Assembly: GCA_026125895.1 (NCBI GenBank)
Contig: JAHCKG010000003.1
Coordinates: 186,001 to 250,000 of the forward strand
Length of the DNA stretch: 64,000 bases
Origin: Pseudolabrys sp.
Lineage (GTDB): Bacteria; Pseudomonadota; Alphaproteobacteria; Rhizobiales; Xanthobacteraceae
Reading direction: 5' to 3'
Part shown: positions 1 through 64,000 of the stretch, in pieces
Layout: each line of letters opens with the position of its first letter
Numbering within the stretch: the stretch's first letter is position 1
Made by a program: the position numbers and the translations under genes
The notes under the pieces: generated by a model
Told to the model about the DNA's origin: nothing
Database searches by the model: none
The model's input: the letters and a program-made list of their open reading frames with translations, nothing else

Positions 1-607
1 CAAAGCCCTTGTCGAGCCGCCGCGTCGTGCCGCGGTCGAGCCAGACCGTGGTGCGCGTGAGGTTGGAGAGGAAGCGGCGGTCGTGGCTGATAATGACGAG
101 CGCGGTGCGCCGCGCCGCCAGATCCTTTTCCAGCCATTCGATGGTGGTGAGATCGAGATGGTTGGTCGGCTCGTCGAGCAGCAGAATGTCGGGGTCGGCC
201 GCCAGCGCATAGGCCAGCGACACGCGGCGGGCTTCGCCGCCGGACAGGTGCGAGGGGTCTTCCTCGCCGGTCATACCGAGCTCTTCGAGCAATTGCCGGG
301 CGATGTAGTGGTCGTCGGTCGGCTTCAGCCCGGCTTCGACGTAAGACAGCGCCGTGGCGTGCCCGCCGAAATCCGGCTCCTGCGTCAGGTAGCGCACCAG
401 CGCGCCCGGCTGCACGAACACCGTGCCGGCATCGGGTTCGACCTGACCGGCGGCAATCTTGAGCAACGTCGATTTGCCGGAGCCATTGCGGCCGACCAGC
501 GACACGCGCTCGCCGGTCGAGACCGACAGGTCGGCGCCCGCCAGCAGCGGCGTGCCGCCGAAGGTCAGCTTGATACCGGTGAGTTGCAACAGGGGAGGGG
601 GCGCCAT
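1..607 (-). CDS. ABC-F family ATP-binding protein, partial (C-terminal part outside window)
   Basis: Read on the minus strand from ATG at 607 and still open at base 1, so only the N-terminal ~202 residues are present. The first ABC domain is complete: Walker A GRNGSGKST at about residues 38-46, signature LSGGEARR, Walker B followed by DEPTNHLDL, and the H-loop ISHDRRFL. DEPTNHLD and the absence of membrane segments are typical of ABC-F proteins (Uup/EttA-like), which act on the ribosome or in DNA transactions and not in transport. Which ABC-F subgroup it belongs to cannot be told without the linker and second domain. An unrelated truncated gene lies upstream on the same strand. Confidence 0.9.
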   Translation of the reverse strand, partial: MAPPPLLQLTGIKLTFGGTPLLAGADLSVSTGERVSLVGRNGSGKSTLLKIAAGQVEPDAGTVFVQPGALVRYLTQEPDFGGHATALSYVEAGLKPTDDHYIARQLLEELGMTGEEDPSHLSGGEARRVSLAYALAADPDILLLDEPTNHLDLTTIEWLEKDLAARRTALVIISHDRRFLSNLTRTTVWLDRGTTRRLDKGF

Positions 608-660
608 AGGCCTTCGCCTACAGGCGGAACGCGCCGAGGTCAAAGCAAAGTCGCGGGGCC

Positions 661-1263
661 TTACAGAGCGCTGCCCATGGCATCGAGCCGGCGGAAGCCG
701 TCGCGCAACGTCCGGTCGGCGAGGTCCCGCAAGGCGGCGGGGGCGGCCTCCTGCTTGGCCGCGATGTCGCTGCTGAAAGTCAAAGTCGGCGTCTTGGCAT
801 CGACGCGGGCGGCGGCGCGCATGGGCTCACGTTCCGCTTCACCCGGCTCGATGCCGAAATGCGGCAGGATGCGCGTTTCGACGGCCCGCGGCAGGTCGCG
901 GTAATTGATCGCCACGCCTCGGGGTGAGGCCAGTGCATCGGCCGCCGCGCCGCAGATCTTGGCCAGGACGCGCGCCGTGTAATCGAGATCGGCTTCGTCC
1001 GCGTTGGCCTGAAGACCGTAGAGCGAAGGCGGCACGATCTGCCGCAACATCTGCGTTCCGGGTTGGCGGGCATGCGACACCAGGACCTCGACAGGATCGC
1101 GGTAGAGAAAGACCCACGGCACGTCGGGGAACGCGCGCATGAACAGCGGCAGCATCATCGCGTGCCAGCTATCGAGCTTGATAAACAAGCGCTGTTCGAC
1201 GCCGCTGCGCGGCCGGCCGCGATGGCTCCGCCAGCCGGCGACGACATGTCCCGTTGCGAGCAT
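661..1263 (-). pseudogene. 5'-truncated sulfotransferase-family protein
   Basis: The 200-residue frame contains the central and C-terminal part of a sulfotransferase-like fold: IKLDSWHAMMLPL, then RAFPDVPWVFLYRDPVEV, a typical strand with the 3'-phosphate-binding RDP motif. The N-terminal P-loop for PAPS (normally about 100-130 residues earlier) is missing. Upstream the frame closes with TGA at 1285-1287, and only 65 bases separate the gene from the tusA-like stop, so the missing part is not nearby. I infer a gene remnant; a short functional protein with another role is possible. The family assignment rests on motif recognition. Confidence 0.6.
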
Positions 1264-1328
1264 CGATGATAGGATACAACCTCTTCAACCGGAAGACGAT
1301 TTGCGCGCCGCCCTGCCGCGCCGGAGGG

Positions 1329-1553
1329 CTATTTCTTGCGGATGCGGAAGGTCAAAAGCTCCGGGGTGAGGTCTTTGCCTTCCAGGATGTCGCCGCTCTC
1401 CCGGACCGCGTGGGGGATATCGATCGCTGCCATCGGGTCGGTGCATTCGGCGACGATCAGATCGCCCGGCGCCAGCGCCGTCAGCGCCTTCTTCACCAGC
1501 AGCGTCGGCAGCGGGCATTTGAGGCCGCGCATGTCCATGGTCTTCTCGGTCAA
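1329..1553 (-). CDS. TusA-family sulfur-carrier protein
   Basis: A 74-residue protein with the TusA signature CPLP at about residues 13-16 (active Cys13) in the context MRGLKCPLP, plus the usual C-terminal strand. TusA-like proteins pass persulfide sulfur for tRNA thiolation, molybdenum-cofactor formation or sulfur oxidation. The start is taken as TTG 1553 because AGGAGC at 1561-1566 sits 7 bases upstream; ATG 1538 is a shorter alternative. It is divergent from the molybdenum-cofactor genes 75 bases away, which fits a role in sulfur delivery to the cofactor, though this is inference from position. Confidence 0.85.
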   Translation of the reverse strand: MTEKTMDMRGLKCPLPTLLVKKALTALAPGDLIVAECTDPMAAIDIPHAVRESGDILEGKDLTPELLTFRIRKK

Positions 1554-1628
1554 AGCCAAAGCTCCTGTCCGTGGCGGTGCTGCGCTAGACTGACAACCCA
1601 TCAGGCGTGAGGCGGTCAAGAGCGGATT

Positions 1629-2753
1629 ATGGCGGCGGCGTCCGAGACCATACAGATGATATCGCGGCTCACGCCGCTGTCCGACGTCATCGCCACGGTC
1701 GATCTGCGGGTCAAGACGGTGACCCCGCGAACCCTGGAGGTCGCGGCGGCGGCCGGCCGCGCGCTCGCCATCGATGCCATGGCGCCGCCGCGGCCGACGG
1801 CGGCGTTGGCGTTGATCGATGGCTGGGCGCTCGCCGCCGACGCCACGCTCGGCGCCGCGGCCCGCAATCCGCGGCCGCTGTTTCATCCGCCGCAACGCAT
1901 CGAGGCCGGACAGCCTTTGCCGCCGGATGCCGACGCCGTTGCGCCGTTTCACGCGGTGCGCTCCGCCAACGGACTGGCGGAAGTGATTGCCATCATCAAT
2001 CCTGGCGAAGGTGTGCTGCCGGCCGGTGGCGACAGTGATCCGCAGATCCCGCTGCGCCGCGCCGGCGATCGCATGCGCATGACCGATCTCGCTGCTTTCG
2101 CCGCCATCGGCCTGTCACGGGTCACGGTGCGGGAGCCGCGCATTCGCGTACTGCCGCTGCGTGGCTCCAGCTTCATTGTCGCGGCGGCTCGGCTGCTCGC
2201 TCATGACATCGAGCGTCGCGGCGGCGCCGCCAAGCTCGACGACACAGGCCGCGATCTCGCCACCGTGCTGGCGTCGGAATCGGCGGACGCCATCGTCGTC
2301 ATCGGCGGCACCGGCTCGGGCCGCAACGACACCTGCGTCCACACGATGGCGCGCGAATGCGAACTCGCCGTGCATGGCATCGCCCTCGCGCCCGGCGAAA
2401 CCGCGGCGCTTGGCTTTGCCGGACCGCGACCGCTTCTGTTGCTGCCGGGACGCCTCGATGCCGCGCTGGCGGTGTGGCTGACCGTCGGCCGCCGCATCCA
2501 GGACCGGCTCGCCGGCATTCCCGGCGGCGAGCGGCAATTGTCGGAGCCGCTCACCTTGTCGCGCAAACTGACGTCCACGGTCGGGCTTGCCGAGATCGTC
2601 CCGGTGCGCCGCATTCAGGATGCCGTCGAGCCGCTGGCGGCGAAATATCTGCCGCTGTCGGCGCTGACGCGGTCGGACGGCTGGATTCTGGTGCCGGCGG
2701 AAAGCGATGGTTACGCGGAAGGCGACGTCGTGCAGGTGCGGCCGTGGCCTTGA
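1629..2753 (+). CDS. MoeA-like molybdopterin-binding protein, divergent paralogue
   Basis: 374 residues with MoeA order but altered motifs. The MoeA DGYA motif is IDGWAL (about residue 63), the molybdopterin-loop SGG is GGTGSGRNDT (about 226), and the LPGNP motif is LPGRLDAAL (about 278). A C-terminal domain ending GDVVQV resembles MoeA domain IV. MoeA inserts molybdate into adenylylated molybdopterin in the cytoplasm. A canonical MoeA is encoded two genes downstream, so this copy may be specialised, for example for the molybdenum hydroxylases near 56-63 kb. It is probably co-transcribed with the next gene (31-base gap). Confidence 0.75.
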   Translation: MAAASETIQMISRLTPLSDVIATVDLRVKTVTPRTLEVAAAAGRALAIDAMAPPRPTAALALIDGWALAADATLGAAARNPRPLFHPPQRIEAGQPLPPDADAVAPFHAVRSANGLAEVIAIINPGEGVLPAGGDSDPQIPLRRAGDRMRMTDLAAFAAIGLSRVTVREPRIRVLPLRGSSFIVAAARLLAHDIERRGGAAKLDDTGRDLATVLASESADAIVVIGGTGSGRNDTCVHTMARECELAVHGIALAPGETAALGFAGPRPLLLLPGRLDAALAVWLTVGRRIQDRLAGIPGGERQLSEPLTLSRKLTSTVGLAEIVPVRRIQDAVEPLAAKYLPLSALTRSDGWILVPAESDGYAEGDVVQVRPWP

Positions 2754-2784
2754 ACGCCGGCGCGCGGATAGGCACATTTCGCCG

Positions 2785-3519
2785 ATGATCAGCCGGGGAC
2801 TTCAGGAAGCTATCCGCGCCGCTGGCGGCGTCACCGAACTGGCGCGCCGCATCGGCATCTCGCAGCCGTCGGTGTCGAACTGGACGCGCGTGCCGGCCGA
2901 TCGCGTCGCCGCCGTCGAGGCGGCGACCGGCATCGATCGCGCCGTGTTGCGGCCGGATCTCTATGGCGCGCCGGGCGAGGCGGCGAAGCCGGCGATGCGC
3001 ATCGTCGGCCTCGCGGGCTGGAGCGGCTCCGGCAAGACGACCTTGATCACCCGGCTCGTGCCGGTGCTAAAAGCGCGGGGCCTGAGCATTTCGACGCTCA
3101 AGCATGCGCATCACGGTTTCGACCTCGACCGTCCCGGCAAGGACAGTTTCCGGCATCGCGAGGCGGGCGCTACCGAAGTGATCGTGTCGTCGGCGAGCCG
3201 CTGGGCGATCCTGCACGAGCTGCGCGACGAGGAAGAATGGAATCTGCTCGACCTGGTGGCGAAGATGTCGCCGGTCGATCTGGTGCTGGTCGAAGGCTTC
3301 AAGCGCGACCCGTTTCCGAAAATCGAGGTTCATCGCGCCGGCAACGGCAAGCCGCTGATCCATCCCGACGACCCGTATATCGTCGCGATTGCCGCTGATA
3401 TCGCCGTGCCGCAGGCCACGGTGCCGGTCGTCGATCTCAACGATGTCGGCGCGATCGCCGAACTGCTGCTCGCGCACGCCGCGGACCTGCGCGACGTGGC
3501 GCGGGCCATGGCCGGTTAG
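2785..3519 (+). CDS. mobB: HTH (YdaS/Cro-like) domain fused to MobB
   Basis: 244 residues in two parts. Residues 1-60 form a Cro/YdaS-like helix-turn-helix: GGVTELARRIGISQPSVSNW, followed by the RVAAVEAATGI and LRPDLY segments usual in small YdaS-type DNA-binding proteins. Residues 71-244 are MobB: Walker A GWSGSGKTT (78-86), then KHAHHGFDLDRPGKDS and VDLVLVEGFK. MobB is a GTP-binding adaptor that helps MobA attach GMP or CMP to molybdopterin; usual length is about 170, so the N-terminal domain is extra. The start ATG 2785 includes the whole HTH. moeA follows after 6 bases. Confidence 0.88.
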   Translation: MISRGLQEAIRAAGGVTELARRIGISQPSVSNWTRVPADRVAAVEAATGIDRAVLRPDLYGAPGEAAKPAMRIVGLAGWSGSGKTTLITRLVPVLKARGLSISTLKHAHHGFDLDRPGKDSFRHREAGATEVIVSSASRWAILHELRDEEEWNLLDLVAKMSPVDLVLVEGFKRDPFPKIEVHRAGNGKPLIHPDDPYIVAIAADIAVPQATVPVVDLNDVGAIAELLLAHAADLRDVARAMAG

Positions 3520-3525
3520 CGCGCG

Positions 3526-4815
3526 ATGGCGCAATTGACCGACGATTGCTTCGCGTTCACCGGGCCGCTGCTGTCGCTGCCCGACATGGAACGCCTGATC
3601 GCGGCGCGTGTCGCGCCGGTTGTGGAGACCGAGCGGGTGGCGCTGCGCGTCGCGCGCGGCCGCGTCCTCTGCGCCGACATCGCCGCGCCATTCGATCTGC
3701 CGCCTTTCGATAACTCGGCGGTCGATGGCTACGCGGTGCGCCATGCCGATCTCGATCCGGACGGCGACACCACGCTTGCGGTCAGCGGCCGGCTCACCGC
3801 CGGAGCGCGCGCCGATGTGACGCTGGGGCCGAAGCAGGCGATCCGTATCTTCACCGGCGCGGCGATGCCGGACGGCGCCGACACCGTCTACATGCAGGAA
3901 GATGTCGCCGTCGCCGGCGAGCGCATCACGGTGCCGAAGGGCCTCGCGCCCAACGCCAACCGGCGGCGCAAGGGCGAAGACGTGCCGTCAGGCCGCATCG
4001 TGCTGCCCGCCGGTACGGTGCTGGAAGCGCGGCATATCGCGCTGCTCGCCGCGCTCGGCATCATCGACGTCGAGGTGCGGCGGCGGCTGAAGGTGGCGAT
4101 CTTCTCGACAGGCGACGAAGTGATCGAGCCCGGCACGCAGCGCGCCGGCGCGGCGATCTTCGATTCCAACCGCTATCTGCTGTCGGCGCTGTTCGAGCAG
4201 CTCGGCGCGGTCGTCACTGATCTCGGCATTCTCGCCGACGATCCGGCCGAGCTGTCGCGTGCGCTGGCAAAAGCCGCAGCGTGGCACGATCTCGTCGTCA
4301 CTTCGGGCGGCGTCTCGGAGGGCGAGGCCGATCACGTCCGCGGCGCGGTGGAGAAGATCGGCAGCCTGGTGTTCTGGCGCGTTGCCATCAAGCCGGGCCG
4401 GCCGGTGGCGATGGGCGTGATCCGCGCCGCGCCGCGCAAAGATTACGCGGCGCACGCCGGCGCCGCCTTCTGCGGCCTGCCGGGTAATCCGGTCGCGGTG
4501 TTTGTCACCTTCGTGCGCGTGGTCAAACCGCTGCTGCTGCGCCTCTCGGGCGCGCGGCCGCAAGTCTTGACCCCATTGCCGGTGCGCACGGCCTTCGCCT
4601 ACGAGAAGAAGCAAGGTCGCCGCGAATATGTGCGCGTCGCCTTGCGGCGCGGCGCCGACGGCGAGGTCGAAGCGGTCAAGCATCCGCGCGATGGCACCGG
4701 CATTCTCACTTCATTGACGGAGACCGACGGTTTGCTTGAATTCGGCGAAGACGTGACGTCGATTGCGCCCGGTGACCGGGCCGGCTTTCTCTCTTTCGCG
4801 GCGCTGATGGGATGA
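3526..4815 (+). CDS. moeA: Molybdopterin molybdenumtransferase MoeA
   Basis: 429 residues, close to family length. It has DNSAVDGYAV at about 62-71, the molybdopterin-binding TSGGVSEGEADHV loop, GLPGNPVAVFVTF, and a C-terminal domain IV. MoeA catalyses molybdate insertion into MPT-AMP in the cytoplasm. The gene starts 6 bases after the HTH-MobB gene and overlaps the next gene by 4 bases (ATGA), so translation is probably coupled. All expected core motifs are present. Confidence 0.95.
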   Translation: MAQLTDDCFAFTGPLLSLPDMERLIAARVAPVVETERVALRVARGRVLCADIAAPFDLPPFDNSAVDGYAVRHADLDPDGDTTLAVSGRLTAGARADVTLGPKQAIRIFTGAAMPDGADTVYMQEDVAVAGERITVPKGLAPNANRRRKGEDVPSGRIVLPAGTVLEARHIALLAALGIIDVEVRRRLKVAIFSTGDEVIEPGTQRAGAAIFDSNRYLLSALFEQLGAVVTDLGILADDPAELSRALAKAAAWHDLVVTSGGVSEGEADHVRGAVEKIGSLVFWRVAIKPGRPVAMGVIRAAPRKDYAAHAGAAFCGLPGNPVAVFVTFVRVVKPLLLRLSGARPQVLTPLPVRTAFAYEKKQGRREYVRVALRRGADGEVEAVKHPRDGTGILTSLTETDGLLEFGEDVTSIAPGDRAGFLSFAALMG

Positions 4816-5762
4816 AGGTTTCGCCGCCGGATCATCCCTTCGCCAGTGCGCGCCGGATCGGCGGGCGCTTCGTCAACAAGAGCGGCCGGGCTGTGACGCG
4901 CCGCGATGTCTGGCGCCTGTTGCGCACGCACGAGGCGACGCCGTGGCCGGAGCACATTCCCGGCACGCAGGCCGACAAGCCGGTGCAGCGCGTGACGGAG
5001 GGCATGCGCGTCACGCCGATGGGCCACGCCACGGTGCTGCTGCAGGTCGCCGGGCTCAACATCATCACCGATCCGATGTGGTCGGACCGCGCCGGACCGA
5101 CGTCGTGGCTCGGCGCCAAGCGGCGCTGTCCGCCGCCGCTGGCGCTCGACGACCTGCCGCCGATCGATGTCGTGCTGCTCAGTCACTGTCATTACGATCA
5201 TCTCGACCGCGCCACCCTCAAGCATCTTGAGCAGCGCGACCGGCCGCGGCTGGTGACCGGCCTTCATGTCGGCGCCATCACACCGTGCCGGAATGTTCGC
5301 GAACTCGACTGGTGGCACAGCGAAACGCTGGGCGATGGCGTTACCGCGACTTATGTGCCGGCCGAGCACGGTTCGGCGCGCGGGCCGTTCGACCAGAACA
5401 AGAGCCTGTGGGGCGGCTTTGTCGTGCAGGCGCCGGCGGGCACGATCTATTTCGCCGGGGACACCGCGTTCGGCGGGCACTTCGCCGCCATCCGCGAACG
5501 CTTCGGCGCGCCGGACCTCTCGCTATTGCCGATCGGCGCCTATCTGCCGCGCTGGTTCATGGCCATCGTGCACATGGATCCGCATCAGGCGGTGGAAGCC
5601 GCGACGATTCTCGGTTCGCGCGTGACGGTCCCGATTCATTATGGCGTGTTTCATCTCGCCGATGACGGCTATCACGAACCGCTGCGCACGTTGGAAGCGG
5701 CGCTCGCCGGCCGCGATCTCGATGTGCGCGTGCCGGAGTTCGGCACGGCGGTGCATGTTTAG
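4812..5762 (+). CDS. MBL-fold metallohydrolase (UlaG / NAPE-PLD-like)
   Basis: 316 residues of the metallo-beta-lactamase fold. The metal-binding motif SHCHYDHLD lies at about 124-132 (His125, His127, Asp129, His130). Further ligands are in AEHGSARG, FAGDTAFG and PIHYGVF. The pattern GHATVLLQV...ITDPMWSDRAGP and the PxHYGxFxL ending resemble the N-acyl-phosphatidylethanolamine phospholipase D-like subgroup. Substrate is not known. It starts inside the end of moeA and is thus in the cofactor operon, but a role there is not established. Confidence 0.85.
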   Translation: MKVSPPDHPFASARRIGGRFVNKSGRAVTRRDVWRLLRTHEATPWPEHIPGTQADKPVQRVTEGMRVTPMGHATVLLQVAGLNIITDPMWSDRAGPTSWLGAKRRCPPPLALDDLPPIDVVLLSHCHYDHLDRATLKHLEQRDRPRLVTGLHVGAITPCRNVRELDWWHSETLGDGVTATYVPAEHGSARGPFDQNKSLWGGFVVQAPAGTIYFAGDTAFGGHFAAIRERFGAPDLSLLPIGAYLPRWFMAIVHMDPHQAVEAATILGSRVTVPIHYGVFHLADDGYHEPLRTLEAALAGRDLDVRVPEFGTAVHV

Positions 5763-5772
5763 ATGTTGATCT

Positions 5773-6411
5773 CTAGATCATCCGCTCGGCGGCGATGGCC
5801 TGCGCCCTGGCGACGTCGTCCGGCGTATTGACGTTGAGGAACGGATCGAACGGCTGGTCCGGCCAGTCGGCGATCGCGACGCGGTGGCGCGCGGTGTAGA
5901 ACTCGACGCCGCGCACGCCTTCTTCGACGATCGCCTTGCGCAGATCGGCGCGCAGCGCCAGCGGCCACAGGCCGACTACCGGATGCCGCCACTCGCCGGA
6001 GCGCGCGCAGGCGAGCGGCACGCCGGCGCCCATCTTGCGGCGCGCTTCGTGCAGGCGTTCGACGAGGTCGTCGGGCAGGAACGGGCAGTCGCCCGGCACG
6101 CTCAGCAGCCACTCGACGCCGTTGTCCTGCGCCGCGAGCCAGTCCAGCCCGGCGAGAATGCCGGCGAGGGGACCGGGGAAATCCGGCAGGCTGTCCGGCA
6201 CCACGGCGCAGCCGGTGTCGGCGAAGCGGGCCGGGTCACCATTGGCATTGATGACGATATCGACGCACTGGCCGGACAAGGTCGCCAGCACCCGGTCGAT
6301 GATGGTCGACCGGCCGATTGTCAGCAGGGTCTTGTCGCCGCCGCCCATGCGGCGTGCGAGCCCGCCGGCGAGCACCAGGCCGTAGGTCGGGGGGTGGGGA
6401 AAGTCACTCAT
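5773..6411 (-). CDS. mobA: Molybdenum cofactor guanylyltransferase MobA
   Basis: 212 residues. The nucleotidyltransferase signature LAGGLARRMGGGDK is at about 14-27, followed by the Mg-binding region SVPGDCPFLPDDL near 103. MobA transfers GMP from GTP to molybdopterin to make the MGD cofactor of DMSO-reductase-type enzymes. It converges on the MBL gene with a 10-base gap and so is not in the same transcript as mobB and moeA. Confidence 0.93.
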   Translation of the reverse strand: MSDFPHPPTYGLVLAGGLARRMGGGDKTLLTIGRSTIIDRVLATLSGQCVDIVINANGDPARFADTGCAVVPDSLPDFPGPLAGILAGLDWLAAQDNGVEWLLSVPGDCPFLPDDLVERLHEARRKMGAGVPLACARSGEWRHPVVGLWPLALRADLRKAIVEEGVRGVEFYTARHRVAIADWPDQPFDPFLNVNTPDDVARAQAIAAERMI

Positions 6412-6638
6412 GGAGGCCGTCTATACTCCCTGGCGCGGCCGCGGTGGCAATTCTCGCCAGGCCGGCCGGCCCGCCGCCTTTTGTCGCGGCAAACCATTGC
6501 AATCACAACAGGAATATGCAGGTTAGCGGCGCCGGCCTTCTTGTCTTCGTGCTTGCAAAGTGTCGCGGCGGCTGTCAGGAACCGGCCCGCCGAGGCGTGC
6601 TTGACGAGGGCGATCAGTCCCGTCACGAGGGTTCGGAT

Positions 6639-6668
6639 GGAGAGGTGGCCGAGTGGCTGAAGGCGCAC
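6639..6668 (+). repeat. Partial duplicate of the tRNA-Ser 5' half
   Basis: Thirty bases are identical to the first 30 bases of the tRNA-Ser gene at 6728 (acceptor 5' strand, D-arm and the start of the anticodon stem). The sequence then diverges, with no anticodon loop or 3' half. Immediately upstream, 6626-6635 (cgagggttcg) matches the T-arm of the same tRNA. Together they look like debris of an extra tRNA-Ser copy. Confidence 0.85.
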
Positions 6669-6727
6669 CAGCGCGCTTCGCGCGCGTCTTTACGAAAGGT
6701 GCGTGCGCCTTTAGGTGATGCGAGTTT

Positions 6728-6817
6728 GGAGAGGTGGCCGAGTGGCTGAAGGCGCACGCTTGGAAAGCGTGTATACGGGAAACCGTATCGAGGGTTCGAA
6801 TCCCTCTCTCTCCGCCA
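6728..6817 (+). tRNA. tRNA-Ser(GGA)
   Basis: A 90-base class II tRNA with CCA encoded. Acceptor GGAGAGG pairs with TCTCTCC before discriminator G6814; the anticodon loop reads CTTGGAAAG (anticodon GGA). The variable arm TATACGGGAAACCGTAT is long, as expected for serine. The T-arm is GAGGGTTCGAATCCCTC. A partial copy lies 89 bases upstream, and an IclR gene ends 20 bases downstream on the other strand. Confidence 0.97.
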
Positions 6818-6836
6818 CGCTTCCGGACTATCAGCC

Positions 6837-7616
6837 TCATCGCAACGCTTTCACGCTTGTTGCAATGTTGCGGCCGAGCGCTGCCACCAGCGGCACGTAG
6901 CGCGCGGCAATCTCTTCCGGCCGCACCGCCGACTTGAAATATGACATACCCGCCGTCGCCAGCACCTTGTTATCAACGACGATGGGTACGGCGATGGTGC
7001 CCGACGAGCGCGGCTCGACCAGCGGATCGCGTTCGGCGTGCCCCTGGCGCCGGATAGCCGACAACATCGCCAGCGTGCGCGCGCGGTCGCGCGCCGCCGC
7101 GTCTTCGGGTTCGGGCGATCGCGCCAGCATGTCGAGCAGGTGTTGGCGCTCGCGGGGTGGGCAGAATGAGATGTAGGCTCGTCCTAGTGCGCGGCCGAGC
7201 AGGCTGAGCCGCGAGTTCACGGTCGCCTGCTGGAACGGCGACACCGGGCTGTCCGGGATGGTGCTGAAGCGGATCGCCACCGACAGCCCGTCGCGCACGG
7301 CAATCGCCACCGGCCACTGATGCTGCCGCGTGAAGGCGATGGCCCAGGGCCGCGCCGCCTCGACCACCAGCGGATCGCCGCGGAAGCCCATGCTGAGCGA
7401 TTTCACGCGGGAGGTGATGGCATAGCCGCCCTGCCGGCGGTCGTTGGCGACGTAGCCCAATGCGCCGAGCGACTTGAGCAGCCGCACCAGCGTCGATTTC
7501 GGCAGCGCCGTCGCCTGGTGCAGCGTGTCGAGCGAGGCGACGCGGTGGCGGTTCAGCTCCTCCAGCAGGCGCAAGGTACGCGCCGCGGCCTCAACAGTGT
7601 CCGTCCTGAGCGGCAT
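6837..7616 (-). CDS. IclR-family transcriptional regulator
   Basis: 259 residues from ATG 7616 (GTG 7631 would add five). An N-terminal winged HTH is at about 1-75, with LPKSTLVRLLKSLGALGYV as recognition helix and wing. The C-terminal IclR effector-binding domain includes LSLLGRALGRAYIS and a GTIAVPI strand. IclR proteins control catabolic and uptake genes in response to small organic acids. It is divergent from a Bug solute receptor and BKACE gene, the likely targets, with two matching inverted repeats in the shared promoter region. Confidence 0.92.
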   Translation of the reverse strand: MPLRTDTVEAAARTLRLLEELNRHRVASLDTLHQATALPKSTLVRLLKSLGALGYVANDRRQGGYAITSRVKSLSMGFRGDPLVVEAARPWAIAFTRQHQWPVAIAVRDGLSVAIRFSTIPDSPVSPFQQATVNSRLSLLGRALGRAYISFCPPRERQHLLDMLARSPEPEDAAARDRARTLAMLSAIRRQGHAERDPLVEPRSSGTIAVPIVVDNKVLATAGMSYFKSAVRPEEIAARYVPLVAALGRNIATSVKALR

Positions 7617-7624
7617 GGCCCCAA

Positions 7625-7641
7625 ATTCCACCCTGCGGAAT
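7625..7641. promoter_or_regulatory. Candidate IclR operator, copy 1
   Basis: Inverted repeat TTCC-N7-GGAA (attccaccctgcggaat), 9 bases upstream of the iclR start codon. It shares a 15-base core, TTCCRCCCTGCGGAA, with a second copy 81 bases away. Position suggests autorepression. Confidence 0.6.
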
Positions 7642-7705
7642 GCGGTCGATTACCTATGGCAAAAAGACGGGTCGGCTGCAAAGAATATGCGTAAACAAAA
7701 CTGGC

Positions 7706-7722
7706 GTTCCGCCCTGCGGAAC
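7706..7722. promoter_or_regulatory. Candidate IclR operator, copy 2
   Basis: Inverted repeat gttccgccctgcggaac, the second copy of the TTCCRCCCTGCGGAA core. It lies 23 bases before the ATG of the Bug receptor gene, between its promoter and ribosome-binding site. It is probably bound by the divergent IclR protein. Confidence 0.6.
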
Positions 7723-7744
7723 AACGAAAACCCGGGAGGAGCCG

Positions 7745-8710
7745 ATGAAAAAATTGCTGCAGGTTTGCGCCGCTCTCTGTCTGAGCCTGTTGGGCGGTCA
7801 GGCGTGGGCGCAGGACAACTGGCCGAGCCGCACCATCTCGATGGTCGTGCCGTTCCCGGCCGGCGGCAATGCCGACATCATCGCGCGCGAGATCGCGCAG
7901 GCGATGCAGGAGAAGCTCGGCCAGACCGTGATCGTCGAGAACCGCTCCGGCGCTGGCGGCAATATCGGCGGCGCCTACGTCGCCAAGGCCAAGCCCGACG
8001 GCTACACCTTCCTGTTCTCGACGCCGGCCCCGGCGGCGCTCAACAAGCTCATGTACAAGTCGATGCAATACGATCCCGCGGCGGATTTCGCGCCGGTCGT
8101 GCTGGTGTCGAAGTCGCCGCTCATCATCGTGACCAAGCCGGACGGCTTCAAGTCGCTGAAAGAACTGCTCGACTACGCCAAGGCCAATCCCGGCAAACTG
8201 AACATCGGCCACCCGGGCAAGGGCACGCTCGGTCACATCACCACGGTGTTTTTGCAGAAGCTCGGCAACGTGAAGGCGGCCGACGTGCCTTATCGCGGCA
8301 CCGCGCCGCTGATGACCGACTTGCTCGGCGGTCACGTCGATGTCGCCATCGACTTCATGACGACCTATGTGCCGCTGGTGAAGGAGAAGAAGATCAACGC
8401 GCTGGCGGTGACGACGACGACGCCGTCGTTCCAGTTGCCCGACGTGCCGACAGCGACGTCGGTCGGCCTGCCGGGCTTCGACGCCTCGGCCTGGTACGCG
8501 GTGCTGGCGCCCAAGGGCGCGCCGGCCGATGCCATCAACAAGGTCAACAAGGTCGTCAACGACTGGCTCGTCAGCGACGTCGGCAAGAAGAGCCTCCAGC
8601 AGAACGGCATGGACGCCATTGGCGGTTCGCCCGCCGATCTCAAAACCTTCATCGACAAAGAACTGACGAAGTGGGCTCCGCTCATCAAGGATGCCAATAT
8701 CGAGCTCTGA
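7745..8710 (+). CDS. Bug-family tripartite tricarboxylate transporter substrate-binding protein
   Basis: 321 residues with a Sec signal peptide (MKKLLQVCAALCLSLLGG, cleavage after AWA). The mature part has Bug-family hallmarks: PSRTISMVVPFPAGGNADIIAR, the ENRSGAGGNIG loop that contacts a carboxylate ligand, and DGYTFLF. Bug proteins are periplasmic receptors for carboxylates. No TctA/TctB membrane genes are adjacent, which is common for orphan Bug genes. ATG 7745 is preceded by GGGAGGA. The next gene encodes a BKACE enzyme, suggesting a beta-keto-acid-related ligand, though this is inference. Confidence 0.92.
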   Translation: MKKLLQVCAALCLSLLGGQAWAQDNWPSRTISMVVPFPAGGNADIIAREIAQAMQEKLGQTVIVENRSGAGGNIGGAYVAKAKPDGYTFLFSTPAPAALNKLMYKSMQYDPAADFAPVVLVSKSPLIIVTKPDGFKSLKELLDYAKANPGKLNIGHPGKGTLGHITTVFLQKLGNVKAADVPYRGTAPLMTDLLGGHVDVAIDFMTTYVPLVKEKKINALAVTTTTPSFQLPDVPTATSVGLPGFDASAWYAVLAPKGAPADAINKVNKVVNDWLVSDVGKKSLQQNGMDAIGGSPADLKTFIDKELTKWAPLIKDANIEL

Positions 8711-8736
8711 GGCGTAGGCTCGCTTATCCTCCCATT

Positions 8737-8772
8737 GACGCGGCGGCGACCGTTCGCCGCCGCGTCTTCGTT
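8737..8772 (+). terminator. Hairpin terminator or attenuator after the Bug gene
   Basis: A 13-base perfect stem (8737-8749 with 8754-8766), loop ccgt, followed by TTCGTTC. It lies between the Bug gene and the BKACE gene, so it may reduce read-through and not end the operon fully. Confidence 0.7.
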
Positions 8773-8793
8773 CATAGAGGTTCGTGAAACGCC

Positions 8794-9687
8794 ATGGCCA
8801 ACCCGACCTTCATCACCTGCGCCGTCACCGGCAATCAGACCACCCGCGCGCAGACGCCGAATCTGCCGGTGACGCCGAACGAGATCGCCGAGGCGTGCCT
8901 GTCCGCTGCCGAAGCGGGCGCGGCGGTCACGCATATCCACGTGCGCGATCCGGAAAGCGGCGTGCCGTCGATGAAGCTGGAATATTACGCGGACGTGGTC
9001 GCGCAGATCCGCCGCGCCAATCCGGCGCTGATCATCAACCTGACCACGGGCCCCGGCGGCCGCTATCAGCCGTCGGCGGAGGATCCGCGCATCCCGGGGC
9101 CGCGCACGACGCTGACCACTGCCGAGAAGCGCGTCGCCCATATCAGCGCCATCCGTCCGGACATCGCCACGCTCGATCTCAACACCATGCTGTCGGGCGC
9201 CGAGGTCGTGATCAACGCGCCGGACAGCGTGCGCAAGATGGCGGCGGCCATGCATGCGGCCGGCGTCTTGCCGGAGCTCGAACTCTTCGATTCCGGCGAC
9301 ATCAATTTTGCCAACGACCTGATCAGGGATGGCTCGTTGTCGGCCAAGCCGCTGTGCTCCATCGTCATGGGCGTCAAATACGGCTTCAAGCCGTCGCCGG
9401 AGACGCTGTTTTACGCCCGCGGCCTGCTGCCGGAAGGTGCGATTTGGACCGGGTTCGGCACCGGGCGCATGGCTTTTCCGATGGTGGCGCAGTCGTTCCT
9501 CGCCGGCGGCAGCGTCCGCGTCGGGCTGGAGGACGCGGTCTATCTGTCGGCCGGCGAACTCGCGCCGTCGAATGAAGCGATGGTCGTCAAGGCAAGACGC
9601 ATCGTCGAGGACCTCGGCGGCGTGATCGCGTCGTCGCAGGAGGTGAGGGCGCTGCTCAAACTGCCGGCGAGCAACGCCGCGCGCTGA
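8794..9687 (+). CDS. BKACE family (DUF849) 3-keto-5-aminohexanoate-cleavage-type enzyme
   Basis: 297 residues. The Zn-binding THIHVRDP motif is at about 46-53 (His47, His49), with conserved NLTTGPGG and the distal Glu region. BKACE enzymes are cytoplasmic TIM barrels that condense a beta-keto acid with acetyl-CoA to give acetoacetate and a CoA ester. The exact substrate cannot be read from the sequence. It follows the Bug receptor and is probably controlled by the same IclR protein. Confidence 0.92.
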   Translation: MANPTFITCAVTGNQTTRAQTPNLPVTPNEIAEACLSAAEAGAAVTHIHVRDPESGVPSMKLEYYADVVAQIRRANPALIINLTTGPGGRYQPSAEDPRIPGPRTTLTTAEKRVAHISAIRPDIATLDLNTMLSGAEVVINAPDSVRKMAAAMHAAGVLPELELFDSGDINFANDLIRDGSLSAKPLCSIVMGVKYGFKPSPETLFYARGLLPEGAIWTGFGTGRMAFPMVAQSFLAGGSVRVGLEDAVYLSAGELAPSNEAMVVKARRIVEDLGGVIASSQEVRALLKLPASNAAR

Positions 9688-9707
9688 CCGCGCAAGCGGA
9701 CAAGACA

Positions 9708-9745
9708 ATGGCGCGGAGCGGGTAAGCTCCGCGCCATCGTCGTTT
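9708..9745. terminator. Terminator between convergent genes
   Basis: Perfect 12-base stem (9708-9719 with 9726-9737), then CGTCGTTT. It lies between the BKACE gene (+) and the sugar permease (-). Confidence 0.75.
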
Positions 9746-9751
9746 GCAGGC

Positions 9752-10672
9752 CTATTCTTTGACCGCGCCGGTCATCGCCGAGACGTAGTGCTCGACAAAG
9801 AAGGCGTAGAGCACGACGAGCGGCAGCGAGCCGATCATGGCGCCGGCCATCAGCGAACCCCAGCGGTAGACGTCGCCGTCAACCAGCGCCGTGACGATCG
9901 CGACCGGCACCGTCTTGTAGCTGGTGGTCGAGATGAAGGTCAGCGCGTAGATGAACTCGTTCCAGCACAAGGTGAAGCAGAAGATGAAGGCCGAGATCAG
10001 GCCCGGCACCGCCAGCGGCAGGATGATCTTGACCAGGATCTGCCAGCGGCTGGCGCCATCCATCAGCGCGCATTCCTCGAGCTCGAACGGGATGGTCTTG
10101 AAGTAGCCCATCAGCAGCCAGGTCGAGAACGGGATCAGGATGGTCGGGTAGGTCAGGATCAGCGCGAAGGGCGTGTCGAACAGGCCGTACTGGAAGACCA
10201 CGGTCGACAGCGGGATGAACAGGATCGACGGCGGCACCAGGTAGGCGAGGAAGATCAGGCCGCCGGCGACCGTCGAGCCCTTGAAGCGCAGACGGACCAG
10301 CGCATAGGCGGCAAGCACGCTGGCGAAGATCGACAGCGCGGTGGCGCATGTCGCGACCAGCATCGTGTTCCACAGCCAGACCGGATACTCCGTCTCGAAC
10401 AGCAGCTTGGTGATGTGCTTGAGGGTCGGCGACCACGTCCAGAACGGACTGTAGGTGTCCATGTCGAGGAGCTGGGCGTCCGGCTTCACGGAGGTCAGCG
10501 CCATCCAGTAGAACGGGAACAGCAGCACGATCAGAATGAGGCCCAGCGGCAGATAGAGCGTCACCAGCCGGCGCGGCACGCTGTGCAGATAGCTCATGCC
10601 CTCGCTGTGATCGGCCGTCCCGGCCAGCGTGCCGCGCGGATCGCCGGCTTTTTGAGCGAGTGCGTCAGTCAT
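9752..10672 (-). CDS. Carbohydrate ABC transporter permease (MalG-like)
   Basis: 306 residues from ATG 10672, preceded by GAGGAG. Six membrane segments can be recognised. The cytoplasmic EAA loop reads EECALMDGASRWQILVKI, the contact with the ATPase, near residue 205. It is the second of two MalFG-type permeases in a minus-strand cluster with binding protein and ATPase. An intergenic palindrome and a duplicated gene end separate it from the partner permease. Confidence 0.93.
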   Translation of the reverse strand: MTDALAQKAGDPRGTLAGTADHSEGMSYLHSVPRRLVTLYLPLGLILIVLLFPFYWMALTSVKPDAQLLDMDTYSPFWTWSPTLKHITKLLFETEYPVWLWNTMLVATCATALSIFASVLAAYALVRLRFKGSTVAGGLIFLAYLVPPSILFIPLSTVVFQYGLFDTPFALILTYPTILIPFSTWLLMGYFKTIPFELEECALMDGASRWQILVKIILPLAVPGLISAFIFCFTLCWNEFIYALTFISTTSYKTVPVAIVTALVDGDVYRWGSLMAGAMIGSLPLVVLYAFFVEHYVSAMTGAVKE

Positions 10673-10683
10673 GGCGTGTCTCC

Positions 10684-10812
10684 TCATCCCTCCCCCGAAG
10701 GGGGAGGGTGGACGCGCGCGCAAGCGCGCGGACGGGTGGGGTGCGATATGCCGAGACGTGACCCCACCCCCGGCGCTGCGCGCCGGACCCTCCCCTTTCA
10801 GGGGAGGGATAA
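10684..10812. repeat. Intergenic palindrome, family A
   Basis: Starts catccctcccccgaagggg and ends ccttttcaggggagggataag-like, with inner inverted segments (cgcgcgcgcaagcgcgcg; gtgaccccaccccc). Similar elements occur at 36517, 38543, 51213, 58830 and 61919. It sits between two permease genes of one operon and would form a long RNA hairpin. Confidence 0.85.
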
Positions 10813-10818
10813 GAAAGG

Positions 10819-10853
10819 TCAGTCATTGTCGCCACCTTGTTGCCATTTGCGGC
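10819..10853. repeat. Duplicate of the 3' end of the MalF-like gene
   Basis: 35 bases identical to 10907-10941, which encode the last residues (WQQGGDND) and stop of the upstream permease. The offset is 88 bases; 53 unrelated bases lie between. It is a scar of a small tandem duplication. Confidence 0.9.
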
Positions 10854-10906
10854 AGCGCGCGTGGCGCTTGCGCCATTCGCGCCCGATAAAAATGGCAGCG
10901 CTCTGC

Positions 10907-11863
10907 TCAGTCATTGTCGCCACCTTGTTGCCATTTGCGGCGCTGCAGGCCGAACCACGACACCATGATCGCAGCCAGCAGGAACGGGATCATGGCCGTC
11001 GAGATCGCTGCGCCTTCGCCGAGATAGCCGCTCATGATCGCACGCTGATAGGAGAGGGTCGCCATCAGATGCGTGGCGTTGACCGGGCCACCGCGCGTCA
11101 TCACCCAGATGAGCTGGAAGTCGGTGAAGGTGAACAGCACCGAGAAGGTCATGACCACCGCGATGATCGGGGTCAGCAGCGGATAGGTGATGAAGCGGAA
11201 GCGCTGCCAGGTCGAGGCGCCGTCGATGGTGGCGGCCTCGTACAGCGACGGCGACACGGTCTGCAGGCCGGCCAGCAGCGTGATGGCGACGAACGGCACG
11301 CCGCGCCAGATATTGGCGAAGATCACCGACCAGCGCGCGTTCCAGACGTCACCGAGGAAGTCGATGTTCTGGGTGATGAGCCCCATCTGCTTCAGCGACC
11401 ACGAAATGATCGAGAATTGCGGGTCGAACAGCCACCAGAAGGCGATCGCCGACAGCACCGTCGGAACGATGAAGGGGATCAGCACGATGGCGCGGATGAT
11501 GGCCTTGAACGGCAGATTTTCGTTGAGCAGCAGCGCCAGATAAAGCCCGATGGCGAATTTGATGATGCTGGCGACGCCCGTATAGAGAATGGTGTTGAAC
11601 ACCGAGAGCCAGAAGACGGAATCTTCCCAGAGATAGATGTAGTTCTCGACGCCAATGAAGACGCCGTCGCGGCCGAGCCGCGCGTCGGTGAAGGACAGCC
11701 AGACGCCGAGGCCGAGCGGATAGGCGAGAAACAGGATCAGGAAGGCCGCGGCCGGCAGCATGAACCATGCTCCGAGCCAGTTCTTGTTGACCTTGAGACG
11801 GTCCCAGGCGGTGATCTCGCGGATCTCCCGGACCGGCTTGGCCGTTGGCGCTGCAATGCTCAC
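10907..11863 (-). CDS. Sugar ABC transporter permease (MalF-like)
   Basis: 318 residues from GTG 11863, preceded by GGGAG; an upstream in-frame TTG (11905) falls in the loop of a hairpin and is less likely. Six membrane segments and the EAA loop YEAATIDGASTWQRFRFI near residue 220 are visible. It pairs with the MalG-like permease. The substrate is unknown but is probably a sugar or sugar acid, given the dehydratase and SDR in the cluster. Confidence 0.92.
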   Translation of the reverse strand: MSIAAPTAKPVREIREITAWDRLKVNKNWLGAWFMLPAAAFLILFLAYPLGLGVWLSFTDARLGRDGVFIGVENYIYLWEDSVFWLSVFNTILYTGVASIIKFAIGLYLALLLNENLPFKAIIRAIVLIPFIVPTVLSAIAFWWLFDPQFSIISWSLKQMGLITQNIDFLGDVWNARWSVIFANIWRGVPFVAITLLAGLQTVSPSLYEAATIDGASTWQRFRFITYPLLTPIIAVVMTFSVLFTFTDFQLIWVMTRGGPVNATHLMATLSYQRAIMSGYLGEGAAISTAMIPFLLAAIMVSWFGLQRRKWQQGGDND

Positions 11864-11891
11864 AGTCGGCGGACTCCCAACTAAGAAGAAG

Positions 11892-11920
11892 ACCGGCGGA
11901 GGCAAGTCGCCTCCGCCGGT
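11892..11920 (-). terminator. Intercistronic hairpin after the binding-protein gene
   Basis: Perfect 12-base stem (11892-11903 with 11909-11920), loop of 5. On the minus strand it follows the binding-protein stop and is followed by CTTCTTCTT. As in malE-malF, it likely keeps binding-protein mRNA more abundant than permease mRNA. Confidence 0.65.
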
Positions 11921-11929
11921 TGCTGGCGC

Positions 11930-13243
11930 TTAGCGATAGATGCGCTTGAGCTGGCGTTCGGCGCCCGCGATGGCGCCCTTGGCGTCTTCGCGGCCGGTGC
12001 AGAAGTTGGCGAACATGTCGAGCACGACGAAGTCGGAGATCGCGGTCGCCGCCTTCTCGCCGACGGAGCCGAGGCCGCCCGCGGTCAGCGAACGCTTGGC
12101 GACGTCGCGGAACACGGTGTTCTTCGGATCGGCGGTCCAGATCGGGTTCGAGTCGTACTCGTTCAGGCAGTGGGTCAGATAACCCTTCGCCGATTCGATC
12201 CACGGGTTGAAGTTCTTGGCGTCGAGCATGAACGCCATCAGCGACTTACAGGCCTGCGGATACTTCGTGTATTTCATCGCCAGGATCGGATACATCAGGT
12301 GCAGTTCGGTCGGCTTGCCGACCGGACCCACCGGGAAGTAGGCGTGATCCATGTCTTCCGCGATGTCCTTGGCGTTGTTCTTCGCAGCGACGTAGATCGA
12401 GATGCCGTTATTGGTCCAGAAGATTTCCTTGGCCAGGAACGCCTTGTTGTTCGAGGCGTCGTTCCACGACGCGGTGCCGGGGATCATGTAGCCGTAAAGC
12501 GTCTTGGCGTATTCGAGCGCCTTGACCGTCTCCGGCGAGTTGATGATGACCTTGTCGTCCTTGTCGACGACCTGGCCGCCCTGCGCCCACAGGCACCAGT
12601 GGATCCAGGTGTTGCCGTCGCCCGACGCGTGGCCGAGGGCGAAACCGCCGGGCGTGCCCTGCGCTTTCATCGCCTTGGCGTATTCGAGGAACTCGTCGGT
12701 CTTGGTCGGGAATTTCGAGAACCCGGCCTTCTTCGAGGCTTCGAGGCGGTAGTTCATCAGCGCGCCGGAATAGCAGATCGGAATCGCGATCCACTTGTTG
12801 CCGTTCTTGCCGTACTTGATCGCGCTGTCCACCCAGCCGCCATGCGCCTTGCCGAGATAGTCGGCGACGTCGGTGACGTCGAGGCACTTCTGCGGGAACA
12901 GGTGCGGCAGCGAATACAGACCCCAGAACAGGTCCGGGCCGGTGCCGGTGTTGGCGGCGACCGAAGCCTTCGGCTGCACGTCTTCATAGGATTCGCGCGA
13001 GATCTCGACCGGAACGCCGGTGGCCTTGCTGTAGGCGTCGATCAGCTTGACGAAGGCGTCGTCTTCCTCCTTCACGAAGTATTTCCAGCGCAGCATCGAC
13101 AGCTTGGCGCCCTTCTCAGGCTTCCACTGTGCGTTCTGCGCCCAGACCTTGGCCCAATCGAGCAAAGCGGGGCCGGTCAGCGCCGCCGCCGCGCCCAGCG
13201 CGGTGCCGGCCTTGACCAGGCTACGGCGTGTCAAGTCAGTCAT
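11930..13243 (-). CDS. Sugar ABC transporter substrate-binding protein (family 1), Tat-type signal
   Basis: 437 residues. The N-terminus has a twin-arginine motif (TRRSLVKAG) followed by a hydrophobic stretch and cleavage after WAQ. The mature part is a family-1 extracellular solute-binding protein. The gene is followed by a hairpin and the two permeases, and preceded by the ATPase gene (42-base gap). Tat export implies folding in the cytoplasm. The ligand is not identifiable by eye. Confidence 0.9.
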   Translation of the reverse strand: MTDLTRRSLVKAGTALGAAAALTGPALLDWAKVWAQNAQWKPEKGAKLSMLRWKYFVKEEDDAFVKLIDAYSKATGVPVEISRESYEDVQPKASVAANTGTGPDLFWGLYSLPHLFPQKCLDVTDVADYLGKAHGGWVDSAIKYGKNGNKWIAIPICYSGALMNYRLEASKKAGFSKFPTKTDEFLEYAKAMKAQGTPGGFALGHASGDGNTWIHWCLWAQGGQVVDKDDKVIINSPETVKALEYAKTLYGYMIPGTASWNDASNNKAFLAKEIFWTNNGISIYVAAKNNAKDIAEDMDHAYFPVGPVGKPTELHLMYPILAMKYTKYPQACKSLMAFMLDAKNFNPWIESAKGYLTHCLNEYDSNPIWTADPKNTVFRDVAKRSLTAGGLGSVGEKAATAISDFVVLDMFANFCTGREDAKGAIAGAERQLKRIYR

Positions 13244-13284
13244 CGTTTCTCTCCCTTTAAGTTCTGTTTTGTCAAAAGCAGTCT

Positions 13285-14352
<1,068 letters not shown>

Positions 14353-14554
14353 AGTCTTCCCTCCCTATCGACGCCCGTCCGAGCGTCGCCGCGCGTGGGC
14401 TTGGTCCCATCATCGCGGCCGGCCTTTTTTGCGGCCTGTAGCTGTAATCAGCCCAAAATTCGCGGTGATATCATCATATGACATCGGCTGCGGCAATACC
14501 CCGTTGGTCGCAGCCGCGACGGCGCGGTTGCGCGATACTGCTGCGAACGGCCGG
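14353..14554 (-). other. Intergenic region, possible internal promoter
   Basis: 202 bases between the SDR and the ATPase gene. It contains a near-palindrome around ATCATATGAC (14472-14481) in an AT-richer patch and a short G/C hairpin near 14418-14437. The gap is larger than others in the cluster, so the transport genes may have their own promoter here. No -35/-10 pair can be assigned with confidence. Confidence 0.35.
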
Positions 14555-15313
14555 TTACATCGTCATGCCGCCATCGATCTGCATGGTTTGCCCGGTGTAG
14601 TAGCTCGATTCATCGGAAGCGAGCCACACGGCGCCGGCGGCAATCTCTTCGGGGGTTCCGAGGCGGCCGATCGGCTGACGATCGACGAAGTCCTGGCGCA
14701 CGTCCTTTGTCGATTTCGACAACTTCTTGGCATTGGTGGCGATGCGCTCATTGAGCGACGGCGACTGGATGGTGCCGGGGCAGATGGCGTTGACGCGCAG
14801 ACCCTGGCGGATGAAATCGGCGGCCATCGCCTTGGTCAGCCCGATTACCGCGGCTTTGGTCGTGCCATAGGCGTAGCGGCTCGGCAGGCCGCGCAGAGAC
14901 GATGCGACCGAGGCGATGTTGATCACTGAGCCGCCGCCGTCCTTGAGCATGGCCGGCACGAAGGCGCGCAAGGTGCGGTGCATCGACTTGACGTTGATGT
15001 CGAAGGAACGGTCCCAGTCGGCCTCGCTGCATTCCAGGATGCTGCCCTGGTGCACGAAGCCGGCGCAGTTGGCGAGGATATCGGGCGCGCCGAATTCCTT
15101 GATCACCTTCTGCGCCAGCGCGTCCACCGCCTCGGTCGAGGTGACGTCGAGCGCGTAAACTTTGGCCTTCTTGAGGTCCTTCAGCTTCGACGCGTCGAGA
15201 TCGGTGGCGATCACCTTGGCGCCTTCGGCGACGAATGCCTCCGCGATCGCACGGCCGATGCCCTGTCCGGCCGCGGTGACGAACGCGACCTTGCCCTTCA
15301 ATCGTCCTGCCAC
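14555..15313 (-). CDS. SDR-family NAD(P)-dependent oxidoreductase
   Basis: 252 residues. Cofactor-binding TAAGQGIG at about 13-20, NAG-equivalent ANCAG, catalytic Ser in NIASVASS, and YGTTK as the YxxxK pair. The C-terminus GQTMQIDGGMTM is typical. The acidic ATDLD after beta-2 favours NAD. It resembles DHRS6/2-keto-3-deoxy-sugar-acid dehydrogenases. Next to an IlvD/Edd-type sugar-acid dehydratase it could oxidise the keto-deoxy product; this is inference. Confidence 0.88.
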   Translation of the reverse strand: MAGRLKGKVAFVTAAGQGIGRAIAEAFVAEGAKVIATDLDASKLKDLKKAKVYALDVTSTEAVDALAQKVIKEFGAPDILANCAGFVHQGSILECSEADWDRSFDINVKSMHRTLRAFVPAMLKDGGGSVINIASVASSLRGLPSRYAYGTTKAAVIGLTKAMAADFIRQGLRVNAICPGTIQSPSLNERIATNAKKLSKSTKDVRQDFVDRQPIGRLGTPEEIAAGAVWLASDESSYYTGQTMQIDGGMTM

Positions 15314-15354
15314 TTCAGTTCCTCCCGAGATGTCTTCTTCTTATGGCGCTGCGC

Positions 15355-17181
15355 TTAGTGATTATCGCGCGGGATGTATTTCTGCGCGACGCGCTGATAC
15401 TTCACCGCCGGCTTGAGCACCATGCCTTCGCCGAGCTGATCGACCATGCCGCGCTGGATTTCCTGCCACGGCGTCTGGCTCGGCGGATATTTGAAGCCGC
15501 CCTGCTTCTCCAGCGCCGCCTTGCGCTCGGCGAACTCCGCCTTGGAGATCAGAATGTCGGCGGTGCCCTTGTTGAGGTCGATGCGCACGCGGTCGCCGGA
15601 CTTGAGGATGGCAAGCCCGCCGCCGGCCGCCGCTTCCGGCGAGGCGTTGAGGATCGACGGCGAGGCCGAGGTGCCGGACTGGCGGCCGTCACCGATGCAG
15701 GGCAGCGACGTGACGCCCTTCCTGATGAGATAATCTGGCGGCTGCATGTTGACGACTTCCGCCGCGCCCGGATAGCCGATCGGCCCGGCGCCGCGAATGA
15801 ACAGCATGGTGTTCTCGTCGATCTTCAGCTTCGGATCGTCGATGCGGTGGTGATAGTCCTCCGGACCTTCGAACACCACGGCGCGGCCCTCGAAGGCATT
15901 CGGGTCCTTCGGGTTGCTCAGATAGCGTTCGCGGAATTCTTCGGAGATGACCGAGAGCTTCATCACCGCGGAATCGAACAGGTTGCCGTGCAGCACCTTG
16001 AAGCCGGCCTTTTCCTTCATTGGCTTCTTGAAGGGGCGGATGACGTCTTCGTTGACGATCTTGGCGCGCTTGACGTTCTCGCCCATCGTCTTGCCGTTGA
16101 CGGTGATGGCGTCGGCGTGGAGCTTCTTGGCCTTGAGCAACTCGTTCATCACCGCCGGCAGGCCGCCGGCGCGATAATACTCTTCGCCGAGATAGAAACC
16201 GGCCGGCTGCATGTTGACGAGCAGCGGGATATCGAGGCCGACCTTTTCCCAGTCGGTGATGTCGAGCTTGACGCCGATGTGCTTGGCAATGGCGTTGATG
16301 TGGATCGGCGCGTTGGTCGAGCCGCCGATCGCCGAATTGGCGACGATGGTGTTCTCGAAGGCCTTGCGGGTGAGAATGTCGGAGGGCTTGAGGTCCTCGT
16401 GCACGATCTCGACCGCGCGCACACCGGTGTCATAGGCGATCTGGCCGCGCTCGCGGTACGGCGCCGGAATGGCGGCGCAACCCGGCAGCGACATGCCGAG
16501 GGCCTCGGCCAGCGCGTTCATGGTCGAGGCGGTGCCCATGGTGTTGCAGTGTCCGACCGACGGCGCCGAGTTGGCGACGAGATCGATGAACTGCTGATAG
16601 GTGATCTTGCCGGCGGCGTGATCCTCGCGCGCCTGCCACACCACCATGCCCGAGCCGATGCGGCGCTCGCCGTCCCAGCCGTTGAGCATCGGGCCGCCCG
16701 ACAGCACGATCGACGGAATGTTCACGGTCGCCGCCGCCATGATGCAGGCCGGCGTCGTCTTGTCGCAGCCGGTCATCAGCACGACGCCGTCGAGCGGATA
16801 GCCGTAGAGGATTTCGACCAGGCCGAGATAAGCAAGGTTGCGGTCGAGCGCGGCGCCAGGGCGCTTGCCGGTTTCCTGGATCGGATGCACCGGAAATTCG
16901 AAGGCGATGCCGCCGGCGGCGCGGATGCCGGCGCGTACGCGCTCGGCCAGTTCAATGTGATGGCGGTTGCAGGGCGACAGGTCCGAGCCGGTCTGCGCGA
17001 TGCCGATGATCGGCTTGCCGGAGGTCAATTCCTCGCGGGTCAGGCCCCAGTTCAGATAGCGCTCGAGATAGAGCGCGGTCATGCCCGGGTTTTCCGGATT
17101 GTCGAACCAGAGCTGCGACCGCAGGGTTTTGCCCTTGGGCTTCTTCTCCGACGATTGGTGGCCGCGCTTCGGCTGCTTCAT
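15355..17181 (-). CDS. Dihydroxy-acid / sugar-acid dehydratase (IlvD/Edd family, arabonate-xylonate type)
   Basis: 608 residues. Three cysteine motifs for the Fe-S cluster are visible: [17 protein letters not shown] and [11 protein letters not shown]. Length and N-terminus ([19 protein letters not shown]) match the L-arabonate/D-xylonate dehydratase branch, not biosynthetic IlvD. These remove water from a sugar acid to give a 2-keto-3-deoxy acid. ATG 17181 is chosen because AGGGAG lies 8 bases upstream; GTG 17190 is an alternative. First gene of the minus-strand cluster. Confidence 0.9.
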
Positions 17182-17537
17182 GAATGTCACTCCCTGGCGC
17201 CGGATCGGCGCGTCATTGCTGTGATGACTGCCTGTGCGGTGCAGCCTTGGTGGCGTGGTCGTTGGAAAGCGGTGGCCGACCCGACGGGCCGCGCCGCGCG
17301 GGCGGCGTCCGGCTGGCTGTCAGGTCGCTGGCGATGAGGGGCCTCCGGCGGCTGCGCCGCCCTAACGTTGAAGTCAGCCAAGTTGAGCGCAATTCCAATG
17401 TCTCGGCAACGGGGCCTTTGTGTGCGCCGCGATATGTGGTTCCGCGCAGCCCTCTGCGTTTACCTAATGAATTGTTGCGAAAGGATAAACCTCGCCACCC
17501 CGACGGTGTCCCGGCGGGACCGGAGCGGGCCGCGGCG
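17182..17537. other. Intergenic region between the sugar-acid cluster and fixJ
   Basis: 356 bases. It should hold the promoter of the dehydratase cluster (minus strand) and the 3' end of fixJ. A short hairpin (ggcggctgcgccgcc, near 17347-17361) is the only clear structure. I found no convincing ORF, no FixK box and no confident promoter. Confidence 0.4.
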
Positions 17538-18179
17538 TCAGCTGTTCGTCTTGCCGGTGTCGCCCATGATGCCGGCGAGCATGGCCATACGCACCAGATC
17601 CGACAGGCTGTTGGCGCCCATCTTGGTCATCAGGTTGGCGCGATAAATTTCGACCGTGCGCGGCGAAATGCCGAGATCGAAGGCGATGGTCTTGTTGGGA
17701 TGACCGGCGACCAGACCCTCGAGCACCTGACGCTCGCGGTTCGACAGCGCCGCCAGCTTGTCCTTGATGGCGCCGAGCTCGGCGTGGCGCTTGCCGCTGT
17801 CGGCGGCGTTGCTGAGGGCGGCTTTCACCGACGCGATCAGCCCGTCGTCGTCGAACGGCTTCTCCAGGAAATCGATGGCGCCAATTTTCATGGCCTCGAC
17901 GGCGAGCGCCACGTCGCCATGGCCGGTGATGACGATCACCGGCAGGCCGGGCTTCACGTCCTTGACCTTCTTGAGAAGATCGATGCCCGTGATTTCCGGC
18001 ATGCGGACATCGGTGATGATGCAGCCCGAATCGATCTCCGGCAGGACGGCGAAGAAATCCCGCGCCGAATCGAAGCCGCGGGTCTTGTAGCCCACGGTGG
18101 ACAGCAGGAATTCGAGCGACTGCCGCACGGCATCGTCGTCGTCGATCACGTAAATCATGGCATCAGGCATCGTCGACAT
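17538..18179 (-). CDS. fixJ: FixJ-type response regulator
   Basis: 213 residues. Receiver domain about 8-125 with phosphoacceptor Asp57 in ITDVRMPE, conserved Thr in VITGHGD and Lys in EKPFDDD. The C-terminal LuxR-type HTH ([15 protein letters not shown], then [14 protein letters not shown]) follows. FixJ is phosphorylated by FixL at low oxygen and activates fixK. Start ATG 18179 is preceded by AGGAAGG and overlaps the end of fixL by 17 bases, so translation is coupled. Confidence 0.95.
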
Positions 18180-19656
18180 CGCCTTCCTGTACTGCCGCCA
18201 GCGTGAAATTGAAAGTCGTCCCGCCACGCGGATTGGGCTCGGCCCAGATGCGCCCGCCATGCGCTTCGATGATCGTCCGCGAGATCGACAGGCCGACGCC
18301 CATCCCTTGCCGCTTGGTCGTCATGAAAGGCTGGAACAGGTGCTCTGCGATTTCCGGCGCGATACCTGAACCGGTGTCGGCAACGCTGACGCGGACCAGG
18401 GCAAGGCCGTCGGGCATGATGGAAATCGTCAGGTCGCGCGTCGGCGCCTCTTCCATGGCGTCCATGGCGTTGCGAATCAAGTTGAGCAAGACCTGCTGGA
18501 CCTGCACGCGGTCGGCCAGCACCAGATCAACCTGCGGATCGAACTTGAATTGCACGCGAATGCCGCGGTCCTTGACGCCGACCAGCGCCAGGGCGCTGGC
18601 CTCTTCGACCAGCTTGGTGATGCTTTCGACGCGCCGGTCGCTCTCGCCGCGGGCCACGAAATCGCGCAGGCGGCGGATGATGTGCCCGGCGCGGCCGGCC
18701 TGTTCGGAGGCCTTGCTCAATGCGTCGCGCAGCATCGGCAATTTGTCGGTGCCGTCGCCATCGATGATGCGCTGCGAGCCGTTCAAGTAATTGGAAATGG
18801 CGGCGAGCGGCTGATTGAGCTCGTGTGCCAAGGTCGAGGCCATCTCGCCCATCGCCGTCAGGCGCGAGATGTGCACGAGTTCGGATTGCAGTTCCTGCAG
18901 CCGCTGTTCGGTCTGCTGGCGTTCGGTGAGGTCGCGGATAAAGCCGGTGAAAAACCGCCGATCGCTGGATCGCATCTCGCCGACCGCCAGTTCCATCGGG
19001 AAGGTCGAACCGTCCATGCGCTGGCCGACGACGACGCGGCCGATGCCGATGATGCGGCGCTCACCCGTGTCGCGGTAGCGATGCAGATAGCCATCATGGT
19101 TGTCGCGGTAGGGCTGAGGCATCAGCATCTTGACGTTCTTGCCAATGACGTCGGCGGCGCGATAGCCGAACAATCGTTCCGCCGCGCTTGAAAAGGATTG
19201 CATGGCGCCGCGCTCGTCGATGACGATCATCGCTTCCGGAATCGTGTCGAGGATCGACTGCAGATGCGCTTCGCGCGCCAGCGCGTCGCGCGTCATGACG
19301 TTGGCGCGGTGGCGGCCGCGGCGCAGCAGCTCGCCGCCCCAGGCGGTGGCGCCCCCGATCAGCGCGAAGGCGCAGGTGCTGACGATGTTGGATTGCGAAA
19401 GCCCGTTGTCTTCGTTGAGGAAAAACAGCGCGGCGATGAGGCTGAGCGTGGTCGCCAGCAGGCCCGGGCCGAGACCGCCGATGGCCGAGGCGGCCAGAAC
19501 CGGCGGAATGAAATAAAGAAGCAGCGCTTCGCTGTGCAACTCGGGCGTGAGCAGCGCGCGGCCGGCCATGGCCAGCACCACGGCGACCAGCGCGACGCCA
19601 TAGCGCCACACCCGCAGCCGCCGGTCGAAGGAAAATAGGCCTTGTATGTCAGCCAC
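18163..19656 (-). CDS. fixL: Oxygen-sensing haem histidine kinase FixL
   Basis: 497 residues. Residues 15-110 are hydrophobic with several membrane segments. A PAS domain follows (about 125-245). The haem pocket matches FixL: His187 in [10 protein letters not shown] corresponds to Bradyrhizobium FixL His200, and the Arg residues aligning with Arg206 and Arg220 are present in HRYR and IIGIGRVV. The kinase part has phosphoacceptor His278 in [10 protein letters not shown], the N-box [10 protein letters not shown], and G-boxes DTGSGI and GMGVGLS. It autophosphorylates when deoxygenated and passes phosphate to FixJ. Confidence 0.95.
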
Positions 19657-19806
19657 TTGCTTGACCCGAACCTGGCGCCCGGGAGGGGGCGGGCGCCTCC
19701 GGTAAAACCCCTATGGAGATTATCTGAATTTCTAGCCGCTCGCGACACCGGTACCACAGTGACATTCAACCGGGCGATGAAGTTGCCCCGAGCGAGGATC
19801 GACACC

Positions 19807-20487
19807 ATGCACAGCCAGACCATGACCGTCCGGAAGTCGCAGACCCATCCCGCCACGTCGCTGCCGACGCAGAGCACTCACGGCACCGGCGAAACCATCG
19901 AATTCATGGGCGCGGTGATGCCGTTCGCCCGCAACGCCGAAATCTACGGCGAGAACGAGCCGGCCGAGTATCTCTACAAGATCGTCAGCGGCGCGGTCCG
20001 GACCTACCGCGTGCTCAACGACGGCCGCCGCCAGATCGGCGCCTTCTGCCTGCCGGGCGACGTGTTCGGCCTCGAGGTGGGCGACCATCATAGTTTTTCG
20101 GCCGAAGCGATCACCGACTGCAAGGTCATGCTGATCAAGCGTTCGTCGCTGGTGTCGCTGGCGACCCGCAGTCCCGACGTCGCCCGCCAGCTCTGGACGC
20201 TCGCTGCGACCGAACTGCAACGCGCTCAGGATCACACCATGCTGCTGATCAAGACGGCGCAGGAACGCGTCGCCGGCTTCCTCCTGGAAATGGCGCAGCG
20301 CGCCCGCTGCACCGAAGCGGTCGAGTTGCCGATGTCGCGCCAGGATATCGCCGACTATCTGGGCCTAACCATCGAAACCGTGTCGCGCACGCTGACGCAG
20401 CTGGAGAATGCCGCCGCCATTGCCGTGCCGACCTCGCGCCGCATCGTGCTGCGCAACCAGGCTGCGCTCAACCGCCTGAACGGCTGA
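19807..20487 (+). CDS. fixK: CRP/FNR-family regulator FixK
   Basis: 226 residues from ATG 19807 (ATG 19774 is an in-frame alternative). A cyclic-nucleotide-type beta-roll sensor domain is followed by an Fnr-type HTH with ELPMSRQDIADYLGLTIETVSR, whose recognition helix contains the ExxSR pattern for TTGA-N6-TCAA. The N-terminal FNR cysteine cluster is absent, as in FixK. It is divergent from fixLJ. Six perfect FixK boxes lie in the following 12 kb. Confidence 0.92.
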   Translation: MHSQTMTVRKSQTHPATSLPTQSTHGTGETIEFMGAVMPFARNAEIYGENEPAEYLYKIVSGAVRTYRVLNDGRRQIGAFCLPGDVFGLEVGDHHSFSAEAITDCKVMLIKRSSLVSLATRSPDVARQLWTLAATELQRAQDHTMLLIKTAQERVAGFLLEMAQRARCTEAVELPMSRQDIADYLGLTIETVSRTLTQLENAAAIAVPTSRRIVLRNQAALNRLNG

Positions 20488-20530
20488 ATTCAAGCCGGCT
20501 TCGACACCGTCTCGTTTCCTCCCCCGTACT

Positions 20531-20560
20531 GCCCCGGCCATTCAGCCGGGGCTTTTCTTT
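20531..20560 (+). terminator. Rho-independent terminator of fixK
   Basis: Perfect stem GCCCCGGC / GCCGGGGC (20531-20538, 20545-20552), loop of 6, then TTTTCTTT. Confidence 0.92.
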
Positions 20561-20571
20561 GCGCGCCGCGA

Positions 20572-20585
20572 TTGACTTCGATCAA
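20572..20585. promoter_or_regulatory. FixK/FNR box before the CBS-BON gene
   Basis: Perfect TTGA-N6-TCAA (ttgacttcgatcaa), 56 bases before the ATG at 20642. It directly follows the fixK terminator. Confidence 0.88.
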
Positions 20586-20641
20586 CATGGTACCCCGGCT
20601 GCGGTGCTGGAATGCGGCGGCAATCCGAAGGAGACACGACG

Positions 20642-21378
20642 ATGCACGCCAGCGATGTCATGACCCGTGACGTGGTCACGATCGAACCCGACGCCACCGT
20701 GCTTCAGGCCGCACGGCTGATGCTGCAACACCGCATCAGCGGCCTGCCGGTGGTCGACAAGGGGCACAATCTGGTCGGTGTCGTATCGGAAGGAGATTTC
20801 CTGCGCCGCCGCGAAACCCAGACCGAAAAGCGCCGCTCGCGCTGGCTCGAATTCATCATGGGTCCGGGCAAGGTGGCGGAAGAATACGCCCATACCCACG
20901 GCAGCCGCGTCAGCGAAGTGATGACCGTCGACGTGCAGACGGTCGACGAGAACGCTTCGCTCGAGGACGTCATCGAGCTGATGGAGAAGTATCGCATCAA
21001 GCGGGTGCCGGTGATGTCGGGCGCGATGCTGGTCGGCATCGTCACGCGTTCCAACCTGATGCGAGCCATGGTGAGCATGGCGCGCGTCACGCGGAACCGC
21101 AGTCGCCGCAGGATGACGGCGCCATCCGTTCGCAGTTGCTGGCCGAACTGGAAAGGCAGAAATGGGCGCCGATTGCTGCGATGGACGTGGTGGTGCGCGA
21201 CGGCGTCGTCGAACTGTTCGGTGTCATTACCGACGAGCGTCAGCGCGAGGCCTTGCATGTCGCCTGCGAGAATGTTCCCGGCGTCAAGGCGGTGAAGGAC
21301 CATATGGCGTGGATCGATCCCTCGACCGGTATGACATTCGATGCGCCGGAGGCTGCCACCGAGACCGCGCGCCACTGA
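20642..21378 (+). pseudogene. CBS-domain plus BON-domain protein, frameshifted
   Basis: Start ATG 20642 with GGAG. The first frame gives two CBS domains (SDVMTRDVVTIEPDA; VSEVMTVDVQTVDENA) and runs into meaningless residues until a stop at 21295. From about 21091 another frame continues AEPQSPQDDGAIR, then LLAELERQKW and a BON domain (VRDGVVELFGVITDERQ), ending at 21378. One base missing near 21089-21091 explains this. The intact protein would be about 245 residues. CBS-BON proteins bind adenosine nucleotides and respond to stress. Either a true mutation or a sequencing error. Confidence 0.85.
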
Positions 21379-21391
21379 CGCCGCGGGCGCT

Positions 21392-21405
21392 TTGATTCTG
21401 GTCAA
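21392..21405. promoter_or_regulatory. FixK/FNR box before hsp20
   Basis: Perfect TTGA-N6-TCAA (ttgattctggtcaa), 86 bases before the hsp20 start. Confidence 0.88.
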
Positions 21406-21491
21406 GGCGCAGCGTCGGTCGCGGGGAAGAATGACGATACAGCTGTTGCCCCGCGACGGCTGTTTTCCCCGTGTAACCGATGGAGGCATTC

Positions 21492-21965
21492 ATGGCCTTT
21501 CGCTCCCTTCTTCCCACCAACCGTTCGGGCACCAGCCCGTTCAGCTCGCTGCAACGTGAGATCGACCGCCTGTTCGAGGATTTCTCGCGCGGCTTCCCGA
21601 GTCTCGCGCCGCATGCGGCCGGCAATGGCGGTTTGCTGACGCCGAGCGTCGATGTCAGCGAGACCGACAAGGAAATCGAAATCACCGCCGAACTGCCCGG
21701 CCTCGAGGAAAAGGACGTGCAGATCAATGTCGCGGACAACGTCCTGACCATCCGTGGCGAGAAGACTGCCGAGAAGGAAGAGAAGGACAAGAACTATCGT
21801 CTGGTCGAGCGCAGCTACGGTTCGTTCGAGCGCACGCTCGAATTGCCGGCCGGCGTCGACGCCGATGCCATCAAGGCCAACCTCGCCAAGGGCGTGCTCA
21901 AGGTGACGGTGCCGAAGCCGGTACCGGCGCAGGCCAAGAAGGTCGAAGTCAAAGCCGCTGGCTGA
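21492..21965 (+). CDS. Hsp20-family small heat-shock protein
   Basis: 157 residues. An alpha-crystallin domain spans about 50-145: PSVDVSETDKEIEITAELPGL at its start, LTIRGEKTAEKEE in the middle, and the final ANLAKGVLKVTVPK motif. Small Hsps hold unfolding proteins in the cytoplasm. ATG 21492 is preceded by GGAGG at the right distance; ATG 21480 is less likely. A FixK box upstream suggests induction at low oxygen. A strong terminator follows. Confidence 0.93.
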   Translation: MAFRSLLPTNRSGTSPFSSLQREIDRLFEDFSRGFPSLAPHAAGNGGLLTPSVDVSETDKEIEITAELPGLEEKDVQINVADNVLTIRGEKTAEKEEKDKNYRLVERSYGSFERTLELPAGVDADAIKANLAKGVLKVTVPKPVPAQAKKVEVKAAG

Positions 21966-21986
21966 GCGGGCAGTTCGAGCACCAAG

Positions 21987-22020
21987 GCGCGCCCGGAATT
22001 CTCGGGCGCGCTTTCGTTTT
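21987..22020 (+). terminator. Rho-independent terminator of hsp20
   Basis: Perfect 9-base stem GCGCGCCCG / CGGGCGCGC (21987-21995, 22003-22011), then TTTCGTTTT. Confidence 0.92.
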
Positions 22021-22062
22021 TCCGCGCCGCAAAACGGCAAGCGCCACAAAGCCTGCGGCAAC

Positions 22063-22076
22063 TTGACTTTCGTCAA
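22063..22076. promoter_or_regulatory. FixK/FNR box before the DASS-korAB unit
   Basis: Perfect TTGA-N6-TCAA (ttgactttcgtcaa), 62 bases before the DASS transporter ATG. Confidence 0.88.
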
Positions 22077-22138
22077 TGGCGCTACCGCACGTTGCGACGA
22101 ATATCCGCGCCGGGAGAAACCTGGCCCAGAGGGATATC

Positions 22139-23662
22139 ATGTCGACCCAGCCCGCCTTGCAAGTGGTCGCAACGTCCGCGACGAGTTCATCGAAAACCGA
22201 ACGCACCTGGTTGGCGTCGAACTGGGGGCTGATCGCCGCCATCGCCGCGCTGATCGTCGTGCTGATGCTGCCGACGCCGGCCAATCTGCCGGTCGCCGGC
22301 CATCGCATGCTCGCCATTCTCGCCTTCGCCGTCATCGTCTGGATGACTGAGGCCATCGACTACGCGGTCTCCGCTATCGTCATCGCGGCGCTGATGGCGT
22401 TCCTGCTCGGCCTCGCTCCGAGCGTCGCCAACCCGAAGGTGCTCATGGGCACCAGTGCGGCGCTGACGCTTGCCTTCAGCGGCTTCACCACGACCGGCCT
22501 TGTGCTGGTCGCCGCCGCGCTGTTCCTTGCCGCGGCGATGACGCAAACCGGCCTCGACAAGCGCATCGCGCTCAACATTCTCGCCCGCGTCGGCACCGAG
22601 ACGCGCAACGTCGTCATCGGCACCATCCTCGTCGGCATCGTCATCGCCTTCATGGTGCCCTCGACCACGGCGCGCGTCGCCTGCCTGGTGCCGATCACGC
22701 TCGGCATGATCGCTGCCTTCGGCGTCAGCCGCAGCAGCACCTTCGCGGCCATGCTGATGATCGTGACGGTGCAGACCGCCAGCATCTGGAACGTCGGCAT
22801 CAAGACCGCCGCGGCACAGAATATGATCGCCATCGGCTTCATCGAGAAGGCATTCAACCAGACCATCACCTGGCTCGAATGGCTGATCGCGGCGGCGCCG
22901 TTCGGCATCGCCATGTCGATCGCGCTCTACTTCATCATGACGCGCATGATGAAACCGGAGGTGGCGTCGGTGCCGGGCGGCCAGGAAGGCATCCGGAAGT
23001 CGCTCGCCGAGCTCGGGCCGATGAAGGCCTCGGAGAAGAAGCTGCTCGTCATCTCGCTGACCCTGATCGCGTTCTGGGCGACCGAAGGCGTGCTGCACAA
23101 ATTCGATACCTCGACCACGACCATCACCGCCGTGGCGCTGATGTTCATGCCCGGCATCGGCATCATGACGTGGAAGGAGGCGCAGCCGAAGATTCCGTGG
23201 GGCACGGTGATCCTGTTCGGCATCGGCATCTCGCTCGGCACGGCGCTGCTGCAGACCAAGGCCGCGACCTGGCTTGCTGATATCGTCGTCCTGGAATTCG
23301 GCCTGAAGAACGCCACCGCGCTCTTCATCCTCGGCGCCATGAGCCTGTTCCTGGTGGTGATCCATCTCGGCTTCGCCAGCGCCACGGCGCTCGCTTCCGC
23401 GATGATCCCGATCGTCATCGCCGTGCTCAAGGGCGTGGCAACGCCGGGCATCAACGTCATCGGCATGACCATGCTGCTGCAGTTCGTCGTGTCGTTCGGC
23501 TTCATCCTGGTGGTAAACGCGCCGCAGAACATGGTCGCCTACGGCACCGACACCTTCACGGCGCGCGACTTCGTCCGCACCGGACTGGTGCTGACGGTCG
23601 TGGCGCTCGCTCTCGTCATGCTGCTCGGGGCCACCTATTGGCGCTGGCTGGGTTACGTCTGA
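22139..23662 (+). CDS. DASS-family anion:Na+ symporter (dicarboxylate/sulfate type)
   Basis: 507 residues with about 12 hydrophobic segments. Recognisable DASS features are RMLAILAFAVIVWMTEAIDY near the N-terminus, MVPSTTARVA (the SNT-like substrate loop), and a second half with the corresponding repeat ending NAPQNMVAYG. The family imports C4-dicarboxylates, citrate or sulfate in the inner membrane. ATG 22139 has GAGGGA upstream. It is 14 bases from korA and has a FixK box, so it is likely induced at low oxygen and may import a dicarboxylate feeding korAB. Confidence 0.88.
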   Translation: MSTQPALQVVATSATSSSKTERTWLASNWGLIAAIAALIVVLMLPTPANLPVAGHRMLAILAFAVIVWMTEAIDYAVSAIVIAALMAFLLGLAPSVANPKVLMGTSAALTLAFSGFTTTGLVLVAAALFLAAAMTQTGLDKRIALNILARVGTETRNVVIGTILVGIVIAFMVPSTTARVACLVPITLGMIAAFGVSRSSTFAAMLMIVTVQTASIWNVGIKTAAAQNMIAIGFIEKAFNQTITWLEWLIAAAPFGIAMSIALYFIMTRMMKPEVASVPGGQEGIRKSLAELGPMKASEKKLLVISLTLIAFWATEGVLHKFDTSTTTITAVALMFMPGIGIMTWKEAQPKIPWGTVILFGIGISLGTALLQTKAATWLADIVVLEFGLKNATALFILGAMSLFLVVIHLGFASATALASAMIPIVIAVLKGVATPGINVIGMTMLLQFVVSFGFILVVNAPQNMVAYGTDTFTARDFVRTGLVLTVVALALVMLLGATYWRWLGYV

Positions 23663-23676
23663 GCGGAGCCGTCGTC

Positions 23677-25395
23677 ATGCCGCGCCGTTCCATCGCCGTC
23701 GTCTTTGCCGGAAGCGGCGGTTCGGGCGCCATGACGGCGGGCGCTGTCTTCCTGCGCTCCGCGGCGCGGGCGGGCTATTTCGGCATGATGACGCAACTGT
23801 TCGGCGCGCAGGTGCGTGGCGGCGAATCGGCGGCGCTGGTGCAGATCGGCGTCGATCCGGTCGAGGCGCAGCCCGACCGTTTCGACGTCTTCGTCGCGCT
23901 CGACTGGGACAAGGTGGAGCAGTTCGCCGCCGAAATCCCGCTGGACGAGACGAGTCTCATCCTCGCCGATCCGGCCAGCGGCCCGGTGCCGCCCGGCATC
24001 GCCAAATCGAAGGGCCGCGTCGTGCCCTTGCCGATGAGCGACGGCGGCGAGAGCAAACTCGATCACGCGCTGCTCGGCAAGCGCGTCAACATGTTCGCCG
24101 CCGGCTGCATGGCCGCGCTGTGCGGCCTGCCGGAGGGCGACATCGGCGGCGCCGTCGAAGCCATCTTCGGCGAAAAGGGCAGGGACGTCGCCGCCGCCAA
24201 CACGGCGCGGGCGCTGGCCGGCGCGCAGGCCGCTCCGGCTCTCGGCCTCGATCTCAAGCTCGCGCCGCCGGCGCAAAGCCCGCGCTGGCTGATCAGCGGC
24301 AATCAGGCCGTCGCGCTCGGCGCGCTGCGCGGCGGCGTGCGCTTCGTCGGCTGCTACCCGATCACACCGGCGACCGATCTGGTCGAATGGCTGGCGCCGC
24401 ATCTCATCAAGCTCGGCGGCCGGCTGGTGCTCGGCGAGGACGAACTCGCCTCGATCAACTTTGCCCTCGGCGCTTCCTATGGCGGCGTGCCGGCGATGAC
24501 GGTGACGTCGGGCCCCGGCTTCTCGCTGATGGTCGAGAGCCTGGGTCTCGCGATCGCCGCGGAAATCCCGCTGCTACTCGTCGATGTCATGCGCGCCGGG
24601 CCGTCCACCGGCATCGCCTCGAAGACCGAGCAGAGCGACATCAACCTCGCGATCTACGGCACGCACGGCGATGCGCCGCGCGTCGTGCTGGCGCCGCTGT
24701 CGGTCGGCGATTGCGCCGGCACCACCGAATACGCCGTCTATGTCGCCGAGGCCTTGCAGGTGCCGGTTATCGTGCTGTCCGACCAGTTGCTCGGCCAGGC
24801 GACCGCGGCCATCGATCCGGTGTCGGATCGTCCGCCGCCGCAGCGGCGCAAGACCGACGGCGCCGCCGCCGGCCAGCCGTTCAAGCGCTACGCGACCGGC
24901 GGCGATGCCGTCACGCCGATGCCGCGGCCGGGAACGCCGGATCGCGAATGGGTCGCCGAAGGCCTGACGCATAACGAAGCCGGCCTGCCGGCGAGCGGCG
25001 CGGCGGTGCATGCGGCGCAGATTCACAAGCGGGCGCGCAAGATCAGGGAGTTCGACGCGGGCGAACACTGGGGCGAGGTGACGGGCGAGGGTGACACCGC
25101 GATCCTCGCCTTCGGCTCGACCGTCGGCGCTGCGCGCGAAGCGGCGCGCCGTCTCGGCGAGGCGGGACGCAAGGTGCGCGTCATCGCGCTGCGGCTGCTG
25201 TCGCCGTTGCCGGTGAAGCAATTGACGCAGGCGCTCAGCGGTGTGCGCCGCGTCGTCGTCATCGAGCAGAACGATTCCGGCCAGCTCTATCGCCACCTGC
25301 TCGGCCACAAGGCCGTGCCGGTGGACGCCGAAAGCGTGGCGCGGCCGGGCCCGCTGCCGTTCCGTCCATCGGAGATCGTGAACTATGTGGCGTAA
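23677..25395 (+). CDS. korA: 2-oxoacid:ferredoxin oxidoreductase, fused gamma-alpha subunit
   Basis: 572 residues. The N-terminal gamma domain has GSGGSGAMTAG (about 10-20), and the alpha part has the GCYPITPATD motif, then VTSGPGFSLM. The C-terminal domain ends near VIEQNDSGQLYRHL. With KorB it oxidatively decarboxylates 2-oxoglutarate or another 2-oxoacid to acyl-CoA and reduces ferredoxin, or works in reverse. The start follows the transporter stop by 14 bases. Substrate preference (2-oxoglutarate over pyruvate) is inferred from the subunit layout. Confidence 0.9.
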   Translation: MPRRSIAVVFAGSGGSGAMTAGAVFLRSAARAGYFGMMTQLFGAQVRGGESAALVQIGVDPVEAQPDRFDVFVALDWDKVEQFAAEIPLDETSLILADPASGPVPPGIAKSKGRVVPLPMSDGGESKLDHALLGKRVNMFAAGCMAALCGLPEGDIGGAVEAIFGEKGRDVAAANTARALAGAQAAPALGLDLKLAPPAQSPRWLISGNQAVALGALRGGVRFVGCYPITPATDLVEWLAPHLIKLGGRLVLGEDELASINFALGASYGGVPAMTVTSGPGFSLMVESLGLAIAAEIPLLLVDVMRAGPSTGIASKTEQSDINLAIYGTHGDAPRVVLAPLSVGDCAGTTEYAVYVAEALQVPVIVLSDQLLGQATAAIDPVSDRPPPQRRKTDGAAAGQPFKRYATGGDAVTPMPRPGTPDREWVAEGLTHNEAGLPASGAAVHAAQIHKRARKIREFDAGEHWGEVTGEGDTAILAFGSTVGAAREAARRLGEAGRKVRVIALRLLSPLPVKQLTQALSGVRRVVVIEQNDSGQLYRHLLGHKAVPVDAESVARPGPLPFRPSEIVNYVA

Positions 25396-25397
25396 CT

Positions 25398-25502
25398 CCC
25401 CGTCGTCCCCGCGAAGGCGGGGACCCATACGCCGCAGCCTATCGAGGGACTGCGGAGTATGGGTCCCGGGCCTCGCTGCGCTCGCCCGGGACGACAATGA
25501 GG
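25398..25502. repeat. Intergenic palindrome related to family C
   Basis: Begins with cccgtcgtccccgcgaaggc and ends with cccgggacgacaatgag; inside is gacccatac with its inverse gtatgggtc. It lies between korA and korB and would form a hairpin in their mRNA. It resembles the family C elements at 35566, 37692, 54072 and 59470 in the ccccgcgaaNgcgggg core. Confidence 0.75.
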
Positions 25503-25515
25503 GTTGATTGATCCC

Positions 25516-26370
25516 ATGACCGACACGCTCGTCACGCAAACCACGGACCCTCAACACTGCGTCTACACCGCCAAGGACTTCGCCTCCGGCGCGCATCCGG
25601 TGTGGTGCCCCGGCTGCGGCGATTTCGGCGTGCTGGCCGCGCTCGAGCGCTCGCTCGCCGGCTACGGCCGTCCGCCGCACGAGGTCGTGCTGGTCTCCGG
25701 CATCGGCTGCTCGTCGCGCCTGCCGGGCTACATGAGCACCTACGGTTTTCACGGCGTGCATGGCCGTGCGCTCGCCGCCGGCACCGGTTTGAAGCTGGCG
25801 CGCCCGGATCTCGAAGTCATCGTCGTCGGCGGCGATGGCGACGGCTATTCGATCGGCGGCAACCACTTCATCCATGCCTGCCGGCGCAATCCCGACATGC
25901 TCTATGTCGTGATGGACAACCGCGTCTACGGCATGACCAAGGGTCAGCCGTCGCCGACCACCGAGCCGGATTGGGATTCCGACATCGCGCCCGGCGGCAT
26001 CGGCCTGCGGCCGTTCAATCCGCTCGCGGTCGCCATTGCCGCCGGCGCCAACTACGTCGCGCGCGGCTTCTCCGGCGATCCGAACGGGCTCGCCGATCTC
26101 ATCGTCGATGGCCTGAAATGGCCGGGCTTTGCCTTCATCGAAGTGCTTAGCCCCTGCATCACCTTCCGTCCCGAACAGCGCGAATGGAAGAAGATGGTGC
26201 GGCCCTCGACCCTTTCCGTCGAACAGGACCGCGCGGCAGCGACCGCGCTGGTGCTCGCCGACGACGGCTTCAGCCTCGGGGTGCTCTATCGCGGCGACCG
26301 CGCATCGATCGCGCCGCCGCTCAAACCCGAGATCACGATGGGCGACGTCGAGCGGGAATTTGCGCCGTAG
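25516..26370 (+). CDS. korB: 2-oxoacid:ferredoxin oxidoreductase beta subunit
   Basis: 284 residues. The TPP and cluster-binding CPGCGDFG motif is at about 32-39. The TPP motif region GGDGDGYSIGGNHFIHACRRN and VMDNRVYGMTKGQ are conserved. KorB carries TPP and one 4Fe-4S cluster. Start ATG 25516; an in-frame TTG at 25504 is less likely. It is separated from korA by a 105-base palindrome. Confidence 0.92.
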   Translation: MTDTLVTQTTDPQHCVYTAKDFASGAHPVWCPGCGDFGVLAALERSLAGYGRPPHEVVLVSGIGCSSRLPGYMSTYGFHGVHGRALAAGTGLKLARPDLEVIVVGGDGDGYSIGGNHFIHACRRNPDMLYVVMDNRVYGMTKGQPSPTTEPDWDSDIAPGGIGLRPFNPLAVAIAAGANYVARGFSGDPNGLADLIVDGLKWPGFAFIEVLSPCITFRPEQREWKKMVRPSTLSVEQDRAAATALVLADDGFSLGVLYRGDRASIAPPLKPEITMGDVEREFAP

Positions 26371-26428
26371 CTCGATTTCTTTTCTGACGCGCGGCGCACG
26401 GCGCACCGCGATTTGAAGGAGGAAGACC

Positions 26429-26968
26429 ATGAAACTCAGTCACGCGATCGCCACCACGCTGTTGATCGCCAGCCTCGCAACGCCGGCGGCGCTGGCGCAG
26501 CCGGCCGGTCCCGGTCCCGGCCCCGGCGCTGGCCCAGGTCCCGGTGCCGGTTCCGGACCGGGGTGGGGCCCGGGCATGATGATGGGCCCCGGCATGATGG
26601 GCCGTGGCGGCGGCCGCGGCATGGGCTGGATGTGCTCGCCGCAGAGCGCCGGCCTTGCCGAGTGGCGCAAGGAGCGCATCGAGCGGCTGGTGAAACCGAC
26701 CGAGGCGCAACGCAAGGCGCTCGACGACCTGCAGGCCGCTTCGGCGAAGGCCGCGCAGATCGTGTCCGACGCCTGCCCGAAGGATTTTCCGGCAGGCGCT
26801 CCGGCGCGGCTTGAGCTGATGGAGAAACGGATGGAAGCCATGCTCACCGCGGTGAAAACGGTGCGGCCGGCCTTCGACGCTTTCTACGCCACGCTCACCG
26901 ACGAGCAGAAGGCCGCCCTGAACTCGCGCGGCCCGCGGCAGGGGGGCTGGCACCGCTGGCGCAACTGA
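26429..26968 (+). CDS. Periplasmic Spy/CpxP-like (LTxxQ) protein with Gly-Pro-Met-rich segment
   Basis: 179 residues with a signal peptide (cleaved after ALA, about 23). Residues 24-62 are a Gly/Pro/Met-rich segment with repeats of PGPG and MMMGPGMMG, which could bind metal or be disordered. Then comes an alpha-helical part with LVKPTEAQRKAL and the LTDEQKAAL motif typical of the Spy/CpxP family of periplasmic chaperones and metal sensors. It lies downstream of korAB with its own RBS (GGAGG) and ends at a bidirectional terminator. Confidence 0.8.
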   Translation: MKLSHAIATTLLIASLATPAALAQPAGPGPGPGAGPGPGAGSGPGWGPGMMMGPGMMGRGGGRGMGWMCSPQSAGLAEWRKERIERLVKPTEAQRKALDDLQAASAKAAQIVSDACPKDFPAGAPARLELMEKRMEAMLTAVKTVRPAFDAFYATLTDEQKAALNSRGPRQGGWHRWRN

Positions 26969-26995
26969 TCGCGAACCGTCAATCGCTCAAAAAAG

Positions 26996-27019
26996 AACCC
27001 CGGCGCGAGCCGGGGTTTT
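26996..27019. terminator. Bidirectional terminator
   Basis: Stem AACCCCGGC / GCCGGGGTT (26996-27004, 27009-27017), loop gcga, with A-run before and T-run after. It serves both the Spy-like gene (+) and ompW (-). Confidence 0.92.
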
Positions 27020-27061
27020 AGTTGGCATCGTTGGGGAGGACCCCCGCACGATCTCTTCAAT

Positions 27062-27766
27062 CTAGAACTTGTAGGTGACGCCGGCGCCGATCAGCCACGG
27101 ATCGAGGTTCACCTTGCCGGTCAGCGGACCGGCATTGCTGTCGCCGTCCCAGCTCGGCCGCAGCCACAGCTTCTTGACGTCGACGTTGAAGCCCCAGTGC
27201 CGGTCGATCATGTAGTCGAAGCCAACCTGGAGGGCCGGCGACCACGAATTATGCAAGTGGCTGCGGGTGACGATGACGCCGGCGCCGTTCGGCGTATTGC
27301 CGGCGGTCTGGCTGAAGAACACGGTGTAGTTCACGCCGGCGCCGATATAGGGCTTGAAAGCGCCGAAATCGGTGAAGTGATACTGGAAGGTCAAGGTCGG
27401 CGGCAGCAGCCAGGCTTTGCCGACATCGAGGCCATCGGTGAGCGCGACACCGGTGCCGGTCACATGATGCTTGGTGACGCCGAGAATGAGTTCGGCGGCG
27501 ATGTTGCGGGTGAAGAAGTAAGTGATGTCCAGCTCGGGCACGATCGCGTCGCTGGTGGTGAGGCCGGAGCCCGCGACCTGATCGACCACGCCGGAGTTGC
27601 GCGTGACGACGCCCAGAGCGCGCAGGCGGATCATCCACGGGTTGAACATATCGACGACCGGCGCCTTGTAGACCGGCCTGGCCGGCATGTCGGCCGCCAC
27701 GGCGGGCGCAGCCGCGAGACCAACGAACGCCGCGACGAGCGCCGGCGCGATTGCACGCAACTTCAT
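27062..27766 (-). CDS. ompW: OmpW-family outer membrane protein
   Basis: 234 residues from ATG 27766 with a signal peptide (VAAFVGLAAAPAVA, cleaved before ADM). The mature protein shows the OmpW pattern MIRLRALGV near the N-terminus, LDITYFFTRNIAAELI, and ends in Phe (GAGVTYKF) as an outer-membrane beta barrel should. OmpW forms a small hydrophobic channel. A FixK box lies 86 bases upstream, suggesting oxygen control; OmpW is often regulated by FNR. Confidence 0.9.
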   Translation of the reverse strand: MKLRAIAPALVAAFVGLAAAPAVAADMPARPVYKAPVVDMFNPWMIRLRALGVVTRNSGVVDQVAGSGLTTSDAIVPELDITYFFTRNIAAELILGVTKHHVTGTGVALTDGLDVGKAWLLPPTLTFQYHFTDFGAFKPYIGAGVNYTVFFSQTAGNTPNGAGVIVTRSHLHNSWSPALQVGFDYMIDRHWGFNVDVKKLWLRPSWDGDSNAGPLTGKVNLDPWLIGAGVTYKF

Positions 27767-27851
27767 GATTATCCCCTGATACCCCGTTCGAGAAATGCGG
27801 ATGCTCACGTCCGCTCGCAATGGATTCAACAAGTCGGTCACGCGTGTAAAC

Positions 27852-27865
27852 TTGACTTAGATCAA
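27852..27865. promoter_or_regulatory. FixK/FNR box before ompW
   Basis: Perfect TTGA-N6-TCAA (ttgacttagatcaa), between ompW (minus strand) and ccoN (plus strand), closer to ompW. Confidence 0.88.
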
Positions 27866-28033
27866 TCTCATGAAATTCGTTCGGCGTGCTGCGGATATGT
27901 CACAGAATTTGGCAGCCCATTACCGGGCGCATTCACAGGCATGCGATCGCAAATATGCGGCGCGGCATTTGCGCCTGCGATACCGGCATCGCCCCGCAGC
28001 GCGACGGTGCAGTTGTACATCGCGGTCGCTCGC

Positions 28034-28047
28034 TTGATTTGAATCAA
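28034..28047. promoter_or_regulatory. FixK/FNR box before ccoNOQP
   Basis: Perfect TTGA-N6-TCAA (ttgatttgaatcaa), 80 bases before the ccoN ATG. Confidence 0.92.
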
Positions 28048-28127
28048 GGTTGCTCGTTGCCCCGTCGAAGATAGTGCGCTGCGGCTTTCTCGCCGCCGCT
28101 GCCATCTCTCCAACGGAAATTACCATC

Positions 28128-29777
28128 ATGGCGAACGCGCTCCCCTTACAAAAAAGAATGACACTCGGCGAAGGCGGTCTGTCGCTGGCCCTGATCGGCC
28201 TGGCGGGCCTGTCGATCGTGATCGCCGCCAAGGCCTATACGCCCGAGTACGCCTTCCACGCTTATCTGTTCACGGCGGCGAGCATCGCTGCGGTGTTCGC
28301 CATCTTCAATCGCTACTTCGAACGGCCGACGGAGCGCCCGGCGCTGGTCAACGCCGACGGCCGTCCCAACTACAATATGGGCCCGGTGAAGTTCGCCACC
28401 ATCGCCGCCGTGTTCTGGGGCATCGCCGGTTTCGCCGTCGGCCTCTACATCGCACTCGAGCTGGCGTTTCCCGGTCTGAACTTCGCGCAGTGGTTCAACT
28501 TCGGCCGCCTGCGTCCGCTGCACACCTCGGCGGTGATCTTCGCCTTCGGCGGCAACGTGCTTGTCGCGACCTCGTTCTACGTCGTGCAGCGCACCTGCCG
28601 CGCGCGGCTGGCCGGCGACCTCGCGCCGTGGTTCGTCGTTCTCGGCTACAACTTCTTCATCGCCATCGCCGGCACCGGTTATCTGCTCGGCATCACCCAG
28701 TCGAAGGAATATGCCGAGCCGGAGTGGTATGCCGACCTGTTCCTGACCGTCGTCTGGGTCGTGTATTTCCTGGTGTTCCTCGCGACCATCATGCGGCGCA
28801 CGGAGCCGCACATCTACGTCGCCAACTGGTTCTATCTCGCCTTCATCGTCACCATTGCGGTGCTGCATCTCGGCAACAACGCCACCGTGCCGGTGTCGAT
28901 CTTCTCGCCGAAGTCCTACATCGTCTGGTCCGGCGTGCAGGATGCGATGGTGCAGTGGTGGTACGGCCACAATGCCGTCGGCTTCTTCCTGACCGCCGGC
29001 TTCCTCGCCATCATGTACTACTTCATCCCGAAGCGGGCGGACCGGCCGGTCTATTCCTACCGGCTGTCGATCATCCACTTCTGGGCGCTGATCTTCCTCT
29101 ACATCTGGGCCGGTCCGCACCACCTGCATTACACGGCGCTGCCGGACTGGGCGCAGACGCTCGGCATGACGTTCTCGATCATCCTGTGGATGCCGTCATG
29201 GGGCGGCATGATCAACGGCATCATGACGCTGTCCGGCGCCTGGGACAAACTGCGCACCGATCCGGTGCTGCGCATGATGGTGGTGTCGGTGGCGTTCTAC
29301 GGCATGTCGACCTTCGAAGGTCCGATGATGTCGGTGAAGATCGTCAACTCGCTGTCGCATTACACCGACTGGACCATCGGCCACGTGCACTCCGGCGCGC
29401 TCGGCTGGGTCGCCTATATCTCCTTCGGCGCGCTGTATTGCCTGGTGCCGTGGCTGTGGAATAGGCGGCTGTACTCGCTCAAGCTCGTCAACTGGCACTT
29501 CTGGATCTCGACCATCGGCATCGTGCTCTACATCACCGCGATGTGGGTATCGGGCATCCTGCAGGGTCTGATGTGGCGCGCCTACACCTCGCTCGGCTTC
29601 CTCGAATATTCCTTCGTCGAGACCGTCGAAGCGATGCACCCCTTTTACGTGATCCGGGCGCTCGGCGGTTTCCTGTTCCTGTGCGGCGCGCTGATCATGG
29701 TCTTCAATCTCTGGAAGACCGTGACCTCGACGACCGTCGCCAGCGAAGCCGAACTCCAGCTCCAGCCCGCCGAATAA
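28128..29777 (+). CDS. ccoN: Cytochrome cbb3 oxidase subunit I
   Basis: 549 residues, usual CcoN length, with about 12 membrane segments. It carries the low- and high-spin haem b and CuB of the high-affinity oxidase. Conserved segments include [10 protein letters not shown] and GALGWVAYI, with histidine-rich helices [10 protein letters not shown] (low-spin haem) and [13 protein letters not shown] (CuB region). First gene of ccoNOQP, which takes electrons from cytochrome c to reduce oxygen and pump protons at low oxygen. Confidence 0.97.
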
Positions 29778-29789
29778 ACGAGGACGACA

Positions 29790-30524
29790 ATGTCTGTCTG
29801 GCAAAAACACGCCATCCTTGAGAAGAACTCGATCGTTCTCGTGATCGGCATTCTTCTCGTCATCGCGATCGGCGGTCTGGTGGAGATCGTGCCGCTGTTC
29901 TACCTCAAGAACACGATCGAGAAGGTTTCGGGCGTGCGGCCCTATACGCCGCTCGAACTCGCCGGCCGCAACATCTACGTCCGCGAGGGCTGCTATCTCT
30001 GTCACTCGCAGATGATCCGTCCGCTGCGCGACGAGGTCGAACGCTACGGCCACTACTCGCTGGCGGCCGAGAGCATGTACGACCACCCGTTCCAGTGGGG
30101 CAGCAAGCGCACGGGTCCGGATCTTGCCCGCGTCGGTGGCAAGTATTCCGACGCTTGGCACCGCGACCACCTGCGCGATCCGCGCTCGGTGGTGCCGGGA
30201 TCGGTGATGCCGGACTACGGTTTCCTGGCGCAGACCGACCTCGACTACAAGCACGTCGCCGCCGACATGAAGGTGCAGGCGCTGCTCGGAACGCCCTACA
30301 CGCCGGAGATGATCGAAGGCGCGGACAAGGACGTGCAGATCCAGGCCTCGACCGACAATCCCGACGCCGCCGAACTCACCAAGCGCTATCCGAACGCTGT
30401 GGCGCGCGACTTCGACGGCAACCCGGCCCGCGTGACCGAAGCGGATGCGCTGATCGCGTATCTGCAGATGCTCGGCACGCAGGTCGATTTCAAGATGTAC
30501 GACGACAAAGCCAATATCCGGTGA
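29790..30524 (+). CDS. ccoO: Cytochrome cbb3 oxidase subunit II
   Basis: 244 residues. An N-terminal membrane anchor (about 14-38) is followed by a periplasmic mono-haem cytochrome c domain with CYLCH at 68-72 and distal Met in GSVMPDY. Starts 13 bases after ccoN. It passes electrons from CcoP to CcoN. Confidence 0.97.
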
Positions 30525-30530
30525 CCTGAC

Positions 30531-30686
30531 ATGGATCCGACCTATCGAGCCGCTGCCGAGTTCGCCCAGAGCTGGGGACTCGTCTACTTCGTCGCGATTT
30601 TCTCGCTGGTTTTGATCTACGCGCTGTGGCCTTCGCGCCAGAAGCAGTTCGACGAAGCCGCGCGCATTCCGCTCCAGGAGGACTAA
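30531..30686 (+). CDS. ccoQ: Cytochrome cbb3 oxidase small subunit
   Basis: 51 residues starting MDPTYRAAAEFAQSWG, one membrane segment (about 17-35), then a short charged tail ending QED. CcoQ stabilises CcoP in the complex. It is located between ccoO and ccoP with the usual spacing (6 and 3 bases). Confidence 0.93.
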   Translation: MDPTYRAAAEFAQSWGLVYFVAIFSLVLIYALWPSRQKQFDEAARIPLQED

Positions 30687-30689
30687 GTC

Positions 30690-31562
30690 GTGGCTGAAGA
30701 ACACAAACATATCGACCCGATCACGGGCACCGCGACCACCGGTCACGAATGGGACGGTTTGCGTGAACTGAATACGCCGCTGCCGCGCTGGTGGCTGTGG
30801 CTGTTCTATCTCACCATCGTCTGGGCGATCGGCTACTGGATCGTCTATCCGGCCTGGCCGCTGATCAACAATTCGACGCAGGGCCTGTTCGGCTATCATT
30901 CGCGCAACGCCGTGGTCGAGGATCTCACCGCCTTGCACGCGCAGCGCGGCCCGATGATGGTCAAGCTCGCCAATGCCAGCACCGCCGAAATCCTGGCCGA
31001 TCCGCAGCTTCTCGACTTCGCGCGGGCGCAGGGCCGCGTCGCCTTCGCCGACAACTGCGCGCCGTGCCACGGCGCCGGCGGCGGCGGCGCCAAGGGCTAT
31101 CCCAACCTCAACGACGACGACTGGCTGTGGGGCGGCAAGCTCGCCGATATCGAGCAGACCATTCGCTTCGGCGCCCGCGCCGGCAACGACAAGGGCCGTC
31201 AGGGCAACATGCCGCCGTTCACCGGCGTGCTGACGCCGGCGGAAATCGCCAACGTCGCCGACTATGTGCGTTCGCTGTCGGGCCTCTCGACCGAGGCGGG
31301 GGCCGACCTTGCGGCCGGCAAGAAGGTGTTCGCCGACAACTGCGCCGTCTGTCACGGCGAGAACGCCAAGGGCAACCGCGAGCTCGGCTCGGCCAACCTG
31401 ACCGACCGCATCTGGCTCTACGGTTCCGACAAGGCGGCCATCGTCGAGGGCATCGAGAAGGGCCATGGCGGCGTCATGCCGACCTGGGAAGGCCGTCTCA
31501 GCGAGCCGGTCATCAAGTCGCTGGCGGTTTACGTCTACAGCTTCGGCGGCGGCGAGAAGTAG
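30690..31562 (+). CDS. ccoP: Cytochrome cbb3 oxidase subunit III (dihaem cytochrome c)
   Basis: 290 residues from GTG 30690. The N-terminal anchor is at about 33-58. Two cytochrome c domains contain CAPCH (123-127) and CAVCH (219-223), with Met ligands in GNMPPF and GVMPTW. CcoP is the electron entry point of the oxidase. It is last in ccoNOQP, followed by a palindromic repeat. Confidence 0.97.
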   Translation: MAEEHKHIDPITGTATTGHEWDGLRELNTPLPRWWLWLFYLTIVWAIGYWIVYPAWPLINNSTQGLFGYHSRNAVVEDLTALHAQRGPMMVKLANASTAEILADPQLLDFARAQGRVAFADNCAPCHGAGGGGAKGYPNLNDDDWLWGGKLADIEQTIRFGARAGNDKGRQGNMPPFTGVLTPAEIANVADYVRSLSGLSTEAGADLAAGKKVFADNCAVCHGENAKGNRELGSANLTDRIWLYGSDKAAIVEGIEKGHGGVMPTWEGRLSEPVIKSLAVYVYSFGGGEK

Positions 31563-31600
31563 CTGATCTTACTTCGCCTCCCCCTTTTGGGGGCTCCGGT

Positions 31601-31713
31601 CCCGTCATCCTGAGGTGCGAGGCAACGCAGTTGCCGAGCCTCGAAGGGCGACGGGACCGGCCCGGTCCTTTGAGGCTCCCGTGCTTCGCACGCTCGCTCC
31701 TCAGGATGACGGG
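31601..31713. repeat. Intergenic palindrome, family B
   Basis: Starts cccgtcatcctgaggtgcga and ends ctcaggatgacggg; about 113 bases with internal inverted parts. Other members are at 33848, 44815 and 55486. It lies after ccoP and just before the ccoG FixK box. Confidence 0.85.
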
Positions 31714-31718
31714 CGGGG

Positions 31719-31732
31719 TTGACCCACATCAA
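31719..31732. promoter_or_regulatory. FixK/FNR box before ccoG-fixHI-ccoS
   Basis: Perfect TTGA-N6-TCAA (ttgacccacatcaa), 53 bases before ccoG and directly downstream of a family B palindrome. Confidence 0.9.
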
Positions 31733-31785
31733 GAACCCAAAGCTGCCCGGCTCTAAACTACCCCGGTAATTCCGGCGGACATCCA

Positions 31786-33294
31786 ATGACCCAACTCGAA
31801 GAACTGGTGCGGCAATCCGAAGTGAAACCGGCCGCGCCGCCACCGCCGCCCGCCGACGACGAGATCGACGACATCCCGCTCTACGCCGCGCGGCGCAAAA
31901 TCTATCCGCAGAGCGTCCGCGGCACCTTCCGCCGCATCAAGTGGGCGGTGCTGCTGGTCACGCTCGGCATCTACTATTTCCTGCCTTTCGTGCGCTGGGA
32001 CCGCGGCCCGAACGCGCCGTCGCAGGCGGTGCTGATCGATTTCCCGAACCGGCGCTTCTATTTCTTCTTCATCGAGTTGTGGCCGCAGGAGGTCTATTAC
32101 CTCACCGGCCTCCTCGTGCTCGCCGCCATCGGCCTGTTTCTGATGAACGCGCTCGCCGGCCGCGTCTGGTGCGGCTATCTGTGCCCGCAGACGGTGTGGA
32201 CCGATCTCTACATGGCGATCGAGCGCTTCACCGAAGGCGATCGCCGCGAGCACATGAAGCGCGAAGCGTCGAAGTGGACGCTGGAGACTTATGCCCGCAA
32301 AGGCGCCAAACATTTCCTCTGGCTGATGGTGGCGTGGTGGACCGGCGGCGCCTGGGTCCTGTATTTCGCCGACGCGCCGACCCTGGTGAAGGAGCTCGCC
32401 ACCGGTGAGGCGCCGCTTGCCGCCTATGCCTGGATCGGCATTCTCACCGTCACCACCTACGCGCTCGCCGGCCACCTGCGCGAGCAGGTCTGCCTCTACA
32501 TGTGCCCGTGGCCGCGCATCCAGGCGGCGCTCACCGACGAATACGCGCTCAACGTCACCTATCGCTACGACCGCGGCGAGCCGCGCATGTCGGTGAAGAA
32601 GGCCGAGCAGGCCAAGGCGCATGGCCAGCATGCCGGCGATTGTGTCGATTGCCTGCAATGCGTCCATGTCTGCCCGACCGGCATCGACATCCGTCAGGGC
32701 TCGCAGCTCGGCTGCATCCAGTGCGGCCTGTGCATCGACGCTTGCAACGTCGTCATGGCGAAGCTTAACCGCCCGCGCGATCTCATCGCTTATGATACCG
32801 ATCTCAACATCAAGGCCCGCCAGGAAGGCCGCGCGCCGTCGTACAAATTGATCCGGCCGCGCACGTTGCTATACGCCGCCATCATCGCGATCGCCGGCGG
32901 CATCATGCTGTACACTTTGGCGACGCGCGGTTCGGAAGGCATCAGCGTCATCCACGACCGCAACCCGATGTATGTGCGCCTGTCGGACGGTTCGTTGCGC
33001 AATGGCTACACGATCCGCATCGTCAACAAGCAGCTCAAGTCGCGCGACTTCATCATCGCCGCCGAAGGTCTGCCGTCATCGCTCGTCGATTTCGTCGGGC
33101 TGCCGCCGCGTGCCGACGGCCGCCAGCTTGTGTCGGTCGGCCCGGATCAGACCAAGGAAGTGCGCATCCTGGTCACCGATTACAGCGACACGCCGCCGGC
33201 GGCCTCGACGACCGTGCTGTTCAGCCTGATCGATGCCGAAACCGGCGCGGTGGCGCAGATGCGCGATCACTTCTTCGGCCCCGAAAGGAAGTAG
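31786..33294 (+). CDS. ccoG: Cytochrome c oxidase accessory protein CcoG (FixG/RdxA)
   Basis: 502 residues, a polytopic membrane protein with about five segments and two ferredoxin-type 4Fe-4S motifs: CVDCLQCVHVCP and CIQCGLCIDACN, plus GYLCPQTVW and LYMCPWPR. The C-terminal periplasmic domain is Ig-like. CcoG reduces copper for insertion into cbb3 oxidase. Overlaps of function with fixHIS are supported by the order ccoG-fixH-fixI-ccoS. Confidence 0.96.
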   Translation: MTQLEELVRQSEVKPAAPPPPPADDEIDDIPLYAARRKIYPQSVRGTFRRIKWAVLLVTLGIYYFLPFVRWDRGPNAPSQAVLIDFPNRRFYFFFIELWPQEVYYLTGLLVLAAIGLFLMNALAGRVWCGYLCPQTVWTDLYMAIERFTEGDRREHMKREASKWTLETYARKGAKHFLWLMVAWWTGGAWVLYFADAPTLVKELATGEAPLAAYAWIGILTVTTYALAGHLREQVCLYMCPWPRIQAALTDEYALNVTYRYDRGEPRMSVKKAEQAKAHGQHAGDCVDCLQCVHVCPTGIDIRQGSQLGCIQCGLCIDACNVVMAKLNRPRDLIAYDTDLNIKARQEGRAPSYKLIRPRTLLYAAIIAIAGGIMLYTLATRGSEGISVIHDRNPMYVRLSDGSLRNGYTIRIVNKQLKSRDFIIAAEGLPSSLVDFVGLPPRADGRQLVSVGPDQTKEVRILVTDYSDTPPAASTTVLFSLIDAETGAVAQMRDHFFGPERK

Positions 33295-33296
33295 CC

Positions 33297-33788
33297 ATGA
33301 CCCAAAAGAAATCTCGCGAGCTGACGGGCTTCGCCGTCCTCATGTGGTTCGTCGGCTTCTTCGGCTTCGTCTTCGCCGTCAACGCGGTGATGGTGAAGGC
33401 GGCGAGCTCGACCTTCGGCGGCGTCGAGACCAGCAGCTCGTATCAGGCCGGCCTCAAGTTCAAGCAGACGGTGGCCAACGCGGAGAAGCAGGCCGCCCTG
33501 CATTGGCAGGTGGACGGCAAGCTCGGCCGCGATAAGGCCGGTGAGGCCGTGCTCGACATCGCGGTGCGCGACGCCAGCGGCGTGCCGGTGTCCGGGCTGA
33601 CCGCGGTGGCGCGGCTCGAGCATCCCGCCGATTCACGGCGCGATCACAACGTGACACTCGCCAATATCGGCGCCGGCCGGTTTCACGGCGTCGCCGAGGC
33701 GCAAGCCGGACGCTGGGAACTGATCATCGATCTCATGCGCGACGGCCAGCGCGTTTTCCTGTCGCGCAGCCGGGTGACGTTGAACTGA
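33297..33788 (+). CDS. fixH: FixH-family cbb3 oxidase assembly protein
   Basis: 163 residues with a membrane anchor (about 11-30) and a periplasmic domain matching the FixH family (YQAGLKFKQTVANAEKQ near 50). FixH aids assembly of the oxidase, probably with the copper ATPase FixI. Two bases separate it from ccoG. Confidence 0.92.
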   Translation: MTQKKSRELTGFAVLMWFVGFFGFVFAVNAVMVKAASSTFGGVETSSSYQAGLKFKQTVANAEKQAALHWQVDGKLGRDKAGEAVLDIAVRDASGVPVSGLTAVARLEHPADSRRDHNVTLANIGAGRFHGVAEAQAGRWELIIDLMRDGQRVFLSRSRVTLN

Positions 33789-33847
33789 ATGAGCAGAGCC
33801 GCAATGTGAAGCGGTTGATGAAATGCCGTTATATCGCCAGCATCAGA

Positions 33848-33968
33848 CCCGTCATCCTGAGGTGCGAGGCAACGCAGTTGCCGAGCCTCGAAGGACGACG
33901 GCCGGGGATTTGTCGCCGGGGGCCGTCGTCCTTCGAGGCTCGCTGACGCTCGCACCTCAGGATGACGG
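33848..33968. repeat. Intergenic palindrome, family B
   Basis: Between fixH and fixI: starts cccgtcatcctgaggtgcga and ends cctcaggatgacgg. Its centre includes cgacggccggggatttgtcg. It lies inside the fixHIS transcript. Confidence 0.85.
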
Positions 33969-33995
33969 ATCGAGTCCGTGCATCGGGGTGTCATC

Positions 33996-36368
33996 ATGAC
34001 CGCTGCCGACACACTCGACATCTCGCCTTACGTCAAGCCAGAAGCCGACGGCACGCATGGCATGGATGTCGCGGTCGAAGGCATCACCTGCGGCGCCTGC
34101 ATCGGCCGCATCGAGCATGCGGTGAAGAGCCTGCCCGGCGTCACCGAGGCGCGCGTCAACTACACCAACCGCCGCCTGCACGTTGCCTGGTCCGACGCGC
34201 TCGACGAGCCCGGCCGCATCTTCGACACGCTCGCCGCCAACGGCTATCGCGGCCATCCTTTCGTGCCGCTGCGCGCCGAGCAGGAGGAGGCGGCCGAAGC
34301 GCGCCAGCTCACGCGCTGCCTCGCGGTCGCCGGCTTCGCGGCAATGAACGTCATGTTGCTGTCGGTGTCGGTGTGGTCGGGCAATGTCACCGACATCACG
34401 CCGGAGACGCGCGATTTCTTCCACTGGGCCTCGGCGCTGATCGCGCTGCCGGCGGCAGTCTATGCCGGGCAACCGTTCTTCAAGAGCGCCTTCGCGGCGC
34501 TGCGCGCGCGCCAGCTCAACATGAACGTGCCGATCTCGCTCGGCGTCATCCTGGCGCTCGGCATGTCGGTGGTGGAAACCGCCAACCACGCCCGGGAGGC
34601 CTATTTCGATTCGGCGCTGATGCTCTTGTTCTTCCTGTTGGTCGGCCGCGCGCTCGACCACGCCATGCGGCGCAAGACGCGCGCCACCGCCGGCAATCTC
34701 GCCGCGTTGCGCGCCGACATGGCGCACCGCTTCGATGGCGGCGAACTGGTGCGCGTGCCGGCGTCCGCGCTCAAGGTCGGCGACCGCGTGCTGGTCAAGC
34801 CTGGCGAGCGCGTGCCGGCCGACGGCGAGGTCGTGGGCGGCGTGTCGGAGATCGACGAAAGCCTGATCACCGGCGAGACCGAACGCCGCGCGATCGCGTC
34901 CGGCGCCAAGGTCTATGCGGGCAGCCTCAACTTCGCCGGCACTTTGACCTTGCGCGTCACGGCGGCCGGCGGCTCGGCGCTGATCGACGAAATCGAGAAG
35001 CTGCTGGAGAAGGCGGCCAGCGCCAAGTCGCACACGCGGCGGCTCGCCGACCGCGCGGCGCGCGTCTACGCACCGGTGGTGCACGCCACCGCGGCGCTGA
35101 CCTTGACCGGCTGGCTGATCGCGGGCGCCTCGGCGCATGATGCCATCATCACGGCGATCGCGGTGCTGATCATCACGTGCCCTTGTGCGCTGGCGCTGGC
35201 GATCCCGGCGGTGCAGGTCGTCGCCTCCGGCGCGCTGTTCCGGCGCGGCATCATCCTCAATGCCGGCGACGCCATCGAGCGCCTCGCCGAAGCCGACACC
35301 ATCGTCTTCGACAAGACCGGCACGCTCACGCTGCCGGAGCCGCGCGTCGTCAATGCCGCCGACATCGATGCGGCGCTGCTGCAGGCGGCGGCGCGACTGG
35401 CGCAATCGAGCCGCCATCCGCTGGCGATGGCGCTGGCCAAGGAAGGCGCCAATGCGACGCCGTTCGAGGCGGTGACCGAAGAGCCGGGGCAGGGCGTGCG
35501 CGCCATTGTCGATGGGACGGAGATGCGGCTGGGCAGTTTTGCATTCTGCAATACGTTGCCTGACACTCCGCTCATTCCCGCGAAAGCGGGAATCCAGGAG
35601 TCACAAACACATTCTTCAGACCTTGGCCTCTGGACCCCCGCTTCCGCGGGGGTGAGCGGAGAAAGTGTCTCGCACATCTATTTCCGCCACGGCGACCGCA
35701 CCGCCGCCTTCGCCATCGCGCAGAGCCTGCGGCCCGATGCCGTCGAGATTGTGCAGGCGCTGCGCGATCTCGGCTTCGACCTGCACATCCTGTCCGGCGA
35801 TCGCAACGAAGCGGTGGCGCCGGTCGCGCAAGCGCTCGGCATGTCGCAATGGCGCGGCGGCGTCGATCCGGCGCAGAAGATCGCCTTCATCGAAGCGCTG
35901 AAAGGCCAGGGCCGCCGCGTGCTGATGGTCGGCGACGGCCTCAACGACGCGCCGTCGCTCGCCGCCGCGCATGTGTCGCTATCGCCGATCTCGGCGGCCG
36001 ACGTCACGCAGGCGCAGGCCGATGCCGTGTTCCTCGGCGAACGGCTGAAGCCCGTTGCCGACGCGGTGACGATCGCGCGCAAGGCGCGCCGTCTCATGGT
36101 CGAAAATCTGTGGCTCGCCGCCATCTACAATCTCATTGCCGTGCCGGTGGCGATCGCCGGCCTGGTGACGCCGCTGATCGCTGCGGCGGCGATGTCCGGC
36201 TCATCGCTGCTGGTGACGCTCAATGCGCTGCGCGCCAATATTAAGGAAACGGAGATTGCACCGAACTCCGCTCATTCCCGCGCAAGCGGGAATCCAGCAA
36301 CTGGGTCCCCGCTTTCGCGGGGACAAGCGGAGAATGTCGAGCTGCCCGCGGAAACGAGCATGACATGA
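33996..36368 (+). CDS. fixI: Copper-translocating P-type ATPase FixI/CcoI with in-frame palindrome insertion
   Basis: 790 residues. N-terminal heavy-metal domain with ITCGACIGRIE, CPC in the transmembrane metal site (TCPCALALAIP), phosphorylated Asp in DKTGTLTLPEP, and GDGLNDAPSLAAAHV at the hinge. It exports copper for cbb3 oxidase assembly. Residues about 525-556 (encoded by 35566-35661) are a palindromic element in frame, in a loop of the nucleotide-binding domain. The last ~34 residues (from about 758) derive partly from a second element. All catalytic motifs are intact. Start ATG 33996 is supported by position; an upstream in-frame ATG gives six extra residues. Confidence 0.95.
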   Translation: MTAADTLDISPYVKPEADGTHGMDVAVEGITCGACIGRIEHAVKSLPGVTEARVNYTNRRLHVAWSDALDEPGRIFDTLAANGYRGHPFVPLRAEQEEAAEARQLTRCLAVAGFAAMNVMLLSVSVWSGNVTDITPETRDFFHWASALIALPAAVYAGQPFFKSAFAALRARQLNMNVPISLGVILALGMSVVETANHAREAYFDSALMLLFFLLVGRALDHAMRRKTRATAGNLAALRADMAHRFDGGELVRVPASALKVGDRVLVKPGERVPADGEVVGGVSEIDESLITGETERRAIASGAKVYAGSLNFAGTLTLRVTAAGGSALIDEIEKLLEKAASAKSHTRRLADRAARVYAPVVHATAALTLTGWLIAGASAHDAIITAIAVLIITCPCALALAIPAVQVVASGALFRRGIILNAGDAIERLAEADTIVFDKTGTLTLPEPRVVNAADIDAALLQAAARLAQSSRHPLAMALAKEGANATPFEAVTEEPGQGVRAIVDGTEMRLGSFAFCNTLPDTPLIPAKAGIQESQTHSSDLGLWTPASAGVSGESVSHIYFRHGDRTAAFAIAQSLRPDAVEIVQALRDLGFDLHILSGDRNEAVAPVAQALGMSQWRGGVDPAQKIAFIEALKGQGRRVLMVGDGLNDAPSLAAAHVSLSPISAADVTQAQADAVFLGERLKPVADAVTIARKARRLMVENLWLAAIYNLIAVPVAIAGLVTPLIAAAAMSGSSLLVTLNALRANIKETEIAPNSAHSRASGNPATGSPLSRGQAENVELPAETSMT
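35566..35661. repeat. Palindromic element (family C) inserted in frame in fixI
   Basis: 96 bases with perfect 9-base terminal inverted repeats CTCCGCTCA / TGAGCGGAG, and inner palindromes attcccgcgaaagcgggaat and cccccgcttccgcggggg. Length is 32 codons, frame kept and no stop created, so it adds about 32 residues to the protein. Confidence 0.92.
36266..36332. repeat. Palindromic element (family C, short) at the 3' end of fixI
   Basis: 67 bases, CTCCGCTCATTCCCGCGCAAGCGG to AAGCGGAG. It is read in frame and gives fixI a C-terminal tail beginning NSAHSRASGNP. The ccoS gene follows directly. Confidence 0.85.
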
Positions 36369-36511
36369 ACGTCATCATCTATCTCTTGCCGCTGGCGCTC
36401 GGCCTTGGATTGCTCGGCCTGTTCGGCTTCCTCTGGGCGCTCAAGAGCGGCCAGTACAGCGACATGGACGGCGCGGCGTATCGCGTGCTGTCGGATGACG
36501 ATGTGGAGTGA
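36365..36511 (+). CDS. ccoS: Cbb3-type oxidase assembly protein CcoS
   Basis: 48 residues with one membrane segment (about 4-25) and the CcoS family tail KSGQYSDMDGAAYRVL. CcoS is needed for cofactor insertion into the oxidase. Its ATG overlaps the fixI stop (ATGA), so it is coupled to it. Confidence 0.93.
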   Translation: MNVIIYLLPLALGLGLLGLFGFLWALKSGQYSDMDGAAYRVLSDDDVE

Positions 36512-36516
36512 GTTTC

Positions 36517-36644
36517 TTATCCCTCCCCGCTTGCGGGGAGGGTCCGGCGCGCAGCGCCGGGGGTGGGGCCGTGTTCAACGGTCATGCTCACCCCACCCGG
36601 CTCGCTAACGCTCGCCACCCTCCCCCTGCGGGGGAGGGATAAGG
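36517..36644. repeat. Intergenic palindrome, family A
   Basis: Starts cttatccctccccgcttgcg and ends cgggggagggataag. It separates ccoS from the convergent cupin gene and could act as a two-way terminator hairpin. Confidence 0.85.
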
Positions 36645-36649
36645 GAGCC

Positions 36650-37150
36650 CTACTTCTCCAGCATCACCGTCTTGAACTCCGCCGGCAGCACGATCTCCAG
36701 CAATTCGCAGTCGTCGGAATAGCCGAGCACGGTGTGCTTGATCTTCGGCGGCTGGATCCAGCACGCGCCGGCGTGAAAGGTGTGCACGCCTTCGCCCTCG
36801 AACTCGGTCTTGTACCAGCCCTTGAGCACGTAGATCAGTTGCAGATCGACGTCGTGGTAATGCGGCTTGGCGACCTCTTCCGAAACGAAGGGCGGGATAA
36901 AGCGGATGACGTGGCCCTGCACCAGCCCGTCGGTCGCCGGCGCCAGGCCGAGGTCGCGGTACTTGGCGTAGGTGCGCAGGCCCTGGTCGAAGGCCGCTTC
37001 ATCCGGGTGGCTGACGTGGAATTTCTGCTTCGGCCGCTTCTTGGCCCGGGTCTTGGCGGAGACGGCGCGCCGGGCATTCGGTTTGGCCGGTTTGCGGGGA
37101 TGCACCGGTTTTGTCGGCTTCTTCCTTGTTTTCGTTGTCTTTTTGGCCAT
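36650..37150 (-). CDS. Cupin-domain protein with basic N-terminal tail
   Basis: 166 residues. Residues 2-42 are Lys/Pro/Arg-rich (KKTTKTRKKPTKP). The cupin barrel (about 60-160) has the metal-type motif KPHYHDVDLQLIYVLKGW and a second motif HAGACWIQPPKIKH. The histidines HYH and a later His suggest a metal site. Its substrate is unknown. Start ATG 37150 with GGGAGG upstream. It diverges from the next gene. Confidence 0.82.
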   Translation of the reverse strand: MAKKTTKTRKKPTKPVHPRKPAKPNARRAVSAKTRAKKRPKQKFHVSHPDEAAFDQGLRTYAKYRDLGLAPATDGLVQGHVIRFIPPFVSEEVAKPHYHDVDLQLIYVLKGWYKTEFEGEGVHTFHAGACWIQPPKIKHTVLGYSDDCELLEIVLPAEFKTVMLEK

Positions 37151-37183
37151 GAATGCCTCCCGGACGTCCCGCCCGATTGGATC

Positions 37184-37684
37184 ATGGCTGAAGAATTCAT
37201 GGAAGAGCCGCCGGCCCCCGTAACCCGCATTTTCGTCGATGCCGACGCCTGCCCGGTCAAGAACGAGGTCTACCGGGTGGCCGAGCGCTACGGCCTCAAG
37301 GTCTTCATCGTCGCCAACGCCTACATGAACGTGCCGCGCAGCGACCTGATAGAGCGGGTCATCGTGCCGGAGGGGCCGGACGTCGCCGACGGCTGGATCG
37401 CCGAGCGGGCAGGGGCGCTCGATATCGTCATCACCGCCGACATTCCGCTCGCCAGCCGCTGCGTCAAGAACGGCGCGACGGTGCTGTCGCCGACCGGCAA
37501 GCTGTTCGACGACGATTCGATCGGCATGGCGCTCGCCGCGCGCAACCTGATGGCCGATCTGCGCAGCGCCGGCGCGGTGACGCGCGGCCCGCCGCCTTTG
37601 TCGCGGCAGGACGTGTCGCGGTTTCTCAGCGCGCTCGATCTGGCGGTGGTCAGGGTGAAGAGGAAGGTGGGAGGTAAAGCGTAG
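37184..37684 (+). CDS. YaiI/YqxD family protein (DUF188, UPF0178)
   Basis: 166 residues with the conserved N-terminal IFVDADACPVKNEVYRVAER, VIVPEGPDVADGWI, and ITADIPLASRCV motifs of the UPF0178 family. These have a PIN-like fold with conserved acidic residues; the function is not established. It faces away from the cupin gene with a 33-base gap. Confidence 0.9.
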   Translation: MAEEFMEEPPAPVTRIFVDADACPVKNEVYRVAERYGLKVFIVANAYMNVPRSDLIERVIVPEGPDVADGWIAERAGALDIVITADIPLASRCVKNGATVLSPTGKLFDDDSIGMALAARNLMADLRSAGAVTRGPPPLSRQDVSRFLSALDLAVVRVKRKVGGKA

Positions 37685-37691
37685 CGGCAAA

Positions 37692-37767
37692 CTCCGCTCA
37701 TTCCCGCGAAAGCGGGAATCCACTTCTTTGTAAAGTCTGGACCCCCGCTTTCGCGGGGGTGAGCGGA
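37692..37767. repeat. Palindromic element, family C
   Basis: CTCCGCTCATTCCCGCGAAAGC to cgcgggggtgagcgga, 76 bases, between the convergent YaiI-like and pyrE genes. It may serve as a terminator hairpin. Confidence 0.88.
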
Positions 37768-37771
37768 AGGA

Positions 37772-38470
37772 TTATTCGGCGGCAGTTGAAACGCCACCAT
37801 GAGCCTTCGACCATCCGGCCGGGTCGTCGATGAACTTCTCGACCTCGGACAGCATCTTGGGCTCGAAGCGATCCATCTTCTTGGCCACCGCCAGCACGTC
37901 GCGCCAGGTGGTGAGGTAGTGCAGCTTGACGCCGAGATCGCCGAGGACTTTCTCGCCCTCCTTGTAGATGTTGTAGAAGAAGATCACCGCGCAGTGGTCG
38001 CAATGGCCGTCGGCGTCGCGGATCGCCTTGACGAAGTTGACCTTGCTGCGGCCGTCGGTGGCGAGATCCTCGACCAGCAGCACGCGCTGGCCCGGCTTGA
38101 GTTCGCCTTCGATCTGTGCGCCGCGGCCGAAGCCCTTGGGCTTCTTGCGCACATATTGCATCGGCAGGTGCATGCGGTCGGCGACCCAGGCGGCGAAGGG
38201 GATGCCGGCGGTCTCGCCGCCGGCCACGGCGTCGATCTTGTCCCGGCCGATGTCGCGGTCGATGGCATTGACCATGTAGCCCATGATCGCCGAGCGCACG
38301 TCGGGAAAGGAGATCAGCCAGCGCGAGTCGTTATAGACCGGGCTCGCCCAGCCGCTGGTGAAGATGAACGGCTTGTCCGCCATGAAGCGCACCGCGCCGG
38401 TGTCGAGGTACATCCGCGCGGTGAGCTCGGCGATGGTGTTGCGGTCGAGAAAGTGGGCGTCGGTGGTCAT
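37772..38470 (-). CDS. pyrE: Orotate phosphoribosyltransferase
   Basis: 232 residues from ATG 38470 (ATG 38485 is possible). It shows the PRTase PRPP-binding motif VLLVEDLATDGRSK (about 135-148) and catalytic Lys region RKKPKGFGRG. It converts orotate and PRPP to OMP in pyrimidine synthesis. The sequence GETAGIPFAAW is conserved. AAGG precedes the start. Confidence 0.94.
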   Translation of the reverse strand: MTTDAHFLDRNTIAELTARMYLDTGAVRFMADKPFIFTSGWASPVYNDSRWLISFPDVRSAIMGYMVNAIDRDIGRDKIDAVAGGETAGIPFAAWVADRMHLPMQYVRKKPKGFGRGAQIEGELKPGQRVLLVEDLATDGRSKVNFVKAIRDADGHCDHCAVIFFYNIYKEGEKVLGDLGVKLHYLTTWRDVLAVAKKMDRFEPKMLSEVEKFIDDPAGWSKAHGGVSTAAE

Positions 38471-38542
38471 GGGGGCCTTATCCATTCTGTCCGGCCGATG
38501 GATAGAAGACGCTGTTGACCGGCACAAGCCGCAGTTTCTTCT

Positions 38543-38680
38543 TTCCCCTCCCCCCGCGAAGCGGTGGGGAGGGTCGGTGAGCGTCGCTTGCGACGCGAAC
38601 CGGGGTGGGGGGCTTTCGCGAGATGGCCCCCACCCCCGACCCCTCCCCACTGCTCGCTTCGCTCGCGGGGGAGGGGAGAA
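38543..38680. repeat. Intergenic palindrome, family A
   Basis: Starts ttcccctccccccgcgaagc and ends gggggaggggagaa, between pyrE (transcribed leftwards, upstream) and livF. It falls upstream of the pyrE start and downstream of livF. Confidence 0.82.
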
Positions 38681-38688
38681 GATTGCGC

Positions 38689-39400
<712 letters not shown>

Positions 39401-39408
<8 letters not shown>

Positions 39409-40156
39409 GTTTGCGCGTCCCGAGATACACTTCGCGCACGCCGGGATCGGCGGCGATCTCGGCCGGCGAGCCCTGCGTGAAGATGCCGCCACCGACCAGC
39501 ACGATGATGTGCGTGGCGAAGCGGAACACGACATGCATGTCGTGCTCGATGAACAAGAGTGTCAGATCGTCGGACAGGCCGGCGACGACTTCGAAGATCT
39601 CGCCGGATTCCTCGTGCGGCACGCCCGCCGCCGGCTCGTCGAGCAGCAGCACCTTCGGCTTCGTCGCCAGCGCCAGCGCGATCTCGAGCAGACGCTGGCG
39701 GCCGTAGGGCAGTTCGCGCGTCGTCTGATACGCCGCGTCGCCGAGCTTGAGCCGGGCGAGGATGTCGTAGGCTTCCTCGATGGCGTCCTTGTTGCCGGCG
39801 ATGTTCTGCCAGAAACGATCAGCGATGCCGCGCCGCTCGCACACGGCGAGCGTCACCGCTTCGAGCGGGTTGAGGCCCGCAAACAAGGTGTTGATCTGGA
39901 ACGTGCGCGCCAGCCCGCGCTTGACGCGCGCCTGCGGCTTGAGCGCCGTGACGTCCTCGCCGCCGAGCGTGATGCTGCCGGCATTCGGCACCAGCAGGCC
40001 CGTCATCAGGTTGATCAAAGTCGTCTTGCCGGCGCCGTTCGGCCCGATCAGCGCGTAGCGGGCGCCGACCGGCAGATCGATGTCGATGTCGCGCGCCACG
40101 ACCAGCGAGCCGAAGCTCTTCTGCACGCCGCGCGCACTCAATGCGACGGTGCTCAT
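39401..40156 (-). CDS. livG: Branched-chain amino acid-type ABC transporter ATPase LivG
   Basis: 251 residues. Walker A GPNGAGKTT (about 38-46), RTFQINTLFAG Q-loop, LPYGRQRLLEIALAL signature region, LLLDEPAAGVPHEE. The signature LSGGQ is changed to LPYGRQ, as usual in LivG proteins. Overlaps livM by 4 bases and livF by 8. Confidence 0.93.
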
Positions 40157-41142
40157 GCGCGCCTCCAGCGCTTCATGAGTTTGGATAAGCCGCCGAGAAT
40201 GCCGTTCGGCAGCAGCATCACCACGACGACCAGCAGGATGCCGATCCAGAAATACCAGAACTGCGGCGCGATGCCGGAGAACTGATCGCGCGCGATCATG
40301 AACACGGCGGCACCGATCAGGCCGCCATAGAGCCGCCCGGCGCCGCCGAGCACCAGCATCACCAGCACGTCGGCCGAGCGCTCGAAGCTCAGGACCTCGA
40401 GCGACACGGTCTCGGTGGTCTGCGCCAGCACCGCGCCGGCGATGCCGGCGATGATAGCGGCGATCGTGTAGATCTTGCGGATATGGGCGCGGCTGTCGGC
40501 GCCGATCGCCGGCATGCGTACGAAGTTCTCGCGGATGCCGCGCAGCGCCAGGCCGAACGGCGAATTGATCAGCCGCCGCGTCGCAAGAAACACCACGAAC
40601 AGCACGCCGAGCGCGTAGCCATAGGCGGTGTGGCCGTAGAGATCGAACTTGAAGATGCCGAATACCGGCCGCACATCGATGCCCTGCAAGCCGTCGGAGC
40701 CGCCGGTCAGCCAGCCGGCGCTGTTGGCCGCTTCATGCAGCAAGAGGCCGAGACCGAGCGTGATCATGATCAGCGTCAGGTGGCGGAAGCGCGAAATGAT
40801 GAAACTCGACGCATAGCCGACCAGCCCGGACAGCGCCGCGGCCACCAGCAGGCCGCTGAACGGCTCGCCCCAGACGAACTTGCTGAACAGGCCGGCGGTG
40901 TAGGCGCCGATGCCGAAAAATGCCGCGTGGCCGAGCGAGACGATGCCGGCGTAGCCGAGGATCAGGTCGAGCGACAGCGCGAACAGTCCGGTGATGGCGA
41001 TCTGGCTGGCGAGCGACAGATAGGTCGGGAACAGCCAGAACGGCAGCAGCGTCGCCAGCCAGAACGCGATCTCGATTCCCCGCCAGCGGGTCTGGCGCTG
41101 CAGATAGCCTTGCGGGGTGAGGGTAGTGCTGACTTCACTCAT
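40153..41142 (-). CDS. livM: Branched-chain amino acid-type ABC transporter permease LivM
   Basis: 329 residues from ATG 41142 preceded by GGAG. About nine membrane segments; the LivM motif LGYAGIVSLGHAAFFGIGAYT is typical. A 170-base gap with a palindrome separates it from livH. It forms the channel with LivH. Confidence 0.93.
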   Translation of the reverse strand: MSEVSTTLTPQGYLQRQTRWRGIEIAFWLATLLPFWLFPTYLSLASQIAITGLFALSLDLILGYAGIVSLGHAAFFGIGAYTAGLFSKFVWGEPFSGLLVAAALSGLVGYASSFIISRFRHLTLIMITLGLGLLLHEAANSAGWLTGGSDGLQGIDVRPVFGIFKFDLYGHTAYGYALGVLFVVFLATRRLINSPFGLALRGIRENFVRMPAIGADSRAHIRKIYTIAAIIAGIAGAVLAQTTETVSLEVLSFERSADVLVMLVLGGAGRLYGGLIGAAVFMIARDQFSGIAPQFWYFWIGILLVVVVMLLPNGILGGLSKLMKRWRRA

Positions 41143-41186
41143 CGGCGCCGCTCCAAACTCCAGCGGCACGCGCAATCTTCTCCGTC

Positions 41187-41275
41187 GTCATGGCCGGGCT
41201 TGTCCCGGCCATCCACGCCTTGCTTCCTGGCAGGAAGACGTGGATGCCCGGCATAAAGCCGGGCATGACGGCGAG
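41187..41275. repeat. Intergenic palindrome, family D
   Basis: About 89 bases: cgtcatggccgggcttgtcc to aagccgggcatgacgg with inner inverted ccacgcctt...cgtggatg. It lies between livH and livM, inside the operon. Confidence 0.82.
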
Positions 41276-41311
41276 TATGAGGTGCGGTTGGTGCGAAAAT
41301 CTGCATCCCCA

Positions 41312-42175
41312 TCACCGCCTCCCGAACAGGCCGGCGGGGCGCCACATCAGCACCGCCACCATCACCAGATAAATGAGGAAGGCGCCGAGCTCCGGCACGT
41401 AATACTTGCCGGCGATGTCTGACACGCCGATCAGGCAGGCGGCGGCAAACGAGCCGGCGATCGAGCCGAGGCCGCCGACCGAAACGATGATCAGCACATA
41501 GACCAGGTAGACGAAGGCGAATTGCGGGTCGAGGCCGACGATCTCGATCGCCAGCGCGCCGCCGAGGCCGGCGAGTCCCGAGCCGAGCGCGAAGGTGACG
41601 GCGAAGGTGCGATCGACGTCGATGCCGAGGCCGCGCGCCATGCGCTGGTTGTCCACCGCGGCGCGCACCTGGGCGCCGAAGCGCGTGTGCTCCAGCGTCA
41701 TCACCAGCAGCACGGTGACGGCGATCCCGACCGCGACCAGGAACAGCCGGTAGATCCCGAGATTGAGGCCGAGCACGCCGATCGAGCCGCGCAGATAGCT
41801 CGGCATCGCGATCGGCTGCTGCGTGGTACCGAAGAACCAGGCGGCGATGGCCACCGAGATGAAGGCCAGCCCGATGGTCAGCAGCACCTGGTCGAGATCG
41901 GTGGCGCGGTACAGCCGCCGATACAAGGTGCGCTCCACCGCGACGCTGACCAGCGCCGCGGCGGCAAAGGCGACCGGCAGCGTCAAGAAGAAATTCCAGT
42001 GATAGTCCTTCATCAGCACGACGGTGACGTAGGCGCCGAGCATGGCGAAGGCGCAGTGCGCCAGATTGACGAAATTCATCAGGCCGAGCGTCACCGACAT
42101 GCCGACCGAGAGCACGAACAGCAGCATGCCGTAGGCGATGCCGTCGAACAGGACGCCGAAGACGGGAGGGAGCAT
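41312..42175 (-). CDS. livH: Branched-chain amino acid-type ABC transporter permease LivH
   Basis: 287 residues from ATG 42175 (GTG 42178 also possible). About eight membrane segments, with GLMNFVNLAHCAFAMLGAY near the N-terminus and SVGGLGSIAGSFAAA. Partner of LivM. The binding protein livK lies 243 bases upstream. Confidence 0.93.
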   Translation of the reverse strand: MLPPVFGVLFDGIAYGMLLFVLSVGMSVTLGLMNFVNLAHCAFAMLGAYVTVVLMKDYHWNFFLTLPVAFAAAALVSVAVERTLYRRLYRATDLDQVLLTIGLAFISVAIAAWFFGTTQQPIAMPSYLRGSIGVLGLNLGIYRLFLVAVGIAVTVLLVMTLEHTRFGAQVRAAVDNQRMARGLGIDVDRTFAVTFALGSGLAGLGGALAIEIVGLDPQFAFVYLVYVLIIVSVGGLGSIAGSFAAACLIGVSDIAGKYYVPELGAFLIYLVMVAVLMWRPAGLFGRR

Positions 42176-42362
42176 CACAGCCGCGTTGCGTCCTTCATGG
42201 GTTCGCTTGTGTTGTTACCGTTGTCACGCCTTTCGGCGGCCGTCCGAATCCAGCCACGGAGGCCGTCAACGCCCATAGCAAAACTTCGCGGCGTTGGCAC
42301 TCGTTTCCAGCGTCGCGGGGCGCCGGCGGCCCGGTGTCGGCCCCATGTCCCGTCGTGCGAAA

Positions 42363-42390
42363 ATGGGGCGACCGCCCGCGGCCGCCCCAT
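42363..42390 (-). terminator. Hairpin after livK
   Basis: 8-base stem ATGGGGCG / CGCCCCAT (42363-42370, 42383-42390). It follows the livK stop on the minus strand and may lower read-through into livHMGF. There is no strong U tract. Confidence 0.5.
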
Positions 42391-42418
42391 CCGCAACGTT
42401 GCGTTGCGATGCCGGCTG

Positions 42419-43603
42419 CTACTGCTTCTTCATCGCCGCCTTCACCGGGTCCTTCACGTCGGGGACCTTGTCGATCTCGACATTGGCCAGCTTGCCGCCG
42501 ACCTTGTCGACCCGGCGGATGTAGATGGTCTCGACCGCATCGCGGGTTTCCGGATCGATCATCATCGGCCCGCGCGGGCTTTCCCACTTCATGCCTTTGA
42601 CCGCGGCGATCAGCTCCTCGCCGCCGAGCTTGCCCTTGGTCTTCTTGATGGCTTCGTAGATGACATGCATGCCGTCGTAGCCGCCGACCGAGAGGAAGTT
42701 CGGGTTCTCGTCCTTGGCGATCTTCCGGTAAGCGGCGACGAATTCGCCGTTCATCTTCGATTTGTGATTGTGATCGTAGTTCCAGGCGGTGATGATGCCG
42801 GCGGCGGCATCGCCCATCTGGTGCAATGCGGCTTCCTCGGTCAGTTCGCCGGTGCCGAGCACGCGGGTCTTCGCCGCGTTCAACCCGCGCTCGGCGAGCG
42901 CCTTGCCGAAGGCCGCCGGCTGCGCGCCGGCCGGCACGAAGACGAAGATCGCCTGCGGGTCGAGGTCCTTGGCGCGCTGCACGTAGGCAGAGAAGTCAGG
43001 GTTCGCGACCGCCATGCGCACCGAGCCGACGATCTCGCCGCCGCCCGCCTTGAAGGCGCGAATGAAGCCCTGTTCGGCGTCGTGGCCCGGCGCGTAGTCG
43101 GACGCCATCGTGTAGGCCTTCTTGATGCCGTTCTTGGCCGCCCAGGCGCCCAGCGTTTCGGTCACCATCGGCAGCGTGAACGAGGTGCGCGTGCAATAGG
43201 GCGACTTCTCGGTGATGATCGAAGTCGCCGCGTTCATGATCACCATCAGTTTCTTGGCCTCGGCCGAAACGCCGCAGGCGGTGATCGCGTTTGGCGTCAG
43301 CACGAAGCCGGCGAGAACGTCGATCTTGTCACGCACGATCAGCTCTTCGGCGAGCCGCTTGGCGACCGGCGGATTGATGCCGCCGACGTCCTTGCGGATG
43401 ATTTCGATCTTGCGGCCGGCGACGCTGTCGCCGTGCTTCTGCATGTAGAGTTTGATGCCGTTATCGATCTGCGTCGCGGTTTCGGCGAACTGGCCCGAAT
43501 AGGGCAGGATGACGCCGATCTTGATGGTCTCCGCGGCCTGGCTTGCACCGGTCGTCAGCGCCAGCGCGCATGCGGCAACGCCGGCTTGAAACAGCCTCCT
43601 CAT
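42419..43603 (-). CDS. ABC transporter substrate-binding protein (LivK/HAAT type)
   Basis: 394 residues from ATG 43603 with a signal peptide (LFQAGVAACALALTTGASQA, cleaved before AET). The mature Leu/Ile/Val-binding fold starts IKIGVILPYSGQFAETA. It delivers an amino acid, amide or aromatic acid to LivHMGF. The true ligand is unknown. Three 14-base tandem repeats lie directly upstream (43632-43673). Confidence 0.92.
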   Translation of the reverse strand: MRRLFQAGVAACALALTTGASQAAETIKIGVILPYSGQFAETATQIDNGIKLYMQKHGDSVAGRKIEIIRKDVGGINPPVAKRLAEELIVRDKIDVLAGFVLTPNAITACGVSAEAKKLMVIMNAATSIITEKSPYCTRTSFTLPMVTETLGAWAAKNGIKKAYTMASDYAPGHDAEQGFIRAFKAGGGEIVGSVRMAVANPDFSAYVQRAKDLDPQAIFVFVPAGAQPAAFGKALAERGLNAAKTRVLGTGELTEEAALHQMGDAAAGIITAWNYDHNHKSKMNGEFVAAYRKIAKDENPNFLSVGGYDGMHVIYEAIKKTKGKLGGEELIAAVKGMKWESPRGPMMIDPETRDAVETIYIRRVDKVGGKLANVEIDKVPDVKDPVKAAMKKQ

Positions 43604-43631
43604 TGGTATCCTCCCATGTCGATACTTGTTT

Positions 43632-43673
43632 GTTCTGAACTTGTCGTTTCGAACGTGTCGTTCTGAACTTGCC
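43632..43673. repeat. Three tandem 14-base repeats upstream of the livK-type gene
   Basis: Units gttctgaacttgtc (43632-43645), gtttcgaacgtgtc (43646-43659) and gttctgaacttgcc (43660-43673), directly adjacent. They start 29 bases before the livK ATG. They may be an operator array or iteron-like regulatory repeats. The rest of 43604-43893 (290 bases) shows no other clear feature. Confidence 0.8.
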
Positions 43674-43893
43674 GTTTGAGGGCTTGGCGTATCGTTGCGG
43701 CTGCGAGAATGCCTCAGCTCTCCGCCAGGAGGAAGCCCGCGCAAGAGCGACCGCATGCGACATGCGTAGCAATGCCGCACCGCATCGCGGTACGGCCAGT
43801 CACTTGGTAGGTTGCCGAGGCGGGCGCCCGGCCGCGTCGCGGCCGGGACGCTTCGATAAGTTTGTTTTGCGCTGCGAAGCGCGCGGAAGTCAC

Positions 43894-44766
43894 CTAGGAC
43901 AGCGACAACGTCGCCTTCTCGTATTGCCCATTGCCCATCCCGCCTTCCGGGAAGATGCCGTGGGCAGCGATCCACTCGAAGGATTCCTCGTACACTTCCT
44001 TGGTGTAGGGCTCGAACACCAGGCGCTCGCCGGGGCCCCAGCGCCGCGTGTCCATCTTGGCGTGGAAGCGGTCGGGGAACTCGTTCTTGTAATAGTGCGT
44101 GTAGAGCTCCGGCCGCAGGTCGATGTCGCGCTGCGCCTTGCGCAGGGCGCGGAAGAACTTGCGCAGGTCCTCCGGGTCCGGATCGCCGTGGATCATGGTC
44201 GAGATCATGAAGGTCGCGTCGATCACCTTACGGAAGCCGAGCTGCTCGGCGAAGTAATACGGCCCGTTGAACAGGTGCACCGCCGGCGCCGAACCTTCGA
44301 ACAAATGCTCCATGCGCTTGAACAGCATGCCGGTCTCGTAGCGCAGGTTGATCTGCTCGGGCTTGAGATACTGCTCGAGCGATTGCACCGTGGCGTAATG
44401 GCTGCCCGACTGGTAGCCGACCGAGATCGGCACGCCGGCGAGATCCTCCGGCGTTTTGATCTTGGAGTCCGGCGCGACGAAGATGCCCGCGGTCGCCACC
44501 GAATAGACGTCGGTCAGCATGCGGCCGTGGCCGTTCGAGGCCGCGACATTGACGGTCCAGTGGCATGCGCAAGAGACGCTGGCCTTGCGGCCTTCCTCGA
44601 ATGACTGGAAGGCGCCGACCTTGTCGCCCTTGTCGTGAATCTTGCCGTCGCTGGCGCGCATCAGCTCGCGGAATTCGTAGTCGAGGCCTTCGTCGATGAA
44701 ATAACCCTTCTCGTCCGCCACCCACTCCTGCAGGCGGAAATGCGGTTCGATGATGAATTTGGCCAT
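43894..44766 (-). CDS. NMT1/THI5-like (periplasmic-binding-fold) protein without signal peptide
   Basis: 290 residues that look like an SsuA/THI5-type binding-protein domain: EPHFRLQEWVADEKGYFIDEGLDYEF at the start, DVYSVATAGIFVAPDSKIKT and GVPISVGYQSGSHYATVQ in the middle. No signal peptide or lipobox is seen; the first residues MAKFIIEPHF are the fold itself. So it may be cytoplasmic, perhaps an enzyme or intracellular sensor. Next to a GntR regulator and a liv importer. Function not assigned. Confidence 0.65.
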   Translation of the reverse strand: MAKFIIEPHFRLQEWVADEKGYFIDEGLDYEFRELMRASDGKIHDKGDKVGAFQSFEEGRKASVSCACHWTVNVAASNGHGRMLTDVYSVATAGIFVAPDSKIKTPEDLAGVPISVGYQSGSHYATVQSLEQYLKPEQINLRYETGMLFKRMEHLFEGSAPAVHLFNGPYYFAEQLGFRKVIDATFMISTMIHGDPDPEDLRKFFRALRKAQRDIDLRPELYTHYYKNEFPDRFHAKMDTRRWGPGERLVFEPYTKEVYEESFEWIAAHGIFPEGGMGNGQYEKATLSLS

Positions 44767-44814
44767 GCGTTTTCTCCCGTTTTGTTTGCTTCTTTGACTT
44801 GGTCGTAAGCCAGA

Positions 44815-44953
44815 CCCGTCACCCTGAGGAGCGAGCGAAGCGAGCCTCGAAGGGCGACGGCCGAGGGGTCTGGGCCGTTCATCCTTCGAGGGCCGCCGTC
44901 AGCGCGTTTACGCGCGTCTTTGACGCGCGATGGCGGCCACCTCAGGATGGCGG
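44815..44953. repeat. Intergenic palindrome, family B
   Basis: cccgtcaccctgaggagcga to cctcaggatggcgg, about 139 bases, between the NMT1-like and GntR genes (both minus strand). Inner part contains gcgcgtttacgcgcg. Confidence 0.82.
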
Positions 44954-44973
44954 AGAACGGTTGGTCGTCGGCG

Positions 44974-45777
44974 CTAACAACATGAGCCCTTCTCCTCCTC
45001 ATGCTCATGCGACCCGTGCTCGGCAACGCGCCGGGCGCGAATCATCTTGACGTGATCGTTCATCAGCGCGCGCGCCGCAGAGGCGTCGCGCAGCTCGATG
45101 AGATCGACGAGCTTTGAGTGAATTTCGAGGATGTGCTGCGCGAGCTTCGCCGTCGCCGTGACGTTGCGGCGCGGCCAGGAGATGTGTTCGAGCGACATCA
45201 ACTGCACGACGATGACGCGGTTGTGCGAGGCTTCCGCCACGGCAAGATGAAAGTCGCGCGACAGGCGCGTGAAGAGGTCGAGGTCGTCCATCGCCGCTTC
45301 GGCGTCGGCGAGCAACTGGCGCAACTTGGCGATGTCGGCGGAAGTGGCGTGCTCGGCGGCGAGTTCGGCGCCGAGCGTTTCGATGGCGCGCTGGACATCC
45401 ATGATTTCGGCGGCGGAGACGCCGGTGAGATCGAGCTGCACGGCGAGCGCCTCGGCGAACAGCCGCGGATTGCCGTGGGCGATGCGGGCGCCGCCGCCTT
45501 TGCCCATGCGGATTTCGACAATGCCGAGCGCCTCCAGCGTGCGCAGCGCGTCGCGGGCGACGATGCGGCTGGTGCCGAAGCGGGCGGCGAGATCCTTCTC
45601 GGTGCCGAGAAAGTCGCCGGGCTTGAGCGTCTTGGCGAACAGTTCGTCGCGCACCTGGGCGACGATCTGCGCGGAGAGGGAAGAGGAGCGGCCGGCGAAC
45701 ATGATGCGCGCGGTGAGCTGGCCGCTCATCGCGACCGGCACTCCCAGAGCCGTTTTAGCCTTGCTGCTGCGCGGCAT
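44974..45777 (-). CDS. GntR-family regulator (FadR/FCD subgroup)
   Basis: 267 residues. Winged HTH about 35-105 with GDFLGTEKDLAARFGTSRIVARDALRTLE; C-terminal all-helical FCD domain with DFHLAVAEASHN and HLxILxxIxxRD-like region. The C-terminus ends HGSHEHEEEKGSCC, a His/Glu/Cys-rich tail that could bind metal. FCD regulators respond to carboxylic acids. The three AGATA/TATCT palindromes upstream could be its operators. Confidence 0.88.
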   Translation of the reverse strand: MPRSSKAKTALGVPVAMSGQLTARIMFAGRSSSLSAQIVAQVRDELFAKTLKPGDFLGTEKDLAARFGTSRIVARDALRTLEALGIVEIRMGKGGGARIAHGNPRLFAEALAVQLDLTGVSAAEIMDVQRAIETLGAELAAEHATSADIAKLRQLLADAEAAMDDLDLFTRLSRDFHLAVAEASHNRVIVVQLMSLEHISWPRRNVTATAKLAQHILEIHSKLVDLIELRDASAARALMNDHVKMIRARRVAEHGSHEHEEEKGSCC

Positions 45778-45870
45778 CGGCGGTCCTCCGTGCGTCCGCG
45801 GGGCCGGCCTCTTCGGACCGGCATCTCACCGAACGCCCCTGGAGTATGTCAGCACCGGATACGATAGTAA

Positions 45871-45881
45871 AGATACTATCT
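45871..45881. promoter_or_regulatory. Palindrome AGATA-C-TATCT
   Basis: First of three related palindromes (arms AGATA/TATCT, 1-base spacer) in the region between gntR (-) and the RHH-RAMA-like gene (+). It overlaps gatagtaaagatactatc, a wider inverted repeat (45863-45880), and is followed at 45882-45898 by TATGTCGG-C-CCGACATA. Confidence 0.6.
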
Positions 45882-45898
45882 TATGTCGGCCCGACATA
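45882..45898. promoter_or_regulatory. 17-base perfect palindrome TATGTCGGCCCGACATA
   Basis: Two 8-base arms around one central C, adjacent to the first AGATA palindrome and before the gntR start. It has a different consensus from its neighbours, so a separate regulator may bind. Confidence 0.5.
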
Positions 45899-45925
45899 GG
45901 TAATTCAGTAGGTTTCAGGTTGTAA

Positions 45926-45938
45926 AGATAATTTATCT
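45926..45938. promoter_or_regulatory. Palindrome AGATA-ATT-TATCT
   Basis: Second related palindrome, 3-base spacer. The third copy starts exactly 30 bases downstream, about three helical turns, which suits cooperative binding. Confidence 0.6.
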
Positions 45939-45955
45939 GCTCTTCTCTCTTTGAT

Positions 45956-45968
45956 AGATATTATATCT
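45956..45968. promoter_or_regulatory. Palindrome AGATA-TTA-TATCT before the RHH-RAMA-like gene
   Basis: Third related palindrome, extended to TAGATAT-T-ATATCTA (45955-45969). It ends 22 bases before the ATG at 45991, so a protein bound here would block transcription or translation start. Confidence 0.65.
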
Positions 45969-45990
45969 ATATCAGAAACGGAGAGTCGCC

Positions 45991-46398
45991 ATGAAAACTG
46001 TAGCTTTAGAAACAGATACCTTTGCTGCGGTCTGGGCCGATCGGCGCCCGGGAGAAGAAACCGAGGACGCAATTATTCGCCGTAAGTTCGGGCTGAAGTC
46101 TGACCATTCCGAGAAGGTGCCGCGAACAGAAGTTGTCGGTTGGACTGATTTGCGAACCGGGACCTCCGTTCCTGAAGGCTTTGAAATCTTCCGAACTTAT
46201 AAAGGCACGGAGTATCGGGCCAGAGCAGGCAACAGCGGATGGCTTCTGAAGAACACCGGAATTTTTTATCCGTCGCTGAACCAACTGAGTCGGGCTGTCA
46301 GTGGCAATGTCGAGAACGCTTGGAATAATTGGTATTTCAAAAACTCGGCCGGAGTGCGCGAACTCATCACCAAACTTCGAGATCGTCCGACCGTCTAA
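45991..46398 (+). CDS. Small protein with RHH-like N-terminus and RAMA/DUF2924-like C-terminus
   Basis: 135 residues with visibly lower GC than its neighbours. Residues 1-35 (ALETDTFAAVW, then GEETEDAIIRRKF) resemble a SeqA-type ribbon-helix-helix. Residues 60-132 have PEGFEIFRTYKGTEYRA, SLNQLSRAVSG and the NAWNNWYF ending, similar to the RAMA (restriction-modification associated) and DUF2924 families. RAMA-type domains are thought to read modified DNA. GGAGAG precedes the ATG. No methylase or nuclease gene is adjacent. The function is not known. Confidence 0.65.
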   Translation: MKTVALETDTFAAVWADRRPGEETEDAIIRRKFGLKSDHSEKVPRTEVVGWTDLRTGTSVPEGFEIFRTYKGTEYRARAGNSGWLLKNTGIFYPSLNQLSRAVSGNVENAWNNWYFKNSAGVRELITKLRDRPTV

Positions 46399-46487
46399 GG
46401 AACTCAACGTGCTTCCTTCCCCTTTCCGCTTGCGGAAGACGGCGGCGAGCCCGAAGGAGAGCACAAGCAAATAATATTCCTAGGATA

Positions 46488-46517
46488 TTGACTTTTTGCT
46501 CGCTCTGTTTCTATATT
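46488..46517 (+). promoter_or_regulatory. Candidate sigma-70 promoter
   Basis: -35 TTGACT at 46488-46493 and -10 TATATT at 46512-46517, spacer 18 bases, in an AT-rich patch. Transcription would start near 46524, just before the first hairpin of the structured element. Confidence 0.65.
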
Positions 46518-46523
46518 CCCAGT

Positions 46524-46955
46524 CATCCCGCCCCAACTTACGAGGGGCGTTTGATCAGCGTCATCAGATGCTGGGGCGGGGAGCGGTGGTGGCCTGAGGC
46601 GTCGGAGATGCGGCGCTACGTACTCAGGTCACGGTCCGAGCCGCTCGCTCCCGGCGCGCCAGCCGCGCGTCACTGGGGCAAAGGCGCTTGCGCCAAAGGG
46701 AAACAAGCATCGGCCCGCCGAAGAGAAGCCCTGTACAAGGGTTTTTCGAAAGCCGCCCGATGGGGACGTCCTGGCGGTGCCTGTGCCGGAGCCCCGCAGC
46801 GGTGGATAGCAAGGTACGTCCACCGGGGGTCGAGCGGAGCAAACCTATAAACACCGCGCGCGGGACGCCGGGGATCCGGCAATTCCGTGGTGACTAACTC
46901 GTGTGAATCTCACTCACACGCACACGAGGCTGCGGGGTCGTTTGGACCCCGGCGT
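46524..46955 (+). ncRNA. Hairpin-rich, promoter-preceded noncoding element (candidate structured RNA)
   Basis: About 430 bases with at least seven inverted repeats in order: CCCGCCCCA / TGGGGCGGG (46527-46535, 46572-46580, perfect 9 bases), ggcgcttgcgcc (46683-46694), ccctgtacaaggg (near 46730-46742) followed by a T-run, CGGTGGA / TCCACCG (46800-46806, 46819-46825), gccggggatccggc (46867-46880), CTCGTGTG / CACACGAG (46898-46905, 46921-46928) and GGGGTC / GACCCC (46934-46939, 46945-46950). No reading frame has gene-like codon use. I recall similar sequence in related genomes but cannot verify that. It does not match RNase P, tmRNA or 6S motifs. Confidence 0.5.
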
Positions 46956-47160
46956 TCCGCGCGCCCTCGTTATCGGAGGCGTAGATGGAAATGCGAACTT
47001 GGAATGCGGCCTGCCCGGGGCCGATCAAACAATGCGGGCGATGACGCACGTCTATTCTTCTTATCGTCCCCACAAGGGGGAGGGTGAAGAAGCGGTCCCT
47101 TCGCCAGGCGCATACCCAGCCTTGCCGAACCGCGCATTGCCGCGGCGGGCGGCATCGATC

Positions 47161-47943
47161 ATGGTCGCCGCCCTTACAGTGAAAGGCCGCACTTTGGATG
47201 TGACGCCGGTTTCGTTTCTGCTGCTCATCGCCGCCATTTTCATCGTCGCCGGCCTGGTGAAGGGCGTCATCGGCATGGGACTGCCGACGGTGGCGATCGG
47301 CCTGCTCGGCCTGATGATGTCGCCGGCGCGTGCCGCCGCGATCCTCATCGTGCCGTCGCTGATCAGCAACATCTGGCAGGCCGCGGTCGGCGGCCATTTC
47401 CGCGAGCTCGTCGCGCGGCTGTGGCCGTTGTTCATCGGCATCGCCATCGGCACGGCGCTCGGCGCGCTCTATCTGCCGCACAGCAACAGCGGCGGCGCGA
47501 CCATCGGCCTCGGGGTTGCGCTCGCGATCTATGCGCTGCTCGGCCTGCTGCGCATCGAATTCAAGGTGCCGTCGCGGCATGAGCGCTCGATCGGCTTCGT
47601 CTGCGGCATCGCGACCGGCGCCATCACCGTGGCGACCGGCGTCTTCGCCATCCCGCTGGTGCCCTATGTCACCGGGCTGCACATGGACCGTCACAAGCTG
47701 GTGCAGTCGCTCGGCCTCGCCTTCATCAGTTCGACGGTGACGTTGGCGCTGGCCCTGCAATATGCCGGCGAAATTCACGGCGCGTTGCTGGTGCCGTCGG
47801 CGGTCGCGCTTGTCGCCGTGCTCGCCGGCATGGGTCTCGGGCAATGGTTGCGCGGCCGCATCAAGCCGGAAACTTTCCGGCTGTGTTTCTTCATCGGCCT
47901 CCTGGCGCTCGGCGCGCATCTGGCGCTGCGCTCGCTGCTTTGA
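47161..47943 (+). CDS. TSUP-family (TauE/SafE) membrane transporter
   Basis: 260 residues from ATG 47161; TTG 47194, with AAAGG upstream, is a plausible shorter start. About eight membrane segments. The TSUP motif GLVKGVIGMGLPTVAIGLL is near the N-terminus and a repeat is in the second half (CGIATGAITVATGVFAIPLVPYV). TSUP proteins export or import sulfite, sulfonates or organic acids. The region 46956-47160 upstream has no clear feature. Confidence 0.88.
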   Translation: MVAALTVKGRTLDVTPVSFLLLIAAIFIVAGLVKGVIGMGLPTVAIGLLGLMMSPARAAAILIVPSLISNIWQAAVGGHFRELVARLWPLFIGIAIGTALGALYLPHSNSGGATIGLGVALAIYALLGLLRIEFKVPSRHERSIGFVCGIATGAITVATGVFAIPLVPYVTGLHMDRHKLVQSLGLAFISSTVTLALALQYAGEIHGALLVPSAVALVAVLAGMGLGQWLRGRIKPETFRLCFFIGLLALGAHLALRSLL

Positions 47944-48099
47944 GCGCGCCGTCGCCGGCCCGCTTCATCCTGCACTGCAAAAAGGCGGCGCCTGCCCAAC
48001 ATTCCGCCGCACTGCCGCAACGAATCCGGCTTGCCGGAAATTCATTTGCGTGCATATAATTTTTCCCAAGCACGGTGAGGGCTTCAGAGGTCTGAGATC

Positions 48100-48957
48100 A
48101 TGTCGCAGATCACGACGCGCGATGGCACCCGGCTTTACGTGGAAGAGGCGGGGCAGGGCACGCCCATCGTCTTCGTTCACGAATATGCCGGCGACTACCG
48201 GACCTGGGAGCCGCAGATGCGGTTCTTCTCGCGCTCGCACCGCTGCGTCACTTATTCGCAGCGCGGCTACCCGCCGTCCGACGTGCCGACCGATCCGAAG
48301 AAATACGGCCAGGATATCGCGGTTGACGACGTCATCGCGGTGATGGATGCGCTCAAGATCGACAAGGCGCATGTCGTCGGCCATTCGATGGGCGCGCTGA
48401 CGGCGCTGCTGGTCGGCGTCAGATATCCGGAGCGCTGCCTCAGCGTCACCGCGGCCGGCTGCGGCTACGGATCGAGCCCGGACGAGAAGATCGTCGAGCA
48501 GACGCGCGAAGCCTCGCGCGAAACCGCCAGGATGTTCGAGACCGTCGATTTCCCGACGGCGGCGGCGCGCTATGCCGACGGCGCGACGCGCCAGACCCAC
48601 AAGCACAAGGATCCGCGCGGCTTCGCCGAATTCGCCAGGATGCTGGCCGAGCATTCGCCGGTCGGCCATGCGCTGACCATGCGCGAATTGCAGGCCAAGC
48701 GGCCGACGCTCTGGCACATCCAGGACGAGCTCAGGAAATTTACGCCGCCGCTGCTGGTGCTGGTCGGCGACGAGGACGACTGGTGTCTCGAGGCCAGCGT
48801 CTTCCTCAAGCGCACGGTGCCGACCGCGGGGCTCGTCGTCATCCCGCGCTCGGGTCACACCATCACCAGCGAGGAGCCGGCCGCGTTTAATGCCGCGCTT
48901 GCCGATCTTATCGCCAATGCCGAGGCCGGGCGCTGGATGTCGCATCGCGGAATTTAA
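48100..48957 (+). CDS. Alpha/beta hydrolase
   Basis: 285 residues. The nucleophile elbow GHSMG has Ser96 (about), and later VGDEDDW and HTITSEEP offer the acid and histidine of the triad. The N-terminal VEEAGQGTPIVFVHEYAGDYRTWEP is typical of this fold. Substrate unknown. The next gene is an SDR 41 bases later, so the two may work together on an ester or lactone. Confidence 0.85.
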   Translation: MSQITTRDGTRLYVEEAGQGTPIVFVHEYAGDYRTWEPQMRFFSRSHRCVTYSQRGYPPSDVPTDPKKYGQDIAVDDVIAVMDALKIDKAHVVGHSMGALTALLVGVRYPERCLSVTAAGCGYGSSPDEKIVEQTREASRETARMFETVDFPTAAARYADGATRQTHKHKDPRGFAEFARMLAEHSPVGHALTMRELQAKRPTLWHIQDELRKFTPPLLVLVGDEDDWCLEASVFLKRTVPTAGLVVIPRSGHTITSEEPAAFNAALADLIANAEAGRWMSHRGI

Positions 48958-48998
48958 GTCGAAACAACGCGCATCGTCGCGCGCAATGGAGAAGCACG

Positions 48999-49817
48999 AT
49001 GGACCTGAATCTGAAAGGCAAGACCGCGCTGGTGACCGGCGGATCGGAAGGCATCGGCAAGGGCATCGCGCTGGCGCTGGCCAAGGAAGGCGTCGATGTC
49101 GCCATCTGCGCGCGCCGCATGGAGCCCCTGAAGGCGGCAGCCGACGAGATCGCCAAGGCGACCGGCCGCAAGATCGTGCCGATCACCGCCGACCTGCGCT
49201 CCGACAAGGAGGCAAAGAATTTCGTCGAGCAGGGCCACAAGGCGCTCGGCCGTGTCGATATCATGGTCAACAATGCCGGCTCGGCCGCCGGCGGCGTCAT
49301 CGAGCACTTGACGGAAGACGACTGGGAAAAGGGCCTGCAGCTCAAATTTATGGGCTATGTGCGCTGCCTGCGCTACGTGCTGCCGATCATGCGCGCGCAG
49401 GGCGGCGGCCGCGTCGTCAACCTGATCGGCAATGACGGCGTCAAGCCGTCCTATTGGGAGATCTGCCCGGGCGCGGCCAATGCCGCCGGCCAGAATCTCA
49501 CGCTCTCGCTCGCCGGTCAGTACGGCAAGGAGAACATCTCCTTCGTCGCCGTCAATCCGGGCCCGGTGCGCACCGAACGCTGGGCCGGTCTCGTCGATGC
49601 CATGGCGCGCGACATGAAGATCCCGCGCGAGGAAGCCGACAAGCTGGCACCCGCGTCGATTCCTCTCGGCCGCATCGCCGAGGTCGAGGAAGTCGCCAAT
49701 CTGGTCGTCATGCTGGCATCGCCGATGATGCATATGGTGAATGGCACCATGATCGAAATCGATGGCGGCCAGGACAAGCCGCTGATGGATCGCTTCCGCG
49801 ATCGCCCGAGAGGCTGA
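48999..49817 (+). CDS. SDR-family protein with degenerate catalytic motif
   Basis: 272 residues. The cofactor-binding TGGSEGIGKG at about 14-23 and NNAG at 90-93 are intact, so it binds NAD(P). The catalytic SDR tetrad is not: at the expected place the sequence reads NLIGNDGVKPSY, then CPGAANAA, where canonical SDRs have Ser and YxxxK. Tyr aligns with Pro and Lys with Asn. It may be a non-classical oxidoreductase or a binding protein. Positioned after an alpha/beta hydrolase. Confidence 0.8.
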   Translation: MDLNLKGKTALVTGGSEGIGKGIALALAKEGVDVAICARRMEPLKAAADEIAKATGRKIVPITADLRSDKEAKNFVEQGHKALGRVDIMVNNAGSAAGGVIEHLTEDDWEKGLQLKFMGYVRCLRYVLPIMRAQGGGRVVNLIGNDGVKPSYWEICPGAANAAGQNLTLSLAGQYGKENISFVAVNPGPVRTERWAGLVDAMARDMKIPREEADKLAPASIPLGRIAEVEEVANLVVMLASPMMHMVNGTMIEIDGGQDKPLMDRFRDRPRG

Positions 49818-49980
49818 GGAGTTGCCGATCGAGCTATCGCGAATTCATGCCGTGATGGTGCTGACAGGGTGGGAAGGCGGCCGGATCGTTTGCACGCACG
49901 CAAACTAATCCGGCTGAAAAGAAGTCACAGTTGACCTCGGGGGCGTGTATGGTGCGCGCCGCAACGCATGGAGTCATACG

Positions 49981-51189
49981 ATGAAAGCCCAGGCTTACCT
50001 CTACTCGCTCGCTTTCGTCCTCGCGGCCGGCCTCATCGCGCCGGCGGCCGCCCAGGACACGATCAAGATCGGTGAACTGAACAGTTACAAGGCGCAGCCG
50101 GCCTTCCTCGATCCCTACAAGAAGGGCATGGAGCTGGCGCTCGAAGAGGTCAACAGCAAGGGCGGCGTCAACGGCAAGAAGCTCGAGCTCATCATCCGCG
50201 ACGATGGCGGCAATCCCGGCGAAGCGGTGCGCGTCGCCGAGGAACTGGTGACGCGCGAGGGCGTCGTCGCTCTGTCCGGCACCTTCCTGTCGAATATCGG
50301 CCTCGCGGTCGCGAACTTCGCCGGCCAGAAGAAGGTGTTCTTCCTCGCCTCCGAACCGCTGACGGACAAGATCACCTGGGCGGAAGGCAACAAGTACACC
50401 TATCGCCTGCGCGCCACGACCTACATGCAGACGGCGATGCTGATGCCGGCGGCGATCGCCGCCCATGCCAAACGCTGGGCGCTGGTCTATCCGAACTACG
50501 AATACGGCCAGTCGGCGGTCGCGACCTTCAAGGAGATGATGAAGAAGGCGCAGCCCGACGTCGAATTCGTCACCGAGCAGGCGACGCCGCTCGGCAAGCT
50601 CGACGCCGGCGCGGTGGCGCAGGCGATCGACGACGCCAAGCCGGACGCGATCTTCAACGTGCTGTTCGGGCCCGACCTCGCCAAGTTCGTGCGCGAAGGC
50701 AACACCCGCGGCGTGTTCAAGAACCGCACGGTGGTGAGCCTGCTGTCGGGTGAGCCGGAATATCTCGATCCGCTCGGCGCCGAGACGCCGGTCGGCTGGA
50801 CCGTCACCGGCTATCCATGGGACAAGATCAAGACGCCGGAGCACGTCGCCTTCCTCACCGCCTATCAGAAGAAGTACAGCGACTATCCGCGCCTCGGCTC
50901 GATCGTCGGCTACACCACGATCAAGTCGCTCGCCGCCGGTCTTGCCAAGACCAAGGCGCTCGATGCCGACTCGATGGTGGAAGCCTTCAAGGGTCTCTAC
51001 GTGCAGAGCCCATTCGGCCCGTTCCAGTATCGCGCCAGCGATCATCAGGCGACGATGGGCGCCTATGTCGGCAAGCTCGCCCTCGAGAAGGGCAAGGGTA
51101 CGATGGACGACTTCAAATATGTCGACGGCGCGTCGGTGCTGCCGAGCGATGCCGAAGTCGCCAAGCTGCGCCCCGCCGGCGCGAACTGA
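49981..51189 (+). CDS. ABC transporter substrate-binding protein (LivK/HAAT type)
   Basis: 402 residues with a signal peptide (LAFVLAAGLIAPAAA, cleaved before QDT). The mature part starts IKIGELNSYKAQPAFLDPYKKG and has the two-lobed Leu/Ile/Val-binding fold. It is the receptor for the second importer (fused permease, livG, livF) downstream. A family A palindrome lies between it and the permease. Ligand unknown. Confidence 0.92.
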   Translation: MKAQAYLYSLAFVLAAGLIAPAAAQDTIKIGELNSYKAQPAFLDPYKKGMELALEEVNSKGGVNGKKLELIIRDDGGNPGEAVRVAEELVTREGVVALSGTFLSNIGLAVANFAGQKKVFFLASEPLTDKITWAEGNKYTYRLRATTYMQTAMLMPAAIAAHAKRWALVYPNYEYGQSAVATFKEMMKKAQPDVEFVTEQATPLGKLDAGAVAQAIDDAKPDAIFNVLFGPDLAKFVREGNTRGVFKNRTVVSLLSGEPEYLDPLGAETPVGWTVTGYPWDKIKTPEHVAFLTAYQKKYSDYPRLGSIVGYTTIKSLAAGLAKTKALDADSMVEAFKGLYVQSPFGPFQYRASDHQATMGAYVGKLALEKGKGTMDDFKYVDGASVLPSDAEVAKLRPAGAN

Positions 51190-51212
51190 ACTTGCTTATT
51201 GCTCACGCTTGC

Positions 51213-51388
51213 TTTCCCTCTCCCCGCGATTGCGGGGAGAGGGTGGCGAGCGAAGCGAGCCGGGTGAGGGGCTGTTTATTTGACCTTGTCTGCGCTGCGG
51301 CCCCTCACCCGCCTCGTTCGCTTTGCTCACTCGGCACCCTCTCCCCGTAAGAACGGGGAGAGGGGAAAGGCGAACGGGGAGGGATAAG
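51213..51388. repeat. Intergenic palindrome, family A (extended)
   Basis: About 176 bases with two cassettes: ttccctctccccgcgattgc at the left and gaacggggagaggggaaagg at the right. It separates the binding protein from the fused permease and sits directly upstream of its start. Confidence 0.8.
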
Positions 51389-51395
51389 AGAAGCC

Positions 51396-53294
51396 ATGAC
51401 CCTCAGCGCTTTCCTCTTTCAGGCCGTCAACGGCCTTTCGACCGCCTCCGGCCTGTTCTTCATCGCGGCCGGCCTGTCGCTGATCTTCGGCGTCACCCGC
51501 ATCGTCAATATCGCGCACGGGTCCCTCTATATGCTGGGGACCTACATCGCTTATTCGCTGGCGACCAAGATCGGCGGCGCGCTCGGCTTCTGGGGCGGCA
51601 TTGTCCTCACCGCGCTGATCGTCGGCGCCATCGGCGCGCTGATCGAGATCGTGCTGCTGCGCCGAATCTATCGCGCGCCCGAACTGTTCCAGTTGCTGGC
51701 GACCTTCGCGCTGGTGCTCGTCATCAACGACGCGACTCTGTGGCTGTGGGGCCCGGAAGATTTGCTCGGCCCGCGCGCGCCGGGCCTTGCCGGCGCCGTC
51801 GAGATTTTCGGCCGCCGGCTGCCGAGTTACGATGTGTTCCTCATCATCATCGCGCCGGTGGCGCTGATCGTGCTGCATTTCGGGCTGGCGAAGACCCGCT
51901 TTGGCCGGTTGATGCGCGCCGCGACGCAGGACCGCGAGATGGTCGGCGCGCTCGGCGTCAATCAGGCGGTGCTGTTCACGTCCGTTTTCGCGCTCGGCGC
52001 CATGCTCGCCGGCCTCGGCGGCGCGCTGCAGGTGGCGCGCGAGCCGGCCAATCTCGCGACCGATCTCGCGGTGATCGGCGACGCCTTCGTCGTCGTGGTG
52101 GTCGGCGGCATGGGCTCGATCACCGGCGCCTATCTCGCCGCCATCATCATCGCCGAGGTCAAGGCGCTGTGCATCGCCGTCGGCGTCGTCGATCTCGGCT
52201 TCGTCACCGTCAACTTCTCCAAGTTCACTCTGGTCGCCGAATTCATCGTCATGGCCATCGTGCTGATCGCGCGGCCATACGGCCTGCTCGGCAAGCCGCA
52301 GGGCGTGGTGCGTTCGGTCGCCGAGCCGGAAGACCCGATCCGCCCAGCGACGCCGCTGCTCAAGGTGCTCGGCGCCGTCGTTCTCGTGCTGCTGCTGGCG
52401 CTGCCGGTACTGGCGCAATCCTCGCCCTATCTCCTCGTGCTCGGCACCGACGTGCTGATCGCGGTGATCTTCGCGACGTCGCTGCACTTCATCATGGGGC
52501 CGGGCGGCATGCACTCCTTCGGTCATGCCGCCTATTTCGGCCTGGGGGCCTATGGCGCGGCGCTGCTGATGAAACTCGCCGGCTTCCCGATGCTGGCGGC
52601 CTTGTTCACGGCGCCGCTGCTCGCGCTGCTCGGCGCGCTGCTGTTCGGCTGGTTCGCGGTGCGGCTGTCCGGCGTCTATCTCGCCATGCTGACGCTCGCC
52701 TTCGCGCAGATCGTCTGGGCGCTGGTGTTCCAGTGGGAAGGCTTCACCGGCGGCTCCAACGGCGTCATCGGCGTCTGGCCGGCCGCGCCGTTCAACAAGT
52801 CGTGGGCCTACTTCCTGCTGGCGCTCGCCTTCACCGTTGTCGCCATTCTGCTGCTGCGCCGCTTCTTGTTCGCGCCGTTCGGCTACGCCATGCGCGCCGG
52901 CCGCGATTCACCGCTGCGCGCCGAAGCCATCGGCATCGACGTCAAGCGCATCCATTGGCTCGGCTTCGCGATCGCCGGCTGCGTCTGCGGCATTGCTGGC
53001 GGCCTGTTCGCCTTCGCCAAGGGCTCGATATCGCCGGAGGCGATCAGCGTCACCCGGTCGATCGATGGCCTCGTCATGGTGCTGCTCGGCGGCATCCAGA
53101 CTCTCGTCGGCCCGGTGGTCGGCGCCTCGGTCTATGCGGTGCTGCAGGACACGGTGATGCGGCAGACCGAATACTGGCGAGCGCTGCTCGGCGTCATCAT
53201 CCTCGTGCTGGTGCTTGCCTTCCCGCAAGGCATTGCCGGCGCGCTGTCGTCGCTCACCCGCAAGCTCGGGCGTAAGCCGGGAGGCGCGGCATGA
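51396..53294 (+). CDS. Fused LivH-LivM-type ABC permease
   Basis: 632 residues combining two permease units. The first (about 1-290) shows GVTRIVNIAHGSLYMLGTYI and VVGGMGSITGAYLAA; the second (about 330-632) shows GTDVLIAVIFATSLHFIMGPGGMHSFGHAAYFGLGA. Separate genes are more common, but fused versions are known in this bacterial group. Total about 17-18 membrane segments. The gene overlaps livG by 4 bases (ATGA). Confidence 0.9.
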   Translation: MTLSAFLFQAVNGLSTASGLFFIAAGLSLIFGVTRIVNIAHGSLYMLGTYIAYSLATKIGGALGFWGGIVLTALIVGAIGALIEIVLLRRIYRAPELFQLLATFALVLVINDATLWLWGPEDLLGPRAPGLAGAVEIFGRRLPSYDVFLIIIAPVALIVLHFGLAKTRFGRLMRAATQDREMVGALGVNQAVLFTSVFALGAMLAGLGGALQVAREPANLATDLAVIGDAFVVVVVGGMGSITGAYLAAIIIAEVKALCIAVGVVDLGFVTVNFSKFTLVAEFIVMAIVLIARPYGLLGKPQGVVRSVAEPEDPIRPATPLLKVLGAVVLVLLLALPVLAQSSPYLLVLGTDVLIAVIFATSLHFIMGPGGMHSFGHAAYFGLGAYGAALLMKLAGFPMLAALFTAPLLALLGALLFGWFAVRLSGVYLAMLTLAFAQIVWALVFQWEGFTGGSNGVIGVWPAAPFNKSWAYFLLALAFTVVAILLLRRFLFAPFGYAMRAGRDSPLRAEAIGIDVKRIHWLGFAIAGCVCGIAGGLFAFAKGSISPEAISVTRSIDGLVMVLLGGIQTLVGPVVGASVYAVLQDTVMRQTEYWRALLGVIILVLVLAFPQGIAGALSSLTRKLGRKPGGAA

Positions 53295-54061
53295 GCGTGC
53301 TCTCGGTCCAATCGCTGTCCAAGGCCTTCGGCGGCGTCCGCGCGGTGGACGACGTGTCGTTCGACATCGGCAAGGGCGAGTTCCTGGCGCTGATCGGGCC
53401 GAATGGCGCCGGCAAATCGACCACCTTCAACATGATCAACGGCCAGCTCGCGCCCGACTCCGGCGACATTCGCATCGGCGACAGGAGCATCGCGGGGCTA
53501 GCGCCGCGCGACATCTGGCGGCTCGGCGTCGGCCGCACCTTTCAGGTGGCGGCGACCTTCGGCTCGATGACGGTGGTCGAGAACGTGCAGATGGCGCTGA
53601 TCTCGCACGCCGGCCGCATTCTCAACCTTTGGCGGCCGGCGGCCTCGCTCCATCGCGAGCGCGCGCTCGAATTGCTGGCGCAGGTCGGCATGCGCGATGC
53701 CGCCGACCGGCCGAGCCGCGAACTGGCCTATGGCGACGTCAAGCGCATCGAACTCGCCATCGCGCTGGCCAACGAGCCGCAGCTTCTGTTGATGGACGAG
53801 CCGACCGCGGGTATGGCGCCGCGCGAGCGCAACGATCTCATCAAGCTCGTGAAGGCGCTGGTCATCGAGCGCGGCATCTCGGTGCTGTTCACCGAGCATT
53901 CGATGGACGTGGTGTTCTCCTACGCCGACCGCATCATCGTGCTGGCGCGCGGCCGGCTGATCGCCGACGGCGACGCCGCGGCCATCCGCGACAACGCCAA
54001 GGTACGCGAGGTGTATTTCGGCACGGGGAAGACGTTTGCGACAGATCGGGTGTCGCCATGA
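53291..54061 (+). CDS. livG: Branched-chain amino acid-type ABC transporter ATPase LivG
   Basis: 256 residues. Walker A GPNGAGKST, GRTFQVAATFGSMTVVENVQ Q-loop, then LAYGDVKRIELAIAL signature region and MDEPTAGMAPRE. The changed signature LAYGD is usual in LivG. Starts inside the permease stop. Confidence 0.93.
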   Translation: MSVLSVQSLSKAFGGVRAVDDVSFDIGKGEFLALIGPNGAGKSTTFNMINGQLAPDSGDIRIGDRSIAGLAPRDIWRLGVGRTFQVAATFGSMTVVENVQMALISHAGRILNLWRPAASLHRERALELLAQVGMRDAADRPSRELAYGDVKRIELAIALANEPQLLLMDEPTAGMAPRERNDLIKLVKALVIERGISVLFTEHSMDVVFSYADRIIVLARGRLIADGDAAAIRDNAKVREVYFGTGKTFATDRVSP

Positions 54062-54071
54062 TGAAGTCTCC

Positions 54072-54170
54072 ATCCGCTCGTCCCCGCGAAAGCGGGGACC
54101 CAGGAGCGGAACATGAGGAATCTTGCGTGTGGCTCCGGATTCCCGCTTTCGCGGGAATGAGCGGAGTTTG
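54072..54170. repeat. Palindromic element, family C
   Basis: atccgctcgtccccgcgaaagcgggg... ending cgggaatgagcggag, about 99 bases, between livG and livF. It would hairpin in the mRNA. Confidence 0.85.
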
Positions 54171-54185
54171 GGGAGCCGCCTCGCC

Positions 54186-54911
54186 ATGAGTGACGTGATG
54201 CTCTCCGTCGAAGGGCTCAAAGCCTGGTACGGCGCGGCGCAGATCCTGCACGACGTGTCGTTCAATGTCGGGCGCGGCGAGGTGGTGGCGCTGATGGGCC
54301 GCAACGGCGCCGGCAAGACCACAACCATGAAGGCGCTGATGGGCCTGGTTACACGGCGCGGCGCGCTGCGCTTCAACGGCAAGGATATTGCCGGTTTGCG
54401 GCCTTACGAAATCGCGCGGCTTGGTCTCGGCTTCACGCCGGAAGATCGCCGTATTTTCTCCGAGCTCACCGTGCTGGAAAACCTCGACATCGGTCGTCAG
54501 CCGCCGCGGCGCTTCGCCGACGGCGCGGCCGCGCCGGTGTGGACGCCGGCGCGGCTGTTCGCGCTGTTCCCCAATCTCGGCGAAATGCCGAACCGGGCAG
54601 GCGGGCGCATGAGCGGCGGCGAGCAACAGATGCTCACCGTGGCGCGCACGCTGATGGGCAATCCCTTGCTGGTGCTGCTCGACGAGCCCTCGGAAGGCGT
54701 GGCGCCGCTGATCGTCGAGCAGATGGCCAACACCATCATCGAGCTGAAGAAAGAGGGCCTGTCGATTCTGCTGTCCGAGCAGAACATCCATTTCGCGAGG
54801 CTGGTGTCGGACCGCGTCTATGTGCTGGAGAAGGGCGGCATTCACTGGCAGGGCAGCATGGCGGAACTGGCCGGGAATCTCGACGTCCAGCGGACCTACC
54901 TGACGGTCTGA
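54186..54911 (+). CDS. livF: Branched-chain amino acid-type ABC transporter ATPase LivF
   Basis: 241 residues from ATG 54186; the frame opens upstream only through the palindrome, so this start is preferred. Walker A GRNGAGKTT, MSGGEQQMLTVA signature, and VLLDEPSEGVAP. Completes the second importer. Confidence 0.93.
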   Translation: MSDVMLSVEGLKAWYGAAQILHDVSFNVGRGEVVALMGRNGAGKTTTMKALMGLVTRRGALRFNGKDIAGLRPYEIARLGLGFTPEDRRIFSELTVLENLDIGRQPPRRFADGAAAPVWTPARLFALFPNLGEMPNRAGGRMSGGEQQMLTVARTLMGNPLLVLLDEPSEGVAPLIVEQMANTIIELKKEGLSILLSEQNIHFARLVSDRVYVLEKGGIHWQGSMAELAGNLDVQRTYLTV

Positions 54912-54992
54912 TTTACCGGGAAAAAGACTTTCGCTTGTGCCGGTTCCCGGTCATGCTCACGGCCTGACGGCTCACCAGGAAGCGATTGAAGA

Positions 54993-55454
54993 ATGACGCG
55001 CAGCAAACTCAGTGTCGCCGCCGTGGCGGACGAAAAGCCCGCCGGCGGCTATGCGCTCGACGAGCAGGTCGGCTTCCTGATGCGCGTCGCCATGCAGCGG
55101 CATACCTCGATCTTCACCGCAAAGATGATCGACGGGCTGACACAGACGCAGTTCGCCGCGCTCGCCAAGCTGTATGAGGTCGGGCCATCGTCGCAAAACC
55201 ACCTCGGCCGGCTGATCTTTCTCGACGCCGCGACCATCAAGGGCGTCGTCGATCGCCTGAGCATTCGCGGCTTCGTCACCGCGCTCAGCGATCCGAAGGA
55301 TCGACGCCGCCGCGCCGTGGCGCTGACCGACGAAGGCCGCCGCGTCACCGAGGCGGCGATGAAGGTCGCCGCCCGCATCACCGCCGAGACCCTGACGCCG
55401 CTGACGGCTGCCGAGCAGCGCACGATCGCGGCGTTGCTGAAGAAGCTGGGGTGA
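54993..55454 (+). CDS. MarR-family transcriptional regulator
   Basis: 153 residues with the MarR winged helix: LTQTQFAALAKLYEVGPSSQ, LIFLDAATIKGVVDRLSIRGFV and the wing SDPKDRRRRAVALT. MarR proteins often control aromatic degradation and efflux genes. It follows the second liv importer and faces the amidohydrolase gene, with a family B palindrome between them. Confidence 0.9.
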   Translation: MTRSKLSVAAVADEKPAGGYALDEQVGFLMRVAMQRHTSIFTAKMIDGLTQTQFAALAKLYEVGPSSQNHLGRLIFLDAATIKGVVDRLSIRGFVTALSDPKDRRRRAVALTDEGRRVTEAAMKVAARITAETLTPLTAAEQRTIAALLKKLG

Positions 55455-55485
55455 TGCCGGCCTTTGCGAGAGCACGCAGCCTAAA

Positions 55486-55662
55486 TCCGTCATCCTGAGG
55501 TGCGAGCGAAGCGAGCCTCGAAGGATCGACGGCCCGGGATTCACTGCCCGTCGCCCCCGGATATCGGGCTTGCCCGATATCCGCTTTTGGAAGCGCAAGT
55601 CGGCCAAGGCCGACTTGCGAGGGCTCCCTCCGCTTCGCGGAGGTCGCACCTCAGGATGACGG
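55486..55662. repeat. Intergenic palindrome, family B
   Basis: tccgtcatcctgaggtgcga to cacctcaggatgacgg, about 177 bases, with an inner inverted pair around ggatatcgggcttgcccgat. It lies between convergent marR and amidohydrolase genes. Confidence 0.82.
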
Positions 55663-55669
55663 TTCGAAA

Positions 55670-56506
55670 TCAAAACCCGTACAGCTTCGCCGGATTATCG
55701 ACCAGAATCTTCTGCCGCGTCTTCTCGTCGGGCACCCAGTCGAGCAGCATGTCGAGCGTCCAGGCGTCCTTCGGCGTCTTGGCGCCGGCCATCGGATAGG
55801 GCCAGTTCGACGCCCACAGCCCGCGCTCCGGCGCGGCCTTGACCAGGAGCTTGGCCAGTTTGCCGACGTCGTCGTAATAAGGCGGGCCGAGCTTCGACGT
55901 CTCGTAGGGCGCGGCGAGCTTGTACCAGACCTTGCCGGTGTCGAGGAGGCGCAGCAGCGCCTTGAAGCCCGGATGATCGGGCTCGACCGGCTCGAGGAAC
56001 TTGCCCTGATGGTCTATGGTCACCGTGGTCGGCAGCGCCTTCAGCCGCGCCTCGTGATCGGCAAGGTCGCGGCCGTCGCACTGGAAGTTGATGGTCCAGC
56101 CGAACGGCGCGACGCGCGCCGCCATGGGCTCTAACAGCGACAGCGGCAAAGGCGCGCCGGCCAGCATGAAGAAGCGGATGCCGCGCACGCCCAATTTGGT
56201 GAGGCGGTCGAGCTCTGCGTCTGTGACGCTGTCATCGACGACGACGATGCCGCGGGCGCGCGAAGGTCCCATCGTCGCCATGTCACGCAGCAACAGCCGG
56301 TTGTCCTTGCCATAGGCCGAGGCCTGCACCAGCACGGTGCGCTCGATGCCCATCTTGGCGCACATTTTCAGATAATCGCCGACCGCCGCATCCGGCGGCG
56401 TCACCACTGCGGTCGGCGCGGTGGGAAAGGTGTGGTCGTAAGTATGGATATGGCAGTCGCAGGTGCCAGCCGGCGCCTTCAACTGCGGCACGCTGCCGTC
56501 GCTCAT
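55670..56506 (-). CDS. Amidohydrolase family 2 (TIM-barrel) hydrolase
   Basis: 278 residues from ATG 56506 with GGGAGG upstream. The metal motif CDCHIHTYDH is at about 15-24, with DHQGKFLEP and an SNWPYPM ending of the barrel. Members act as lactonases or decarboxylases in aromatic and sugar-acid degradation. It is downstream of molybdenum-hydroxylase genes on the same strand and might act on their product. Confidence 0.88.
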   Translation of the reverse strand: MSDGSVPQLKAPAGTCDCHIHTYDHTFPTAPTAVVTPPDAAVGDYLKMCAKMGIERTVLVQASAYGKDNRLLLRDMATMGPSRARGIVVVDDSVTDAELDRLTKLGVRGIRFFMLAGAPLPLSLLEPMAARVAPFGWTINFQCDGRDLADHEARLKALPTTVTIDHQGKFLEPVEPDHPGFKALLRLLDTGKVWYKLAAPYETSKLGPPYYDDVGKLAKLLVKAAPERGLWASNWPYPMAGAKTPKDAWTLDMLLDWVPDEKTRQKILVDNPAKLYGF

Positions 56507-56538
56507 CGTTCCTCCCGCGAGCGCCTGGCGCCCGTTTG

Positions 56539-58809
56539 TTATTTCCTGCAAATCGCGCGAAGGCGCTGCGGCGTCACCGGAAGGGTGAGGATCGCGCCCG
56601 GCCGTTGCAAGGCGTCATCTATAGCAGAGGCGATTGCCGCGCCAACAGGGTTGGTGCCGCCTTCGCCGGCACCCTTGAGGCCGAGCGGATTGAGCGGGCT
56701 GGGCGCGTCCTCGGTGATCAGGATCGAGGAGGGCGGCACTTCGCGCGCCGTCGGCATGAGATAATCGGCGAAGGTGACGGATAGCGGCTCGCCGCTCTCG
56801 TCGTAGACAAACTCCTCGTACAGCGCGCCGCCGATGCCCTGGGCCAGGCCGCCGGCAATCTGGCCCTCGACCAGCGTTGGATTGACGGCGCGGCCGACGT
56901 CGTAGGCCATCACGTATTTTTCGATTGAAACGCCGCCGGTCTCGGCATCGACGCGCACCACGGCGACATGGACACCGTAGGGATAGACCATGTGCTTCGA
57001 CTCGAAGGAATCCTCGGCGATCAATTCGCCGGGCTTGGCCTTCGCCAGATCGGCGAGCTTCATCGACGGCCCAGCGCCATCGGTGCGGACGATTTCGCCA
57101 TCGACGATGTCGAGCTGTTGCGCGTCCGCCTGCATCAATTCGGCGGCGAGCATCAGGGCCTTGGTCCGCAGCCTGTCCGCGGCGCGGCGCGTCGCTTCGC
57201 CGGTCATCACCGTGACGCGCGAGGCGAAGGCGCCGAGGCCGCGGCCGATGCGGTCGGTCTGGCCGTGCACGACATTGACCGTCGCGTAATCGACGCCGAG
57301 CGTCTCGGCGCAGATCTGCGCCATCGCCGTCTCGATGCCCTGGCCGACCGAGGCGGACCCGGTAACGAGTTCGATGCCACCATCGCCCTTCACTTCGAGG
57401 CGCACATCGTCGAACGGGCCGAGGCCACTCTTCTCGACGAACATGGCGACGCCGGCGCCGACCTTCTCGCCATTGGCGCGGCGCTTGGCGATCTCCTTCT
57501 GCAGCTTCGGCCAGCCGGCGCGCTCCAGCGCCTTGTCGAGCAGCAGCGCGTAATCGCCGGAGTCGTAGACGATGTGCGTGCCGAGCGTGTCGAGGTTGAG
57601 CGCATAGGGCATGGCGCTTTTGGGTAGCAGGTTGCGCTTGCGGATCTCGACCTTGTCGACGCCGACATTGGCGGCGATGGCGTCGATGAGGCGCTCGCGC
57701 ACGAAGGTCGACTCGTAGCGGCCCGGTGCGCGATAGGTGCCGCAGGGCGTCTTGTTGGTCAGCCGGATGTGCCCGGTGGCGCGATAGGCCGGCACGCGGT
57801 ACGGCCCCGGCAGCATCGCCGCGGCGAGGTCCGGGACCGTCGCGGCATGCGTGCGCATATAGGCGCCGTTGTCGTGGAAGAATTCGTCGTCGATGGCGAG
57901 GATGCGGCCCTGGCGATCGATGGCGGCGCGGATGCGGTGCGTCTGCTGGCGCGAGTGATTGGCGGCGATCAGGTGCTCGCGGCGATCCTCGATCCACTTG
58001 ATCGGCTTTTTGAAGTGCAAAGCCGCGGCGCAGACGATGACGTCCTCGGGATAGATTTCGCCGCGAATGCCGAAACCGCCGCCGACATGGCCCTCGAAGA
58101 GCTGGAAGTCGTCACGCGTGCGGCCGAGCATGCGGCCGATGGTGTCGCGATTCCAGTGCGGCACCTTGGCGGCGCCGTGCATCTCCAGCCGGCCGAGCGC
58201 CTCGTTGTAGAAGCCGATGGCGCCGCGCGTCTCCAGCGGCACGCCGGAATGGCGGCCGACCGAGAGTTCGAGCGTGACGATGGAGTCGGCTTGTTTGAAC
58301 GCCGCCTCGACGTCGGCGTAGTTTTTGACGATGACGCCCGGCTCGGTCTTCTTGCTTTCGTCGAACGGCCCCGGTTCGTCGGTCGCCTTCATCACCGGCG
58401 GCAGCGGCTCGATGTCGAGTTCGACCGCCTCGGCGGCGTCCTCGGCGATATAGGCGTCATCGGCGAACACCACGGCGACCGGCTCGCCGACATAGCGCAC
58501 ATAATCGCTCGCCAGCACGCGCTGCTGATAGGGCTCGAGTTCGACGAGACCGGTGAGGCGGAACGGGATCGGCGAAATATGCGCGACGTCGGCGAAGGTC
58601 CACACCGCTTGCACGCCGCTCATCGCCAGCGCGGCGGAGGCGTCGATGCCCTTGAGCCGGCCATGCGCGACCGGTGAACGCACCACGCGCATCGCCCACT
58701 GGCCGGGGAAATTGACGTCGGCGGCAAAGCGGCCTTGGCCGGTGAGCAGCGGCCGGTCTTCGAGGCGCGGCACCGAGCGGCCGATGAATTTCGCTTTAGT
58801 GCTGTGCAT
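56539..58809 (-). CDS. Xanthine dehydrogenase/CoxL-family molybdenum hydroxylase large subunit (copy 1)
   Basis: 756 residues. The N-terminal domain has [17 protein letters not shown], and the C-terminal molybdenum domain contains [18 protein letters not shown] and the catalytic Glu region [13 protein letters not shown]. It lacks the AYRCSFR loop of CO dehydrogenase form I, so CO oxidation is unlikely. It probably hydroxylates an aromatic or aliphatic substrate. It is last but one in a minus-strand cluster CoxM, CoxL2, CoxS, CoxL1. Confidence 0.9.
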
Positions 58810-58829
58810 CGCCGTGCCCCGCAGCAGAC

Positions 58830-58954
58830 ACCCTCCCCCCTTGAGGGGGAGGGTTGGGGAGGGGGGTATTCTTGGAACTTGTGCCGAAAGACACCCCCCT
58901 CCCGCTCGCCTTCGCTATCGCTGCGGCGAGCGACCTCCCCCTCAAGGGGGGAGG
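58830..58954. repeat. Intergenic palindrome, family A
   Basis: accctccccccttgaggggg to ctcaaggggggaggt, between CoxS and CoxL1 genes inside the cluster. Confidence 0.82.
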
Positions 58955-58983
58955 TGAAGAAGAAAGCGAGTGGCGCACGCTCC

Positions 58984-59460
<477 letters not shown>

Positions 59461-59469
59461 GGCATCATC

Positions 59470-59567
59470 CTCCGCTCACCCCCGCGAAAGCGGGGGTCCA
59501 GAAGCGGAAATTGCAAGCGCTTCATATTGGGCCTCCTGGATTCCCGCTTTCGCGGGAATGAGCGGAG
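59470..59567. repeat. Palindromic element, family C, forming the 3' end of the CoxL2 gene
   Basis: 98 bases with 9-base ends CTCCGCTCA / TGAGCGGAG and inner cccccgcgaaagcggggg and ttcccgctttcgcgggaa. The CoxL2 stop (59522-59524) lies inside it, so the last residues NSAHSRESGNPGGPI are read from the element. Confidence 0.9.
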
Positions 59568-61909
59568 TTTGTGGCGTTTCGTAAAAGCGCTCTGATGCGC
59601 TGCGGGGTGGCCGGAATGGTGTCGATCTCGACATCGAACGGCGTCAGCGCGTCGTTGATGGCGTTCACGATGGCGGCAGGCGGCCCGATGGTGCCGCCTT
59701 CACCGAGGCCCTTGGCCCTGGTGACCGACTGCGTCGATGGCGTTTCCATGTGATGCAGTTCGATCGGCGGCACTTCATGCGCGGTCGGCGGCATGTAGTC
59801 GGCGAGGTTGGCGGTGAGGATCGCGCCGCTCTCGTCGTAGATGATCTCTTCCAGCAGCGCATTGCCGATGCCCTGCACGACGCCGCCATGCACCTGGCCG
59901 TCGGCGATCATCGGATTGATGATGCGGCCGGCATCTTCCGCCACCAGATAGCGCTCGACCTTGACGTGACCGGTTTCCGCATCGAGCCGCACGATGGCGA
60001 CGTGGCAGGCGTTGGAGAAGGTGCCCGGCGGATCGTAGGTGCCGCTCTCGGTGAGGCCCGGCTCGATATCGCCCTTGAAACGATGCGTCTGCGTATAGGC
60101 TTCGCGCGCCATAGCCGCGATCGTCACCTCGCGGTCGGTGCCGGCGACCTTCGCCTTGCCGTCTTCGAGCACAATATCGGTTTCGGCCGCTTCCAGCATG
60201 TGGCCGGCGATCTTGAGAAGCTTGGCCTTGATCTTCCGCGACGCGATCAAGGTGGCGCCGCCGGAGATCACCAGCGACCGGCTGGCGAAGGTGCCCCAGC
60301 CATAGGGCGCCGTGTCGGTGTCGCCGTGCACGACCTTGATCATGTCCGGCGTCACGCCGATTTCTTCGGCGATGATCTGCGCCAAGGTCGTGCGCAGGCC
60401 CTGACCGTGCGGCGAGGAGCCGATGCGCGCCTCGACGAAGCCGGACGGATCGACGGTGACATGCACCGTCTCCCAGCCCGGCGTGATCGCCATGCCGCGC
60501 GCGGCAAAGGCGGGCGAGCCGTAACCGGTGCGCTCGGAGAAGGTGGCAAAGCCGATGCCGAGATACTCGCCGCGCTCGCGCGCTGCCCGCTGGCGCGCGC
60601 GGAACGCCGGCACGTCGATGGCCTCGACCGCCATCTCCATGGTCTCGCGATAGCTCGCCTCGTCGTATTCGAGGCCGGTCGCCGACTTGTAGGGAAAGGT
60701 TGCGATCAGGTTCTTGCGGCGGATATCGACCGGATCGATGGCGAAGGCCTTGGCTGCCTTGTCCATCAGTCGTTCCAGCGTGAAGGTGATGACCGGTCGC
60801 GACACGCCGCGATAGGCCGCCATGGTGCAGGTATTGGTCAGCGCGCCGCGCGCCAGGCACTGATACTGCTGCACGTCGTAGGGGCCCGGCATTTCCGCCA
60901 TCGCCATCAGCGGCTCGACGCCGGAGGTGGTGGGAAAGCAGGAATAGGCGCCGACATTGGACAAGACGTCGGCGCGCAGCGCCAGCAGCTTCGCATCCTT
61001 GTCGAAGGCGCCCTCCAGCGTGATGTACTGGTCGCGGGAGTGGAACGAGGCGATGAGGTTCTCGCGGCGATCCTCGGTCCAGCCGACCGAGGATTTCAGA
61101 TGCCGCGCCAGCCAGGTCACCAGCACATATTCGGTGCAGAGCGACATCTTCTGGCCGAAGCCGCCGCCGACATCGGGCGCGATGACGCGAAGATCGCTCT
61201 CCGGCATGCCGATGCAGTCGGCGATCGCCGTGCGCATCAGGTGCGGCATCTGCGTCGTGCAATGCAATGTGACGCGACCGGTGATCGGATCATAAGTCGC
61301 ATGCGCGGCGCGCGCTTCCATCGGCGTCGCATTCTGCCGGTTGGAGCGCGCGTCGATCTTGACGATCTTCGTCGCGCTCGCCCACACCTCGTCGAAACCC
61401 GGCGTCTTTACTTCGCCCTTGAGGATGACGTTGGCGGGCGCTTCGGCATGGATCTGCCGCGCGCCGGCGGCGATCGCAGCGCGGCTGTCCACCAGCGGCT
61501 CGGCGTCGTCGATGTCGATCTCGACGAGATCGGCGATATCCTCGGCTTCTTCCTCGCTTGCTGCCACCACGGCGGCGACGGCTTCGCCGACGAAGCGCAC
61601 TTCGCCGTCGGCGAGAATAGGCTGGCCGACCGGCCGGTACTCGAACTTGTGCAGCATCGGCGTGATCTTCTTCACGCCCGCAAGGTCAGCGGCGGTGATC
61701 ACTGTCGCGCCGTCTGGCGCGGAGATGCCCTTGATCTTGCCCGCGGCATTCGGGCTGCGCACGAAGCGCACCCAGTGCGCGGCCGGCAGGTCGCCGGTGA
61801 AGCGTCCGCGGCCCTGCACCAGCGCCGGGTCTTCGAGGCGGCGGATCGAGCGGCCGATCCACTTCATGCCGGCGCCACCGGAGCCTTTGGTGTGCGAATG
61901 ATCAGCCAT
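59522..61909 (-). CDS. Xanthine dehydrogenase/CoxL-family molybdenum hydroxylase large subunit (copy 2)
   Basis: 795 residues. Motifs: GRSIRRLEDPALVQGRGRF at the N-terminus, GGGFGQKMSL, AYRGVSRPVITF and GLGEGGTIGPPAA with the catalytic Glu. The loop AYRGVSRP differs from CO dehydrogenase. The C-terminal ~15 residues come from a palindromic element. It is paired with copy 1, 26 bases after a family A element from the CoxM gene. Confidence 0.9.
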   Translation of the reverse strand: MADHSHTKGSGGAGMKWIGRSIRRLEDPALVQGRGRFTGDLPAAHWVRFVRSPNAAGKIKGISAPDGATVITAADLAGVKKITPMLHKFEYRPVGQPILADGEVRFVGEAVAAVVAASEEEAEDIADLVEIDIDDAEPLVDSRAAIAAGARQIHAEAPANVILKGEVKTPGFDEVWASATKIVKIDARSNRQNATPMEARAAHATYDPITGRVTLHCTTQMPHLMRTAIADCIGMPESDLRVIAPDVGGGFGQKMSLCTEYVLVTWLARHLKSSVGWTEDRRENLIASFHSRDQYITLEGAFDKDAKLLALRADVLSNVGAYSCFPTTSGVEPLMAMAEMPGPYDVQQYQCLARGALTNTCTMAAYRGVSRPVITFTLERLMDKAAKAFAIDPVDIRRKNLIATFPYKSATGLEYDEASYRETMEMAVEAIDVPAFRARQRAARERGEYLGIGFATFSERTGYGSPAFAARGMAITPGWETVHVTVDPSGFVEARIGSSPHGQGLRTTLAQIIAEEIGVTPDMIKVVHGDTDTAPYGWGTFASRSLVISGGATLIASRKIKAKLLKIAGHMLEAAETDIVLEDGKAKVAGTDREVTIAAMAREAYTQTHRFKGDIEPGLTESGTYDPPGTFSNACHVAIVRLDAETGHVKVERYLVAEDAGRIINPMIADGQVHGGVVQGIGNALLEEIIYDESGAILTANLADYMPPTAHEVPPIELHHMETPSTQSVTRAKGLGEGGTIGPPAAIVNAINDALTPFDVEIDTIPATPQRIRALLRNATNSAHSRESGNPGGPI

Positions 61910-61918
61910 GGCGCGCTC

Positions 61919-62024
61919 TTACCCTCCCCCTTGTGGGGAGGGTCGATGCGCGAAGCGCATCGGGGTGGGGGTAGTCGATGCTGTCTAAAGTGGACCCCTG
62001 ACCCCTCCCCACAAGGGGGAGGGG
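61919..62024. repeat. Intergenic palindrome, family A
   Basis: taccctcccccttgtgggg to ccacaagggggagggg, with inner cgatgcgcgaagcgcatcg, between CoxM and CoxL2 genes. Confidence 0.82.
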
Positions 62025-62062
62025 AAAAGAGAGCGGGCGGTGAGCGGAGGAGAGGTGTGCCG

Positions 62063-62920
62063 TCATGTCAGCGAATGCTCCAGCGCACGGCGCACGACGA
62101 CTTTCACCAGGTCGCGGCGATAGGCGGCATCGGTCTGGTGATCCTCCAGCGGCTCGATGACGCGAGCGGCGGCTTCGCCGGCGGCGCGGAAGGCGGCATC
62201 GCCCGGCGTCTTGCCGTTGAGTTCGGCTTCCGCTTCCGGAATGCGGCGCGGCGAGGCTTCGGCGCCGCCGAGCCCGACGCGCGCGTCGATCATCTTGCCG
62301 CCGTCGAGCCGGTAGGTGACGAGCGACGCCGACATGGCGAAATCGCCGGCGCGGCGCGAGAATTCATAGAAGCCGAATTTGGCATCGGCCGGCAGCAGCG
62401 GCAGCCGCACCTCGGCGAGCAGTTCGTCTTCCTTCAAGTGCGTGGACATGATGCCGTCGAAGAACTCGGCCGCCTTGATCTCGCGCGTGCCCTTGATGCT
62501 TTTCGCCACCATCACGGCATCGAGCGTCGCCGCGGTCAGGCACCATTCCGACGACGGATCGGCGTGCGCGAGACTGCCGCAGAACGTGCCGCGCATGCGG
62601 ATCGGATAATGCGCGATGTGCTTTGAGACGTAAGCGAGCAGGGCACCGAGCGGATTGGCGGTGACCGGCTTGTGAAACGCGGCGTGGCGGACGCGGGCGC
62701 CGATGGTCAGCGTCTTGCCGTCGTCGGTGAGCTTGTCGAGGCCTTCGACCTCGTTGATGTCGACGAGATGCGCGGGCTTGGCCAGCCGGAACGCCATGAT
62801 CGGCACCAGGCTCTGCCCGCCGGCGAGAATGCGGCCGTCATCGCCGGCGACCTCGGCCAAAATCTTCAGCGCCTCGTCGAGGCTGCGCGGGACATGGCGG
62901 ACGAAGGGCGCGGGCTTCAT
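62063..62920 (-). CDS. FAD-binding medium subunit of molybdenum hydroxylase (CoxM-type)
   Basis: 285 residues. The FAD-binding motif AGGQSLVPIMAFRLAKP is at about 33-50, then the second FAD motif, GTFCGSLAHADPSSEW, near 110, and the CO-dehydrogenase flavoprotein C-terminal domain. It donates electrons from the Fe-S subunit to the final acceptor. First in the minus-strand molybdenum hydroxylase cluster. Confidence 0.93.
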   Translation of the reverse strand: MKPAPFVRHVPRSLDEALKILAEVAGDDGRILAGGQSLVPIMAFRLAKPAHLVDINEVEGLDKLTDDGKTLTIGARVRHAAFHKPVTANPLGALLAYVSKHIAHYPIRMRGTFCGSLAHADPSSEWCLTAATLDAVMVAKSIKGTREIKAAEFFDGIMSTHLKEDELLAEVRLPLLPADAKFGFYEFSRRAGDFAMSASLVTYRLDGGKMIDARVGLGGAEASPRRIPEAEAELNGKTPGDAAFRAAGEAAARVIEPLEDHQTDAAYRRDLVKVVVRRALEHSLT

Positions 62921-63093
62921 GCCAGGTTTTCCTGCCGGTCTTCCTTCACGCGATGCGATCCGGAAAATCTACCGCTTTTCCGGCGATCGGGCGCTCCGAG
63001 ATTGTATGTATGCTAATGATCGGCCGGACGGAGTCAACGGCCCGCCAAGCGGGTCGCCAAGCCGATAGGCAGAGCCGGTCGCCCCCGCTGCCG

Positions 63094-63411
63094 TCAGGGC
63101 TTGGCCGGCTTCGCGCGCGTCCGCACGACCGTGTCCGGAACGCCGTCGCCGTTCATGTCTTGGGTGCTGATCGTCGCGCCGCGCTTGCGAGGCTTCGGCT
63201 TTATCTTGGGCTGCGGCGTGGCCACGGTGTCGGGCGTGCCGTCGCCGTCAATGTCCTGGCTGTCCACATTCACGCCGGACTGGCTGTTCTTCTTCACGGT
63301 CTTGCGCACGACGTGGTGCCGGGATTTCGGCCCCGGTTTGGCCTCGGCCACCGGCGCGGCGATCACGCCCATCGAAATCAGGCAGGCGAGAGCAAGAAGA
63401 CCCGTTTTCAT
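63094..63411 (-). CDS. Small secreted protein with two calcium-binding-like DxDGDG loops
   Basis: 105 residues from ATG 63411 with a signal peptide (LLALACLISMGVIAAPVAEA). The mature part is basic and has two loops, SQDIDGDGTPDTV and TQDMNGDGVPDTV, each like an EF-hand or dockerin loop. They are about 36 residues apart, separated by a Lys/Pro-rich linker. No family was recognised. Calcium binding is inference. Confidence 0.7.
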   Translation of the reverse strand: MKTGLLALACLISMGVIAAPVAEAKPGPKSRHHVVRKTVKKNSQSGVNVDSQDIDGDGTPDTVATPQPKIKPKPRKRGATISTQDMNGDGVPDTVVRTRAKPAKP

Positions 63412-63433
63412 CGATGCGGATTCCCAAGTGACA

Positions 63434-64000
63434 TCATTTGCGGCCGCGGAATTGCGGCTTTCGTTTTTCCATGAAGGCGCGCACACCCTCGGCGTAATCC
63501 GGCAACATCACGGCTTCGCGCTGGAGGTCGCGTTCGAGGTCGAGTTGTTCGTCGAGCGAGTTGGTCGGCGACGCGTCGAGCGCGCGCTTGATCAGCGCCA
63601 GGCCTTGCGTCGGCGCGGCGGCGAATTGCGCGCACAACGCGGTCGCTTCCGGCATCAACTGATCGTCGGCGACGCAGCGCCAGATCATGCCCCATTCGGC
63701 CGCCTGCGCGGCCGGCACCGGCTGCGCGGTGAGCATCAGCGCGCGGGCGCGCGCCTCGCCGATCAGTCGTGGCAGGAGGTAGGTGCCCCCGGAATCCGGC
63801 ACGAGGCCGATGCGGGCGAAAGATTGCGTGAAGTTCGCCGACTGCGCGGCAATGACGATATCGCAGGCCAGCGCGATGTTGGCGCCGGCGCCGGCGGCGA
63901 CGCCATTGACGGCGCCGACGACGGGGAAGGGCAGCCGCCGCAGCCTGCGCACCAGCGGATTGTAATATTTCTCCAGCGACTCGCGCGGCACCGGCTTCTC
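63434..64000 (-). CDS. Enoyl-CoA hydratase/isomerase, partial (N-terminal part outside window)
   Basis: 189 residues from the window edge to the stop at 63434. Crotonase fold segments: LPFPVVGAVNGVAAGAGANIA (oxyanion hole), SFARIGLVPDSGGTYLLPRL, and a C-terminal EGVRAFMEKRKPQF typical of the family. The Glu/Asp in PDSGG suggests PaaG-like activity. It likely acts in fatty or phenylacetate acid degradation. Confidence 0.9.
   Translation of the reverse strand, partial: EKPVPRESLEKYYNPLVRRLRRLPFPVVGAVNGVAAGAGANIALACDIVIAAQSANFTQSFARIGLVPDSGGTYLLPRLIGEARARALMLTAQPVPAAQAAEWGMIWRCVADDQLMPEATALCAQFAAAPTQGLALIKRALDASPTNSLDEQLDLERDLQREAVMLPDYAEGVRAFMEKRKPQFRGRK

Follow-up and report, generated by a model that had tools for sequence, protein, structure and literature searches.

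The region described here lies within a 64,000-nt stretch of Pseudolabrys sp. DNA (hereafter, the window), where an element at 46470-47056 has a DUF2924-like gene as its 5' neighbor and a transporter gene with a TauE/SafE domain as its 3' neighbor. The transporter gene corresponds to the listed frame 46903-47943, and the Pfam domain starts at residue 110 of that frame. The DUF2924-like small gene (45991-46398) had a weak Pfam match (E 0.023, below the cut-off), and the sole tRNA found in the window was a tRNA-Ser (GGA) at 6728-6817. The element appears to be a complete RNA gene, i.e., a promoter followed by a folded RNA of ~535 nt (Table 1). The first-pass annotation had placed it at 46524-46955, an extent that was too short, as conservation runs from ~46470 to ~47055 and the element ends in two conserved hairpins ~100 nt beyond the 3' end noted earlier. 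That annotation thus missed a further 3' domain, and it also missed the dispersed, multi-copy nature of the element.

The near-consensus promoter reported previously was recovered as the sole sigma-70-type match in 46380-47200 (1 found, 0.2 expected), and the stem said to lie just past it is helix P1, which begins 9 nt after the -10 box. The conserved block ATATTCCTAGGA on the 5' side of the promoter had 20 exact matches in four genomes of the genus, compared with none for the reversed block used as control, and all 20 sites coincide by coordinates with copies, fragments or remnants of the element.

Table 1 Features of the element and of the predicted RNA, in positions of the window
Feature	Positions	Strand	Remarks
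Conserved block ATATTCCTAGGA	46474-46485	+	5' of the -35 box
Promoter, TTGACT, 18 bases, TATATT	46488-46517	+	-35 box 46488-46493; -10 box 46512-46517
Predicted structured RNA, ~535 nt	46522-47056	+	Ends approximate, set by conservation limits; fold z -7.5
Helix P1 (46526-46533 x 46574-46581)	46526-46581	+	Around conserved GAGGGG and hairpin P2 (46557-46562 x 46567-46572)
Long-range helix P3 (46583-46588 x 46852-46857)	46583-46857	+	99.3% of cells paired, 0 compensatory
Hairpin P4/P5 with near-invariant GGAGAT loop region	46589-46632	+	P4, 3/5 pairs compensatory; P5, one-sided changes only
Variable hairpin	46653-46671	+	6/7 pairs compensatory; 90.1% paired
Variable central region	46675-46795	+	Low conservation, large length differences
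Stem CGGTGG / CCACCG	46800-46825	+	Extra inner stem-loop in most copies
Long 3' hairpin	46858-46962	+	Covarying apical stem 46898-46906 x 46920-46928; side stem 46934-46939 x 46945-46950
Tail hairpin CGGCC-TGCCCGG-GGCCG	47007-47023	+	Innermost pair C-G changed to G-C in 7/46 copies
Terminal G-U-rich hairpin, terminator-like	47036-47053	+	Conserved, one-sided changes only

Fold and covariation of the predicted RNA

The fold of 46522-47056 had an energy of -281.7 kcal/mol compared with -236.6 ± 6.0 kcal/mol for shuffled sequences (z -7.5), and none of 100 shuffles was as stable. In 46 copies from the window's genus, a structure of 12 helices and 80 pairs had 98.0% of its cells paired. Covariation among homologues, the check that had been proposed for this element, was run on the same copies, and revealed compensatory change in 23 of the 80 pairs, with 208 doubly changed cells compared with 61.5 in shuffles (0/500), which do not preserve the relatedness of the copies. 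Slid-strand controls, in which pairing fell to 35-49%, do preserve relatedness, but they are biased toward a structure that was built from the copies under test, and the 80-pair structure was built in this way. More weight is therefore given to the compensatory changes than to the fraction of cells paired.

Helix P1 joins UCCCGCCC to GGGCGGGG by seven Watson-Crick pairs and one U-G pair, and has nine pairs when 46534-46573 is added. In the 46 genus copies it was 99.7% paired with one-sided changes only; at the family level, six of its nine pairs changed on both sides (23 cells vs 5.7 in shuffles) in a set of 37 hand-picked sequences, mostly from Bradyrhizobium and relatives. P3 is nearly invariant, and its support is complementarity. 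No compensatory change was detected among the 46 copies in P2 (one-sided changes only), P3, P5 or the terminal hairpin. For the long 3' hairpin, all nine pairs of the apical stem and two of the six pairs of the side stem were compensatory in these copies, and a separate test found 12 of 31 pairs compensatory. The tail by itself had one compensated pair, which was not above shuffles.

Two other pairings compete with P1, i.e., a pseudoknot between 46574-46578 and 47012-47016 (97.8% paired) and a hairpin between 46530-46534 and 46544-46548 (99.1% paired), and P1 was preferred over both because it covaries at the family level. A long-range pairing of 46549-46556 with 47023-47030 from the single-sequence fold was not conserved (66% of cells paired). 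A conserved intrinsic terminator was rejected, as the 12 nt past the terminal hairpin had only a mild excess of T (0.30).

A REP-like palindromic repeat that acts as DNA only would also be multi-copy, intergenic and rich in inverted repeats, as the element is, and some copies do stand beside REP-like palindromes. Such a repeat is a very improbable explanation, given that the element spans ~530 nt with long-range pairing and has its own promoter, and that its frequent G-U pairs on the plus strand would be mismatches in a DNA hairpin. The conserved G-U pairs favor a putative RNA from the plus strand over a DNA hairpin. The Bradyrhizobium repeats Br-REP1 and Br-REP2 are multi-copy stem-loop repeats and short palindromes, according to the available text of PMC5082802; going by that text, the element shares its lineage with them and the Bradyrhizobium sRNAs and is likewise multi-copy with stem-loops, whereas it would be an RNA of ~535 nt rather than a short palindrome. 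Neither Br-REP1 nor the first 22 bases of Br-REP2 matched the window at up to three mismatches.

No conserved reading frame and no match to known RNA families

The earlier statement that the element holds no gene-like frame was confirmed by the 46 copies, across which frames drift and no reading frame is conserved. The longest open stretch per copy had a median of 134 codons, compared with a median of 120 and a 95th percentile of 177 in shuffled sequences. The distance between two conserved domains fell 16/14/16 across the three frames, and the corresponding split for the distance within the 3' domain was 22/14/10. Open frames do overlap the element, e.g., 46329-46850, as a protein gene overlooked by the first-pass annotation would require; these frames shift between copies and 46329-46850 had no Pfam match, so that a protein gene is largely refuted and we give it next to no weight.

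No Rfam 15 family matched at gathering score in the element or in 15 loci (14 with a copy), in line with the reported lack of RNase P, tmRNA, 6S and group II intron signatures; for group II introns, the element had no Rfam match at relaxed thresholds either. The relaxed search of the element returned only low scores (miRNA, snoRNA and 5.8S families, and Atu_Ti3 on the other strand with 15.9 of 50 bits), and the remaining relaxed matches fell outside or near copies. Divergent subtypes matched no Rfam family at gathering score in E-value searches. A TPP riboswitch (L304:1373-1485) lies close to one G128 copy but not within it. The RNA is undescribed in the available text of PMC5082802, PMC4842269, PMC3091675 and PMC11109978, and we make no claim of its absence from print.

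The element thus has the general features of a large structured non-coding RNA gene, i.e., its own promoter, a conserved fold and no reading frame. The independent structured RNA suggested previously is supported by strong covariation, with no Rfam match and no conserved frame, and the copies very probably represent a structured RNA gene family. That this putative family is under selection is well supported by the sequence comparisons.

Distribution and copy number

The window genome contained nine DNA matches at seven places; three, among them the window copy, were full-length and the rest partial. DNA matches were detected in 27 of 60 near genomes, comprising 27 of 36 from the same genus and none of 24 from other genera. 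Covariance models were built for the 3' domain (R1), the 5' domain (R2) and the tail (R3); within the taxonomic family, they matched 174 of 296 genomes (26/47 genera), 42 of 119 genomes (21/47 genera) and 41 of 149 genomes (18/47 genera), respectively; strict filters were applied in these and in the DNA searches, and divergent subtypes were missed. Among the pattern-scan matches listed, which came from contigs of these and other genera, R1-confirmed copies were present in Bradyrhizobium, Rhodopseudomonas, Tardiphaga and Pseudolabrys.

At the order level, R1 matched 17 of 249 genomes, including nine from other families, for which two matches were clear (69 and 92 bits) and seven weak (≤43 bits), and R3 added two other weak matches among 199 genomes. 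Only the window's own genome was matched by R1 among 240 genomes at the class level. The impression of similar sequences in other Hyphomicrobiales was therefore borne out within the taxonomic family and little outside it, and the RNA family appears largely confined to the family of Bradyrhizobium and Pseudolabrys.

The number of places detected per genome ranged from one to about 28, with up to 28 tails in G180. The element is not universal, with no DNA match in nine of the 36 genomes of its own genus and no R1 match in 122 of the 296 family genomes. Plasmid and phage collections gave no blastn match at E 1e-5 to the window copy or to one Bradyrhizobium copy each. One 3' tail copy, L361 (G000:C25, tail 8197-8245), had no recognized RNA body upstream and is a remnant or a separate short element. 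Runs of N were present inside three element copies of G026 (L326, L334 and L338).

Shared site, neighboring genes and subtypes

In G000 and G004 the interval between the GntR and TauE genes is occupied by the window type, in G002 and G008 it is occupied by a second subtype, and in G001 and G015 nothing recognizable stands there. Where one neighbor was seen, the window type adjoined TauE in G033, a remnant (the promoter and some 45 nt) adjoined TauE in G026 (L342), and a third subtype adjoined GntR in G010 (L285). The site is either ancestral, with its content overwritten, or a preferred target. The DUF2924-like gene stands between the GntR gene and the RNA in the window and is absent at the same site in G004, indicating that it was gained or lost there. 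The divergent forms L279, L285, L348 and L353 were reached through the tail module; by eye, they resemble the window type at the promoter, in having a complementary P1, in the long 3' hairpin and in the tail, and they differ from it in the rest.

The RNA is located upstream of TauE and in the same direction in G000, G004, G033, G002 and G008, as would be expected of a cis-acting leader of this downstream transporter gene. This explanation is largely refuted by the other copies and is very unlikely: their neighbors are other genes, and every one of the four possible arrangements of orientation occurs (16, 9, 6 and 3 of 34 copies) according to a crude in-house gene caller, which also predicts frames within the element. 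The genes beside copies appear diverse by eye.

Evolution of the copies and of their promoters

We compared the 12-nt spacer of the promoter with the next 14 nt, which include the -10 region (the -10 box was not fixed), using mean pairwise identity. Identities of the spacer, the -10 region, the 40-nt upstream flank and the 110-nt body (the last computed without gaps) were 54.8%, 79.6%, 33.3% and 96.7% in G124 (13/16 copies), 37.3%, 71.0%, 28.7% and 81.6% in G004 (9/10 copies), 52.9%, 78.7%, 29.4% and 59.1% in G128 (17/17 copies), and 85.6%, 97.2%, 60.4% and 76.0% in G033 (9/9 copies). The -10 region was better conserved than the spacer in G004, G124 and G128 (in G128 a -10 box was not obvious), with G033 as an exception in which both were conserved. 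TTGACn was 90.7-97.4% alike, TTG-A/G-C having been a requirement for picking. Eleven copies with the promoter type of the window, picked by their boxes, had spacers with a constant length of 12 and an identity of 38.5%. An operator shared with other genes was not supported (TTGACNATATTCCTA with one mismatch gave 2 sites in 4 genomes).

The mean identity of copies was 82.9% within genomes vs 71.2% between genomes. The TauE-site copy of G004 was closest to other G004 copies (93.5% identical to one of them), and 79.8% and 76.9% identical to its counterparts in G033 and the window, respectively, and the TauE-site copy of G033 was closest to other G033 copies. The nearest of the 46 copies to the window copy was its positional counterpart in G004 (L066, 76.9%) and not a sibling, so concerted evolution is not seen in the window copy itself. 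The pattern fits concerted evolution in some genomes and selection on the promoter, and the data leave gene conversion and copying through RNA undistinguished.

The main rival is a transcribed non-autonomous mobile element, the bacterial counterpart of a SINE, whose fold and promoter would serve its own spread with machinery borrowed from elsewhere. It would account for dispersed copies with presence/absence differences, for G124 bodies that are so alike over 110 nt in different surroundings, and for one G124 copy (L394) in which the common body stands behind unrelated upstream sequence (by eye). In G033, both ends could be read in seven of nine copies (L316-L321 and L323), and all seven are preceded at the same junction by REP-like palindromes of one kind, immediately upstream; truncated and internally deleted copies exist. 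We nevertheless regard such an element as a possible but distinctly less likely explanation, as it encodes no protein, the ends of the window copy lack inverted repeats, the plasmid and phage collections gave no match, and some sites are common to several species. No target duplication was seen by eye, and the match of the spacer to the 3' flank (4.0 vs 3.95 for unrelated pairs) did not support copying of the spacer from that flank. With no end repeats (window copy) and no target duplications, the features of an insertion sequence or MITE are lacking as well.

Proposed role and comparison with known RNAs

We favor, as the probable reading, a non-coding RNA gene of ~535 nt with its own promoter that acts in trans and is subject to concerted evolution, a function that we infer. 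Action in trans is, taken by itself, also probable. Intact copies would be transcribed into products that can mostly replace one another, with concerted evolution maintaining their similarity. The trans role would most likely be that of a ribonucleoprotein scaffold or of a decoy for an RNA-binding protein, and the number of copies would set its dosage. A structured RNA of the 500-nt class would occur across Bradyrhizobium, Rhodopseudomonas and relatives and yet match no Rfam family. Its function is open to direct test, given the conserved promoters, covariation across the family and copies in cultured strains.

OLE, GOLLD and ROOL are large ornate bacterial RNAs of the 500-nt class with intricate covarying structure and no protein product. 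The predicted RNA is like them in size class, covarying structure and lack of a protein product, whereas it has no Rfam match and several dispersed chromosomal copies, and was found almost only in one alphaproteobacterial family. HEARO, or IscB-associated RNAs, are structured RNAs on multi-copy elements, which the predicted RNA resembles in being structured and multi-copy; in contrast, the window element gave no Rfam match to HEARO at E up to 10, and no nuclease was recognized by eye among the listed neighbors of copies.

A boxA-like motif behind some copies

The boxA-like motif CTGTTTGA, which had been noticed in several copies before counting, was found within 170 nt after the R1 match in 9 of 66 copies, compared with a single one of 2142 control windows. 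The motif stands behind 14 of 16 tails in G124, behind 3 of 45 in the genus of the window and behind none of 16 in G128, and the window copy has no such motif after it. The identical GGCTGTTTGACA occurs after some copies and, in G124, also ~250 nt ahead of a 16S rRNA. In the 16S rRNA leader, boxA binds NusB/NusE. The copies concerned thus share the motif of rRNA antitermination elements with the 16S leader of the same genome, whereas here it stands after the RNA and is missing from the window copy. According to the available text of PMC5725501, boxA also acts outside rRNA.

As the motif hints, the Nus factors of rRNA (NusB/NusE) may be among the partners of the predicted RNA in some lineages, and we consider the involvement of Nus factors doubtful. 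A further, improbable proposal is that transcribed bodies are homogenized between loci, perhaps via RNA or cDNA, while promoters stay local and some lineages borrow boxA and Nus factors, in a SINE-like or rRNA-like manner. If copies were homogenized through RNA, this would represent an unusual RNA-borne concerted evolution in bacteria.

The G124 genome has 37 GGCTGTTTGA sites, compared with 19 for the reversed control. By coordinate tally, 14 of the 37 are at fetched copies and one is the 16S leader, and several further sites lie behind tails of the same kind, as judged by eye.
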